A stretch of 64,000 nucleotides of DNA, taken from Neolentinus lepideus HHB14362 ss-1 (lineage: Eukaryota > Basidiomycota > Agaricomycetes > Gloeophyllales > Gloeophyllaceae). The position numbers were made by a program, and so were the translations under genes. Position 1 is the stretch's first letter. Each line of letters begins with the position of its first letter. Positions 1 to 64,000 of the stretch are shown in pieces. The stretch spans positions 123,978-187,977 of the forward strand of contig KV425612.1 of NCBI GenBank assembly GCA_001632425.1, in the 5' to 3' direction. The notes under the pieces are model-generated. The model was not told the origin of the DNA. It ran no database searches and saw only the letters and a program-made list of their open reading frames with translations.

Positions 1-178
1 AACCCGATTGAGATCTTGATGCCTGGGTGCCGGGCAGTCTAATTCAAACCCAGCCCGGGTTCTGGGGCAATGTATGGCGCAGCCCGGGGCATTAATACAT
101 TACACTTAAAACATTACTGGGTATTGCATAAGGGTTTGTTAAAATATTAGACATGTAATACATTAATACTACAGCATT
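1..178. other. Unassigned AT-rich segment truncating the gypsy remnant
   Basis: This leading segment is rich in short ATTAATAC-like motifs and has no coding signal I recognise. The Ty3/gypsy polyprotein reading frame entering from the right stops making sense at about position 178, so this is either the edge of another insertion or a deletion junction. The rest of pol (reverse transcriptase, RNase H, integrase) is not in the window. Confidence 0.35.
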
Positions 179-3100
179 AGGTGGGTGAGAAGCTCGGCGG
201 TCGGGGGCTGAGTGTCGGAAGGTCGGTGAGGGGGTCACCGGTGATATTTCATTCGATTCGGAATTCTTTTGGGAGGGTCGCGCCGACGGGGCGGACCTTA
301 AGAGCAACTGGCTTATACTTCTTTTTCATTTGAACAAAAGCGTCGAGAGGAACATCGGAGTACTGTTTTTGTCAATTTTCTAATTTTTCGGAGGTGACTG
401 GAACCCATAGAGAAGTCACCGCTAGACCCGGAGTCGAGAAGATCTTTTTGGTTTTTGAATTATCGCATGCTGAGAGATGTAGAGAGGGGGAATCATCGGA
501 GGTCGTATGAATTGTTGTTACAGCTGAGAAACAAAAGCCGTCTGGGGTATCTGCGGGTTCAACAATTGCGGCTATCCAGTCCGTACTGGAATCGTTGAGG
601 AGAGCGTCTATGGGATTAGCGGTCATTGTACGGAAAGGGCCAAAACTTCGGTCTTCCCCTCAGAAATGTCGGGATGGTTGCTACGGCATCAGAGTTGGGG
701 TCGCGGATGGTGATTGTCTGCTCTTCATTGCCGAAGTTCCGTACCAGGCTTTTGGTGATGACGTCGAAGGGTCATCCTAGAAGAATGTCATATGCTGGGT
801 CATGGATGACATGAACCTGAAGGTAGAGAACGATGTCACCAAGTTGAAAGGGAACATTCCGGGCAAGACCCAGAGACATATCGATGGACTGGTTCGCCGA
901 CTGCATCCAAAGTTGGATCCGAGGGTCGTGATCGAGTGGCATACCACCTCCGAGATGGCGATGATCTGACACCTGGATCTATAATGCATTCCACCTGTTC
1001 GACGTGAGCAATGACCGCAATGATAGACCGAATAGCATGCAACTCCTTTGCAACAACCAATGGCTCCGGCGCCTCTTTGGGGCCCAGAGACTTCAAGTAG
1101 GTGTCGTATGGGTTGAGACCCACATAGCCATCCGAAGGTGCTGTCATCAGTGACACCTGTTCTTCCAAGACCAAAATTGGTGCTTCTTCGTCCTCAATCT
1201 CCTTGATTGTCACACTGAACTGTACCTGATTCGGCATAGGGACCTTCTTCGGAGTGACGATTTCTCGGTACTTGCTTCAAACGTCGGGTGAGATGGCTAG
1301 GAGTTCCTCGGGGGGCAGAGAGACACATGTTGAGGTGAGAGAATGCTTGAATATGTCTTCGGTGAGCTGAGGGTTGTATACCGGGGCTTGAGTCTTGTAT
1401 GCCAGTTCCCGCTTCTTGGCTTCAGCTTCGGGGACTGGGTCCAGGCGTATGGTCTTCGGTGCCGCTTGACGAGGCCGGACAATGTCCTTGGCTCTATTGA
1501 AAGGATGCAGAGGTGGGTCGCAGAGTGTGCTGGTGGCAGGTGACAGAGATGATCGATTGACGGTGGGTTCAGAGGTCGTAGCAGAAGGTTGCTGCTCTCC
1601 AACTTCCGGTAGTCCGGTCGGCTGGGACCCCTGCGATTGGTTCTCGATGTCAGCATGTCTAGGGCGAGGTGGAACGTGAACTCCATTGAATACGGGCCTT
1701 TTGCGGGCGCCATCGAGGGCTTGAATCTCTCGATATAAATACTCAATGCGTTCATCGGCGTTCAGTATGTAAGCAGCTCGGTCCGCTGAGGGTCGGTGCT
1801 CGATTTCGAACAACATACCATCCTGGACTGATAGTATGCCTGCCGCATGCTGGTTCAGGTTCTGCCTATGCCACTCCTGTATGCGCTCGCGCATCATTGC
1901 TCCAATGATATACCTTGGTACCATCGCTCCGGCAGGAAGGACTACCTTCCCTTCTTGATTTCATCAGCACAATCCAAGGTGTATGTCTTCTTCAACACTC
2001 AGGCACCAACTGATGGAACAATTCTGCTTCCCACAGTAGTGACAAGTATCAGTCCTCGGCGGTCGGTACGCTACCAGAACAGCTCCGGTGGCAGGTGTAT
2101 TCTGGGTGAGCGTGGTGAGCGCGGGCCCTAGGACTTGGCCGATCAACTTTGTGATGATGCCGACGAGCGCTGCTAGTTCTTCGGACTTTACAGAACTCAC
2201 GGTAGGTGCGACGTCAGTCACTAAGGAAGTGGATGTAGAACTGTTGGCGCTGTTAGTAGCAGTTCCATAGAGAGCGAAGGCTGCCGCTTCATAGACTTTC
2301 TGAACATCATAGGCAGTATCTGGCGGATGGTCTATATCTTTAATTTGAAGTCGGTGGACAATGCGCAACCATAACTTGGCATTGAAGCCCCGCTGGAAGG
2401 CTCAGTTTTGCTCGCACGTCGACAGGAGATCTTTGGAAATAAGGAACCGAGTGATAAGAATGAATTCACAGTAGTAGGATGTGAGGTCGGTGAGATTATG
2501 AATGCCAATCCGTGCGCGTTCACCAGTGAGTCGGTCTAGGTCCCCAACAGTGTACCGCCTATCTTCCGAGACCGCCGGATACAGTGTTTTGACAGCTGCC
2601 ATGAAGGCCACATACGTGTGCTCTACGGAGTACTCAGGCAAAGTCTTCCAAAGGTCCTCGACTGCCATTGGAACATATTTGAGAGTGGCGGCCTTCTTCG
2701 CCTCATCTGTCGTTACCTTATGCGAAGCGATCTGGATCAAATACCAGGGCAGCTTTATCCCAGCGGGAGGGTAATGGAGTCGTCATCATTTCTGCCATTG
2801 TGTAGAGAGGTGGGGTCAGCGGTGTCAGTGTAGTCAGTCGGTATTGATGAAACTCAGGGGCACTGGTGGCTCTGGGTGGTAACTGATCGAGTTCGAAGGT
2901 CGGAGTATTGTAGATGGAGGGAACGGGTGATAATGGGGATGACGGCAGCAGATCACTGATTGGTGGGAGATCTGATATCGGGCTTTCAGGAACCAGAACG
3001 TATTCCTCCGGATCTAAAGTGTGACCGATCAGATTCCACAGGCTTCGCAATGCACTATGGGTGTTCCGAGAATTTGCTTGGGCTAGTGCCGCATAAACTC

Positions 3101-3180
3101 AGCGCTCAGTTTCTGGGTCTTCAAGAGGGTGCCTATGCGCCATTGTTCAATCACTTGTTACCCCCTCGCGGTGGGCTCCA
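179..3180 (-). pseudogene. Decayed Ty3/gypsy retrotransposon gag-protease (pol truncated)
   Basis: The minus strand carries consecutive broken reading frames in gag-pol order. A capsid-like gag part lies at about 3050-2400. A zinc-knuckle-like CHYCGKQNCSISWC follows near 2030-2070, with the usual histidine replaced. A proline/charge-rich linker spans about 1924-1277. A retropepsin-like region with IIDPG and later AYDILLGRPFDV lies at about 1050-740. The linker that normally precedes reverse transcriptase (PVALKVRPVRATLPKEF-like) lies near 330-240. Frameshifts interrupt it, for example just after the protease DPG motif near 985, and the frame ends at about 178. Family knowledge: basidiomycete Ty3/gypsy elements have this order. 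I infer a dead, 3'-truncated copy. Confidence 0.75.
3161..3180 (-). other. Putative primer binding site of the gypsy remnant
   Basis: Read on the minus strand this segment starts TGGAGCCCACCGCG, three bases after a sequence ending CTGTCA. A TGG start just inside an LTR that ends in CA is the expected layout of a primer binding site pairing with a tRNA 3'-CCA end. The complement would give a tRNA with U at position 73, but the tRNA was not identified. Confidence 0.45.
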
Positions 3181-3183
3181 AAA

Positions 3184-3730
3184 TGACAGGCTACAACACA
3201 CAACAACCACCAAAAACACCTAGAATATGCGGAGGGAACTCCATCTACTAGTGTCAGTAGTTGAAGGGCAGAAGGGTAAAGCTTGGGGGAGGTGAGGGAA
3301 GCAAAACAGGACACTAAATGGCACCGTATATCTCTTTGTGAGTAGACCCGGATGCTCTATAACACTCCTAACCCTCTAACGCCTTTGCTGAACACGTCTC
3401 TGCGCTGACTCAGCACTTCTCGGAGGGTTCTCAGAGCCAGGCTAGACCAGCTGTCCTTTTGAGGGACTCGGACAATGATCGGATGATAGTTTGACAGGTT
3501 CCTCCATGTCGGAGGACTTCGAGGGTGCAATAAGATGGAACACCGGTGCAGAAGACGCAGGTAGAACACAATGGAGCCGATAAACGCAGATATAAATGCT
3601 AGACCTCACGCCGAGGTCTACTTAGAATGCAATTCAGATGCAATGAGACTTTGAGATGTGAGCTGTGGGGTAAAATTCACTGCTGGAAATGAAAATACAG
3701 GACACCTAAAGTACTAAGTGACACAAAGTC
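3184..3730 (-). repeat. LTR-like segment of the gypsy remnant
   Basis: The segment upstream (minus sense) of the putative primer binding site ends in CTGTCA at 3189-3184 and includes a TATA-like stretch near 3590. The far end is not certain: a TGTCA near 3724 is a candidate start, but no partner LTR is in the window to confirm it. It contains no convincing coding sequence. Confidence 0.4.
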
Positions 3731-4890
3731 TAAGACACTGCTAAGTCCGAGATAGCCTAATGCTCCATGCATCTACAATCCAAAAATACAACCAAAAATG
3801 CGCCGCCGAGTCTCGCTAAACTCCCAAGCCGCTCACCAATCGTCTGCCGCATACCGCTCTCATTCCGAAGCACTCTAGGTGGGTCAGGAACTGCCGCCTC
3901 AGGGAAGATCCTTCCATCTTGAGCCCGTATGGTGCCTCGGTGCATTTTGACGACTCGTGCTTGATGATAATCAACTCAGACTTCATAATGAGGGCTGACC
4001 GAGTGTTGCGATGGCACCGGACCCAAAGCGGGGGCCCACGGCATCCTATTGTTTGATGACCAATGAACGCCAAGGTATTGCGAGATCAAACGGAAGGTAA
4101 GATCAGCTGGTTTGCATCAGGAAGGCTGATATGAGTGACTCAGCATGTATCAGCGCTTGATAGATGCACCGAGTGCTGCCATTTGTCGCCGTGGGGTGAG
4201 TAGGCTGAGTTCTGGAGGTTCCAAGGATTGTCATGTTGTATGGAAGGGGCAGGGCGTTGAGTCAGCGTCGCCGATGCCATCGGTTCTGTCATCTGAGTGC
4301 ATAAGCAACATTCGACAACCTCGGAGTATCCTGAGTCATCTAATCGAGTCCACTCTATAGCACCGGTAGGCATGCGGCGTGGCGAAGTGTCCAGCACTCG
4401 GCGGTGACATCAGTGGCCAGGGGTGCGCGTCCTCGGGGATCACCGATGTATTGAGTCATAGCTCAGTGATCGCTCGGCGATACATCGGTGGTCTCGGCAC
4501 TTTCCGCACTGTGTTGAACATGCTGAAAATGCGTTTTCAGAGGCTAGCGATGCTGGAGGCCTATCAGCGGGTGGATCATTGCTGCTTACGGACAGTTCTA
4601 ATAATGTACTCTATAGAGACCATCTCGGGTGATGGACGCATGGCAGGCATATATTCTAGACACAACAATGGCCCTTCATGTGTATGATGTCACACATCAG
4701 GCCCTGCCTAAGGTGGCGGAGACCTTGCGACCTGGCAGTATTTGGTACTCATGATGATTGGTTCAGTCTCAGCAGCCACAGGAAATATCTATATGTATCA
4801 TTCTTTGTATGGTTTATGATGATAGCCATATTGTAAAGAGAAAATCTAATTTATGTCTTTCCGGGCAGTCTGCATTCTCATGTCAGTGAC
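3731..4890. other. Non-coding stretch, no recognisable gene
   Basis: Only short overlapping frames on both strands, none with recognisable motifs. There is one perfect 10-bp inverted repeat, CACCGATGTA at 4441-4450 and TACATCGGTG at 4481-4490. The stretch lies between two decayed mobile elements and is probably degenerate repeat DNA. Confidence 0.4.
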
Positions 4891-4904
4891 ACATTTGGAG
4901 TGAC

Positions 4905-6070
4905 ATGAAGGGGTGCCACATACCACAGTCATTCTCTGCCTTTTCTTGGGACAGTGGGACAGTCCTTCAAGGAGGCATTTGTTGCTGTCTGCTGGTGGTG
5001 GTGATGGAGGAGCTAAAACATATGCTGTTGTGGATGAATTCTCAATGCAAGCTCATGATTTGTTTGCTAAGTGGGGGAGGAACATCAGTGTCATCTGCAG
5101 AGATGCTGGAATTTTCACAGATGAACCATTCAGCAGCCTAAATGTGATCTTGTGTGGGGATCTACATCAGTTTCCTCCTGTTTCTCATGAAGCCAGTGCA
5201 GCATTGTATTATCCTTGTGATGCAGTTGTGGGTGACACTGAGGATGAACGAGCTGGGTGACTCTTGTATGAATCATTCAGAACAGTGGTTATTTTGCAGG
5301 AGCAGGTGTGGGTGACTGACCAAGACTGGCTCAATTTTCTCCATCACTTGTGGTTTGGGCAGGTGGAGGAGCATCATTTAGAAATGTTGCAGCAACCTGT
5401 TATTAGTCATGCAGACCACCAACTGACTTTTCTTTGCTGCCCTGGAAAGACACCATCCTGGTCACACCACATCACAGAGTTCATAAACAATGGAATGAGG
5501 CAGCAGTCTGACAGCACTACCAGCAGGCAGGAGTGCAGTTGTTTACATGTTGGGCAGAGGACCATAGTCAGAATCAGCCTCTGACTTTGCAGGAACATGT
5601 GAAGGTTGTGTTGTACTTCCAAAAACAGCATAGGGCAGAAATGGAAGCATCTGCTAGAGAAAGTCATGCTTGCAGTTGGCATGGAAGTTATGGTTATGAG
5701 CAACTTGGCGATGGACCTCAATATAGCCAATGGATCTTGGGGAGAGATTGTAAAGATTGTGCTGGATCCCGATGAACTGCCGTTGATGGAGGGACCAGTC
5801 ATTTACTTGCGACATCTGCCAGTGTATGTTCTTGTGCATGTAGACTGGACATGTATGCCACAACTCCCCAGTCTGGAGGAATGTGTGGTTCCTATCAAGC
5901 CAAAGTGAGAAACATTCAGTGTGCTGATGGCTGGTGGCATGGACAGCAGAATAGTAAAGCATATGGTTCATTGGCACCAGTTTTGCATTACACCAGTGTA
6001 TGCCTTCATGGACTACTGAGTGCAGGGTCAAACAATACCTTACAGCATTGCTGATATTGCCAAACCACAG
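4905..6070 (+). pseudogene. Helitron-type PIF1-like helicase remnant
   Basis: Plus-strand frames keep several PIF1/Pif1-Helitron helicase motifs in order: a Walker B-like VVDEFSMQ, then NVILCGDLHQFPPV near 5135-5180, then LLYESFRTVVILQEQ at about 5262-5305. A C-terminal block with GMEVMVMSNLAMDLNIANGS lies at about 5677-5740, and PVYAFMDY followed by VQGQTIPYSIADIAKP lies at about 5996-6065. The N-terminal P-loop and the Rep domain are missing, and stops and frame changes interrupt it (a stop near 5257, frame changes near 5580 and 5640). Family knowledge: Helitron RepHel proteins end in such a helicase. Helitron ends were not found, so a degenerate fragment of a host PIF1 paralogue cannot be fully excluded. 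Confidence 0.7.
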
Positions 6071-6252
6071 GAAATTTAGGGCAAAGCTTTGTCGATAACC
6101 TATACAAAGTGGCACCCGCATTTTTTGCTCTTCGACACAGATATGATGATGATACGGAATCATACAGACATGGGAATGGACTACTGAACTTGGCACAAGT
6201 GTAAACAGATATAAACAATGGCAAGAATCCCACACGATATCCGGATCTTGCA

Positions 6253-6993
6253 CAATACGACCCCTCGAAAAAACAATCCCACGAATGTATGACCAATCAT
6301 CAGTCACGTGTTGCGCCGGAGCTCGCATGCGGTACTAGAGAGTATAGATTTTTCTAAGTTGTGATTATCAGTAGTCCAATGTATTAGTATAGATTGCGGC
6401 TCTTGGGCAAATTAATAAAATAAGCATGATCCTACTGGAGGAAATTATAATTCATCTAAATGACCATGGGGATTGAAAACCAGGTCCTATCATTGAAAAG
6501 GTAGAAAGGAAAAATTCCAACAGTAAGGAATGCGAAGTGCACCACAACTTGGGACACACACTCAAGTCAACTGAAGCAATAATAAAACTTCCGGTCACAC
6601 AAGAATCGAACACAAGACCTTCTGCGTTGTCCTTCTACAATCAAAGGATAAGCTTACCCACGGCATAACCATTACACTAAGAACACCGGAATAAATTGAG
6701 TTAGGTATCATATATATACGTACAATATTATAGCTTTTGTTCACCATACTGAGCTTTGTCTCTTTTTCCAGTGCTATATTTTCACTTATTCAGCTTATAC
6801 AAATATAGACATTACTATTTCTTCCCCTAAATATCCCTGGCTTGAAGCACGGTAGGGTGCATTAGTGCAGTGGCACTCTGCGGTAATGCCGGACCTAGCC
6901 GTGTCTTGATGGGAGGATTGTGAAGCGCTTATATCACGTGATAAATCAATTAGTCATCCATTCGTGGGATTGCTTTTTCGAGGGGTCGCATTG
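6253..6993. mobile_element. 741-bp element with long imperfect terminal inverted repeats
   Basis: The left end (6253-6310) and the reverse complement of the right end (6935-6993) match over roughly 58 bp with scattered differences. The best block is CGACCCCTCGAAAAA followed by CAATCCCACGAATG in both arms; each arm ends inward at a CACGTG. The interior has no long reading frame but contains a tRNA-like segment. It fits a non-autonomous MITE or a SINE/MITE composite. I could not define a clear target-site duplication, so the exact ends and superfamily are open. Confidence 0.6.
6591..6690 (-). repeat. tRNA-like (SINE-head-like or pseudo-tRNA) segment
   Basis: On the minus strand the segment has a D-arm-like block TTAGTGTAATGGTTATGCC (an A-box-like promoter), a possible anticodon stem TCCTT/AAGGA, and a T-loop-like GTTCGATTC (B-box-like), with GGT near the start and ACC near the end. 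The acceptor and T stems do not pair well, so it is not a functional tRNA. The A/B box arrangement suggests a tRNA-derived SINE head or a decayed tRNA. Confidence 0.4.
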
Positions 6994-9900
6994 GTAGACC
7001 GGGGGCGGGAGAATACCTTGCTGGTCGCAAGGTAATTCAATTTCTGGGAAATCATTACGACTTATTTATGTACTAGTAACTAACTAACCAACTAGTGTGC
7101 AAAATAATACAACAATTATTATATCTTTCCCTTCAACCGTCACGGTTGAAGCAGAGCTCTTATGTTATGGCTCCTTCAAAGTCACCTAATACCTGGGATC
7201 CAGCTTTGATTATATCGCAGGTGAATGAAGCGACAGTAGTATCCGTGTTTGTACTCATTTCCGCGGTCTTTGCAGATAGTAGCCATGCAAACACTGCACT
7301 ATCTGATGTTGTCTCTAATAACGCCTCCTTTGTTGGCGTTGTTCGCAGAATCGAATTCTCTCCAATTTGAAGGCGGAGCCGCCAATGTAGGTGGGTCTAT
7401 ATCTGTAAGTGTCAGCTGAATATTAAGCGATTGGGAAACAGGCATGATTATGGACTGGCGCCAAATGACAGGACGACCCACGGCGCGAGCCGATACATGG
7501 GGTTTGGGATCCTGGAGCGGAGGCCGTAAACTCAGTGGTACAGAAGGGAGTTTGCCAGGCGTGTTGGAAGGAGGGTGGCGGACAGATCCAGCTAGAGGAT
7601 GGGTTATCGCCTTCTGCTGGATTATTGCTTCGTGTGTCGAGTTGAGTATCCGCTCAGTGTCATTGTTGCTCCGACGATTGACGTAGTATATGTTATATTT
7701 GCATGAATGCATCCTTCCACGACATATGCAGCGTGTACTGGCTTTCCACGATAATCCGTCGGCCACGTTTAATCCTGGACTTCTCGCTAACTCTCATATT
7801 CAATCATCTGGTTCTTACGACATACTACTCTGCATCTTTGCCGTCATCTGTCTTCTTCTGGCTCATGATGGGAGCATGCTCCGCAATCATGGTAGTGGCA
7901 GGCGAGCAAGTATGTGTACGTCGGGAAATGAGGGAGGGAATGAGTGTCATTGGCGTTACGGACGGAGGTGAAACCGAGAGACTGACAGAAGAAATGGAGT
8001 TAGGTGCGATGCGAAGAACATCAGAGGGTTAATGTGTGGTATGCGTTTACGTGTGGATTCAGCACTGATATTGGTGACTACGTGCGCACAGGCTGCGAGG
8101 AGATGTAACTATAGAAAATAGTGGGTCCTCCATTGCCCCTTTACTGTTGCCGAATGCGACGGTTTGCAGTTCATCAGTTTCGTATCTGCAGGCTGACTGA
8201 TGAACCCTCCTGCATTAAAGATTATGACGATTTCTCTCAGGATATTAGCTCTCCGAGCCATCGTACGGTAGCTAATGGTCGAGGACGGACTGAAGCCTGC
8301 AATAGTGGACGACAAGTCGGTTTTATCGTGGCCATATGTGCACACTCAGTTCATGGAGCGTCGTCTCTGAAACCAGGTCGTGTAATCGTGCGACTGCATT
8401 AGTCGGCTTCATTGATAGCTGGTGAGTTCTCGCGATAATCGCGCTTCCGTTCCAGCTGCCGTTGTTTCTTGCTCCGTCGCAACGTTGGTATTCTCCTCGG
8501 AGATTTTTTTGATGAGTCACGGCGTTCATATAATATTCGTTCGTCCAGTACGGCGTGATTTAATGCGCCTTTTCTTGCTAGAAACGCAAAGGCCCAGATA
8601 ATCTCTGTGCGTCCAAGGTTGTGTCCCCTCGTCGTGGCTTTTACTTTATATAGCGATATTCCGCTGTCGCTTTCGAATTCTCGGCGACTTCTTAATGAAA
8701 CCTAGGACATACACACTTCGATTCCTGTCGGGACGATCTTTGTTGCGTGGAGGTATGGCCTCTCTTTCCCCTTGGCCTATAAAGGCAAACTTGTCCGTCG
8801 GTCCGGATACCTTATGGCATCGATGGCACTTGCGAATTCGAGGTCGGAATTTGTGTAGTTATATGGGAGGCGAAGTTTGTCGTATTTTGGTTTGCATTCT
8901 ACGGTGGTGACATACGACTCCGTTATACCGACTAATCACCGGCGTGGTAGACAACCATCCAAGGTCTTTCTCGGTAAGCGACTTTAGCTTTGTCTCGCCT
9001 TACCTGGTATCGGTATCATGACCTTCCACCTGCGTCATCATGTGTTGCGAACCAAGCTCATGATGATATGGCAGGCTAGGTATATGCCGCTATGAGCGCG
9101 TCCTTGTCAATGTTCCAATTTACTTGGTCACCAGTTCGCTTCCCAGGAACAAGACGATACCGGCGGCTTCATTTGGTGCTCGTGAACCCTACTACGTTCA
9201 CTTCCATTCGATATCTTCGTTTCAAACCGCCCGGTCCCGCCTAGCCCTCGAGTCATCTCGGATGTATTTCCGATTCTCTATGGGATCATGCATACCAATG
9301 CCCATATCTTATATCATTTCTTAAGTGAGTGTGTGTTCATACAATGGAGTCGTACAATTGACCCGGGTGACGGAAGGAGGGGCAAAGTGAACATCGAATA
9401 TACTGTATCGCCTTTCCTTGCTGTGTCGGGAAACGTCGTCTTTATATGGAGCTCGACGGGTTCCGCTTAAAATGTTGCGTGCGAGTTTCGTTCAGTTGAT
9501 GAAGCTTTCATTGTAAGTGACTTCTAATTCATCCCTGGGTTTCAGTCACTGACGTTGTAAAGAAGACTGCCACGTGCTCTGAGTTCCGTGGAAAGGTTCG
9601 GTATCAGAGGCCCAGGATTTTTGCATCGGGCCAGTCTCGACAAAAGTAGAAATTGCAGGCACAATGGCCAATTGCGTCCCCCAATAGAGCCGTTGGACGT
9701 TGCGGATGAAGCGGCATTTAGTATTGAACTCCTCTACTATAACTTCTCAGATATTTTGGACACCAATGCCCAATGTAGCATTAGAATCTTAAACCAAGGT
9801 GAGAATGCCTATGTTCGCGAGAGTTAGGGCTAACGTACTCATCAATGTTAACATCATTGTTCGGAAGGACCGACTGTCTTTCATGCCAAAGATTGCAGGG

Positions 9901-11905
9901 TCGCCTCCATTCCTATTAAAGGCTCCGCTCGGCGCAACGGACCGGTGCGTGTTTGAATGACATGCAGAAGAGGTAACGGACTGGTGAGTGTGCTTCGTGA
10001 CTGTGAATGTATGAATTCCTGGTTGGTGACCGGTAGAGCTCTTACGTGGGTAAACGATCATGAACTCCCCTGGTTGGTGCGTTCCATGGTTCAGAGAGTA
10101 AGGAAACTCCAACATTAATCTTCCCTCCCATTCCCCGTTTATCGACAACCCCGTTGACTTCTTGCTGTTACCGAGTCGAGTCAATCTTCCGAGTTTGACT
10201 CGACGCGGAGATAGGCAGCTGCGTGCAGCAGTGCTATCCTCCCCATCTATCTTGTCCGGTGCCGCAGTACCTTGGAAGGGGATTGGCATTCGGTTTTGCC
10301 TTTGTGCCACGATGGTGGTGCGCTGCGCTAGTTATCCAAATGAATCAATTGGCATCATTGCGCGGGTGCTTATATGGGCGCTAAATGGCAGTGCGCGGAA
10401 TTGCTTTCCATCTCGGGTCTGCGGAGCAAATGAAATACAGGTGACAATTGATCAGTCCAGTCATCCATCTTGGACTGAAAAGACGGTTTTGCTGTGCTCA
10501 AGAGACATACGGAGTTGTATGGCACCGTGGGGATCTTGGGAATCAGATTCCTCATATCCTCCAAAGGCATTTCGTTCTGACACTGGTGAGCACGTAGTTC
10601 GTAAGGAGCTATTCTAGTGTGTTTAATACCCACCCCGTACGTGGGGAACCATCTAGCCATCCTCCGGGCTGTTCGGAGCCTAAACGACCATCCGTTGATT
10701 CAATCAATCCTGGCGCAATGCGGACGAACCACTTTTGAATGGTCCCTAGATTTACGAATTCACGGTCACAGGCGACATGAAGTGACGGACACCTTGTCTT
10801 GTAGGTGTTGGCACGATGCATCGGTAAACGAATCGGAGATGGCGCTGGTTCCAGTTCAGGAAAAGAAGATTCGGCTTTTCAGTTGCGAATCCACGAAATA
10901 GCACACCCATGCAACATTTTATGCTGACCTGGGTAATAGGGAATGCATGTGCGCCTGCCAGGGGAGCGTACACGTCAATAACTACGCACCAACCTGGCCA
11001 AAATAGACTTCTACCGTCGGGAGAGGAAACACTAATCTATATGGTTGCGCCCATAACAAATTGAGATATCCTTTCTCACTTTACATACTCAAACAGGTGC
11101 CTAGACGATCAGCACTTTCCTGGTCACGTATGACGCCGGATATCTGTGACGAGCGGCCGTCACGGAAACTAGCAGATGGGAGCTCGAAGTCATTGCAAGG
11201 TTTATGTCGAAGGTTTTGTTTTGCCGTTGGGATGCTTGATATATTGAACTAACGTTATATTGATGCGTCGCAATCAGTCTGTTGGTCCTGGTGGCTCTGC
11301 ACGTGTCATACCCCTCTCCTCAGAGAAGTGGCGTTGCGTGCGCTTTGATCTCCCTTCTGTGCCCCTGTGACTGATTTGCAGGCAACAAAGTATCGGAATC
11401 GGACAATGGGAAGGAATATGCTTGAACGAACAGAGGCTTGCAGCCGTTTTGCTATGTAAGAAGATGCGACTCCGGATGTGCACGAGGCGCCCAAGCCCTG
11501 AGTATAATTACAAGCTGTAAGCGGTTCCGCATTGGCAGTACTAAATGCCCAAAATAGGAAACCTCGTTTAGTGACATGCTTCCCAGACGTCGCTCCCGCG
11601 GGACTGCGCACCAGCCTCTGTCTTGTCACACAAAACACTCATGAATCATGCAAAGCTATGTTCGGTTTCTTCCAAATTCATCATGATCCGGGTCGCTATA
11701 ATATAAAGTATAAAGGGAGGCGAGACGCCCGCAACAGCACTCTTATCTTCGCGCGAACTTGGCACTGAAACTCCTGCCTGAGATCCTGAGGCGCGCACGA
11801 TCGCACGCTTAGCAGTCATCGTACGGCAGGGTTATAGGGCTTCCTGTCCGGGCATTAACCGATCCATCACTTCCAGCAAGCCATCTGACGGCACGAGGTG
11901 CTCTC
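6994..11905. other. Long gene-poor stretch
   Basis: About 4.9 kb with only short, overlapping frames (longest about 170 codons) on both strands. None has a recognisable domain, a consistent splice structure or an obvious protein relative. No tRNA or tandem array was seen. It probably consists of old, degenerate intergenic or transposon-derived DNA; an unrecognised lineage-specific gene cannot be ruled out without transcripts. Confidence 0.4.
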
Positions 11906-11912
11906 TCTACGT

Positions 11913-11919
11913 TATATAA
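11913..11919 (+). promoter_or_regulatory. TATA-like element of the BCS1-like gene
   Basis: TATATAA lies about 60 bp upstream of the ATG at 11979, a plausible distance for a fungal core promoter with a short 5' leader. No other promoter element was assigned. Confidence 0.45.
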
Positions 11920-11978
11920 GGATCCGTTCGTCCCTGCACATCCTCCTCTTGCCTCCCGCCGTGTTTTCGCCCTCACAC

Positions 11979-14900
11979 ATGGAGACCTTCAAGAATCTGC
12001 TCAGCCCACTGGGGCAAACCTCTAGTGCCGTCCAAGATACTTTGGTAAGTTCTCCCTTTCACGTGTGTCTAACCTGACGCCAACCCGATTCCACTTAGAA
12101 ATTGGTCGTTCTTGGAGGGACTGTGGAGACTGCACGAAGAATATCGGCTTCAGCATGGAACGGTTTTATAGAATGTACGTAATTTAGTTACATTCGTCTC
12201 AGGGCTAACATGACATGCACCCTGTAGCATTCTTCCTTACGGCGCACTTCAGTCAGGAAGACTACCCGTACGACTGGTAAGCGTCTCGTACGTCTAACAT
12301 AGCCCTAGTATTGAATTCTCTCGCCCCCAGGTTAATGCATTGGCTTTCAAAGGTGTGTATTGCTTGATCCGGCATGTGACTCAGCTGAGACCAGATCATG
12401 GATCAGCAACCGGCGTGGGGTCGTAGCCGTGAATTCGATATCACCACCCGGTCCGTGGGTCGTAACACAATTACCCAAACTACAGCCGGAGATTTGGAGG
12501 ATGAAGAGGACGAGAGCCTTGTTCACGGGCGGCGAAAGCGGAAAGTGGCGTTCATGCCAAGCATGGGTAAGTTATGCCAGATATTCTTGCGTTCGAACGT
12601 CACTTACAATTCATTTACTAGACACGATGCATACAATATACTACCATGGGCATTGGCTCCGCGTGAGAACCCGAGAATTGTTCAGTTATGACTAATACCT
12701 ATCTATTCGCAGATAACCCGATCCAAACGCTGTCAAGACTATGGGTACTGTTCCGAGCTGAAGATTAGGTGAGTCCTGCATCAAATCGGGATCTATTACG
12801 CTCATCGAACGTGGCTCGCACAGCGTGGTAGCCCGCAGCAATGACATTTTAAAGAAGCTCGTTCTTGAAGCCAAGCGGGAGTACGAAAAAGACGCCGAGC
12901 ACCGGGTTCACATATTCATGGCAGACACGTAGGTCTCTTTCTTATCTGACATGTTTCAGTATAAACCATAACCTTACATAGGAGCTACGGTTGCTGGCGA
13001 TGGAATGGCGCTCGACAGAAACGCCCAATGAGCTCCATTGTACTCGAACCAGGCGTGAAGGAGATGCTATTAGCTGACTGCAAGGACTTCTTGCAGTCTG
13101 AAGAATGGTGAGCTTATTGACGCTGTATCAATTCTCCGACTAAGAAAGGTGTCTAGGTATGCTGAGAGAGGTATGAAAATGATCGCGTAATTCCGCAAGT
13201 GTGTATGACTGAAGACTTCATTAGGTATTCCATTCCGAAGAGGTTATCTCTTGTATGGTGTCCCGGGAAGGTCCGTCGAATACCGAGAAGCCCGGCTGTG
13301 CAGCACTGACTATTTGACACTTCAGTGGGAAGACATCATTGATCCACTCTCTGGCTGGGGAACTTGGCCTTGACATTTACGTGGTCAGCCTGTCATCCAA
13401 GGGGTGCGTCCTCAGCTTTGGCAGACGGACGTATGCATCCTAACATCATCCGAATACAACTAGTATGAGTGATAATACCTTAGCGAATTTGATGGGGAAC
13501 GTACCATCAAGGTAAATAGTGCCTATCTCACCAGCCTGTCGGGCACTGACACGTGACGTGTGGCAGATGTATCTTGCTTCTCGAGGATCTCGATGCTGCA
13601 TTCACGCGCTCTGTCTCGCGTGATTCGGGCTCGACCGGTGCGCCACCCACGCCTGCGGCGACCGCGACCGCCAGTGAGACGAAGGAAGTTAACGACGGAT
13701 CTACCCTGAGTCTGAGTGGCTTATTGAATAGTCTTGATGGTGTCGCAGCGGCTGAGGGACGGTACGCCAGTCTATTCAATCCGCGTGTATTGCTCTGATT
13801 AGGTTCCCATTGTGCAGCTTACTCTTTGCCACAACAAATCATATCGAGAGACTCGACCCCGCGTTAAGTCGTCCTGGGCGTATGGACGTATGGGTGAATT
13901 TCAAGCATGCCACCAAATTCCAGGCGGAAGGTATTTTCAAATGCTTCTTCCCTTTCAAGAAGTCCACTCCGGCGACGCCTTTGTCCCAAGCGCCCTCGCT
14001 TCCACCACCCGCTGTTCCGGAGGACGTTTCACAGACCAATCTGCCGGGTTCGAAGCGCCAGGCTGCCCACGCTGTGCCTCTACTTACTGAAGAAGAGATA
14101 TCTGAGCTCGCTAAACGTTTTGCGGACGCCATTCCCGAAGATGAATTAAGTGTTAGTGACAGTAATTTGTTGTGTTTTTCCTGCTGACTTCGAGTCTCGA
14201 TAGGTTGCGGCATTGCAAGGGTATCTCCTGAAGAACAAGACGCGTCCAACAGAGTGTGTCGATGAAGTAGCGAAGTGGTAAGACGGTCCCTCATCGATGT
14301 CTGTTATATTTAGCACTGTTTGTCAGGGTAAAGCAAGAGCGCGAGACTCGCGAAAAGCTCAAGAAAGAGAAGGAGGAGGTGAGTAATGACTTGTTTCTGT
14401 CCACATCCTAATAGACACTCATTCGCATTGTAGAAAGAAGCAAAGGAGAAGAAAGAGGTATGCATACTTGAACTCCTGTGCGTGCGCGGCTGACAGGACC
14501 GCCAGGCCGAGGAGAAGGCACAAAAAGAGGTATTTTAGATTGCTCTTTCATTCATTATCTTATTTTTAACCTGACAATCAGAAGGAGGAGAACGAACGCA
14601 AAGAGGTATGCTGGAATTATCTACCACGTTCTGTCCTTCTAACATAGCCTATTTAGAAGGAGGAAAAGGCTACTAAGGAGGTATGGATTTGAAAATCACT
14701 AGGCTATTGAATTACAAATGTGTACTCATTTGATTATGCAGAAAGAAGAGAAGGAAGCCAAGGAGGTAGGCTTTCGTCGATTGTCACCCATGGCTCGGGC
14801 CTGATCTACGTCTACCAGAAGGAGAAAAGCGAGAAGAAGGATGCTAGAACAAAGAGCAAACGGTCTTCACGAAGCGAGCTTACCCCTTGCAAGACCGAAA

Positions 14901-15142
14901 TCGAGGCCGTCAGCGTTTCCGTCCAAGCGGCGGAGGAGTCCTCGTCGGAGTCTTCAAGCTCGGAGGTGGACGACAACAGCACTGGGGCTGACGCCGACAC
15001 CGAAGAGAGTGTCACTTCAGAAGAGGAACCTGAAAAGCCTACGACATCTCACGAGGCTGCGAAGGACGCGGTGAAGGAGAAGTGGGTAGCCGTCAAAGGA
15101 CAACCAGCCGTTACCGCCGAACCCGAAGCAGACTCTTGTTGA
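11979..15142 (+). CDS. BCS1-like AAA ATPase with microexon-encoded charged tail
   Basis: A mitochondrial chaperone of the BCS1 type, whose yeast member inserts the Rieske iron-sulfur protein into complex III. I join 23 exons into 664 residues; the sum is an exact multiple of three. The N-terminal BCS1 region (AWNGFIESFFLTAHF) is followed by the AAA domain: Walker A GVPGSGKT at residues 250-257, Walker B LLLEDLD at about 299-305, sensor ATTN at 365-368 and the arginine region SRPGRMD at 378-384. The tail (about 498-664) is unlike yeast BCS1: a Lys/Glu-rich coiled-coil-like stretch, five of whose segments are separate phase-0 microexons, then a Ser/Glu/Asp-rich end. Basidiomycetes have many BCS1 paralogues, so the substrate is unknown and complex III assembly is not implied. 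ATG 11979 is chosen because it follows a TATA element and reads directly into conserved sequence. Confidence 0.88.
14434..14765 (+). repeat. Ladder of five phase-0 microexons in the BCS1-like gene
   Basis: Five consecutive exons at 14434-14457, 14497-14529, 14582-14605, 14657-14680 and 14742-14765 are 24, 33, 24, 24 and 24 nt long. All start and end in phase 0 and end in a Lys-Glu or Gln-Lys-Glu codon run followed by GT. They encode variants of KEEKEAKE. Introns between them are 39-61 nt. The pattern looks like tandem duplication of one small exon-intron unit. Confidence 0.75.
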
Positions 15143-15445
15143 AGGTCCTCTCCTGAGTCCTCTCCTGTACTTATTACACTGTGCTCTTTCTTGTCGTGCT
15201 CTTGTTGCTATCGTCGTTGTATCATACCGTTTCCCGTCCTGACGGCTCTGTAGATTGCTAGCCTGTACTTGCATTCAATAGAAGCCCTTGTGGCCAATAC
15301 CTTTGTTTTACATCGTGACGTATCTGTGACCGTGACTACGTGCCGCAACGACGCGCCCTCGCGTACAACCCGAGGTATACTTGCTTGCCGACAGTCACCA
15401 ACACGCTACTCCCTAGACTTGTTCTATTTGTTTCTGGCCATAAAT

Positions 15446-18362
15446 ATGGACGCCGACCTCATCAAGCTTGTGAACAAGCTCCAGGATACGTTCCATAACC
15501 TCGGTAAGTGTTCTTTAAATGTGGACTGGGTGATGGCCTAATATTTGTGTGGAGGGGGCGAGCTGGATATGCCACAGCTGGCTGTGGTACGTGTATACTC
15601 ATCTGATCTCAGGTGTAAGATGCGATTGGGATGCTAGGTCGGCAGTCAGTCCTCAGGCAAGTCCAGCGTATTAGAAACGTAAGGCACGCGGAACAATATT
15701 CAGCTACAAAGCAACTAATGCGCCTTCATAGTATCGTCGGTCGAGATTTCCTGCCTCGAGGCCAAGGCATCGTTACGCGAAGACCCTTAGTACTTCAACT
15801 CATTCACACACCCGCTACCGACTCTTCGAATGGATACACGGAATGGGGTCAATTCCTCCATATAGACAAGCGGTTCACGGATTTTGGCGAGATTAGAAAG
15901 GAGATTGAGCAGGAGACATTTCGGGTCGCGGGACAGAACAAGGGAGTCAGCAAGCTGCCCATTCATCTGCGGATATACAGCCCGAATGTTCTGGATTTAA
16001 CGTTGGTGGATCTTCCTGGTTTAACCAAGGTATGCGCGACGTGATGTAGTCGCATATGCTTTTTCTTATACAAAGGATAGATTCCTGTAGGTGACCAGCC
16101 GAGCGATATCGAGAAGCAGATTCGAAATTTGGTCTCGGAGTATATCACGAAACCGAATTGGTATGTTTCCGAACCGCGGTCGAGATTATGGTCTAACAGT
16201 TTCCTAGCGTCATTCTCGCTGTCTCTGGGGCAAATGTCGACTTAGCAAATTCGGAAGCACTGAAACTGGCGCGGACTGTCGACCCCCAGGGTCGCCGCAC
16301 CATCGGTGTTTTGACAAAACTCGACCTGATGGATGCTGGTACTAACGCCCTGGACGTCCTTACTGGACGCGTCTATCCTCTCAAGCTCGGCTTTATTGGA
16401 GTGGTCAACAGAAGTCAGCAAGACATTAACGAGGGCAAGCCGATGGAAGACGCCCTTCAAAAAGAAAGTGACTTCTTCACATCGCATCCGGCGTATAGGA
16501 ATATTGCCCACAAGAACGGCACCAAATATCTCGCGAGGACACTAAACCAGGTACGCCTCTATCGCTCAAGCTCGAGTCTCGCAATCATTCTCGTTATTGT
16601 ATAGGTCTTGATGAACCACATCAGGGACAAATTGCCCGATATGAAAGCGCGTTTAAATACACTTATCGGTCAGGCTCAGCAGGAACTCAACTCATTCGGC
16701 GATCCATCGCTGTTTGGGGACAAAAACCAGGTACAATGACATTCTCTTCGCGAGTATTTATTCATTCGGTATTGACCGAGCTATCAGCAAGGTGCCCTCA
16801 TACTCCGGCTTATGACTCAATTCGCGCGGGATTTTGTCTCTTCCATTGAAGGCACCAACTTGAATATCTCGACCAAGGAGCTCTCGGGCGGCGCACGGAT
16901 ATACTACATCTTCAATGATATCTTCGGAAGTGCGCTCGCTTCCCTCGATTCAACACAGAACCTCGAGACACAAGACATTCGGACGGCCATACGTAATAGC
17001 ACAGGCCCGAGACCGAGCTTGTTTGTTCCCGAAACTGCCTTTGACCTGCTGGTCAAGCCGCAAATTAAGTTACTAGAAGGTCCCGCGTTGCGATGTGTAG
17101 AACTAGTTTACGAGGAGCTGGTCAAGATATGCCATAGCTGTACAAGTACGGTATGTGCAACAACGTTGACGATATATGCGGTACAGCGATGTTAACAAAG
17201 TGTAGGAGCTACAACGTTTCCCCAGGCTGCACTCGCAAGTCGTTGATGTTGTATCGGATCTGTTGCGCGAGCGTCTGGGTCCGACGTCTGAGTATACTCA
17301 GAGCCTGATCGATATACAGGCAGCATATATCAACACCAATCATCCTGCATTCGTTCAGGGCTCTGCCGAAGCAGCACGAGTGGTTGCAAATCCTCCGACA
17401 AAACCTCATGCGCCACCACGGGTGAGTATATCCACCTTTTGTTAAGCTGAGTGGAATCTGAAAATGGAATAAAGCCGACTTCAACCGAACCGATCAACGG
17501 TAACGGTCATGCTGCTGATGAGGAGGAAGAATCAGGGGATGAAGTTCCGGGGAGTATCAACGGCATCCCTACAAGTCGAGACGGCCGTTCAGTATCGTCC
17601 ACTGTCCACGATCGATCGCGTACTAGCGCTGCCACACTAGGGAAGGCTGCCGGGCAGGGGTTGGTGCAACCTAAACCTTCACATCACCACACACACCCAC
17701 GGCACTCCACTCCTGGAGACCCACGCTCTACCTCGCCACAGTCGACTCGGGAAACGTTCTTGAATTACTTCTTCGGTCAGAATGGTCCTGGTCCTTTGTC
17801 AGGGCAAGCCGCAGGTGCGGCAGGCACTGGCTTCGAGCGGACTACTGTGGCATCAAGTACGACTTTTGTATCTACGGGAAGGGAGGTCGGTAGCCCAGGA
17901 GAGAATGGGATGCACTCCGGCTTAATGGCAGGGAGGCGAGACGCGGCGTTCGACATGAAAAGTCTAGGAAGGCATATCGAAGCCGTAAGTCCAGTATGAC
18001 GTTTAACTGACAGTGTTGACTGATCTGGCTCGTAGACGTCCCTGGATGGTGGACCACAACTAACAATGCGAGAAGAAATGGAGACTTCATTAATCCGGTC
18101 TCTCATCGCATCATACTTCAGCATCGTGCGCCAGAGCATCCAGGATTTGGTTCCGAAGGCTGTCATGCACTTCCTTGTCAATCACACATCACAACATGTT
18201 CAAAATCGTTTGGTGGCCTCATTATACAAGCCGGACATGTTCGGTGACCTACTCGATGAAGATGAAGCGCTGGTGGCTGAACGGACTCGCGTGAAGGCGC
18301 TGTTGGATGCATACAAGGATGCATTCAAGACCCTCTCAGAGGTTAACCTCAAACCCGCATAG
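15446..18362 (+). CDS. VPS1: Dynamin-like GTPase VPS1
   Basis: A large GTPase of the Vps1/dynamin-related group, which drives scission in Golgi-to-endosome/vacuole traffic and peroxisome division. Eleven exons join to 797 residues, an exact multiple of three. GTPase motifs are GSQSSGKSS near residues 32-40, DLPGLTK at about 137-143 and LTKLD at 204-208. The middle domain follows ([13 protein letters not shown] segment read here as [13 protein letters not shown]), then a long low-complexity His/Ser/Gly insert (about residues 520-690) in place of a PH domain, and a C-terminal GED ([20 protein letters not shown]) ending VNLKPA. ATG 15446 reads straight into [16 protein letters not shown], a typical Vps1 start. 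The gene starts 303 bp after the BCS1-like stop and converges with the MFS gene. Confidence 0.93.
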
Positions 18363-18608
18363 GGCTGAGTCTCAAGCTTTGCACGCCATTGCTAACGCTT
18401 ATAACGCCGTTGTCATGCGCCTCATGATCTTGGTATTTATACACCTCTCTTTAATTTCCGCTATGATATACAATGGTCCTACGTATGATTCGGTGTACCT
18501 GAACCACCGGCGAAACAATGACTGAGGGTCTATACAATATATTCGAAGAAAGGATTTCTAAAATGAGATGTTAGAGGCATACGCATGACGGTGCTGTCCA
18601 TTTGCGAC

Positions 18609-21016
18609 TCACTGCTTGTCAGTCAAATCCATGAAAGCATGGCGTTCTCGCTCCCGCTGGACGTCCGCATCAGTCCATCCATTCTGGACTCTCAGTTCCT
18701 GCAGTTTGGCCTGTTTCTGCTTGTTCAGGCGGACATTCATCCACCGGAGAATGAATGGAAGAAAGAATCCGACGGCATACATGACCATGACGGCAATTTT
18801 ACCGGGTATGTACTGCGGGGCGTCTTTAGACTGCATGATTTCTGTGCCAATGACATTGCCCAAACTGAAGGTGAAGAGCGTCAACGCATTGATTGTCGAC
18901 TAATGGGGAAAATGAACGACGAGCGAGAAAGGCAGATGTACAATGAACTTGCACCTTCTTGGTATGCCCACTAGTATTGCTGGCGTTGTAAGTGTAGATC
19001 AGGGACAAGCTGGGCCCGATGGTACCCATCAGGTATGTGGCTGGAGGAAGCGACGTGAGTTCTATGTCACCAGGGGCAAGTACGCATCATCAACCCCACC
19101 GAACAGAAGTACACCCTTGTTGCCTGAATTCGCCATTCCGACCAGGAGGGCTAATAGGTGATATTAGTCGAGCCTCACATGGGATACGTTCAATGCTTAC
19201 CTACGCCAACGATGGTAGGGATCAGTGCGATGATTATAGGCAGCATGCGCTCTTTCTGTAAACAGGTAAGCTAAGGAGAGGGCAAATACCCATTTACGTA
19301 CCTTCTTGTCAGAAAACCACCCCACGAAAAGTGTCATGGCTGCACCAATGAGGCCTCCGGGTGCGTTGAGGATGAGGGTCTGCTTGGTACTGCAGAGAAG
19401 TGAATAGCAACAAATGAGTCAACACAATATCGCGTACGTATAGCCAAAACTTTTGACAATTATATTGCCGACTACACCGTATTAAGACAACACAAACAGT
19501 GACTAGAGTATTATGACCAGCCACTTACAGACGCTAAGGGCACCGTTTGGGACACTGGCTGCGGACCGATGAGCGCCCGAATGCGGCATCGACTATAACA
19601 CCACATACCAAGCACCATGGTCAATAACACAATTATCCACGTCCGGACGTCCGATAATGCTTCGACAACCTGCTCTTTCTTGAGCGTCTTTGACTCGGTG
19701 CCGACCTGGTCATCGCGGACGCGTTCGAGAGCGGCGATGCGCTCCTCTTTGGTGAGCATCCGCGCCTGGACAGGCGAGTCGGGCATCCAGATGGTGACGC
19801 AGACACCGACAATGATAGCGAGACCACCGATGAGAAGGTAAAGGATTCGATAGGGAAGGAACCTGGTCCCGGAGTAGTATGAAATGCCCTGCGAAAAGGA
19901 GACACCGATGATTAACACAGAGAACTGTGACATTAACCTCTCTTACATATGCCACAAAACCACCAAAGATAGCGGTCAGTCCGTTCTGCGTGAGCGTTTA
20001 CAAACTATCCATTAGGACAGAGGTATGGAATTTACCATCACGTAGAACCATGCAATTCTCAAGCCCTAAAAAATGGACGGTTAGAGTACAATCGTCGCAA
20101 AGAAGTTGCATACCAACCTGCTCCTCTTTCTTGTAAAACATCGATATAATAAGAATAAGAATAGGCGCTACGCAGCTCTCCAGCATGCCAAGGAGGAAAC
20201 GGAGGAAGAAGAAAGCGCCAAAGGACGTCGTGGATGCGTGAAGCATGAGGACAACTCCCCATGCGATGATATTAGCACCTAAGAAAAGTCAGAATCATGC
20301 TCAGATGACGAGGAGATACGCCTTTACCTAGATACTTGGCCACTCGCAACTTCTGGGAGATATAGACCGTGGGGAATTCCCAGGTGAGATAGCCTGACCG
20401 TGATAATGATGACATCGAACGCCCTGAGCTAAGATATTCAACGAACCAAGGTAGAATGCCATTGCTACTAGGTTATAGTTCTGGATTTCATTAGTCAACG
20501 CAGTGAAGACAAAGCTAGGAAGCTATTTACCTGACCGGTAATTGGGAGACCCATGATACTATTATCGTCCGTCAGCCAAAAAGCGGGGTGGATGCTACCA
20601 TCACGCACCTTGCATAATTTAGCGTGTTCTTGTCCCTGCATGGGTGATCAGGGAACAGAAACTAGGACCAAGCCCAAGAATGACCTACAGGTATTGCGTG
20701 AAATACACTGCCGAGCACAGAGGTGGGATGACCCAGTCCTATCAGAGGGTTAGCTGGTTCTCCGAACGATGGCAAAGTTTCTCACCAGCCTTCTCTTCAG
20801 TTTGCGATAATATTCCTCGCTAAACTCCGTGGCTCGTCGTTTTCCGACTAGTCGCAAGGCCTCGTCTCCTTTTAAGACATCGGCATCATCGACGGAGGAC
20901 GTATCCTCGGGCACATTAACCTCCAAATCTTGTTTCTCGTCCGTACCCTGGTCCTGGTCGCTTGACTTGCGCTTCTCAAACTGGTCGACCACGGCTTGCT
21001 GGACGGCCGAAGACAT
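18609..21016 (-). CDS. MFS transporter, allantoate/nicotinate permease (Dal5/Tna1) type
   Basis: A 12-helix major facilitator of the anion:cation symporter (Dal5) family, likely in the plasma membrane and importing an organic anion; the substrate cannot be read from sequence. Start ATG at 21016-21014 opens a hydrophilic N-terminus (MSSAVQQAVVDQFEKRK). Short exons then give DWVIPPLCSAVYFTQYLDKN, NYASIMGLPITGQNYNL, GYLTWEFPTVYISQKLRVAK and FLLGMLESCVAPILI. Family hallmarks follow: the loop with MPDSPVQARMLTKEERIAAL, the SVPNGALSVFGNIIVKSFGY segment, and the final NALTLFTFSLGNVIGTEIM. Many introns of about 50-60 nt interrupt it. Its stop lies 246 bp from the end of VPS1 on the opposite strand. 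The frame appears intact. Confidence 0.88.
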
Positions 21017-21845
21017 TTCGAAAACAAGTATGGCTGAGGGAGTGAGGAAACCCTAGCCTATTTGACGCTCAGACAGCATCTTATAATCCCGAAGTGCACT
21101 ATATCTCCACCCGCCATCTCTGGGTATTTTAGTTATCACAGCTGTCCAAACTGCTGGAGCAAGCAACATTTGGTACCCATGGATGATAACACTGAACTGC
21201 GCTGTTATCAGAACCAGCCAAAGTCGCTGATATAAATAGTTGCACTCCGCACTCCGTAAGGATATGCTGTCTTCTCATGTGCTATGGTCTTGTGCGAGAT
21301 TGCGGTGCTCGTACGATGCGACATCAGCCAAGAGGCTAGCTAGAACGTGCTAGTAACATTGGTGCGCAAGCCAGGATAATTTCAAAGGATATTTCAGTGT
21401 GGAATAAGCGGCCAGAGTTTAAGACATAGGTTCCTTTTAGATTCTGGCCGTGGAAATAGATTTGGCCTCACTGGACCGCCAGGCAGGCAATTTTCGAATA
21501 ACTCCCTGCGAGAAGTCTTGGGCAAGGCATACTTTCACTGGCCAGAGTTGAACTAAGCAAGAAAAAAAAGTGAAATCTAAACCAACTGAGTGATCAAAGA
21601 GGAAAAGTGCATTGCCGGGTGCAAAGCTGTCTATATAGTGCACACCTCGAACCTAGTCACGCGGCCCGAGAAGCCGCTCTAATCAATGTCCACATCATGT
21701 CATACCGCATCTGCGCGAATGTTGGCATGTCTTAATTATTCTAATGCTCTGATCGTCCTGAAGTCCTCGAGCCATCGACGCCAAAATGCACGATAAAGAG
21801 GATAGCACAATTCCATTAAATACTATATAGAAACTACAAGGGCGT
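21017..21845. other. Intergenic, upstream of MFS gene and downstream of STT3
   Basis: About 830 bp with no supported gene. It must hold the MFS promoter and the STT3 3' end; no specific motif is assigned. Confidence 0.5.
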
Positions 21846-24753
21846 TCAAGCAAGCACCCTCCTCTTCACGGGCGGCTTGCTCCGTTTTCTCTTCTTGCCC
21901 TGCGCGAATCCGTTTGCGCTTTTCAGATCACGACCTAGCAAGTCCTCCTTCTTGACTTGGAAGATGCGAACCTGTGCGCACGGTAATCTGTCAGCGCCAC
22001 AACGATGTCATGGGTGGACGTTCACTCACGATCCAGTTTTCTGACGTGAAAGCCTCATCTATAGAAGAGGCAAGTCAGTGTCAGTTATGCTACGAAATGG
22101 ACATGCCTCCTACCCAGGTAGTCCAGCGTAGGACCCTGCTTGGGAAGATACTGCTGCCTCACACGGTCAACTACCTGTCCTCCACCAAACAGCTCCGCAA
22201 ACCTGAAACAAACACCACTCAGCATCGAACCAAAAACTTGCTCGAGAAAGCAGACACCAACCGATAATAGCTCATCTTGTACATCAGGCTATCCTTCATC
22301 GCCTTACTCGCCTGGTCATCCACGCGGTACTCGCCCTGCTGCGTGAAGTAGTTCGGCTCCTGGATCTCGTCCGGCCACACGCCCTGCGCGATCCGCACCA
22401 TCCACAAAAACTTGTTAATATCGTCTCCCGAGTAGCCGATGAGGCCACCAAAGATGACGAGCACGTAGTCGACGTCGTGCTTCCGGAGGATCGGATACGC
22501 GACTTCCTCGGGCGAGGACATGGCTTTGCCGACAGTGGCGATGTGAGCTGTAAATGGCGGTATTGGTCGGGTGGTATAAAGCGAGGTGAATGAAGAGGAA
22601 CATACTGTTGTTCCACGTATTATTATCAACCAACGTCACCCGGTCCGCCATACCCGCAATCTGGTACCCATAATCCCACCAACTCATGACAACAGCGTCC
22701 TCCTTCGTGTTCATCCTGAGCCAATAATACGCTTCCCGGAAATCATCGATGATATGCTGCGATCCATCGGGGTTTGACGACGCAAGCACGACGGACGGCG
22801 ATGAGTACGCGTTTGACGTAACCCACGTGCAGTGTAGCACGAAGAATAGGAGCATCGCTGCCGTGTTGAACAATACCACCATCCGCGTGTCCAGGCCAAA
22901 GATACCCGTCTTTGCTTTCGCAGACTTATCCTTCTCCAACCCACCAGCAATAGACAGGGTCGAGACAATATCATCGATCGCACCGACACCAGTTACCGGC
23001 GCAGCATTCTTTTCCTTCTTCGCCGCCTTCTTACTGGGAGTAGCAGTCGTAGACGACCCGTCCTCCTTCTCTTCCTCCTCCCCAACATCCGGCTCACGAG
23101 GATCCATGAAGGTGTCAATCAGTTGACTCAGACCGACCGCAGACGCCACACACACGCAAGGCGTGAGGGTAAGCATCAAGCGAACCATAACACCGGCAAA
23201 GTACGTGCCCATGACCGCGTAGATGATCACAAAGACGTGCTCATCACGCAGAGTACGGAACAGCACCAGCACGCCGAAGGGGAAGAGGAACGTAAGCATG
23301 TGGAGGTCCATGAAGAATGACGGCCATGCCGTCGGCTGGTGCTCGGACACGGAGGCGATGATAGGGATGTACCTGGGAGATGTTAGAGCAAGAAGCCTTA
23401 AGGGACCGACAACACTTACTTCTTGGCATAGCCAGTATCCCAGAGGGAGTAGAAACGCCCAGTCCATGGTGCGATCCAGCCCTTATAGGTCAGGAGGACC
23501 ATAGCAGCCATGCCCAACACTGCAGCGCTGATGACTGACACAAATAACAAGTCCTGAAACTGCTTCGAAGTCACATGTGAGCGGATCAGCTGTGCGAACG
23601 CGACGATCTGCAGTAGGCCGAAGATACCTAATCGTGTGATTATGAGAGGCCCAACACATCCACGACTTTTATCCAAACCCACCGAGAGCAGCCATATGCT
23701 CGCTAGTACGAACGGGCTGGAATCCGACGAATGGCACCTGCATACTAGAAAGTGTACCTATCGCGTACCACGAGCAGTAAGCCACATATAGGCGGTTTGT
23801 GTAGCGACCCATGAGAAGCAGCACAAAAGCATGCAGAGGGATCATGTTTGTGATGAACGCATAACCACCTGTAAAGCCTTTGAGCACGAGGACCAGAACG
23901 ATCAGGAGATGGAATACCCCATGCAGCCACCATGTAGAAGTAGAATAAAGCGGCAATGGTGCCGAAGAGCGCGCTACCGGTCTTCAAGGCCTTTATCCAC
24001 GCGTAGAAGGTGAACATGAGCAGAAATATCGCAATGGCCTCGTTGTCGTATGAGCCGGCGACGGAACGAGAAATGTACCCGGGAACAATGCCAATGAACG
24101 CGGCAGCCAAGAGACCGGCCGACTCGTCCTTCATTTCTTTCGTGAACCTGTTTAGGAATTGAGCGGCGGTTGATGTGGGGATATTTCTACTAACATGTAC
24201 GTGGCCCATGCAGTGAAGGCACTGAATCCTGGAGCGAGTAGAACACAGATATTACGGATGTCCACTGGCAGGTTGAGCGCGTGCAGGATATTGTAGATGA
24301 CACCGCTAGTGGCCATCAGACCGGGGTAGATGGTCCCGCCTACTACACGGCCGAGGGGATACCATGCTGTTGGATCGAACCAGTTCCAGAATTCCTGTGT
24401 ATTCTGTCAGGACACATACTAAGTGAGACCAAAACATTCACGTACGTAGAACCCTTTCGAAGCAAGCACTCTGGTCGCCCGGCTGCAATCCTTTGTCTAT
24501 GTCCATTCATGAACCAGGTAGACCTCACTCACTAGTTGAACCATGGATCACTGTATCGAGAGTCAGTGAATCATCAGTATAGCTACCTGGACACGCACAA
24601 TTCGTGAATGATACTCTCAAAGTTAACGACCGCGAACAGACGAGAAGAAATAGCGGCGGCAGAGATGAGACCGAGCGCAACAATACGGACCAAAGAGGCA
24701 GTATTGACGAATGTAGAGGGGGAGATGTCGGAAGGGAGTGAATAGGCCAACAT
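21846..24753 (-). CDS. STT3: Oligosaccharyltransferase catalytic subunit STT3
   Basis: The catalytic subunit of ER oligosaccharyltransferase, transferring the lipid-linked glycan to Asn-X-Ser/Thr. Start at 24753 gives [15 protein letters not shown] and, after a splice, the conserved IIHEFDPWFN loop, whose acid helps bind metal. Next come the DxE-type [10 protein letters not shown] region (near 24040), multiple membrane helices, a charged cytosolic insert (about 23110-22990, [10 protein letters not shown] and KKAAKKEK) and the substrate-recognition motif WWDYGYQ at 22681-22661. The luminal C-terminal domain follows ([20 protein letters not shown]). The basic tail ends [17 protein letters not shown], stop 21848-21846. 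Many small introns are present. The closest alternative is the STT3A/B paralogue split of animals, but fungi normally have one gene. Confidence 0.93.
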
Positions 24754-26041
24754 GGCCTCAGAGTATATGCAGTGACCAAGCCGTGGTTATTTGAGTGTGT
24801 CCACTGCGCAGTGCGGAGGGAATGTAGACGTGTCTGTCTATATTTAGCGTCTCGGCTATTATTGGAGTACTGGATGTCGGGATTTGCCGCTCCCTTTCGA
24901 CTTGAAAGCTTTGACATTGCGAACGACAAATCATCAGAAATAACTCAAAGAGATATAATTTGTATATATGAGTCATGTAAGCAGCGAAGTAGAAAAGTGC
25001 GCAACGAGGTGTACCTACTGGCGGCTGTTCATCGATATGGCGCACAAAGTAGTGGAGGATATTGAATATCTCTAGCACGGTTAATGAAGGTACTAACCCT
25101 ACTACCGAAGACGTTGGAGGAGGCGGTCGCGCTGTAGAGAGATGGAAGTTGGAGGCTGGGAGAAAGATCATCCTGTGCGACCGTCCCATCCTCCTGTCCT
25201 TATATACGAGAAAAATCGAGTAATAGCGCAAAGTCGCTACTGGCACGTAATCTCCAGACATCGAGTCATGTCCTTCACATTAATGACAACGATCCTTGCG
25301 TTTACCTAACGAGGAAGGCGACTACCCAAATCGGGACATCTTACCTGACGGTATTGGACACAATCAAATCACTCATCACATGGTATTTGTGACCGTTCTA
25401 CATCTTGAATCACCAGTACTCTAATTCCGACAGATGATCAATTCTCGAACGAAATACGGTTGCTTGTACAGCCTTTGCTGAGAAAACCCGATGAGTCAAC
25501 TTAAGATCTCCCTTGTATTATTAAATAACCCTTGACAAATCCTTCATATCTTCCTTGCATTATCAATGAGGCCGTATTAATCTAAATAGCAGAGATGAGA
25601 GAACATAAGTATTGCGAGCAACCATACAGGTCACGGATACCACCTCGCGTAGGTGGTTCATGCTTCGAAACTAACCGAGGCTTCTCGAAAACCAACCAGG
25701 CTTACTGAAACCATAGCAAACACGCGCAGAGGTGACGTGATTTGACACACCAAGATCATAGATCACTCGCCCTGGATCTTCTTATATCGATAAAGACAAA
25801 GTCCGACACACCATATATAGGGAACAATGAGATATCTGAGAGCGCACGGGACACAAGCAACAAAGTGACACAGCGTCTGCCACATCTCGAGCAGTGGCGT
25901 GTGCAAACGCCGCTTGCCTTACTTGTGCTATAAACCCGCCACAGCTGTTTGTTTCCCCTCGATCAACCACCCGCCGCCACTCGCGCCACTAAACTCTTAC
26001 CAAACACCTTTCATAACTACTCATACCACTACACTACGCAA
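24754..26041. other. Divergent intergenic region STT3 / SAP-like gene
   Basis: About 1.3 kb with only short, unrecognised frames. It contains the two outward promoters. A tight AT-rich stretch (25430-25610) has no clear TATA that I can assign to either gene. Confidence 0.5.
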
Positions 26042-29000
26042 ATGGCACGAACGGCTCGGAACGACGCGACTTCTGCTTCAACGTCGCGCGCGGCGGCAAT
26101 CCCGACACAGTCTGCGATGGACGCGGGGCAGCTAAGGAAGCTGACCAGGGCGAAGATACAGGCACTCGCCAAGGCCAGTGTTGCTTGGGATGTACTATCG
26201 GAGAGCAGGGACTGACAATTCGGCTCACAGAAATGGGGTGTGAAGGCAAACCTGAAGACGGAAGATATTATTCAAAAGTTGCTAGAGAAAAGCAGAGACA
26301 CCCTACGATTGTAAGCAAAGCTAGTATATCGCTCCTGTTACCGATATAGAATTGCACTTGGTGTTGTCTAGAGCTGAAAGGGAGAAGGCGCCGGCGTCGA
26401 CGAGGAAATCGCCAGAAGTTGGATACGATGTCCAAAGCGCTCAGGAGACACAGGCAGCCGAGCCAGCGGAGAGACCGAAGACATCACAGGCTGAAGAAAG
26501 AGACCAGGTGGTCGAGGAGGAAACGGAAGAGCTACAACGGTGCGCAAAACTTGTTAATTTCGACATAATATCATCATAACACTGTGCAGAGAGGTGCCGT
26601 TTCAACCTCCAATGCAGGCAATAGAGTGTGCAGAAGCAGCAGAAAGAATGAAGGTCGCCGAGGGTGGAACGGAACAGCCTCAACGGTGCGCAACGCTTAT
26701 TAGTTTCAACCGAGAATCGTCGTAATATTTTCGTGACCGCCAATACAGGGATGAGCCAGTGCAGGTTCCAGTGCAGGCAACAAAAAGCTCAGAAGTAGCA
26801 GAAAAAGCAGAAGTTATTGAGAAGCAAGCAAGAAAGCCTCCACAGTGCGTAGAGCTTGCCGATCTGATCTAAAACAATCGTAATTTTTCATGACCATCAC
26901 CAGAGACGAGCCCGCACAACACCCAGTGCAGGTGACAGAGAGCTCAGAGGCGGCGCCACGGTGTGTTATGCATATCAGTATTGACTAGGACTGATCTGAC
27001 CTTACGCCACCGTCGATGCAGAGAGGACGAGGTGTTCCATTCTACGCCGCAGGAGGTCCCAAGGCCACGGAGCCCAAGTCCTAACAACGTCGTGCCAGAC
27101 CACTTCCGCTACCCCGAAAACCACAGAAGGCCTGTTCGGCCGGAGAGACCACGCGAGGGCATTGAACCAGAGAGCTCGCGCGAAGACATCCACCGAGAGA
27201 ATAGACAAGCGCGAGAAGAGCCACAGTGTGTAACATATATCCGTATCACCTAGGACTGATCTGACCCTACACTGTTGTCTGTCCAGAGAGAATGGGGTTC
27301 CCCCTTCCGCGTCACAGGAGGTCGTAAGGTCACGGAGGCCAGGTGCTATTGACATCGAGCATGTCTACTACCCCGAAAGCCACGGAAGACCTATCGAGCC
27401 AGAAAAGCCGCGAGGACACGTCGAGCCAGAGAGCTCACGGAATGGCGCCCGCCGAGAGAACACACAGGCTCCAGACGAACAAGATAGCACGGCTCGCCCG
27501 GCGAAGCGAGTACTCTTTGACCCCAGCCGCGTGGCCGAAATCCACAGGAGAATATTCGGCCCACCAAAACAGGGACAGGTCGAGCAACTGAACGCGCGGA
27601 GCCGTCGAGACATATACGCTCCGGCGCGGCTCGACGAAGCGACACTTCGACAGCTCGAGAAGCAGAATCCTCGTCCGGAGCCCAGACATCTAACTGGCAG
27701 TTTGGTTGGTGCGGATGACGAAGTTGACTCTGAAGGGAACGAGGGGGAGAACCGAGACAACGCAGAGGGCCAGAGACAAGGCAGTGCTGCAGTGAAGCAG
27801 GAGATAAATGATGAGGAGCGGACGGTTTGGGTTGTCAACAGTAAGCACGTTCATCATACAGTGCATATACCCACACTAAACAACGAGGAGCAGACCTGAC
27901 AGCAACAGCAGTCAGCGACGAACAACGCGCGGAGATGGTTGCGTCGTATGCCCATGCCTCCGCAAGAGGCCGGTTACCCAGTGAGGGCAGTGTGGAGGTG
28001 AAGGAAGAAGAGCCTGCCGACGAGCCATTGGAGGGTCTGGACGTCTCGAGCCTTGATAATTGGATGGTCCGGCGGACGGCCCAGACAATGGTCGATACCG
28101 GGCTCATCCTCGAGTCTCTGCAACGCAAGGCCAAAAAACCTCTCAATATGACAGGGCGGATCGCCAGCCGGACACGGCCTACGCTTAAATACTGGGATGT
28201 CGCCCGCTATGTCCTAGAGGATTTGTTTGAGAAGATGAAGGGGAACGACGGGGCTTTGACGGGACTAAGAAGAACACCTGAGGACCAAGAGGAATCAGAC
28301 GAGATTTACGACGGGTCAAGGTACGTCACTAAGTTCCACAAGCTTCGAGAGTGAATGCTGAATGTATTCTCGACATAGTAGTATTATCTCGAACGACGGG
28401 AGTTACGAGGCCTCTCCAAGCCAGACTCCAGACCGTCAGCAATCGTCTGAAGCCATTGAGATAGAGGATGACGAGGACGAAATCGTCGAAGTGGAGAACC
28501 TTGCCGTCGGAGATGTAGAAGTGGAAGATGCCAGAGCCAAAGCGCCAGAAGCTGTGGATGTCAACAACGAAGTGGAGGAGGATGAAGAAGAGGAGGAGGA
28601 TGAAGAAGAACAGGAGAGGGATGATGATGATGATGATGAAGAGGAGGAGGAGGAGGAAGAGGAGGAGGAAGAGGAGGAGGAGATCAAAGACATACCTCGC
28701 CGAAGCAAGTCCAGTTGGCGCTACTACAAGGCGTTAGACCCTGTAGCTGGCCCCTCCGGCACTCGCAACCACGACGATGACGACAATGCGACCCCTGTAG
28801 CCGGTCCTTCCCGCCTTCCAGACGGCGACTACGATGAGTATGAAGAGCTGTCATCCCCTGTACGGGGCGCTCATCGCCTTCTGGACTCCCTCACGGAGGA
28901 AGAGCTGGACATGGTCTTCCGCAGGCCAGGGCCGACGACATCCGGCTCTGGACGAAGCTACCGGTTACGAGGGGGACGAATCAGCGACGAGATGAAGACT

Positions 29001-29270
29001 CCACGAAAGACCGACAAGAAACGCGGGTCAGATGATGACGTATCTCAGCTTGTGCACGTCAAGAGCTTCTCGACCAGCCGAAAGCCTACAATGCTCGAAT
29101 CAGGACGGAGCGAACGTTTGGGAGGCGGTAGTAGTAGCGGGGATCTGGAGACCTCGCCGCGGCCCGACAGCAAACGCAAGTGGGAGGAGGACGTACCCTC
29201 TCCCGTCTACGTCGGGAGCCGCTCGCCCAGCCCGAAGCGTGCGCGGGAAGAGGGTTGGCCATCATTCTGA
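26042..29270 (+). CDS. SAP-like N-terminus, expanded exon repeats, highly acidic C-terminus (unknown protein)
   Basis: I do not recognise a named orthologue. Ten exons join to 899 residues. Residues about 26-72 (LRKLTRAKIQALAK, then KWGVKANLKTEDIIQKLL) resemble a SAP helix-extended-helix, a fold often binding AT-rich DNA. Exons 3-8 are Gln/Glu/Pro-rich repeats: short (D/E)EPVQ..PVQA units, then two copies of a roughly 60-residue Pro/Arg/Glu unit. Exons 9-10 hold a more globular segment (LDNWMVRRTAQTMVDTGLIL, TRPTLKYWDVARYVLEDLF) and a run of nearly pure Asp/Glu at about residues 667-705. The protein ends with basic Ser/Pro patches (SPSPKRAR), nuclear-signal-like. This composition suggests a chromatin-associated or histone-handling protein, but that is inference. 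ATG 26042 is preferred; an upstream in-frame ATG at 25949 would add 31 residues. Confidence 0.7.
26540..27840 (+). repeat. Tandemly duplicated exon-intron units in the SAP-like gene
   Basis: Exons at 26590-26685, 26749-26844, 26904-26960 and 27022-27225 are all multiples of three with matching phase-2 borders. Their introns resemble one another: three begin GTGCG and carry related cores, and the last two share ACTAGGACTGATCTGACC or CCTAGGACTGATCTGACC. The exon 27022-27225 and the first part of exon 27290-27840 encode parallel text, for example YPENHRRPVRPERPREG and YPESHGRPIEPEKPRGH. This is segmental duplication including introns. Confidence 0.75.
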
Positions 29271-29478
29271 CCATAGCGAGAAGGCACCGTGGTCATCTGG
29301 AGTGTCCAAGCATCAGCTTGCCATATCCACGATGACCAAGGTTCTCGTGTCAAAGATGTCCCTGCACAGTCGCCGACGGCTCTGTATGCACTCCAGCCCC
29401 ACGGCTCGGCGTCGTATCCTACACGAAGATAACATCTCTCATCAAACTGCATTGCCGTCTACCGCTTCGCGCACCATC

Positions 29479-30911
29479 TCAGAAGCCCGCTGCCGCTGGC
29501 AAATCGTCCACGTTCAACCAATCTGCCCCTTCATCCAATAATACCTGCCACACATAATTCCTACCCGAAGATTGTCAGCCGCCATTCAGACAGCCTTTGG
29601 CCGGGCAGCAAGCCTGGAACGGTAACACGTACCTGAACCATATCGGAAAGTTCGGCGTATTCCAAAATCGAGCTTGTATGCCCTTCTTGTGCGCAGCGTC
29701 GACGAATGTCCGAATGCGCTTCTTAGCTACCCAGGGGGTGACCCAGCTCCAGCCTACCACTTCCTGCAGGTTCGCGCTCGCCAGTGGGCTGACAGATGGA
29801 GTGTACACGTTAGCTGCTTCACTGTCCTTACCAGAAGCCAGTCCGAGAAGAGGTGCATCTAGAAAAATGTCCCGCCGCCGACCATCATCATCCCCCAACG
29901 CAAGAACGGAAGAGAGAGGGGTGTTCCCCGTGCCGATCACCGTTATTACGGAAGGTGTGAAAACGGGATACGGAGACGCGGCTACCATGGTAGTCAGATA
30001 CCCTGCTGATCGTAAGGGCTCTAGATAATCGTAGAGTCTCTCAAAAGTGCTTGTCGCAGAATGTTTGGTCAGCTCGAATAAAAGGGTATTTTTTGGACTC
30101 ACGCGATGCCATTCGTCTTGAGATCGATCAGCAATTGCAAAGGCAACTTTGGGGCAGTATCGAATATTCCACTGTATATCCGTGAGTGAGAGTGTGCAAC
30201 CGTAGCTCGACTCGTACTGTAAGGGAGTGACGCCATCATCCTTCCTGTCCATGTTTGCCATGCGGATGATGTCTTGCAAGGGCTCCAGATAGAGCTTTGC
30301 GAGGGTGTCATTGGGGGATAGTTCCTTCTCCGTATGTCCCACCTGATGCAGACTTACAGGACTGACCTGAAAACTTCGAGCGAATGACCTCACCAACAAT
30401 TCATTATCAACCAGCCAGACATCCGCCTCAACACTCGCAGCTCCATAACTCAATGCCTTCAAAAGAGGCACACTTTGTTCATCTGTCCCAATAGACATGG
30501 CACTCTGAGAACATGACCAGTACGGCTAGCCGAGTGGGACCCACAATCGTTATGCGAGTGGCATCTCTTCGGCGTGACGCCCGCGCTCAAGCTCACCCAT
30601 TCCGCATATCCCCACTGTAGAAAAGGGCCGTCTGGTGCAGACAGGCGGAAGAGGAGATCGTTGCTGGTCGAGTACTGTTTTGCAGGTGTATATAAAATTG
30701 CTAAAACAGCGAAGACGAGAGCCAGCAAGCTGTACACCAGGGGCCTCCGTAGGGTGAGATGAATCTTGGTTGGTCGCACCGGAAGGAAGTAAGATGGATT
30801 CACAGATGGCCTGCTGTTTCCTCGGTCGGCCAGCTCATATTCGACGGCATGTTCGTCGTCCTCATCACCAGGTGCAAGTTGCTGATAGTCGTGTCGCTTC
30901 GGGTGGGACAT
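29479..30911 (-). CDS. AIM6-like phosphodiesterase-fold membrane protein
   Basis: Resembles Altered Inheritance of Mitochondria 6 proteins, which have a PLC-like phosphodiesterase (TIM barrel) fold and unknown activity. Start 30911 gives MSHPKRHDYQQL; one membrane anchor follows (PLVYSLLALVFAVLAILY, about residues 55-72). The catalytic-type motif CHSHND is near 30545, and SYGAASVEADVWLVDNELLV contains the conserved E-D pair. Further exons give VGHTEKELSPNDTLAKLYLE, APKLPLQLLIDLKTNGIA, TFERLYDYLEPLRSAGYL and RFWNTPNFPIWFR. The last exon (29560-29479) gives NYVWQVLLDEGADWLNVDDL and ends PAAAGF. The join after CHSHND near 30500 uses a weak splice site and is the least certain point. It converges with the SAP-like gene, 208 bp apart. 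Confidence 0.8.
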
Positions 30912-32211
30912 CGCGGATCCGGATAGAGGTGCACTTTCACGTCACTGCGCACCAGAACGTAGGTCTGACGCCCGTGTAAGAATAACATTACTACCACATT
31001 GAACTCTAAAAACTACTTAGAGCTTGAGTAAAGCGCCATTTATTATGCAGATCTCGGATCGCAATTAATAGGCTTCATCACTAGTATGTACTGTGGACCA
31101 GCTTACGCATCTACCACTCTTGTAGAATATAGGACGGCGTTAAGTGTGTCAGCGTTCTAAACATATCTACGGAAATCGGTTCCGGAATAAAGTGCATTCG
31201 TCCAACGATAACCATCGAAACATAATAAGGCGCAATTGACATCCAGCGGAACATGCCAACGCGAGCAGGATCATCTTCTGATGGACTAAGGCAGATTACT
31301 CATGTTGTGTACACTGCCGATTGCAGTCAAAGAACGTGTAGGCGGACTCGGTAAAGGTGCAGTCAACTGGAAAGACTCATCTCCGCCGGAGGAGAGCTTC
31401 GGCGCCACCGTGGTCCATGGCCAGGACAGTGAGTATCTCCCTGCAGGTCTAGCAAGACATACATTTACTTATCTATGCTGATACGCTGGCCGGAACGGAA
31501 CTTGCGTCTCGTGCATAGTCCTATTACATGCGGAACATAGACTGAATAGTATGGGCAGAGAGTCGAGGTCCAATAACAAAAAGCTGTTCTCTTGCACTTC
31601 CAGTTCACAAGACTCAGAATAAATACTGATGTTAAGTACGCCGTCAGACCAACAGACAGAGAATGCGGACATAACGGCCACTTGACGGTGCACGATGCGG
31701 TCTTGCAAAGATCTCCATACGTAAACCGAGTCCATAACTTGCCCATAGCCACTAAGAGATTAAAAGTTGATGCGTCAACTCCGCTGAGCAGTCCTGGTGG
31801 ATATAACCTCCTGCATCGAGAGCCATACATTCTGGGAGATAAAGGGGTAACTGATGCAGAGCCCATACACTGCACACGGCAATGCCTTGAGAAACATATG
31901 ACAGATGCAATACTGCAGGGCTCAATGGCTCACTTAATGTAAGCGATAGACTTTAACGTTTTCTGCATGCAACACGCCCGTGGGCGCCCTAAAAAGTCCT
32001 CCTCATGGTAGTTTTTGCTGAAGCTGCCCAAGTTGTCCTAGAACACGCTCAGTCCTCGGAACAGCGGTCTTATCTCCTGTGTGGTCCAGTGCAATAAATT
32101 GGGGTGGCAACGCTTAAGAAAAGGCAAGAAAGCAGCCTGGGAATATATAGAGGCCGCGTGGGTTTCAAACAAGAGCCGAGTGGCACTTGTACCTGTATTC
32201 ACTCTACCGCT
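30912..32211. other. Divergent intergenic region AIM6-like / RanBP3-like
   Basis: About 1.3 kb. Several short frames exist (for example around 31465-31942 on both strands) but they lack motifs and splice support. It is assumed to hold the two outward promoters. Confidence 0.45.
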
Positions 32212-34331
32212 ATGACTGGCGACGTGCGCAATGCTATCGACAACGCTCAGGCAGCAGGGAACGTGGAGGAGGAGGTCAGCACGCTAGATGTACCAGGTGC
32301 GCGACGTCCAACACGGTGTGACGACGACCACAGCTTGCCAGTGGACTGATATCGCGGGGCGCGTATGTTCCGGTCCCTCGCAGATTCTAAAATACCCTGC
32401 AAACGCGAAAGAGAGATATCCTTGGAGCCGGCGACTCCTAGACCAAACGATCCGGTGAGGTGCTTTAGTCTAACCACGTCTCTACGGTACTTATGTGGTC
32501 AAGGATGATGGTCCCGACGACATCGAAAAGAAACCGACACCTCGACATGCCAAGAAGAAGCGGTCGCATGAGCTGGAGTCTACGGAGGAGCTTCAGGAGG
32601 ATAATCTGTCCCAGTCGTCTGGATCGCGGAGCCCGCCCTTGAGCACCTCTCCACCGCACGAGGTCAAAATGCGGCAGATTAGTCAGGGCGTAGAAGACAT
32701 TGATATGAAGAGAAGCATACAAGGCGCGCCGAACACGAAGGAGGACCTTGCACCCCAGTCTGCTACCCCAGAACCTGAAGAACACGATAGTCCTGATACG
32801 ACGCCTGCACCTTCCCTTGCAGTCGAACCTCCATCCTCTGCGCGACAGTCCCCCGAGTCAGACTCTGAACAGGACGAGGATAAGGCTGCTTTGAAGCGCA
32901 AGATGGATGACCGTGGACCAAGCCAGGAGGAGGAGGTAACAGTCGTGAAGCCCAGGCGCGATTCTGTGGACTCCGTTACTGGCGGTGCGAAACGTCTGCG
33001 TGAAGATGCTGATCAGGATGACAACCCTCGGCTGACGAAGCGGCCTTCGCCGCCTCCTGCTGAGGACGATCAAGTGCCCAAGCAGATCGAAACACCACAG
33101 GCTATCCCTACGCGACCACAGACACCGAAAGTTGAGCTCGTGGATGGGCAGAGTCTCCCCAAATTAGTAGGTGGTCAAGCCTGTAATGTCTAGTTTTGCT
33201 GACGGTACTCTAGAGCGGCTTCATGGCGTACGCATCATCATCCTCGCCCTTCGCCTCGGTCAAGGGTGCTAGCATCTTCGCAGCCAAAGCCACAGTCCCC
33301 GCTGCCCCGTTATCCAGTGGCCGATCCAGTCCCACGTCAGCTGGACAAACCTCTATCTCCAAACCTGCTACCCCGCCACCGCAGACCCCTGCTAAGCGCA
33401 CGGGCTTCGAAGCCTTCGCGTCCGTGGCGTCGCCCTTCGCCTCTGTGGCGCGCGTCAAGTCACCGACGCCTGCGTTCGGCTCGCCTTCCGGCATAGGCGG
33501 CGGTTTCAGTAGGAGCAAGTCCCCGATGCGGCGCACGCCGGTCTTGGCGAGTACAGACGCGTTCTCTTCCTATGCCGCTGCAACGTCGGCGTTCGCGGTG
33601 CCGGTATCGAAGAGGGCGAGGGCGGATTCGCCTAACCACACGAATCCATTGGACGCTGGTGTGGAGAATAACGAGGATGCGGAGGGAGAGGACAAGGACG
33701 TGTCGTTTGCAGAAAGATTAAGAGCAGAAAAGGACCAGGAGACTGCGCAAGACGATGGGGATGAATGGACGAGTAAGAATAAGCTGGCACTGAGTGAACA
33801 AGACCGTATGTCTTTTTACGTTTGACATGGCGTAGTGTTGATGGCTTGTGCAGTGACGACAGGTGAAGAGGATGAAGAGACCATCCAGCAAGTCCGTGGT
33901 AAACTCTTTGTCCTGAGCTCTCAGAGTCAGTGGAAAGAAAGGGGAACAGGGTCCCTTAGGTTGAATGTCAGACGAGACGACGGCTCCGGTGCTCGATTGC
34001 GTATGTTATCCCTGAGCCATTTATGGAACAAAGCACATAGTGTTGATATTGACGTGTTTAAAACAGTAATGCGCAAGGAAGCGGTGTTTACCGTGATACT
34101 AAACATTACGTTGTTCAAGGGCATGAGTTGCTTCCTCGCGCAAGATCCGCGCTACTTGCGCTTCAGCGCCATCGAAGACGGCAAGACCACACATTACAAT
34201 CTACGGGTGCGTCCTGCAAGTCTCTCCAGTCACCGACAATACTCATCTGGACAACGTCAATACAGGTCCAGAGCGCCAAAATTGCACAAGAACTGCTAGA
34301 CACCATCAATTCCAATATCCCGGACGTTTGA
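32212..34331 (+). CDS. RanBP3/Yrb2-like Ran-binding protein
   Basis: A nuclear Ran-binding cofactor; Yrb2/RanBP3 supports Crm1-dependent export. Seven exons join to 587 residues, an exact multiple of three: 32212-32296, 32384-32454, 32504-33166, 33214-33805, 33854-34000, 34067-34206, 34266-34331. The N-terminus has KREREISLEPATP, typical of fungal Yrb2-like proteins. A long disordered charged part follows with basic patches (RHAKKKR), then Ser/Ala/Pro segments with SGFMAYASSSSPFASVKG. The C-terminal RanBD1 (about residues 471-587) shows QVRGKLFVLSSQSQWKERG, GSLRLNVRRDDGSGARL, MRKEAVFTVILNITLFKGM and DPRYLRFSAIEDGKTTHYNL. It is not the short Yrb1/RanBP1 type because of the long N-terminus. Confidence 0.88.
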
Positions 34332-34783
34332 CAACTTTACACAGTGCTGTTATTGTATTTCTGGACACTGACTCTTGTATTGGATATAATATCTGTTTGT
34401 CCTGTTCCTTCGGGCGCGTATATACTCTAGCTCACACATCACTGTATTGCTAACTAACGATTATTACGGGTTAGATCTCGTTGGTTTCCGAATGCAGTAT
34501 TTTCTGCTCATTCTAGCGGGTGTTTCCAGGTTTGACCTGTAGACTAATCTGCTACTTCAGTTATTTCAAAAGACATATCGAAGCCACGTTCATGATGAAA
34601 CAGTAGTAGTATGGCTCAGCATGCACCACAATATTGTGGCGGAAGAAGAGTAGTGTAAATCACCGGATTTTGCCGAGATGTAATATACAGTACCTTCCAG
34701 CCACCGCGCTCCTTCGTACGCGCGACGCCAGACGGGCCCGATTCAAGGTAGGTGACAATAACGACAACACCGGCGACAACGAC
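34332..34783. other. Intergenic RanBP3-like / RPL11
   Basis: About 450 bp containing the 3' end of the RanBP3-like gene and the RPL11 promoter and leader. No specific element is assigned. Confidence 0.45.
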
Positions 34784-35469
34784 ATGGCGAGTACTCTCGA
34801 TATCGACCATGGGTCCATTCTGAACGTTTTCTTGATGTGTAGGCCGAACAAAAGACCCCCACCAACCCCATGAAGGAGCTTCGCATTGAGAAGTTGGTCA
34901 TCAGTATGTCTTTGTTATGGGTTCCGCGATGCTCGATATTGAACTAGTCTCATAGACATCTCCGTTGGTGAATCTGGTGATCGCTTGACGCGAGCCTCCA
35001 AAGTCCTGGAGCAGCTGACCGGTCAGACACCCGTTACATCGAAGGCCCGCTACACTGTCCGGACGTTCGGTATCCGTCGTAACGAGAAGATCGCGGTGCA
35101 CGTCACTATCCGGGGGCCAAAGGCAGAGGAGATTCTCGAGCGAGGTCTGAAAGTAAAGGAGTACGAGTTGCGCCGCAGGAACTTCTCAGAAACGGGCAAC
35201 TTTGGTTTCGGTATCCAGGAGCATATCGACTTGGGAGCGCGATATGATCCCGGTATCGGTATCTTTGGTATGGATTTCTACGTTGTGATGGGTCGACCAG
35301 GCCTGCGGGTGGCGCGGAGAAAGGCCAAGAAGGCCCGGGTCGGCTTCCAGCACCGCGTAAAGAAGGAGGACACGATGGCATGGTTCAAGCAGCGGTTCGA
35401 TGGTATTATCCTGGTGAGTATCAAATCCTTTCCATGGCGTTTCCGTTCCAATCAGTCGCATAGAAATAA
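34784..35469 (+). CDS. RPL11: 60S ribosomal protein L11 (uL5)
   Basis: A core large-subunit protein near the 5S rRNA. I join four exons (34784-34786, 34843-34903, 34956-35413, 35464-35469) into 175 residues, the usual length. The conserved text is [96 protein letters not shown] and [20 protein letters not shown]. The first exon is only the ATG. The following intron would start GCGAGT, a GC-AG intron, because no GT donor near this ATG gives the right phase. The last exon is only Lys plus stop. The identity is certain; the first and last tiny exons are inferred from phase and consensus. Confidence 0.92.
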
Positions 35470-36353
35470 ACAGGATCTGCCTTGCTTTGCTATCACCACA
35501 CTTATGGCATGTCGCGAGTCATGTACTATGCACGCAGTTCAAAACTGTCCTTTTCCATGGGTTATGCTCTCACTGTACGCTGATTTTCTGTGTGATGCCT
35601 GGGAAGCCTGTGAATTGGAATGTCCTCTCGTGGACACATTAGCTCGGTGGTGTATGACATGTCGGCCTAACCGAGAGGTCAGTGCCTAGCGGCGAAGTAT
35701 ATTATACCCTCGAGAAGTGAAATTATAACCAGTCTGTCTACCATGATAGTCGGTGAGTCTGACAGTGCCCGTTGTGACGTTGTTCAGTAATTTGTACGAC
35801 TGAATAATTCTCTGTGCGGGTATCACTGCTTGGTCACTATCCTCGATTTTTAGCCCATATGCCACTTTTCGTTGGGTACTGACGACATACAGTGCGACGT
35901 CGCAAGACCACGGTTGCCTGCCTATTCAGCATCCTTTCGTTTGAGGGATTGGAATCGGAATGGCCTGAGGCCTGAGGTCTGATATCCTGGGGTAATTCTC
36001 TTGATATCGTCTGCAAAATCCATTTGGGTAAGTGTTGAGATCTGAGAGTCGGGCCGCCGCTAGACTTTGCGCAGGTTCATTGCAGACTCGAAGATGGGGT
36101 TCATTAGATCCACCAGATGCAGGCGGGAGTTAATCCGTGGTATGCAAGCGCAGTGATCCTTTATTGTGAATGAGTTCTCTTAGGAGTCTCAGGCGAACCA
36201 CAGGACCATAGACAGCAAAGAATATCCTGCTACCCTGCTTGTTACGAGTTCTGACTAGTTATGAAGCATTTCCGTGTATAGGCCGACTACGAGTATAGTG
36301 CACGAATGCATCAACCGGGAGTTCATGTGTTCGAGGGGGACAAAGAGCTATCC
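35470..36353. other. Intergenic between convergent RPL11 and P450
   Basis: About 880 bp without a supported gene. The open frame continuing from RPL11 through 35689 is intron read-through and downstream sequence, not an extension of the protein. Confidence 0.45.
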
Positions 36354-39300
36354 TTATGCATATGATCGTAAACCAAGAAGTTCGCGTTGATCTTCCACGA
36401 TTGAAGCTGCCTCAGGAAACCGTGGCGTGATATGGCACCTAAATGGGATAGGGCGACTGGAGAATGTATCAGCGTTGGACTACATACGTAGGGTGCGTTG
36501 GTGGATAACTTACACAACTACGCCATCATTAACACAACCGTCCACATCCAGAGGAATGGGCTGCCCCTTCTCATCTTCAGGACGTCCAATGTTCATCGCC
36601 CAAAGCATCGCGGCGATGTTAATGAATAGAGAATTATTAGCAATATAGCGGCCAACGCAGATCCTTTGCCCGAAGCCATAAGTCACATGGCTTTCATCCT
36701 TCGTATCAACTGGTCCGGGAAGCAGCTGGCCGTTCCCGTTAAGGTGACGGGCAGGATTGAAAAGATGTGCATCCGCGCCATATACATCACAGATTTGGCT
36801 TTGATCTGTTATGGCGTTGTAGAACTTATAAGGAAAGACAAGTCCGACGCCACCTCGTAAGGCCTTATAAGGCTTTGCACCACGGCTAGAAGAGCTGCGG
36901 TTGTCCTATAAGTGTTTGCAGACGGCTGGAAGTCTTGCATTTGATTACAAATGTACCGTAAGACATTTACTTATGTTACATATCCTTGTCCCCGCTTTGG
37001 AAGTCCTCCATCAGCATTGTATGTATGCCCATGTACATTAGGCCTGAAAGCACTGCCGTACATATACATATACTAGCTGTCATCATTCGGACTTTTACCT
37101 TGTCCAAAATATCACTGATGACCTGATGTGGCAATTTGGTGCCTGTGGTGTGCTATGAAACAGAGTCCCCCGTACAAGCATCGAGCGGACATTGAGATTT
37201 CGCTAAGTCCAAACGGCGCACCGGCAATTAGAGTCTCGGCAAATATGTTTGTTGATGTTGATGTGGTCATGTGACCATGTTGATATCAACTGCGACGCGT
37301 AATTTTCTGTTGTTCGTGCGCTCTTTACTCCCTTCCTCCATCTTCCACTTTTGTCTTGGACTGGCTCGCAGATGTTAGCAGCCTTTGTAGTCCGTTCTAT
37401 CATGTATCAAACCGTTATGTGGTTTGTTCCTACACTGTACTAGGCTGACGGCTTGTGTAGGTCTCTCATCAACAGCGGGTAAGTCTCCGTTGCTCCGGCT
37501 GCTGTCTATCCTGTTCTTTCATGCATATTGTTCATTTATGGATCTTTCCATCACAGGTTATTGATCCTGTGGATTGGGGATCATTGTAAGTTATCCGCTT
37601 TGAATGTGCAGTGCTGACCGGTAGGAAGTATTGGGACCCCGGACATCCTTTCCTTGCTCCGCTACTGCCCGATATCGTAATTAGGTGCATGGGCTCTTGT
37701 AAATTAGATAAAACATGAATAAATTATTGAATTGTTATTTATGGAGATTCACAATGAGTATATATGAAGCTGGATCTATGTATGAATACATAACCATAAA
37801 GGCCTTGTAGAGTACACAAGGCTCGCAAGACTTACATGCCTTCCAAAATTCTACAAGGCCGTCATGATTATATGACACCTTATAAGGTGTCCCGCAAGGC
37901 TTCCGGACCTTCCAGATCTTATGGAGTTTGTAAGGTCTTATATCGCTTTACAAGAGTCGCGTCAATTCTGTGATGTATCCTCGGGTCGCGATTAAGGGCC
38001 CAGACATTCGCAATAATTATGGAGCCCGCAGGGATGAAGTTCCCTTCGTACCAATCATCCTAGTCAAGAATCGAAATTAGCGCGAGTACCTTAGTCCGAA
38101 GGTGCTTTCGACGTACTTCCGTGGAACGATGGGGAACACCGATTGGTGCCTATCGAGTTGCCACGGTTAGCCAGTCACAGTGAAAACATTTATAGCTCTT
38201 ACCACTGGTCGCCATCGCAAAGCCTCCTTGATCTGGAGGATGTTTCAAGGACACCAATACCAAACAGATATTCAAGAACATACTGACCATAGCTCGAACA
38301 TACGGGAGTTTCTCATAATCAGTGAAGGATGGCAATCGATCACGTCCAACGACTGCGTCAAGTTCAGCCTGCGCTCGTCTTTGTGTTTCTGGATAAACGA
38401 GCATTGCAAGCATCCACCAGACCATAACACCGGACATCGTCTCGGCTCCAGCTGCACTAATGGCAGAATGTGGAATTTTGCAAGGTTTGCAGTGCATGTC
38501 ACTTACTACATCTCCCCAGCCAGCCACGCATTTTCCCGATCAGACAACTTATGCCGATCAGCTTCTTGTATCAAGGTTGCTGACAGACTTGTTTTATCCT
38601 CGCCTTGGGTCTAACAACACTTCAGCATGACCAGTATCTTCCGTGTATACGAACCCTACCATGCGACGTCGTACACCTTCGAAAAGTCCTTCAAACATGA
38701 TAGAATCTTTTATATACCACTCTTGTGCATCGTGCTTCCATTTCGCCAACCTGAGGGTGTAATTGTATAATCAGCAGAAGACGTTACACAACCGAGAGGA
38801 ACTAAGGATAGGGTGAATACAAACTTTGCCGGAATATGGACCATCCACGGAAAAAATTCTACCAAATGCGTGCCTGGGAGTATCGCTCTGGTTAAGCGAG
38901 CGGCGAAGTCATTGACACTCTTAACAGATGGTTCTTGTTCTGATAGAATAGGGGGTGTGGCATAAACGACAGACATAAGAGTGGAAGCTGCGGTCCGACG
39001 CAAGTGAGCGGCCCAGGTGTCGGGATCGGACAGAACACCAGAGGTAAGAAGGACCGCTTCGTTGAATTGAGTAGGCTGGTAACGGTGAATGATACTTTTT
39101 TGTAAGCCTTCATGGACAGCCTTGCGCATGCGCCTCCATCTGTGCACACCGTGAATAGAGAATTCGGGGTGAACACCATGAAACAGAGGAAGTCACCAAC
39201 CTGTCAGTGTAATGAGAAAATGCAATCAATAAACCCCCTGTTAGGATGTCGGATGCAACTGTGTTGTTTGGGCGATCAGAATAGATTCCAGCGCGTCGAT

Positions 39301-39663
39301 CAAGGAGATCGGCAGCGATTTTGTGTGAGTTAGCGATTATCAAGGGCTGACCAGCGACATTGAGATACACCAGATCGCCTGTGCAATAGAGGGGTATTGA
39401 GTGTGAGGAACCAGAGAACTAAGCATCATGGTACCGTAGGTCTTTCTCAGTTCAGTAAAGGTGAGCCACTGCTTGTCTTGAAGCTGTAAGATGTTACCAA
39501 GGATCGGAATTCCGCGAGGTCCAGGGGGAAGCTTTCTCCAGGGACTGTTGTAAAAGCGAGAGATAAAAAGGAGTGCTAAGAGACACGAGAAGGCCAGTAG
39601 AAGTTTGGGATTAATTGAGGCATTTAAGATGAATAACGGGTCTAGCAAGCTTCGAAAACTCAT
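36354..39663 (-). pseudogene. Cytochrome P450 interrupted by a transposon
   Basis: A membrane-anchored microsomal P450 monooxygenase; family and substrate unknown. Start 39663 gives the anchor LLLAFSCLLALLFISRFY and the hinge WRKLPPGPRGIPILGN. Then come WRRMRKAVHEGL (C helix), the I helix SAGAETMSGVMVWW (39-40% along the text, near 38450), the ExxR motif KEALRWRP near 38215, APIGVPHRSTE, and DDWYEGNFIPAGSI up to NRDPRI at about 37980. The text resumes at 36782 with YGADAHLFNPARHL, the heme-binding YGFGQRICVGR (near 36680) and a tail ending LLGLRSYA, stop 36356-36354. The gap is a 1191-bp TA-flanked element. All other exon joins stay in frame, so this looks like a recent knock-out of a functional gene, or one allele of it. 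Confidence 0.85.
36785..37975. mobile_element. 1191-bp non-autonomous TA-flanked DNA transposon inside the P450
   Basis: The ends are inverted repeats: CATCACAGATTTGG at 36785 on the plus strand, and CATCACAGAATTGA reading inward from 37975 on the minus strand, 9 identical bases then a few mismatches. TA lies on both sides (36783-36784 and 37976-37977). Removing the element plus one TA gives CGAGGATATATGGCG on the P450 sense strand, restoring Arg-Ile-Tyr-Gly in frame. The interior has no frame above 70 codons, so it is non-autonomous. It is rich in palindromes built on CTTATAAGG and CCTTGTA-type motifs, for example ACACCTTATAAGGTGT near 37880. TA duplication suggests the Tc1/mariner group; that is inference. 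Confidence 0.85.
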
Positions 39664-40707
39664 CTCACCGTCGTATTCAGGGTGGCACTTGCACTTTCAT
39701 GTGGGCACACTATATGCCCATTCCACCGAGCAAATATTTTCGTACTGAACTGTATTGATAACACTAAGCTACTGTCAAGTTAACACGCAGAATCACAAAT
39801 AGGAGATCTATACATACCTCATCAGATACGCCATTGTCTCGGGACTAATTGTATTATGTTGTGGGAAAGGATAAGTTTTGAGTCTACAAATTAAGGACTT
39901 CATTGCAGACTGAACATCCATTGGGTGAGTGAGTGTATAAGCCAGTGATCCAAAAGTACCATACATCACCGATGATCTCGAGTAACTTTACAGTGTTTGC
40001 GGAAAATGATGACGTGCGTCATTTTGAACTTTTTGATTTCCGAAGATCCCTGCCCATAGAAGCTTCGCTCAAACAAGTATAGATGCCGCCTTTTCCTGTC
40101 GCAAATCGTGGCGCCACTGCAAAAGCACGCAGATGATGGTCCGTGAGGAAGCTCTCGGACATGAGTGTCCGTCCAAGAAACCCCCATTTGGTATTCATCG
40201 TCCTTCGGTTTGCCATTCTCTGCTATTGCATCACTATCATGTCTTCAAAGAACTAGGATGCCACCGCAAGAATACTCTTCATTATCGTTGGAGCGCCTCC
40301 TTTATAGTCAAAGAAGATTGGTGTGGGCTTCGGCGCCTCTGACTTGTCATCGATGCATCCTTGGTGGCATTTAGGAAGCGAGCCGAAACTGAGATCTCGG
40401 AGTACTTGTGCTCGTCCCGAGTAGGCTAGAAGAGCGAATTTGCAGATGACACTTTGAGCTGCGTCGAATATAGACGGATTATGTAACGGCCTGTAGTAGA
40501 GCCAGATGCGTTGAAATTTATAAGAGGAGGCAGGGCAGAATGTAGGCGATTCTCGTGCCTGCTATGGGCTGCTATGCATTATGAGTGAATTAGTGGCACA
40601 TGATATGTGTCACCAAGGAAATATGTGACATGCAAGAGTCACGTGCTGTGACTCACGCGCCTCCTCGTTGACTCGGTCATTCATTGCCTCGTTTCCTCTC
40701 GACTGCG
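39664..40707. other. Divergent intergenic region P450 / FAD oxidoreductase
   Basis: About 1.04 kb between two outward-facing oxidative enzymes. Only short unsupported frames occur. A shared regulatory region is plausible but no operator or binding site was identified. Confidence 0.45.
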
Positions 40708-42508
40708 ATGCTCGTCGACTGTGTCGGTATTCTTGTTTCTATCGCATTTCTGCCATACGCTGCACATTCTCTGCGACTTGGAGAGCAGGAAGTGCTCGGT
40801 CAGTCTACAGAGGACTTGTCAGAATGGCTCCCTGTTTCCAATCCGACGAAGTCATTTTGGATAGATTCCCCGAACGCGAACCCTTTGGCAGCTGAAGGAA
40901 GTGAGGGTGCGCTCACAGATAACGCTGATATTTGCATCATTGGCTCAGGGATGACCGGTATTTCGACTGCCTATCATCTATCTAAACTCCTGCCTGAGAG
41001 TCCAAGTGATCCACTCACTGCTGTTATTTTGGAGGCGAGAGACTTTTGTCAGCATCGGTTACATTACTTTGTTGTGTATACATCTATTCACAGTATAATC
41101 CAGGCTCTGGAGCCACCGGTAGGTCAAATAGCGACAAAGACTATTGCTTGCTGAAGTGACCGAAAGGCAGAAATGGGGGTCATTTGACACCACGCGCTTT
41201 CATGGAATTTAGCACTTATTCTGAACTCTACGGCGAACAAGAGGCCTTGAAATCACTGGCAATTGAGCATCATACAGCTGAGGGTATTTTGGGCAGTCTC
41301 AAGTCTGCGGGACTTGAACGCGCAGTAGATCTTGTCGAGGGCGGACACATCAACATCTTTTTCACTGAACAAAGCGAGCTTGATGCTAAAGCAGACTATG
41401 AGGCCGCAAAGGCCGCTGGTGCTGATCTTCGCGGAGTCGAGTGGATGGAAAAGGAATATGTCTTTTCTGTGAGTATGCGCTCTGGTCGACTGAATCTACA
41501 AGATCTCACACCAACTATTATTCCTTTGCAGAAATTTGGTGCATCTCATCCAGGTGTGCGGATTCCGGCCCATAATCTTTGGCCTCTGAAGTTCGTGACT
41601 GGGTTGTACAACATCACCAAGTTGAAGGAGAGCAAACTATCCCTCAGCCTTCACACTCGCACGCCCGTTGTGTCCATATCCCCACTGAAATCTGAGTCAA
41701 GAGAGCTCCTTTCGCGTCGGTGGAATCTTACCACGCCCCGTGGATCGGTTTCATGCTCGTACGTTGTTCACGCCACAAACGCCTATACCGGGCATCTCCT
41801 CCCTCAGATGCGTGGTTCTGAGGGCATTGTACCGACTCGCGGACAGATCATCGCCGTCCACGCGAACGCGTCAGCTGAGGCGCTGACCAAGGTATCTTGG
41901 AGCGGGGATCCCGGCTCCGAGTACTGGTTCCCGCGACCGGTAAATGCGTCGGAGGGAGAGAAGCCTCTGGTTATTCTTGGCGGAGGGAGGGAAGCCTCTG
42001 CTCCTGGATATGAGAGATTTGTAATAGATGACTCGACCCTTAATCCGGTGGTTGGCCAGTCGTTGAGACAGTTCTTACCAGACGTGTTCCCTGGTAAGTT
42101 TGATGAGACGCAGGAACCTGAGATGGAGTGGGTGCGTGAATGTACTTTCGTCATGTCATGTTGGTCTTCAACGAACTCCAGAGCGGAATCATGGGCTACA
42201 CGCGCATTGGAGATCCCTTCGTAAGTCATCACTCGCTAAACGCACTCCATCGCCTACCTCGATGTTGAATAGGTCGGACCGGTTGGCCATGGACATGATG
42301 GGCAGTATATCTCGGCAGGGTATTCAGGGCATGGGATGCCCCGAGCGTTCTCCTGGTAAGCTTGGTGATCTTGAGTGTGGACACTAGCTAAGCGAAGTGT
42401 TTCAGTGGCGAAGCTGTTGCCCAGATGATTGTAGCGAACTTGACTGGACACATGTGGACCATACCGGACTGGCTGCCACGACGATATTTAACCTCAGGGC
42501 TACAATAG
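40708..42508 (+). CDS. FAD-dependent oxidoreductase, DAO family, with secretory-type N-terminus
   Basis: A D-amino-acid-oxidase/glycine-oxidase-fold flavoenzyme; substrate unknown. Seven exons (40708-41047, 41104-41118, 41167-41468, 41532-42131, 42182-42220, 42273-42355, 42406-42508) join to 493 residues, an exact multiple of three. The N-terminus is hydrophobic (MLVDCVGILVSIAFLPYAAHS), a possible signal peptide or anchor. The FAD dinucleotide motif is ADICIIGSGMTGISTAYHL. A 15-nt exon supplies CSGATG, completing ARDFCSGATGRNGGHL. Later motifs are SYVVHATNAYTGHLLPQ, IVPTRGQIIAV and the C-terminal GHDGQYISAGYSGHGMP. It is divergent from the P450. ATG 40708 is the first in-frame ATG. Confidence 0.85.
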
Positions 42509-43113
42509 CAGCACTTAACGTTCAATAGTGTCTGTTTGCGCGCACTGTATGTTCCTGAACGCTATGTCCGATGCCTTGATTCTGCAGGAGCTTATTTAGC
42601 AAACTGTTTTCAATTGGAAGTCAGTCGACGACTCTTCGTGAGGTGCTATCCGTTGGAGCAGCAAGGGGAAGTCTGGAGCCAACAAATTAGTCTGAATCAC
42701 AACCTGATGATCCAACTGCAGTGTGTGATCACATGTAACAGGCAAAATCAAGGGTCTACACGGAGGTTGGACAAGGGTACGGTATGGTAGATTATGTGTC
42801 CAACTCCATGCCTGTTTCCAGTTTGGCTGAGAAATCACGGTTGGACAGATGTTCTGTAATATCGTGCGAGCCAGATGTGGCACTGTCGTCATGTAAGTCA
42901 TTGTATGGCGACACTCAGGAGCACAATACAGCTGCCATAGTGGAAAGTTGGAGGGCATGAACAGCCTGTAATGGGAGGCCAGCTGGCAAGGCAGAAGGAT
43001 GGGTGATAACAAAGTACGCAAATCGCTTTAGTGCCTTGGTCAAAGACGATGTTGCGAGACTCATGGTATAAATCCTTCTGACCTTACTACGGAAATACAA
43101 CCCGATGTTTTGT
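42509..43113. other. Intergenic between convergent FAD oxidoreductase and coronin
   Basis: About 600 bp. Frames reading through here are shadows or intron/3' sequence. Nothing else was recognised. Confidence 0.45.
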
Positions 43114-45033
43114 TTATTCATCCAACAGGGTCTGCGCAGCCTTTCTTGCATTCGCTCTGATCGCCTCGACCTGTAGCTCCAAGTTCCTAATCTTCTCACG
43201 AGCTTCACGGAGTTCAGACGCCAGGCGCGTGTTTTCTTCTTCCAATGCGCTCGTGTCGGCAGACTGGAGAAGTTGTGATAGTGCATGATTAAGACGTTTG
43301 CTCGCACGTCGCAGTATAAAACAATATAACTCACCTGCGATGACTGGGTACGTGAAGGCGTCACTGCAGCTGGTTGAGACTCTGGGACCTTGGCAGCAAC
43401 AGGGCTGGAGGCCTTGGCAGCAACAGGACTAGGCGGGGAGACAGGTGCAGGGGCCGGAGTAGGAGCAGGAGCGGATGCAGTCTTCGTGGGCGCGGGCGTT
43501 GGTGTCGGGAGCGAAGGTGCACTGTACGAACTTGAGGAAGTCGAACCATTCTCGAGATTGACAAGTTTAGGAGCGGCAGTTTTGCCAGAGAAGAACTCGG
43601 CGGCGCTCATGGCAGGCTCGGAGGAAGGTGCGGGAGGAAAAATGTCGGATTGGAAGGAATCGGCCTGCGTAGCAGTGAATTATGTTAGGAGTCATGCCGC
43701 TGGAGATAGGGTACACTTACCTTGCGCGGGACGATGAATGCGATGGGCTCAATGTAAGACCCTGTGATCTTGTACGCGCGGGCGATCTCGCAGTCGAAAA
43801 CGTTCAGCGCTCGCCGAGGCAGGAAACACATCCCACGCTGGGGCTCATTAGATTTGTGCTCGGCGAGAGCGTAAAGTGTGTCCGACTCCCATTCGTAGTA
43901 GCGGATGTTACCGTCGCTATTCGAGAGTTAAGCGTGACATTGGATGAGTCGATACCATTCAATAACTCACCCCTTGCCGGCTACAGAAACCGTTAATCAG
44001 GCAATGTTCTTGTGACATAAGGCTAGTTGGGCTCACCAAGGAAGAGGATGTTGTTGTCACTCCAAAATGGCATGACGATACCGGACGATTGATCAATAGT
44101 GATGGTCTTAATGTTGCCGAGCCCGCCAGTCTCCCATACACTAAGTTGGCGATCACTCATCTTGCTGAAACCTGTCGTGGCAATATTGTTGTTCTCGCCC
44201 ATCCACACCACCCTCGCGCCCTTGATACCACTGTGTCCATCCGTTACTCTGACTGCCTCACTTCCTACCCTCGCATCGAACATCCTCAGCTTTCGATCTC
44301 TGCAGGTCGTCACCAACACCGTGCCAGCGGGGTTAAACGCCATACTCTGGACGCTGTCCCCGTGACCCGTGAGCACCGACTTCGCGCTCTCGGGGTTGGC
44401 CAGGTCCCAAAGCTTCACGGTATATTCCCCAGATGCAGTCGCCAGTACGTTCTCTGCGGTGGGGTGGAACAAGACCTGCCCGATCTTGCGGGGAGAGACA
44501 TCGATCCGGAGGACAGGGTCAAAGTCACGAGGCTCCCAACCCTCTTCACCCCAACCTTCGAACGATGAAGACTCAACTTTCCAAATCATGACCTTTCCAT
44601 CTTCACCTCCAGACGCGACGGTGGAGTCGTTGTGGGGCGACCAGTCAGTATCGAGGACGGGAGCTGTGTGGCTACGGGCTAGGGGGATAATGTCCGGGAG
44701 CTTGTACGGGAAATTGGGCGTCGCCTGGAATGGAGAAGGGAGAGGTAGAATAGCAAATGCTCCGCCTCCAGATGCGTTCCAGTTTAAACTTATGTATCGC
44801 TGAAACGACGTGAATCGGGTCTGGCATATCACACGCAGACAGAATACGTACCCCTGATGCAGCGATTAGATTGGTATCCCAAGCACTGTTGGACACTTTC
44901 GCATTTTCAATACCATACTCTTTCTTCCCGATCTGTCCGAAGACGTGGCTTGTGCATGCATCGGTATTTTGATACGTCCTGATAATGCAGAATGCACTCA
45001 CCGGTACTTCGAAGGGCGTACGAAACGAGACAT
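43114..45033 (-). CDS. CRN1: Coronin
   Basis: An actin-binding WD40 protein that regulates Arp2/3 and actin patches. Start 45033 gives the family signature MSRFVRPSKYR and, after a splice, HVFGQIGKKEYGIENAKVS. The beta-propeller follows with SHTAPVLDTDWSPHNDSTVA, EDGKVMIWKV, GQVLFHPTAENVLATAS, EYTVKLWDL, GHGDSVQSMAFNPAGTVLVT, DRKLRMFDARV and RQLSVWETGGLGNIKTI. The conserved C-terminal extension reads CFLPRRALNVFDCEIARAYK. A Ser/Pro/Ala-rich linker follows (PTPAPTKTASAPAPTPAPAP), then a C-terminal coiled coil (ALEEENTRLASELREAREKI to AQTLLDE), stop 43116-43114. Several small introns are present. The start lies only 164 bp from a transposon end. Confidence 0.92.
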
Positions 45034-45189
45034 TGCTATAGCCAGAAATTCGGGATTGTACCCTGTACCTATCCCACAAAAAAAGGTCCTAAAATCCACC
45101 AGTTACGATGCGATCCAGCAGTGGTCTGTAAGAGTTGGGCAGTGTGTTGCAACAGCAGTAACGGACTTCGGATGCAACAATGATCGGAG

Positions 45190-45196
45190 TCTCAAC
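45190..45196 (+). repeat. Target-site duplication, left copy
   Basis: TCTCAAC directly precedes the left terminal inverted repeat and is repeated exactly at 48159-48165 after the right one. Confidence 0.75.
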
Positions 45197-45501
45197 CCCA
45201 GTCAAAACCGGTGATTTTACCACCATTTGTAAAACTTTGTAAAACTTTATCACCTTTGTATCCCTTTACTTCCCAATAAATGGCTGATTACCGTACAAGG
45301 ACACCGCCACGTGTCCCAATTTGGATGCCAAGCAACTAAGTCGAGCTCCCATCATCGAACGAGTATTATGAAGTACGCAACACGTTCTCGCAGCACGCCA
45401 AAGTCTCGTGTTCAGGTTAGTAATGATAGTATTCGTCTGCTCCCCGTCTCGTACATGTACTGCACCTCTTTGCTTCATTCAAACTCTTCTCTAATCAACA
45501 T

Positions 45502-45669
45502 ATGTTTCGAAACGAGCAAGGAAAAATATTTTGTGACTGCACCGAGCGCTGCGAAGGCGGCAAGTTGGTCTCCGACAGAACCTATCGTGAACATAAGAAA
45601 TTCCGTACAGCCGCCAACCATGCCCGAGCGTGGGAACCATATGGAAACGCGTCTCTCCCGTCATCCTGA
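45502..45669 (+). pseudogene. Transposase-like N-terminal Cys/His mini-ORF
   Basis: A 55-residue frame with IFCDCTERCEGGKLVSDRTY followed by REHKKFR. The CxC...C...VS.RTY..H pattern resembles the Cys/His segment at the start of large transposases (Plavaka/KDZ type) common in Agaricomycetes; this is family knowledge from pattern, not from a search. The frame stops at 45669 and no catalytic core follows, so it is a remnant of the element's own transposase or a recruited DNA-binding segment. Confidence 0.5.
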
Positions 45670-45721
45670 ATACTCCTACTTCCATATGTCTTGCCTTGCT
45701 TTCCTCCTTTCCCACTACCAG

Positions 45722-46896
45722 CTTTATTCTTGGTCCGAAATCTCTCCTATCTCTTTGAACGAGCTCAATAAAACGGAACGCAAATTCTTAATGGGCGTCG
45801 ATTTCGACTTATATGTTGACAAGAGCACGTACGAATCGTGGCTCAACTTGTTGAAGGGGCTGGTGATGGCAAAGGAGAAGGACTCGCGGAGATGGCATAG
45901 GGGACGCGGGAAGGATGTGAGGGTAATTGGACGGGTGGTGCCAGTGACGGTGTACAGGCCGACTACGCGTTGTAGGCAGGAGGAGAATGGTGATACGAGC
46001 AGGCGGCATCGCGCAAGGTCGACGTCCCCTGTGTCGCGTGCGGCTGTTTACCCCAATTCCTCTTACCACCACTTCACCTTCGCGCTTCCTCCCCTACCCT
46101 CGACCACTCCTCGTTCCGTCTCATCACATCGGTATCCTTCTCCTGAGAAGGACTACTTCGACTCTCCCGTCTCTCCCACATCTTATCCCGGTGAGAAGCG
46201 CTCTGCTAATACGGCCTTCTCGTGTACATCCGGCTCGTACGATACATCTTTGACCCCGCCTCGACCCGCGAAGCGTCCCACGAGTATGCACGGCCTCACT
46301 CTAGAGATTCCGGAGTGTACCGTGCGGTCTCGAGCAGATCAGACGGAGTTCCTCAGGTGAGTAGTATGCGCATATAGTCATGTGTTCTAACATATTGATA
46401 TGTTCTGCGCTACAGAGTCTCTACTACTACTCGCTTACTTGTTCTCCAACGGGTAAAGACGACCCGGCGAATGCGCGCTGCGGCAAGGCTAAGTTGCGCG
46501 TTCACCACGCACCTGCACCGGCGTCGAACTCGTATTATGCCACCTCCGAACTCGCATCGTGCCCGCAACAGACAGCAAACTCCTACCCAGGCTATCAGTA
46601 TACTCCTAGCTCGTATGGTGGGTACCAGGGCTCTCGCATCCCTGTGGTCGTACAGAGCGCGTCAGTGAGCCCGGATGTTGAAACGCTATGAGCCGACTGC
46701 GGACATGTACACGTGGTCGCGACGCACGAGCGAGCCTGGCTACGACTCGTTGGCACAGCCGTACTCGACTTCGCGGTCACCGTACGAGCGGCAGGATTAC
46801 CGCCGCCCGCAGGAAGCACCGAGGTATGTGGATAGCAAGTTGCCTGTGCCCTCAGCGCCCTTTGCGAACGCTGGTCCGCCTGGGATGCAGCTGTGA
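45722..46896 (+). pseudogene. Captured 3' fragment of a Pho80-like cyclin gene
   Basis: The fragment starts just after a polypyrimidine-AG (an intron 3' end at 45721), giving WSEISPISLNELNKTERKFL and STYESWLNLLKGLVMAK, the second half of the cyclin box of Agaricomycete Pho80/PCL-type cyclins. A Pro/Ser/Tyr-rich tail follows, a GT donor at 46357, and a further exon (LRVHHAPAPASNSYY, then after a frame change near 46680 RYEPTADMYTWSRRTSEPGY, ending GPPGMQL and stop). The first half of the cyclin box is absent and the frame is broken, so it cannot encode a working cyclin. The host source gene is not in the window. Confidence 0.7.
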
Positions 46897-46964
46897 ACCC
46901 CACCCGATCAGACGTACCTCAAGCCGCTGACGCACCTCCTCCAGTATCGCCCGCAGCAGCAGCA

Positions 46965-47545
46965 GCGATGTTCTTCATGGGCACGACGTCCATCTTCCTC
47001 AAGCTCTGCATGCCGCTCCTCCTGCGGCGCTTCGACCACCTGCGCGTGTTCGCGGTGTGCACGCTCGTGTGGCCGCTCACGTTCGCGCTGATGCCCGCGC
47101 TCAACGCCGTCGCGCGCCAGAGGCAGAGCGCGCTGCTGTGGGCAGGGATACGGCTCGTGCTGGTCATGAGCCGCGTCGGGACGATGGTGTTCTCGTGAGT
47201 GCCGGTGTCCGCATGTCTCTGTGTGTATAATGACGTGTTCGTCCTGGCAGGATTGTGATGATCCTCGTGCGCGAGACCGCGCCCGGCCCCGCGTCGCTGG
47301 GGACGACGAACGTCCGCCTTCGGGTCGCTCAGCGGGGTTGTTATCAGGTGTGCTCTGGTCCCACTGCCCCGTCCAGCTCACGTGACATTGATGCATACAG
47401 CTCGCTGTTCGCTGTGTCGGCGAGCAAACACCTCCTATGGGAGGAAAGCCGCCGAGGCTGCTGGTGTAAGTACATGTCATTCTATTTGAGCATTGGCTGA
47501 CATGTAATCACTTAGAGGACATGGAAGCCGAGGGCAAGGAGGTCC
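46965..47545 (+). pseudogene. Captured 3' fragment of an MFS transporter gene
   Basis: Begins about 70 bp after the cyclin stop with MFFMGTTSIFLKLCMPLLLR, then VFAVCTLVWPLTFALMPALN and LVLVMSRVGTMVFS. A GT-AG intron (47195-47251) follows, then IVMILVRETAPGPASLGTTN and SSLFAVSASKHLLW. This matches the C-terminal half of a fungal MFS drug/sugar-type transporter. The text is broken by a frameshift near 47445 and lacks the first half. Another intron-like GT is kept near 47467. It is a passenger fragment of the surrounding transposon. Confidence 0.65.
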
Positions 47546-47684
47546 GGTAACGTATAGGATTGCACCAGGTAAGTGTGCGAGACTTATGTTTTCTCGTACT
47601 AATGACTTTATTTCGTACAGTGGAGTAGCTTTCTTGGGAACAGTATCAATGGCTGTATCGACATCATGGCATATGGGGTGGACG

Positions 47685-47826
47685 GAGGGGCATATGGGGG
47701 AATGGGAGGAGAGGAGGGGGATCGGGGGGAAGGGGGACGGGAGGGGAGGGAGGAGAGGTAGGGGAGGAGGGGGGGAGGGAGACTGGTTGGGATTGGGCGG
47801 GATCGGGCGGGATTGGGGGGGAGTAG
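47685..47826 (+). repeat. G-rich purine tract
   Basis: About 140 bases that are almost purely G and A with many GGGG runs. It lies inside the transposon near its right end. G-quadruplex or triplex formation is possible from composition. Confidence 0.8.
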
Positions 47827-48158
47827 TATAGGGACTCGAAGGCAGTGATAAGCAAGGTTATTAGAGTACAATGGTCTGTAATGTATCTTAAAGTGGGACA
47901 ATGGCATACAATGCAGTGTTATAGCATTTACTATTTGTCTTAAGGGAGCCATTGAGGTCCATTAAAATCTATTAAGGTTGATTACAGTGCTATGCTACTT
48001 GACATACTCGATCGGGGCAAACACTGAGAATGGGTGGCATTAGCCGTGGCACCCTTTCTCTGGCAGATTCCCTTTGCGAGCCTTTGCTAAAGCTGTAAAG
48101 GGTGGGAAATGGTCAGAAAGGGTGGCAAAGGGTGGCAAAGTCACCGGTTTTGACTGGG

Positions 48159-48165
48159 TCTCAAC
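48159..48165 (+). repeat. Target-site duplication, right copy
   Basis: TCTCAAC immediately after the right terminal inverted repeat, identical to 45190-45196. Confidence 0.75.
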
Positions 48166-48441
48166 TACTGTAGTCGACACTACTATCCCAATTGTAGTGC
48201 CATTATAATCCACGTTCTAGCTGCACTACAAATTCTGACAGTCCCACTGCAAGCTTGACTACAATCTCGGTGTAATGGGCGCCTAGCCCCTTTACGTTTG
48301 ATAACGTAGGTTACCGTAATTTACGCACGGACTTTGCTCGCCTTCGATATATATTTTAAAGGTGAGTGCCTTCTTCACCGTGCCATATTCTCCCCCTCCC
48401 GGCGACAGTATTGAAGGAGTCTGTCTTACTGGAGTCTGACC

Positions 48442-50134
48442 ATGATACGGACACTACGACAGTCTAGCCTGTGTGCACGTGTTATCCGTGCAAGCAGACC
48501 GAGATGTCCAACGTTCTCCGCACGGAGAGGGTATGCGGCCGCTGGCGGGGAGGTGAGTGTGATCCAGACGTCGCTGGGTGATATGGATGCGTCGCTGAAG
48601 GATAGCGTAGTTGAAGAGAACAGGGTTGTATGACTTTCATGTCCAGCATGGCGCGAAGATGGTTCCGTTCGCAGGCTATTCTATGCCTCTGCAGTACGGT
48701 GAAGTGGGTCAAGGTGCGCAGCCGTATTGTCTCTTGTTAACTGCTGCTGATGACCCAAGTTCTTAGTGGCCGCACACAACCATGTCCGATCAAGTGTCGG
48801 TCTATTCGACGTAGGACACATGGTCCAGAGCATGTTCCGAGGGGCCACAACGACCCAGTTCCTTGAGTGGCTGACCCCTTCCTCTCTCTCATCCCTGACG
48901 CCCTACTCATCCACACTCTCCGTCCTTCTCAACGAGCGCGGCGGCATCATTGACGATACCGTCATCACCAAACATGCCGAGGACTCCTTTTATGTCGTCA
49001 CAAATGCCGGAAGACGCGACCGAGACCTGGCGTGGTTCAGAGAGAGGATTGAAGAATGGAACGCCAGCGACCGGAGCGAGGCCGGCAAGGTTGAGCTCGA
49101 GGTCCTCGAAGGGTGGGGATTACTCGCTTTGCAAGGTCGGTCTCTTTATGACACTGCAGCAAATGCGAACATCAGACTCAGGCTGAACCGCTGTTAAGGT
49201 CCTGAAGCCGCAGAGTACCTCCAAGCCCTGACTTCATTTGATCTAAAGGGTCTTCCCTTTGGGCGATCTGCGTTTATCCCGATCGAGGGATTCAACTTGC
49301 ACGTCGCACGCGGTGGATACACAGGAGAGGACGGCTTTGAGGTAGGTTATTGTCCTTATCAGAATATACCAAAATTATCCTCGATACTGACAGAGCCTCG
49401 CTGTCCCTCCGTTAATATTAGATTTCAATACTCCCTAAACACACTACCGAAGTGGCCCAGCTCCTCACTCGCCACCCCGTCCAGCTGACGGGTCTCGGTG
49501 CTCGGGATAGTCTTCGTCTTGAAGCGGGCATGTGTCTCTACGGGCAAGACCTGGATGAGGATACTACACCGATAGAAGCTGGGCTTACGTGGGTTATTGG
49601 TAAGAGTCGTCACAGGTGCCAACATCTGACTTGGCCTTATATATCGAACCCCGCTTTGCATTTTGTGTTTACAGGCAAAAATCGAAGGGAAGCCGCGGAT
49701 TTCATTGGCTTTGAAGGGGTAAAGAAGCATCTTCTCGACGGTCCTCCGAGAAGACGGGTGGGTCTGATTGTTGAAGGTGCTCCTGCTCGACGTGCGTACA
49801 GTTTACTTTCTCACCCTCCACCCTAATCATGACCTTTTCACTCCAGAGGGCGCAACAATTTACAAGCCTAACACTAAAGATCCCCTTGGTTCGTATCCTC
49901 TCGTTGCACAACCTCCTACCTTCCGGGTCTCGTCATGTCTCATGCCGTTCTATTGCAGGCTCGGTGACGTCTGGCATCCCCTCACCAACGCTGGGCAAGA
50001 ATATCGCTATGGGCTACGTCCAGAGCGGGTTCCACAAGAAGGGGACTGAGGTGGAAGTGGAGGTTCGTAAGCAGCCGAGGAAGGCCGTCATTACGCCAAT
50101 GCCGTTCGTCAAGACGAATTATTATAGAGGATGA
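48442..50134 (+). CDS. GCV1: Glycine cleavage system T-protein (aminomethyltransferase), mitochondrial
   Basis: Transfers the methylene group from the aminomethyl-H-protein to tetrahydrofolate, releasing ammonia, in the mitochondrial matrix. Eight exons (48442-48552, 48611-48713, 48767-49135, 49199-49341, 49422-49599, 49675-49791, 49847-49888, 49959-50134) join to 412 residues, an exact multiple of three. The N-terminus is an Arg/Ser-rich presequence ([18 protein letters not shown]). T-protein landmarks are [107 protein letters not shown] and [14 protein letters not shown]. Its ATG is 284 bp from the right end of the 2962-bp transposon, in the promoter formerly shared with coronin. Confidence 0.93.
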
Positions 50135-51206
50135 GATAGGAAAGACTGGTCAGGGGGCGAGGCCTTGTTCAACCAAGGACTCGTTTCCGCTGCGCAGGTT
50201 ACTCTTACGTGGATTAAACCCTAACCCCCGTTCACATGGATCAGGCCTGAGAATCAGCACATGGGTATTAATCTTGAAGGAAGTAGAGGCGCACATCAAT
50301 GTCTGTCTCCGTTTACTTCTAAGTATAAGAGGCTCGTGAAGTGTGATCGATTGATCAGTGGTCTATCCATCCTCCTATCTTGTGAGTCTTCAAATATTGT
50401 GTCTGGGATCTGGCACGGCGGCGTCACAGAGATATGCTCAGGGCCTGGTTTCAGAGCACAGACAATGTATATGGCACCTGGATAGACAAATGCCCTGCAC
50501 AGTTTATCAGTTGCATGGCGTGCCATGGATGCGATGCCACCGGTATGGTCTCATTCTATTTCGTAATCATCAATGTAGGTTGCACATCCTCATGGTAACA
50601 AGAGGACCGAAAGATCTACGCCTCTCTGCACACTTTAGTAGGCTATCCGTCTACAGCTGCTTCGGAGTCCCGTGTACATGAGGTACAAAGTCGTCTCTTT
50701 GACATCTGACGGTCTAGAGTGGTGCTAAGCTGTTAGACGAGACCTAGTACTAGTGTTGCATGGGAATCAAATCAACGGTGTCAACCCTCTCCGTGGGTCA
50801 GCTGTTTATTCTGTGCTATATTTATTGGTTGATTAAATTCCTTATGTCTTGGAAGGCGTGGAACTGATCCCGAACGCGGACAGTGCGATGTCCCGAAACT
50901 CTATCCGAACTGCTTGCTGTACATGCAAGGTCCTTCGAAAATTACTCCTTACTTTGTATTCACTGGAGGAGCGACTAAACGATATCCCCGTGCGCGTCGG
51001 AGCGTCTGGGTATGCGTGCCTTCATGCTATGCCCCATTCAGATATCTCTTCATTGCACGTGCACTGAAACTTGGGATAGGATCAACCACCTCGCATCCAT
51101 ACTCGCTGATAACCTCATCACGACTCCTATGATACCAACTATCACTGCACTACAGATCAGCAAGGGAAAAAACCTGGAATCGATGCACTTCGAACTCACC
51201 CGCCGG
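50135..51206. other. Intergenic, no supported gene
   Basis: About 1.07 kb downstream of GCV1. Overlapping short frames occur but none has motif support; those between 50849 and 51332 on the plus strand are partly antisense to the small gene that follows. Confidence 0.4.
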
Positions 51207-51572
51207 TTAATTCGCCTCAACACGGTTGATCTCCACATTATTGAAGGAGTGGAAAGTGACATACGTCGTCACCTTCTTGACCTCCACATAGAAGCCAACC
51301 CTGTTATCGTCGTCGTCTTTGAAGGCAATTAACTCCCAGCCTGAACTACCTCTCTTCCATAAGGAATTGCCGTCGAAGGATGCAGGGACTGGGAACCAGT
51401 TGTCGTTCCCGTCCCCGCTCAGCGTGCTGACAAAGGCGTGCATGGTGTTGCCAGACTCGTTACGGATGTAGACGTCGCCTGCGTCCGTGAACTGGAAGAG
51501 ATCCGTGACGTTTGGACCGTAATATATGTTGCAGCAGACTGAAGGGCATACCTTGTTTCCGGAAGATGACAT
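51207..51572 (-). CDS. Small hypothetical protein, 121 residues
   Basis: A single-exon frame from MSSSGNKVCPSVCCNIYYG to NNVEINRVEAN. I do not recognise the family. It has no membrane segment or clear signal peptide. Alternating hydrophobic and polar residues, with aromatic and Gly motifs such as SLWKRGSSGWELIAFKDDDD and GFYVEVKKVTTYVTFHSF, suggest a small all-beta fold. An even amino-acid composition without low complexity makes it more credible than the chance frames around it. It could carry an extra upstream exon. It lies alone between GCV1 and the tRNA-Ile. Confidence 0.5.
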   Translation of the reverse strand: MSSSGNKVCPSVCCNIYYGPNVTDLFQFTDAGDVYIRNESGNTMHAFVSTLSGDGNDNWFPVPASFDGNSLWKRGSSGWELIAFKDDDDNRVGFYVEVKKVTTYVTFHSFNNVEINRVEAN

Positions 51573-52355
51573 TTCGAGATGAGGCTGCTATGAAACGGTG
51601 CGCTCTTCGAGAGTGGAAGTGTGTATCTGTAGAATTTGCAGGTGTACGTCTGTCTTTAAATCCATTCAGGAAATCTCTCTTACTAAGACTCTGATGTAGG
51701 TCTTGAGTCATTCGGCCCATGTGTAGCAAGTAAATGTCGTCGGTGGTTGTCCCTGCCGACAATAAGTGACATATCTCACTGACAGCTACTATAGAGTGAG
51801 CCGAGCAAGTAAGCAGAAGTAAATAACACAACTACTTTAGGGTGCCTCGCCGGCACGATATCCTTTGCCCAACCAGTAAGATTCAACGTCGAGTTCGCGA
51901 GGCCCTAATTCCATTCATCTCCTTGATGCCTGACAGTGTTGATCACGAAAAGACCGGGGCTTGCATGGGAGCTGCACGCCGGTGCCACATTCTTTCGGTC
52001 AGGTGTACTTGATACTATGTATATCAGCTAATTACATCTGCCATAGACACGTCCTGACGTGAGTCAGCGAATAAACAGACTTCCTGCTGCTGAACTTGTC
52101 ATCGGTAGCGTACTATGCCCGGGCGACCTTTGAACTTCGGTTACCAGACGAGCTGAAATAACAATAACGGAAGCGTATGGCCCATCTAAGGCTGTGGTCT
52201 TCGGCTGGGAAGGAAGCCTATTGGTCAGAATATGGTCGGACAAAGTTGCCAGGCGGATGGAATGATGGCAAAAGTCAGTGGCCAACCTGTCGGCAGAATC
52301 GATGACCTTTGTGTCCTAAGCGCTTCAGTTGAATCGAAAGGGCAGCAAGCGGAGT
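51573..52355. other. Intergenic, no supported gene
   Basis: About 780 bp between the small hypothetical gene and the tRNA terminator. Short frames only. Confidence 0.4.
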
Positions 52356-52359
52356 AAAA
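52356..52359 (-). terminator. Pol III terminator of tRNA-Ile
   Basis: On the tRNA sense strand TTTT occurs five bases after the 3' end of the mature tRNA sequence, the usual RNA polymerase III stop. Confidence 0.7.
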
Positions 52360-52364
52360 GTAAT

Positions 52365-52446
52365 TGGCCAACGCCGGGGTCGAACCGACGACCTTGGCGT
52401 AACAAGGATATTAGCACCACGCTCTAACCAACTGAGCTAGTCGGCC
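52365..52446 (-). tRNA. tRNA-Ile (anticodon AAU) with 8-nt intron
   Basis: The minus strand folds into a full cloverleaf. Acceptor GGCCGAC pairs with GTTGGCC (one G-U). The D arm is GCTC/GAGC with loop AGTTGGTTA. Anticodon stem TGGTG pairs with CGCCA. The variable loop is AGGTC. The T arm is GTCGG/CCGGC with loop TTCGACC, and the discriminator base is A. The anticodon loop reads CTAATA plus A once an 8-nt insert (TCCTTGTT) one base 3' of the anticodon is removed, the canonical intron position, giving anticodon AAT. Total 82 nt. Confidence 0.95.
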
Positions 52447-52759
52447 ACATGAATCGGTGTTGTAGCTTTTATATGACTTTTGATATCATGTCCTTCTAAA
52501 CGCAAACCCATTCTGGAGAACTGTCAAGGAAACTTGTGCATTAGTGCATGCCTACTCGTTAAAGGACACCCTCGCCTCCTATAGGTGAGAACATCTCTAC
52601 GCCCATTATCATATTATCCTCATTTCAGAGGAGACCATCATTACGGACTGTGCTCTGGAGTGTGATATGCTAGATCTGGTCTACTGCGAAGCTGATCATG
52701 ATATATTACAACCATTAGCCTACACATACAATCACACAGATAAATAGGAGAAGTGATAC
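52447..52759. other. Spacer between tRNA-Ile and copia insertion
   Basis: About 310 bp with no feature recognised; it is the upstream flank of the tRNA gene. Confidence 0.5.
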
Positions 52760-52764
52760 TGCTC
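52760..52764 (+). repeat. Target-site duplication of the copia element, left
   Basis: TGCTC immediately before the 5' LTR, repeated at 57539-57543 after the 3' LTR. Confidence 0.85.
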
Positions 52765-53012
52765 TGTTGGAACGAATCACGTGACATCGGGCATCTCGGC
52801 CATGCACGTGGACAAGCCACAAGCGCCCTCGTAGACGCTTAAAGGACATTATGGAATATTCGAGTATTTCAATTTATTTCATATTAAATGTTATAGTATA
52901 TTCCGTAACATTCTAGTATAACATGTACGAGCAGTATATAAGAAGCGCCCGAGTAGCGGGCGCCTACCCTAATTAATCCTTTGACTTTATTCAGCCGTAT
53001 AACCTTTCATTA
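52765..53012 (+). repeat. 5' LTR of the copia element
   Basis: Starts TGTTGGAACG and ends CCTTTCATTA, identical by eye to 57291-57538. A TATATAA box lies at 52935-52941. A perfect 7-bp hairpin (GCGCCCG/CGGGCGC, 5-nt loop) lies at 52945-52963, at the likely start of R. Confidence 0.95.
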
Positions 53013-53024
53013 GGTTATGAGCCC
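53013..53024 (+). other. Primer binding site matching an initiator tRNA-Met anticodon arm
   Basis: GGTTATGAGCCC follows the LTR directly and is the exact complement of GGGCTCATAACC, the anticodon arm of initiator tRNA-Met. Drosophila copia primes with a half-molecule of this tRNA cut in the anticodon loop; the same is inferred here. Confidence 0.75.
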
Positions 53025-53127
53025 AAGCGGACTCTAGGATACAAACTTTGCTTACATTTGCAAAACATTCTCAAGAGCTAATAGCTCACTTATTACATAA
53101 TCTGTAGCTACCGAGCTAGCGTACACT

Positions 53128-56100
53128 ATGTCGAACACTAGTGGCAATATATCTTCGGTATACCGCATTGAGCCACTCCGCGGCGATAATTACGCCACAT
53201 GGAGTGTAAAAATAGCGGATATCCTCACAGATAATGACCTGTGGGAACATGTTACCGAAGAAGGTAAATGCCCAGAACCTATCATAGCCGCCGCACCATC
53301 AGGGAAGCCGTCGGCAAGCGCCGAACCGAGCAACCTGGCAGACATCAAGGAATGGAAGGCTAAAGATAGAAAGGCATTATCTGCCATCCGTTTGCGGGTC
53401 GCTGACTCGCATCTAGTGTACGTACGCGGAGCATCCACGGCTCGCGAAGCCTGGACAACATTACAAACAATGTTTGAGTCACACGGCCCGATGGGCATTG
53501 TAATCGCGCGTCGGAAATTCTTCCGAGCACAGTGTGACGAAAATAGTGACATCGAGGAACACATCAGATCGATGCGAGAATATCAAGATGAGATCCACCG
53601 ATTGGGCGGCAAAATCATTGATGACGAAGACTTTACTATTACATTGCTTACGTCATTACCAGAGTCCTGGAACACGTTTATCCAGTCCATTGATACCGTC
53701 GCCCTGAAAACGACGTCATCAGCGCAATTAATAGCGCGTATACTCGAGGAAGACCACCGCCGGAAGTCCCGGCCCGGAGTTTCAGACTCCGCTCTCCCTG
53801 TCCGAGGCAAAGGTCGTTCTTATGCGGGAAATGGTAATATTATTTGCTACAACTGCAATAAAAAAGGACATACAAAAGATCAATGCTGGGCTAAAGGAGG
53901 GGGTAAAGAAGGTCAAAAACCTCAAAGAAAGGGAAAATCGAATAATACAAATAACAACAAAGCCAACGCCACATCCGAGACAGCGTTCGCTTTCACAGTC
54001 ACGGGCGTTTATGAGCAACCGGAACATGCCGCGGTGGCGCAAGACAAGCGCCCAACGTGGTACGCTGATAATGGTGCCACAACGCACGTGACAAACCGGC
54101 GGGAATATCTCGCCACATTCGAAGCATCGCCACCCGGCGCTTACCTCGATGGCGTAGGCGGCAAATGCGAAGTGGCCGGAAAAGGCAATATTAATTTAGA
54201 TTTTAAAGTAGGAAAATCGAATATTCCAGTAACGCTCAAAAACGTTACGTACGCACCGAACGCACCGCTAAATTTAATCTCATTATGCCGTGCGGATGAG
54301 GGCGGAATGGGCTACACTGGAAACGGCGGAGTTTTAACTCTTACCCATAAAGGGAAGGTAATCGGGATCAGCCGAAGAAATAATGGGCCAGGACAACTAT
54401 ATGCTATGGACTGCACCGTAAATATTCCGAAAAATAATTCGGTAAATGCAGCCACAGAATCTGCACGCACGTGGGAGGAGTGGCACCGTGCACTAGCACA
54501 TATTCATATGGGTGCCATCAAAAAACTCAAAGATGCAAAAATGGTCGATGGAATGGATGTTGACCCATCCTCGGAACCTGTTACGCAATGCGAGGCCTGT
54601 ATTCAAGCCAAACAACATACCGAACCCTTTCCATCCGAGTCTACAAGTGTTGTCTCAGACATCGGAGAAATTACCGTATCGGATGTCTGGGGTCCTGCCC
54701 AGACTATTTCCATAGAAGGGTATCGGTATTTCCTCACGTTTACAGACGTAAAATCACGCCGCACTATGACATATTTTGATGAACATAAATCAGGCACCGT
54801 GATCTTGGCCAAATTCAAAGAATACAAGGCATTCGTAGAAACCCAAACAGGAAACAAATTAAAACGCTTTCGAGCGGACAATGGCGGGGAATTCACAAAT
54901 CAAGAATTCCAAAAATATTTACAACAAAATGGGATAATATTCGAAACCACAGCGCCATATTCACCATCCCAAAATGGCATTGCCGAAAGACTTAATCGCA
55001 CGCTTGTCGAGCACGCGCACGCAATGCTACTCGCAAGGAATTTGCCGAAATTCCTATGGGCAGACGCTGTGGCGTATGCAACCTATATTAAGAATAGATC
55101 TCCCACGCGTCCGCTTCGCGATATCACGCCCGAAGAAGCATTTTTCGGCCGCAAACCAAATATAGCAGATTTACGGGAATTCGGCTCAAAATGCTGGGCC
55201 CTTGATTCCCAGAAAGTTGGCTGGCAGAAGCTCGATCCCAAATCATTACCTGGACTATTCGTGGGAATTGCCGAAAATTCGAAAGCCTACCGTGTTTATT
55301 TCCAGAATAAGCGCTTAATACTAAAATCAAGAAATCTAATATTTGATCAAGGCACTAAATATACGGAAAACCCTGTTGCACGAGCGCCTCCTCCGCGAAT
55401 TGAGGGGGAGAGCGAAAATAGTGGCAATCCGTCGAACGAGACATCCTCGGAACCCGCAGATAGCGCTGCAGAACAATCTAAATCGGGCACTTCTGACGGA
55501 AATAATAATTTAAATATTTCCGAAACTAATTTACAAACAGAAGTACTACGAAAATCAAGCCGTGTATCTGCTAAAGCGCCCATTGATTACGGAAAAGCTA
55601 ATAACCCTGACCGAAGGAAAGTCTCAGAAGCGTACCTTGATCGTCAAGCTGGCCACGAGCGCCCGTCAGAACAAGTGCCGGCGGATCTGTCCGAGAAGGA
55701 CGCAACGGACGTCGCATATGTCACAACCGAAGAAGACCCGAAATCTTATCGAGAAGCGGAAAATTCCGGTGATTGGCCACAGTGGCTGAAAGCCATGCAA
55801 GCCGAAATAAAACAGCTTGAGGAAAATAATACTTGGAAATTAGTGGATTTACCTCCTGGGCGAAAGCCTGTAGGCTGCAAATGGGTCTACAGAATTAAAC
55901 GAGACGAAAATGGCAAAATAATTAAATACAAAGCCAGACTCGTTGCACAAGGATTTACCCAAATCCCCGGAATGGATTATGATGAAACCTTCTCACCCGT
56001 CATGCGTCTAGAATCATTACGTACGCTACTTGCCATCGGCACAATCTATGATCTAGAAATGGATCAAATGGATGCTGTCGGAGCGTACCTTAATGGTTAC

Positions 56101-57360
56101 CTAAAAGAAGAAATCTATATGCGGCAACCCGAAGGCTTCGATGACGGAACCGATCGTGTATGTAAGCTTGAGCGTACATTGTATGGACTCAAGCAAGCAG
56201 GCCGCGAATGGAATTTATTATTAGATGAATTCCTAATTACGAGCGGCTGGCAGCGCGTATGTGCAGACCCATGCATCTATGTTCGGAAAAGCCCGAACAA
56301 TGTGGCATATATTGCCATACATGTCGATGACCTCACTATTATGGCCAAAACCCGTGACATCATAGACCAAATAAAAATAGAACTTTCATCAAAGTTCAAA
56401 ATGACGGATTTAGGGCCTATCAAACATATTGTGGGGTTAGAAATAATACGGGACCGCCCAAATAAAACACTTAAATTATCGCAAAAAGCATACATCGATG
56501 GGGTACTCAAGAAATTTAATATGGCCGACAGCCACCCGGTCGCCACACCACTTGACCCAAATGTCAAGCTAGAGCGCGTGCCTGACGGAAGCTGTCACCC
56601 AGAAATGGAACACATACCTTATCGGGAAGCGATCGGGAAGCTCATGTATGCCATGATTGGCACAAGGCCGGACATTGCCTATGCAGTCCAGACCCTAAGC
56701 CAATTCGCATCAAACCCTGCGCCGGCCCACTGGACCGCTGTTAAGCGCGTGCTCCGGTATCTAAAAGGAACCCGAGACTTCGTGCTCGAATACAGGGGGA
56801 GCAACCCTGAAATAGTAATTACCGGATATTCTGATGCCGATTGGGGATCAGACACAAATGACAGAAAATCTATATCTGGCAATACATTTATTCTAGGAAC
56901 TGGAGCCATCACATGGGCGTCGAAGAAGCAACGCACGGTGGCGCTGTCAAGCATGGAAGCGGAATACACAGCCACCGCCACCGCCACAAGTCAGGCGGTG
57001 TGGCTGCGATCCCTGCTCACTGAGTTGGGGTACCCGCAAATAGATCCAACCCATATCGGGGTAGATAATCAATCCGCGATAGCACTCGCGAAAAACTCGG
57101 TAAATCATGGCCGAGCGAAGCACATCGACATAAAATATCATTTTATTCGAGATAAAATACAGTCTAACGACATTTACGTATCCTACTGCGCTACGGATGT
57201 CAATACGGCTGATATATTTACCAAAGCACTTCCTCGACCAAAATTCGAAGCTTTCCGCGAAGCGCTCGGTATGTCCGAGCTGAGGGGGAGTGTTGGAACG
57301 AATCACGTGACATCGGGCATCTCGGCCATGCACGTGGACAAGCCACAAGCGCCCTCGTAG
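53128..57360 (+). CDS. Copia-type gag-pol polyprotein, 1410 residues
   Basis: One uninterrupted frame. The gag part (UBN2-like) covers about residues 10-235, with a CCHC zinc knuckle CYNCNKKGHTKDQC at 240-253. The aspartic protease has WYADNGATTHVT, with Asp314 as catalytic residue. The pre-integrase motif is WHRALAHIHMGAIKKL to CEACIQAKQH. The integrase DD35E triad is Asp519 (SDVWGP), Asp584 (RADNGGEF) and Glu620 (QNGIAERLNRTL). The reverse transcriptase has GCKWVYRIKRDENGKI, LVAQGFTQIPGMDYDETFSP and IHVDDLTIM with Asp1067 and Asp1068. RNase H has YSDADWGSD, SSMEAEYTA and DNQSAIALAKN. The stop lies inside the 3' LTR, so the last 23 residues are LTR-encoded. Start at the first ATG after the primer site. 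Confidence 0.95.
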   Translation: MSNTSGNISSVYRIEPLRGDNYATWSVKIADILTDNDLWEHVTEEGKCPEPIIAAAPSGKPSASAEPSNLADIKEWKAKDRKALSAIRLRVADSHLVYVRGASTAREAWTTLQTMFESHGPMGIVIARRKFFRAQCDENSDIEEHIRSMREYQDEIHRLGGKIIDDEDFTITLLTSLPESWNTFIQSIDTVALKTTSSAQLIARILEEDHRRKSRPGVSDSALPVRGKGRSYAGNGNIICYNCNKKGHTKDQCWAKGGGKEGQKPQRKGKSNNTNNNKANATSETAFAFTVTGVYEQPEHAAVAQDKRPTWYADNGATTHVTNRREYLATFEASPPGAYLDGVGGKCEVAGKGNINLDFKVGKSNIPVTLKNVTYAPNAPLNLISLCRADEGGMGYTGNGGVLTLTHKGKVIGISRRNNGPGQLYAMDCTVNIPKNNSVNAATESARTWEEWHRALAHIHMGAIKKLKDAKMVDGMDVDPSSEPVTQCEACIQAKQHTEPFPSESTSVVSDIGEITVSDVWGPAQTISIEGYRYFLTFTDVKSRRTMTYFDEHKSGTVILAKFKEYKAFVETQTGNKLKRFRADNGGEFTNQEFQKYLQQNGIIFETTAPYSPSQNGIAERLNRTLVEHAHAMLLARNLPKFLWADAVAYATYIKNRSPTRPLRDITPEEAFFGRKPNIADLREFGSKCWALDSQKVGWQKLDPKSLPGLFVGIAENSKAYRVYFQNKRLILKSRNLIFDQGTKYTENPVARAPPPRIEGESENSGNPSNETSSEPADSAAEQSKSGTSDGNNNLNISETNLQTEVLRKSSRVSAKAPIDYGKANNPDRRKVSEAYLDRQAGHERPSEQVPADLSEKDATDVAYVTTEEDPKSYREAENSGDWPQWLKAMQAEIKQLEENNTWKLVDLPPGRKPVGCKWVYRIKRDENGKIIKYKARLVAQGFTQIPGMDYDETFSPVMRLESLRTLLAIGTIYDLEMDQMDAVGAYLNGYLKEEIYMRQPEGFDDGTDRVCKLERTLYGLKQAGREWNLLLDEFLITSGWQRVCADPCIYVRKSPNNVAYIAIHVDDLTIMAKTRDIIDQIKIELSSKFKMTDLGPIKHIVGLEIIRDRPNKTLKLSQKAYIDGVLKKFNMADSHPVATPLDPNVKLERVPDGSCHPEMEHIPYREAIGKLMYAMIGTRPDIAYAVQTLSQFASNPAPAHWTAVKRVLRYLKGTRDFVLEYRGSNPEIVITGYSDADWGSDTNDRKSISGNTFILGTGAITWASKKQRTVALSSMEAEYTATATATSQAVWLRSLLTELGYPQIDPTHIGVDNQSAIALAKNSVNHGRAKHIDIKYHFIRDKIQSNDIYVSYCATDVNTADIFTKALPRPKFEAFREALGMSELRGSVGTNHVTSGISAMHVDKPQAPS
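57282..57290 (+). other. Polypurine tract of the copia element
   Basis: GAGGGGGAG directly before the 3' LTR, the expected plus-strand primer; it is also coding sequence (GluLeuArgGly region). Confidence 0.75.
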
Positions 57361-57538
57361 ACGCTTAAAGGACATTATGGAATATTCGAGTATTTCAATT
57401 TATTTCATATTAAATGTTATAGTATATTCCGTAACATTCTAGTATAACATGTACGAGCAGTATATAAGAAGCGCCCGAGTAGCGGGCGCCTACCCTAATT
57501 AATCCTTTGACTTTATTCAGCCGTATAACCTTTCATTA
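57291..57538 (+). repeat. 3' LTR of the copia element
   Basis: 248 bp, identical by eye to the 5' LTR, and followed by TGCTC. The gag-pol stop codon at 57358-57360 is 68-70 bases into it. Confidence 0.95.
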
Positions 57539-57543
57539 TGCTC
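57539..57543 (+). repeat. Target-site duplication of the copia element, right
   Basis: TGCTC immediately after the 3' LTR. Confidence 0.85.
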
Positions 57544-57782
57544 GACGAATTTAAGCTATTGTATCCTATCAAATGCCAAGACTTAATCTCTTAATAACCT
57601 AACCTACAAACCTGGCACACGTTCTGGATTAGATAGTGGCATTGACACCGACGCGGATGATCCTGCATTCTATCTTAAGCGCCTTATTACCGACATGTAA
57701 AAGACATTAATCACTTACTCGTCTGCGGATCCGCTCCAATTCGCAGTATCTGGGAACATATTGACTAGAGCGGCGACGCATC

Positions 57783-60700
57783 TTAAGCTACAGGAGGGAG
57801 AGGGAGGGAGACACGGGACGTACGCAAGGGCCTATATATGCTATCGATGAGAAGTGCCCTGAGCCAGTCGATTAGAGCAGGGACTGGGCCACCACCCGAA
57901 AGCCGTCTGCTCATGACATGGTAACCCGGAACACTATATGGTTCACAAATGAACTTCTGTTAGCCTCCGTCAGAGGTAAGGGGCTTGGGCGGCTTACATA
58001 TGCGTTGGAGTCGCAGCGGCCTGTCGTATCCACTTAACTCGCTCAGACGCATTCTCGGGGTCGACGCGGGCCTCAAGCGTGCAGATCTGTTCAATTATCT
58101 CGTCTATTTTTACGTCAAAGTCTTCACGGAAGCCGAGGTTGTACGTAGCGGCGTAGAAGCCTACAAACAATGTCAGTATGGGGAGAGACAGAGATAAACT
58201 CGAGAACGTTACCGTCGACGCTGCGCACTTTGTCCACGACGTAGCGATCTTCGGGTGCGATTCGTGCGGTCGGGATGACGCGAACGGAGAGGAAAATCTA
58301 AGTGGAGTATGATTCATCAAGGTGTCCCCAGCTACAGTCATCCTGGCTCACGATCACTTCAGGCAACGCAGGCCATTGCCTTACAAACGCAACAAACGAA
58401 TGTGGCACGCCCTTTCCACCCGTAAGCTTGTGGAACACAGCGCAGGTCGGTATCCGCGCAAGCTTCTGGTACTCAACCGTCTTTTCTGCGTAGCTCTCAT
58501 TGGCTGCGAGGTAGTACGTCGTCGGCGCTGATACTTTCTGCGATTGAGACGATTCCATTGTGATACTGTCATCAATTCTGGCAGCGATGTCGTCCCTGGG
58601 GACTTGTAAAACTTCGGGCTCTCCGTCGCTGCCGGGATTAGTAACAACGAAGCGGCGCAGGCTGCGACGGTTAGCACCGTCGAATGCATCTTCGAGGCCC
58701 TGCGCCAATATGAATAAGCGTGCGCAGCAGAAATGACAAGAGGACCGCTGGCCACCTTCGCCCAGGTCCAGAACGCCATGAGGATCATCCTAAGCGGATA
58801 GACGTCAATATCGGAATTTTGGTGTGTGCGTAATATGCCCACAGGATCACACCGATCATCAATGGCACCCAGGCGCCCGCTGGTATCTTCCTCAATGCAG
58901 CACCCCAGAATAGACCTGTGTGGTGGCATGAACATTTTGTTCGTCCAGAAGGATCAGAGAAATTTTTACCATCAAAAAAGCCGAATCCAACTAGATATGC
59001 AAGGCCAATGACCATTGGCCAATACTTCACATATCTCATGTGTACTGCGATGAGGATAGTGGTGGAAAACATGACAGTTGCCACCGCAAACCTATTGTGA
59101 ATGTTAACATATGTCATAATATAGTCGGATGTCTCACCCATAGGCATCGGTTAGAGCAGTGGAACTCTTGAAAGCGGCGACGACAACAATGATCAAAATC
59201 ATAACTTGGAAAAGATTATATTTTATTCAAAGATGCATGTGAGCTTTTCTAAGAGACTCACGGATCCAATTAACACTCGGGATAAACACTTGGCCTTGGA
59301 TTTTCTCGGAGGTGTGAACCATTCGGATCCTATGACCTGACACTTCAGCGGATCAGTCCCAGAGCAAAATGGCACTCAATCTCACGGCGGTAAGCTCTTC
59401 ATATTCACCAATTGTTGAACGAGACTGAAGGTCGCAGTGATCATGGCTTGAGATGCAATCAACTAATTCAATATGTCAGCGGCCCGGGATCCGATGACAG
59501 ATGTGCTTGCTCACGGTCGCTAGTATAGCAAACACGTAAAGGATCCTAGAAACGACGAAGATGGATATGAGCAGGCGTAAGAGCACTTACTGTACGGACT
59601 CACCAGAACAAGGGACCGTTTGCATCACCAGGGATCGTCTGATAGAATATGTTACTAAACACGGCGTCCCCATCTCTAATGAGACGAGCGCCTTGACCTA
59701 GATAGGCGAGCAAGAGGCACGGATAGACAAAGAAGGAGAACGATATTCGAATGGAGGCCATGTTGAACTGACCCAGACTATTTGACAAGTGGACTTCCAT
59801 CAATGTATGCTCTGGATGAACAAGAACGACAGCCTACTTGGCGAACACAGCCTCGCAGCCTGTCACTGCCAGAAGAACACCAGCAAGGAGATCGTAGTCC
59901 CTTGTACGTACAAACACTACAATCTCGTTAGCGCTAGTATGGTACACGAATGATATAGCGAATTGACTGACATAGGACAGCCCTGGAAGGATCAAACGCG
60001 CGGCAGATGCCAGGATGGGCCACGATATTGACAATTCCAGTAGCACCCAAGAGAAGGAGCCATATAGATGTCACTAACATCGTCCATGGGCTTGTAAGCG
60101 AGTATCGACCATCATGCTTGAACTCACCAGGGGCAAAGACCGACGCTAATCTGGCAGTACCGAAGGGCTGAACAAGGAACAGAGCCAGAAGGAAGGCCTT
60201 TGCACTGCATAATGAGAGACTGTGTAACGAATGGCGAGCTGCAACGCACTATCGATATTGGTGTGACTTTGGACTGGACAGACGCCTTCGCCACGGCTAT
60301 ACCACCAACGGCACTAGTCACCGACACAGCCGGTGTAAAGATACCATCCGCGAGTGTAAGACTCGTGCCGAGCAAGCACTACACTGGACAGTTGGTAAGC
60401 AGACCGTACAAATTTTCGACATGACATACCCATATTAGAACGGGCCAGCGAAGCCGCGGAGATATCTTCGCCGAGCTGGTTCTACTAGCACGCCCGATAC
60501 TCTCCTTTGTCAAGCTACGCTCAAACTCTGGGTCATGCTCTTTCCGCGGATAAAGACCTTGAAACAGCGCAAACGTTCCGCCCTCCCCTGGAACCAACTC
60601 AGTCCATACTGATAGGCACACACTTGTCCGAGACAGGCCTACCTTCTCCGGTACCGAAATTCAAGCAGATGAAAACCTACAACAGGTCCCTTATCAACAT

Positions 60701-61038
60701 TGAAAAGCGCATCCGTCAAGAGTTCAAGCAGCATACATATTTGACGAGTGGGAGCAAAGTCAATGACCATACGATGGCGCTGATTCCCCCTATGATGTCC
60801 TCCTCAGAGGGAAGCGGGCCAGACGAAGGCCATATACCGTTCAGAACATAAAGGGGAGACGTCCCAATGTCAGAATAGATGACACCTGACCAGAGAAGTC
60901 AGTCGCACGCTTATATGTATATGGCAAGAAATAGTACTGACCTAGCGTCTGGAAGCTGAGAAGCAGCAGTGCGAAACCTCGTACGTGCACCGCTCTCCGA
61001 ACACCTCCATTCTCGAGAGCTGCTAGAGACTGGGACAT
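57783..61038 (-). CDS. HAK/KUP-type potassium transporter
   Basis: A plasma-membrane high-affinity K+ transporter of the HAK/KUP/KT family. Start 61038 gives MSQSLAALENGG; joined exons read RGFALLLLSFQTLG, VIYSDIGTSPLYVLNGIWP, GGISAIVWSLTLLPLVKYV, ICLNFGTGEGEGGTFALFQG, LLGTSLTLADGIFTPAVSV, FVRTRDYDLLAGVLLAVTGC, NLGQFNMASIRISFSFFVYP, GDANGPLFWWVL, TALTDAYGFAVATVMFSTT and LRKIPAGAWVPLMIGVILM. The C-terminal cytosolic part has IPTCAVFHKLTGGKGVPHSF and YNLGFREDFDVKIDEIIEQI. After a last intron it continues IVPGYHVMSRRL and ends LPPVA, stop 57785-57783. If the last intron is retained the protein would stop at TPTHM near 57994. The frame is intact across many introns, and the gene starts well clear of the copia insertion, whose 3' LTR lies about 240 bp past its stop. 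Confidence 0.87.
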
Positions 61039-62923
61039 TCTGAGCAGCAAACAAGCGGGAACGCAAACAATGGAGCGCCTGTAGCATTTTATGTATCTCG
61101 TCCTAGTGATATCAGTTTGCTCCGTCAGTCGGGATTACGATACGGTAAGCCAAACAGCGCCCCGCCCTGAACTCGCGGAAGGAATCGCAAAATCTGCGCA
61201 TGAGCGCCCGCCACCCAGAAACATCTAGCGAAACACTCGGATCTTCTGGAGGATGCGCGATTATAGCTATAGGACGTGCATGTCACCATCTTGTCACTCC
61301 ATGCCTCAAAGATAGCATGGACGGTGACAGGGCCTCCTCAATTCCCTCGATGCCTCGGGTGTATGGTCTAGAGTCGTAAATGCCAATGTCCCTTCAAGTT
61401 GCCACACTGTTTAGCACTTTCGGAGATATCCTCGCGAGTCGCCATGTTCCTTGGTTCTATTCAGTTGAAATTAGAAGCCTGGCAAGACTGCAACGATTTC
61501 GAGAGCCTTACTGGATCAGGTGCAAGGGAATCTAGGGCGCCCACTCCGATATCTACAGCCTATGAGATCGTGAATGCTTGAACGTTCGCTGTTAAAGATC
61601 GTACCCGGACGAATCTTGGCAGGGTTAGTGTCATACACTGGTAGGACTCAGACCAATTGCTTGAGCATAGCACCTCGTTCTATTCCACTCGTAATTAGAA
61701 TCTCAACTTGTTTGTGGACAGCCATCGTCGATCCAGAAGCATGTATAATGGACAATGAACCTGTTGTATTCGGCTGGGGCCGCAGTAACACAACGATCAC
61801 TTCGGAAGATCAAGGTTCGTCCAATCTATGGACGGTACAGATCTGGACATGATAGAAATTTGGTAGGGAGAGATACTAAAATTCCGCACATCGCCCTCGG
61901 GGCCGGCCATAGCAGAGAACCGAAAGGCCCCAGATTTCTTGGACAGGCGAGTGTCAAGGCGTGAGGTCGATCGCCATGCTTTGATCCTTCCTTTATCGCT
62001 TGCGAGAGTGGTGGCTCAAGCTTTCAACGGCGTTGGATCATCATAACTTGTTGGACTTGGCGAATAGTATTCACTGAATCAGCTGCGGAAGAGTTCCATA
62101 TAATGAAGAACTGCTCTGGTATAGCGGACTGATTCCTATGCAATGGCTGCCAGACATGAGCACAGAATTAGATGTGGCCACAGAAGAAGTCGGCGGGACT
62201 CACTTCGCGAAATATGAGACTCAGATCTAACGAGCTGCGTATCCGTATGCTCCGCACGTGAATACGGCATATCCCGGGTTCGTTTGGGCCTCACATCAGC
62301 ACATAGCGGATGTGACCGACAGATGCGTTGGCTTATGTGGGAAGACAGAACTCCTGCCGCCCTAACAGGTTTTAATGCCCTCCTCACAGCGCTAGCTCCG
62401 GTTTCGAGTGCCCAATTAATGGGGTGACTGTAGCAATGACGAGCTAATGAAAGCCCTGGCAGAACCCAATCGAATGAAGTCCAGTGAGGGGAGAGTCCAA
62501 GATAAAGCAGACTGTAGATCTACATAAAGATATGTCCGTGACAAAAAGAGTCCATGCGGAATAACAAGGAAGAGGAAGATTCCGTTTCGAATGTACAAGC
62601 GGAGTCGTTTTGTCCGGAGGGTCCAGTGTCTAGACACAACAGAGCTTGAGCGGAGACGAAAGTAGTTACACCAACAGACGACTACATTGAAGAACGCCGA
62701 CATCTCCAATTGCTGGAACTCGGAGGGCTATGTGATGAGCTCCGAGATGTTCACGAAAGCCGTAGACTGCAAAGCTTCTGAGAACATGAATTAAGGCTCA
62801 GTTCACCTCAACCCGTTGAATACTGCATGACGACATCTTCCCACAGGAGGTCCGTTGAGTCTCCACTAACCAGTATATTCCGCTGCACGAGACATACAAA
62901 GTCCCGACATACAAACTATCGCG
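61039..62923. other. Intergenic upstream of HAK, no supported gene
   Basis: About 1.9 kb with fragmentary frames of 60-100 codons on both strands and no motif I recognise. It may contain a decayed gene, but I cannot support one. Confidence 0.4.
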
Positions 62924-64000
62924 CTAAGCAGGCGCAAACCTCCACGCTCGACTCCCCTTCTCCAAAAACGCCCACCTCTTCTCCTTCCACCCCATTTCTT
63001 TCCACGCGTTGGCTTTCTCTGGGAAATATCTGATTGCGTCCTGCATGCTAGAATCGTGCGCAAGCAGCACCAAGATGTCCGGGTGTGCGTCAAATGCACT
63101 CAGCTTCTCGATGGACTCGGTCGCGCGCGGGGCGTCGGCGTAGACGGACAGCTCGGAAAGGGGAATGGTCAGGAGCGGTTTGGTTACGTCTGAGGTGGTT
63201 TGGGCGTGCGGGAAGTGTTCATGAGAGACGCCCGAGAGGAGGGAGCAGGGGCAGGGGATATGCACACTGGGCCGGAATTGGCCAGGATGGTGGGAAGTGT
63301 CTCCGCCCATGAGGATGAAGGTGAGAGGCGTGATCGTGACACGCGCGAGTCCGGTTATGTGACCTGGGCAGTGCTGCACAAATCATTTATATCGATGAAG
63401 GGAACGTGATCGGTATGTGAAACTTACTCCTGGAGTGTCGAGTAGGTACAGGCTCCCGTCGCCGAAGTAGTCGAGCGCTTTGAAGCCGCCGATGGTTAAG
63501 GTGAATTGTTCCGGATTGAGCTCAGTGACCTTACGACCCCTAACATAGAAATACGGTGAACAGATTAGGTTGCTCGGAGATCCTGATGCACTTACTCAAA
63601 GTTACTGGCAAGTAGTGGTGAATTTGGGCCCTCTGGGTAAGGCGGGAAGAATGCCTCCTTAGTCCCCGGACCGATTACGAGCTCAGTGGTGCTAGGGAAC
63701 GTTGAGGGATCGCCTAGTGGATGGTTGTTGGGATCAGTAGTCAATCGTAATGCATTTCAGTGACTCTTACCCGTATGATCGATATGCGAGTGACTGTGTC
63801 CCATAGATATATCGATTTGATATGACCAACATTTGCGATTGTAAATAACTCACCTCCAAATAATTGTATCCACACTCCCCAGGTCTACACCTCCCTCCTT
63901 CAACCGAGTGGCGACATCTTTCTCCACATCTGCCTTCATACCGCCAGGTTGACTCCAGTTGTCCAAGAACGCGGGCGCGCTCTCCTCCAGACGCTTCCTC
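62924..64000 (-). CDS. Metallo-beta-lactamase-fold hydrolase (5' end outside window)
   Basis: The gene enters from beyond 64000. The text runs KADVEKDVATRLKEGGVDLG, SVDTIIW and, after a 50-60-nt intron, SHSHIDHTGDPSTFP with the metal-binding HxHxDH motif. Next come TTELVIGPGTKEAFFPPYPE, GGFKALDYFGDGSLYLLDTP, and GHCPGHITGLARVT with the later metal-binding His. FILMGGDTSHHPGQFRPS supplies the bridging Asp. A C-terminal helical part with ILVLLAHDSSMQDAI follows, ending SRAWRFAPA. These are hallmarks of the MBL superfamily. Fungal members include lactonases and polyketide-associated hydrolases; the substrate cannot be told. The frame is intact as far as visible. Confidence 0.85.

Follow-up and report, generated by a model that had tools for sequence, protein, structure and literature searches.

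The 64,000-nucleotide stretch of Neolentinus lepideus DNA analysed here (the window) contains a short segment in which pieces of two host genes lie side by side between inverted repeats, and it raises the questions of how these pieces came together, what vehicle carried them, and whether the resulting chimera is a gene. The original prediction, made from the letters of the window, was of a Pack-type transposon that had captured 3' pieces of two unrelated host genes at the DNA level and that might shuffle them into chimeric transcripts. Comparison with the remainder of the genome indicates that the segment is very probably what deletion has left of a cut-and-paste DNA transposon, a non-autonomous element that carries host gene pieces, with the history proposed below. 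Its features, in window coordinates, are as follows, with copies named by contig and C62 denoting the copy in the window.

45190-45196, no strand: left target-site duplication (TSD), TCTCAAC, which fits NNTNANN
45197-45214, + strand: 5' terminal inverted repeat (TIR), 18 bp perfect and imperfect to about 45257, from end-to-end comparison
45502-45624, + strand: remnant of a Cys/His-rich transposase N-terminal exon, from similarity to the C68 copy and to Transposase_21 homologs
45620-46665, + strand: public gene model NEOLEDRAFT_1140054 (P0134, 318 aa), in blocks 45620-46357 and 46414-46665
45625-45626, no strand: deletion junction (element position 429/430), where 5.9 kb of the C68 copy is absent
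45729-46964, + strand: captured piece of a Pho80-type cyclin gene with one donor intron, matching the donor on C28
46894-46896, + strand: TGA common to the C60, C62 and C68 copies, the donor having TAC
46965-47436, + strand: 3' part of an MFS transporter gene, captured together with introns 7 and 8 of the donor on C47, which it matches
47437-47760, + strand: segment without other match in the genome comparison, with two intron-like stretches (motifs by eye)
47761-48140, + strand: 3' region of the element, also present on C45 and C60; the C71 copy, after an N gap, shares it from about 47918
48141-48158, - strand: 3' TIR, 18 bp perfect and imperfect from about 48098, from end-to-end comparison
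48159-48165, no strand: right TSD, TCTCAAC, an exact repeat of the left one

The element thus occupies positions 45197-48158 (2962 bp), bounded by perfect 18-bp TIRs and exact 7-bp TSDs. The sequence CCCAGTCAAAACCGGTGA is present exactly twice in the window, in inverted orientation at 45197-45214 and 48141-48158; no third match was found in the window at up to three mismatches, shuffled sequences averaging 0.07. Agreement between the two ends extends over 18/18, then 30/33 and then 46/61 positions. The perfect inverted pair with a looser match beyond it, the TCTCAAC duplications and the 2962 bp between them had all been read correctly in the original prediction, which overlooked the transposase first exon at 45502-45624. 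The segment of about 324 bp at 47437-47760, with its two intron-like stretches of about 50 bp each and no match elsewhere in the genome, is possibly a third captured gene piece, its donor lost or unassembled. Short G-rich repeats of the GGGAGG/GGGATTGGG type also form a run at 47675-47820, near the 3' part of the element. Outside the element, positions 42915-45088 on the - strand hold a gene with DUF1899 and WD40 matches, which we take to be coronin-like, its 5' side facing the element; its N-terminal coding part ends, by eye, about 0.2 kb from the insertion, which possibly falls within the promoter or 5' UTR of this gene. The remaining genome matches of this gene are distant WD40 proteins.

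Alignment to intact genes of the same genome, as the prediction had proposed, identified both donors. Apart from the C60 and C68 copies of the element, element positions 533-1768 match only a Pho80-type gene on contig C28 (95%, 93% and 90% in three blocks), which reads open as a cyclin across three exons, is aligned along its whole length by a Heliocybe orthologue, and gives a Pfam Cyclin match in its exons together with a Cyclin_N match below cut-off. Positions 1769-2240 match, at 90%, an intact gene on C47 encoding a nine-exon spliced MFS protein whose N-terminal 287 residues match MFS_1 at 1.4e-24; in the C60 copy, the match to this donor extends to just past the stop codon. The cyclin piece had been thought to begin at a 3' splice site, but its match opens at L039:3228, which is 20 bases into donor exon 3 (start L039:3208), and runs to near the stop codon; the MFS match starts at L040:3147, 13 bases inside donor exon 7 (L040:3134). 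Neither are the two pieces separated by about 70 bp as first supposed, since the donor matches abut at element position 1768/1769 (window 46964/46965). Within the cyclin piece, 160 bp were lost at 46316/46317 and 38 bp near 46676. Introns were correctly foreseen in the MFS piece, although two donor introns are kept there rather than one, and the cyclin piece holds a further one at about 46358-46413. A retrogene captured through RNA would have no introns; the three retained donor introns therefore point to capture from DNA, as had been predicted, and the acquisition of pieces of two unrelated host genes by a DNA transposon bounded by TIRs and TSDs is likewise supported.

The exact 18-mer is found on five contigs of the genome (C45, C60, C62, C68 and C71), and the search suggested at the outset recovered inverted pairs with exact 7-bp duplications on four of these: C45 (2437 bp, TSD CTTCAAG), C60 (1855 bp, GGTCAAC), C62 (2962 bp, TCTCAAC) and C71 (1864 bp, CCTAAAG). 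The cargo of the C45 and C71 copies is unreadable because runs of 1916 and 1440 N, respectively, interrupt them. The C68 copy has the 5' end and the cargo, its 3' end, including the TIR, being lost at element position 2220. The junction between the cyclin and MFS pieces is common to C60 (within two bases), C62 and C68, as is the 38-bp deletion, indicating that a single capture was followed by amplification of the cargo; the 160-bp deletion is confined to C62, with C60 lacking that region. The C62 and C68 copies are 98% identical, C60 is 95-96% identical to both, and the copies are 87-95% identical to the donors with gaps left out. The captured exon shares 91-94% of its protein residues with the N. 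lepideus donor, more than the 84% shared between that donor and its Heliocybe orthologue, and capture thus appears to postdate the N. lepideus-Heliocybe split. Transitions in C60 are concentrated at CpG sites, both in the cyclin piece (23/118 CpG sites against 13/187 other C/G) and in the MFS piece (22/149 against 4/243). The excess is weaker in C62 (20/257 against 22/471 for cyclin; 6/117 against 1/182 for MFS) and in C68 (22/278 against 19/544; 5/118 against 3/182). Methylated cytosine would explain it.

Where C62 has the junction 429/430, the C68 copy holds 5.9 kb composed of a broken transposase and nested repeats. The transposase pieces lie on the cargo strand and comprise the N-terminal exon together with matches to residues 121-418, 403-498 and 839-875 of a protein encoded on C9. 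They are interrupted at about L041:2600-3944 by a high-copy repeat that measures about 1.3 kb and matches dozens of places in the genome, and a second repeat with copies elsewhere lies at about L041:5054-7000. A tRNA-like sequence noted at L041:1190-1264 within the same copy may stem from a tRNA-derived SINE, and the DNA around it is matched at 90% on C14. The exon remnant of the window is 95% identical to the C68 copy over 41 aa and, against a set of 120 proteins, matches the N-termini of the Transposase_21 homologs P0111, P0080, P0049 and P0101 at E about 1e-6.

Exact 7-bp TSDs at NNTNANN were observed in all nine copies for which both ends were found. Neighbouring bases rule out an 8-bp duplication in five of them (C45, C71, C22, C48 and C9); the other four (C60, C62, C32 and C6) could also be read as 8 bp on account of one neighbouring base. 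Among the first 22 target sites, T was present at position 3 in every case and A at position 5 in 20, a pair expected at 5.7% of positions (P=3e-23), and the single-ended sites alone gave the pair in 14/16. With ten more sites, weak ones included, the values were 31/32 for T and 26/32 for A. The motif is symmetric about its middle base, as would be expected for a two-fold enzyme complex.

Diverged TIR subfamilies associate these ends with a transposase. A second subfamily, CCCAGTCAAAATCGACAAGATAGC, is represented by two copies of 1770 bp, each flanked by an exact 7-bp TSD and holding the transposase start, and by copies on C9 and C59 in which an 882-aa open frame lies 519 bp inside the TIR. 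The latter run into contig ends, one TIR being seen in each, and from their overlap with a third copy the complete element is estimated at about 7.7 kb. Among the members of two further subfamilies are C6:658377-666284 (7908 bp, TSD CATGATG, transposase match 63% with internal stops), C32:291448-299735 (8288 bp, TSD TCTCAGA, transposase match 47% with internal stops, and an extra TIR beside an N stretch) and C9:173397-174815 (1419 bp, TSD GCTCAGC). A separate family of short repeats, with several internal TCCCGGTCAAAAT-like motifs, was noted at L013:4030-4550, L014:4213-4907 and L015:4286-4477. Pfam scans (E 0.01) found PF02992 (Transposase_21) in 55/56 homologs of the enzyme, DUF4218 in four, and a hAT domain in none of the 56; the C9 protein itself matches Transposase_21 at E=9e-5, below the curated cut-off. 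The homologs have invariant D, H(3)H and E residues together with C(3)C, and the first three would correspond to the motifs of the CMCT clade (EnSpm/CACTA, Plavaka, ESTA and Transib/RAG). The predicted fold of the Heliocybe homolog P0001 (56% identical) resembles RAG1 and Transib in Foldseek, including the catalytic core, but the rank-one TM-scores of 0.34 by query and 0.46 by target are low, making the match a distant one; P0001 is also the sole homolog of the 56 without a Transposase_21 match, and it lacks the stretch around the second Asp. Judged by this model, the transposase appears to be related to the enzyme behind antibody genes.

Whether the chimera is a working new gene was weighed against the cargo itself. 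The possibility draws on the public models in the C62 and C68 copies (P0134 and P0124): NEOLEDRAFT_1140054 and NEOLEDRAFT_837755 are drawn in cyclin-MFS cargo, P0124 agrees with the C68 copy at 100% in both blocks, and P0134 aligns to the window in one block at 100% and in the other at 95.5%, with an 11-residue gap. However, the frame-breaking 38-bp deletion and the TGA are present in all three copies, C62 has the further 160-bp loss, none of the three forward frames is free of stops when the cyclin-MFS stretch is read unspliced, and neither model gives a Pfam match at 0.001. A functional gene is accordingly very unlikely, and the gene-shuffling part of the original prediction is not supported: because the cargo is a frame-broken chimera, a shuffled product is improbable. 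NEOLEDRAFT_1140054 is named a hypothetical protein, yet it lies entirely inside the element, an example of how transposon cargo can pass as a public gene model. That host gene pieces occur at several places could also reflect ordinary segmental duplication of DNA happening to lie between matching repeats, but the exact TIR and TSD boundaries in 9/9 two-ended copies, with a shared target motif, allow this reading to be practically dismissed.

Two other alternatives concern the transposase. The C62 form could be ancestral, in which case another element, nested into C68, would have brought the transposase there; C68 does hold nested repeats with copies elsewhere, and homology across the breakpoint is weak, the C68 frame past this point aligning with P0101 over residues 1-52 and with three loci over residues 11-60 at E about 1e-3. 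Nevertheless, no TIR is visible at the boundaries of element position 429/430, the N-terminal frame common to C62 and C68 up to the breakpoint runs on through it in C68 and aligns with other transposases, and C60 retains another part of the C68-type interior, a stretch 84% like L041:4936-5055 that C62 lacks. Nested insertion is thus quite unlikely; given the continuous frame and the interior stretch in C60, C68 most likely keeps the older layout, with C62 and C60 being separate deletion derivatives. Alternatively, the mobilizing enzyme could be unrelated, for example a hAT with 7-bp TSDs, and the Transposase_21 gene itself cargo. Fungal hAT7 elements do give 7-bp TSDs, as the elements here do, and CACTA relatives are said to give 2-5 bp, both according to the portion of PMC12730594 consulted. 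Against this stand the inward-reading transposase about 0.5-1.1 kb inside the TIR in diverged subfamilies (C9/C59, C31, C108 and C68), its presence within the TSD-flanked C6 and C32 elements, and the terminus CCCAGTCAAC of an Aedes TRC element, from a group that encodes Transposase_21 (in the part of PMC1636069 available). An unrelated enzyme is therefore unlikely.

The original prediction had assigned the element to no transposon class. In the favoured history, C62 descends by deletion from a parent that carried a transposase of the Transposase_21/CACTA/RAG-like group, and the steps would run as follows. A parent of the form TIR-transposase-TIR would have gained the cyclin and MFS pieces beside its transposase, template switching during gap repair being the probable route. 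A search of the element for internal TIR relics at up to six mismatches gave nothing beyond one weak match at element position 2601. The joined cargo, with its one junction and common 38-bp deletion, is present in at least three copies. Comparison of these shows that different internal deletions removed the transposase from C62 and C60, while C68 retains it, broken, beside the cargo but without a 3' end. The derivatives may then have moved in trans by means of an intact enzyme, such as that of the 882-aa frames behind the related TIR on C9 and C59, each insertion, as read from the sites, apparently duplicating 7 bp at NNTNANN. Given a Transposase_21 protein with a RAG1/Transib-like predicted fold, the family would work like CACTA, TRC and Transib elements, but with a 7-bp stagger.

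Transib and RAG produce 5-bp TSDs, in contrast to the 7 bp found here. Like the plant Pack-TYPE elements (Pack-CACTA and Pack-MULE) as described in the accessible part of PMC8903248, the N. lepideus element is non-autonomous and bounded by TIRs and a TSD, with coding-gene fragments from two donors between the TIRs and an N-terminal exon remnant in place of a functional transposase. Unlike them, it is fungal, has CCCAGTC rather than CACTA termini and a 7-bp TSD, which sets it apart from Pack-CACTA, has a transposase-bearing sister copy with the same cargo, and is without the internal TIR relics that capture by tandem insertion and re-mobilization might leave. Gene capture by fungal DNA transposons is already known from hAT and Helitron elements. 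Histone H3 has been transduplicated by hAT elements in Pyrenophora and Pseudocercospora, likewise TIR transposons that took up host gene sequence; those of Pyrenophora come in two forms, a short one and a long one that is likely autonomous (excerpts of PMC3538342 and PMC6710886). These are described as involving a hAT enzyme, one gene and tens to hundreds of copies, whereas the element here is from a basidiomycete and has two gene pieces, few copies and a CACTA/TRC-like enzyme. The gene-carrying Helitrons of Pleurotus also represent capture in a basidiomycete, but they are rolling-circle elements, in contrast to one with TIRs and TSDs (PMC4289320, in part). The N. lepideus elements document capture in a basidiomycete stage by stage: both donors are intact, one copy has a transposase along with the same cargo, and two others are deletion derivatives.

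TRC elements of the CACTA superfamily (SmTRC1 and its Aedes and Tribolium relatives) share Transposase_21 and CCC-starting TIRs with the family, all nine two-ended copies having CCC..GGG ends, but their direct repeats are given as 2 bp in the extract of PMC1636069, compared to 7 bp here. For the CMCT clade, PMC12730594 describes, in the part seen, 2-5-bp TSDs, mostly CA..TG ends and a C(2)C motif; the present family is similar in its RAG1/Transib-like predicted fold and, assuming that the motifs correspond, in its invariant D, H(3)H and E, and different in its C(3)C, CCCAGTC ends and 7-bp TSDs. It accordingly has the Transposase_21 (Tnp2) transposase of CACTA/EnSpm, while none of the nine copies has 5'-CA..TG-3' termini with a 2-5-bp TSD. 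The same source gives Plavaka A/B termini of TGT..ACA or CATCA..TGATG with a 2-3-bp TSD, and these do not describe the present elements either. The 7-bp vehicle, with its Transposase_21/CACTA-type enzyme and CCCAGTSARAAYCG-type TIRs, hence looks new and set apart from the clade as characterized in those descriptions. TSD length serves transposon classification and reflects the spacing of an enzyme's two cuts, and a RAG1/Transib-like enzyme with 7-bp TSDs would, if true, widen the known range of the clade. The balance tips modestly towards the notion that Agaricomycetes hold an undescribed, TRC-like lineage of the RAG/Transib/CACTA fold, with CCCAGTSARAAYCG ends and a 7-bp stagger at NNTNANN, one member of which captured two host gene pieces and gave rise to derivatives whose gene models have been mistaken for host genes.
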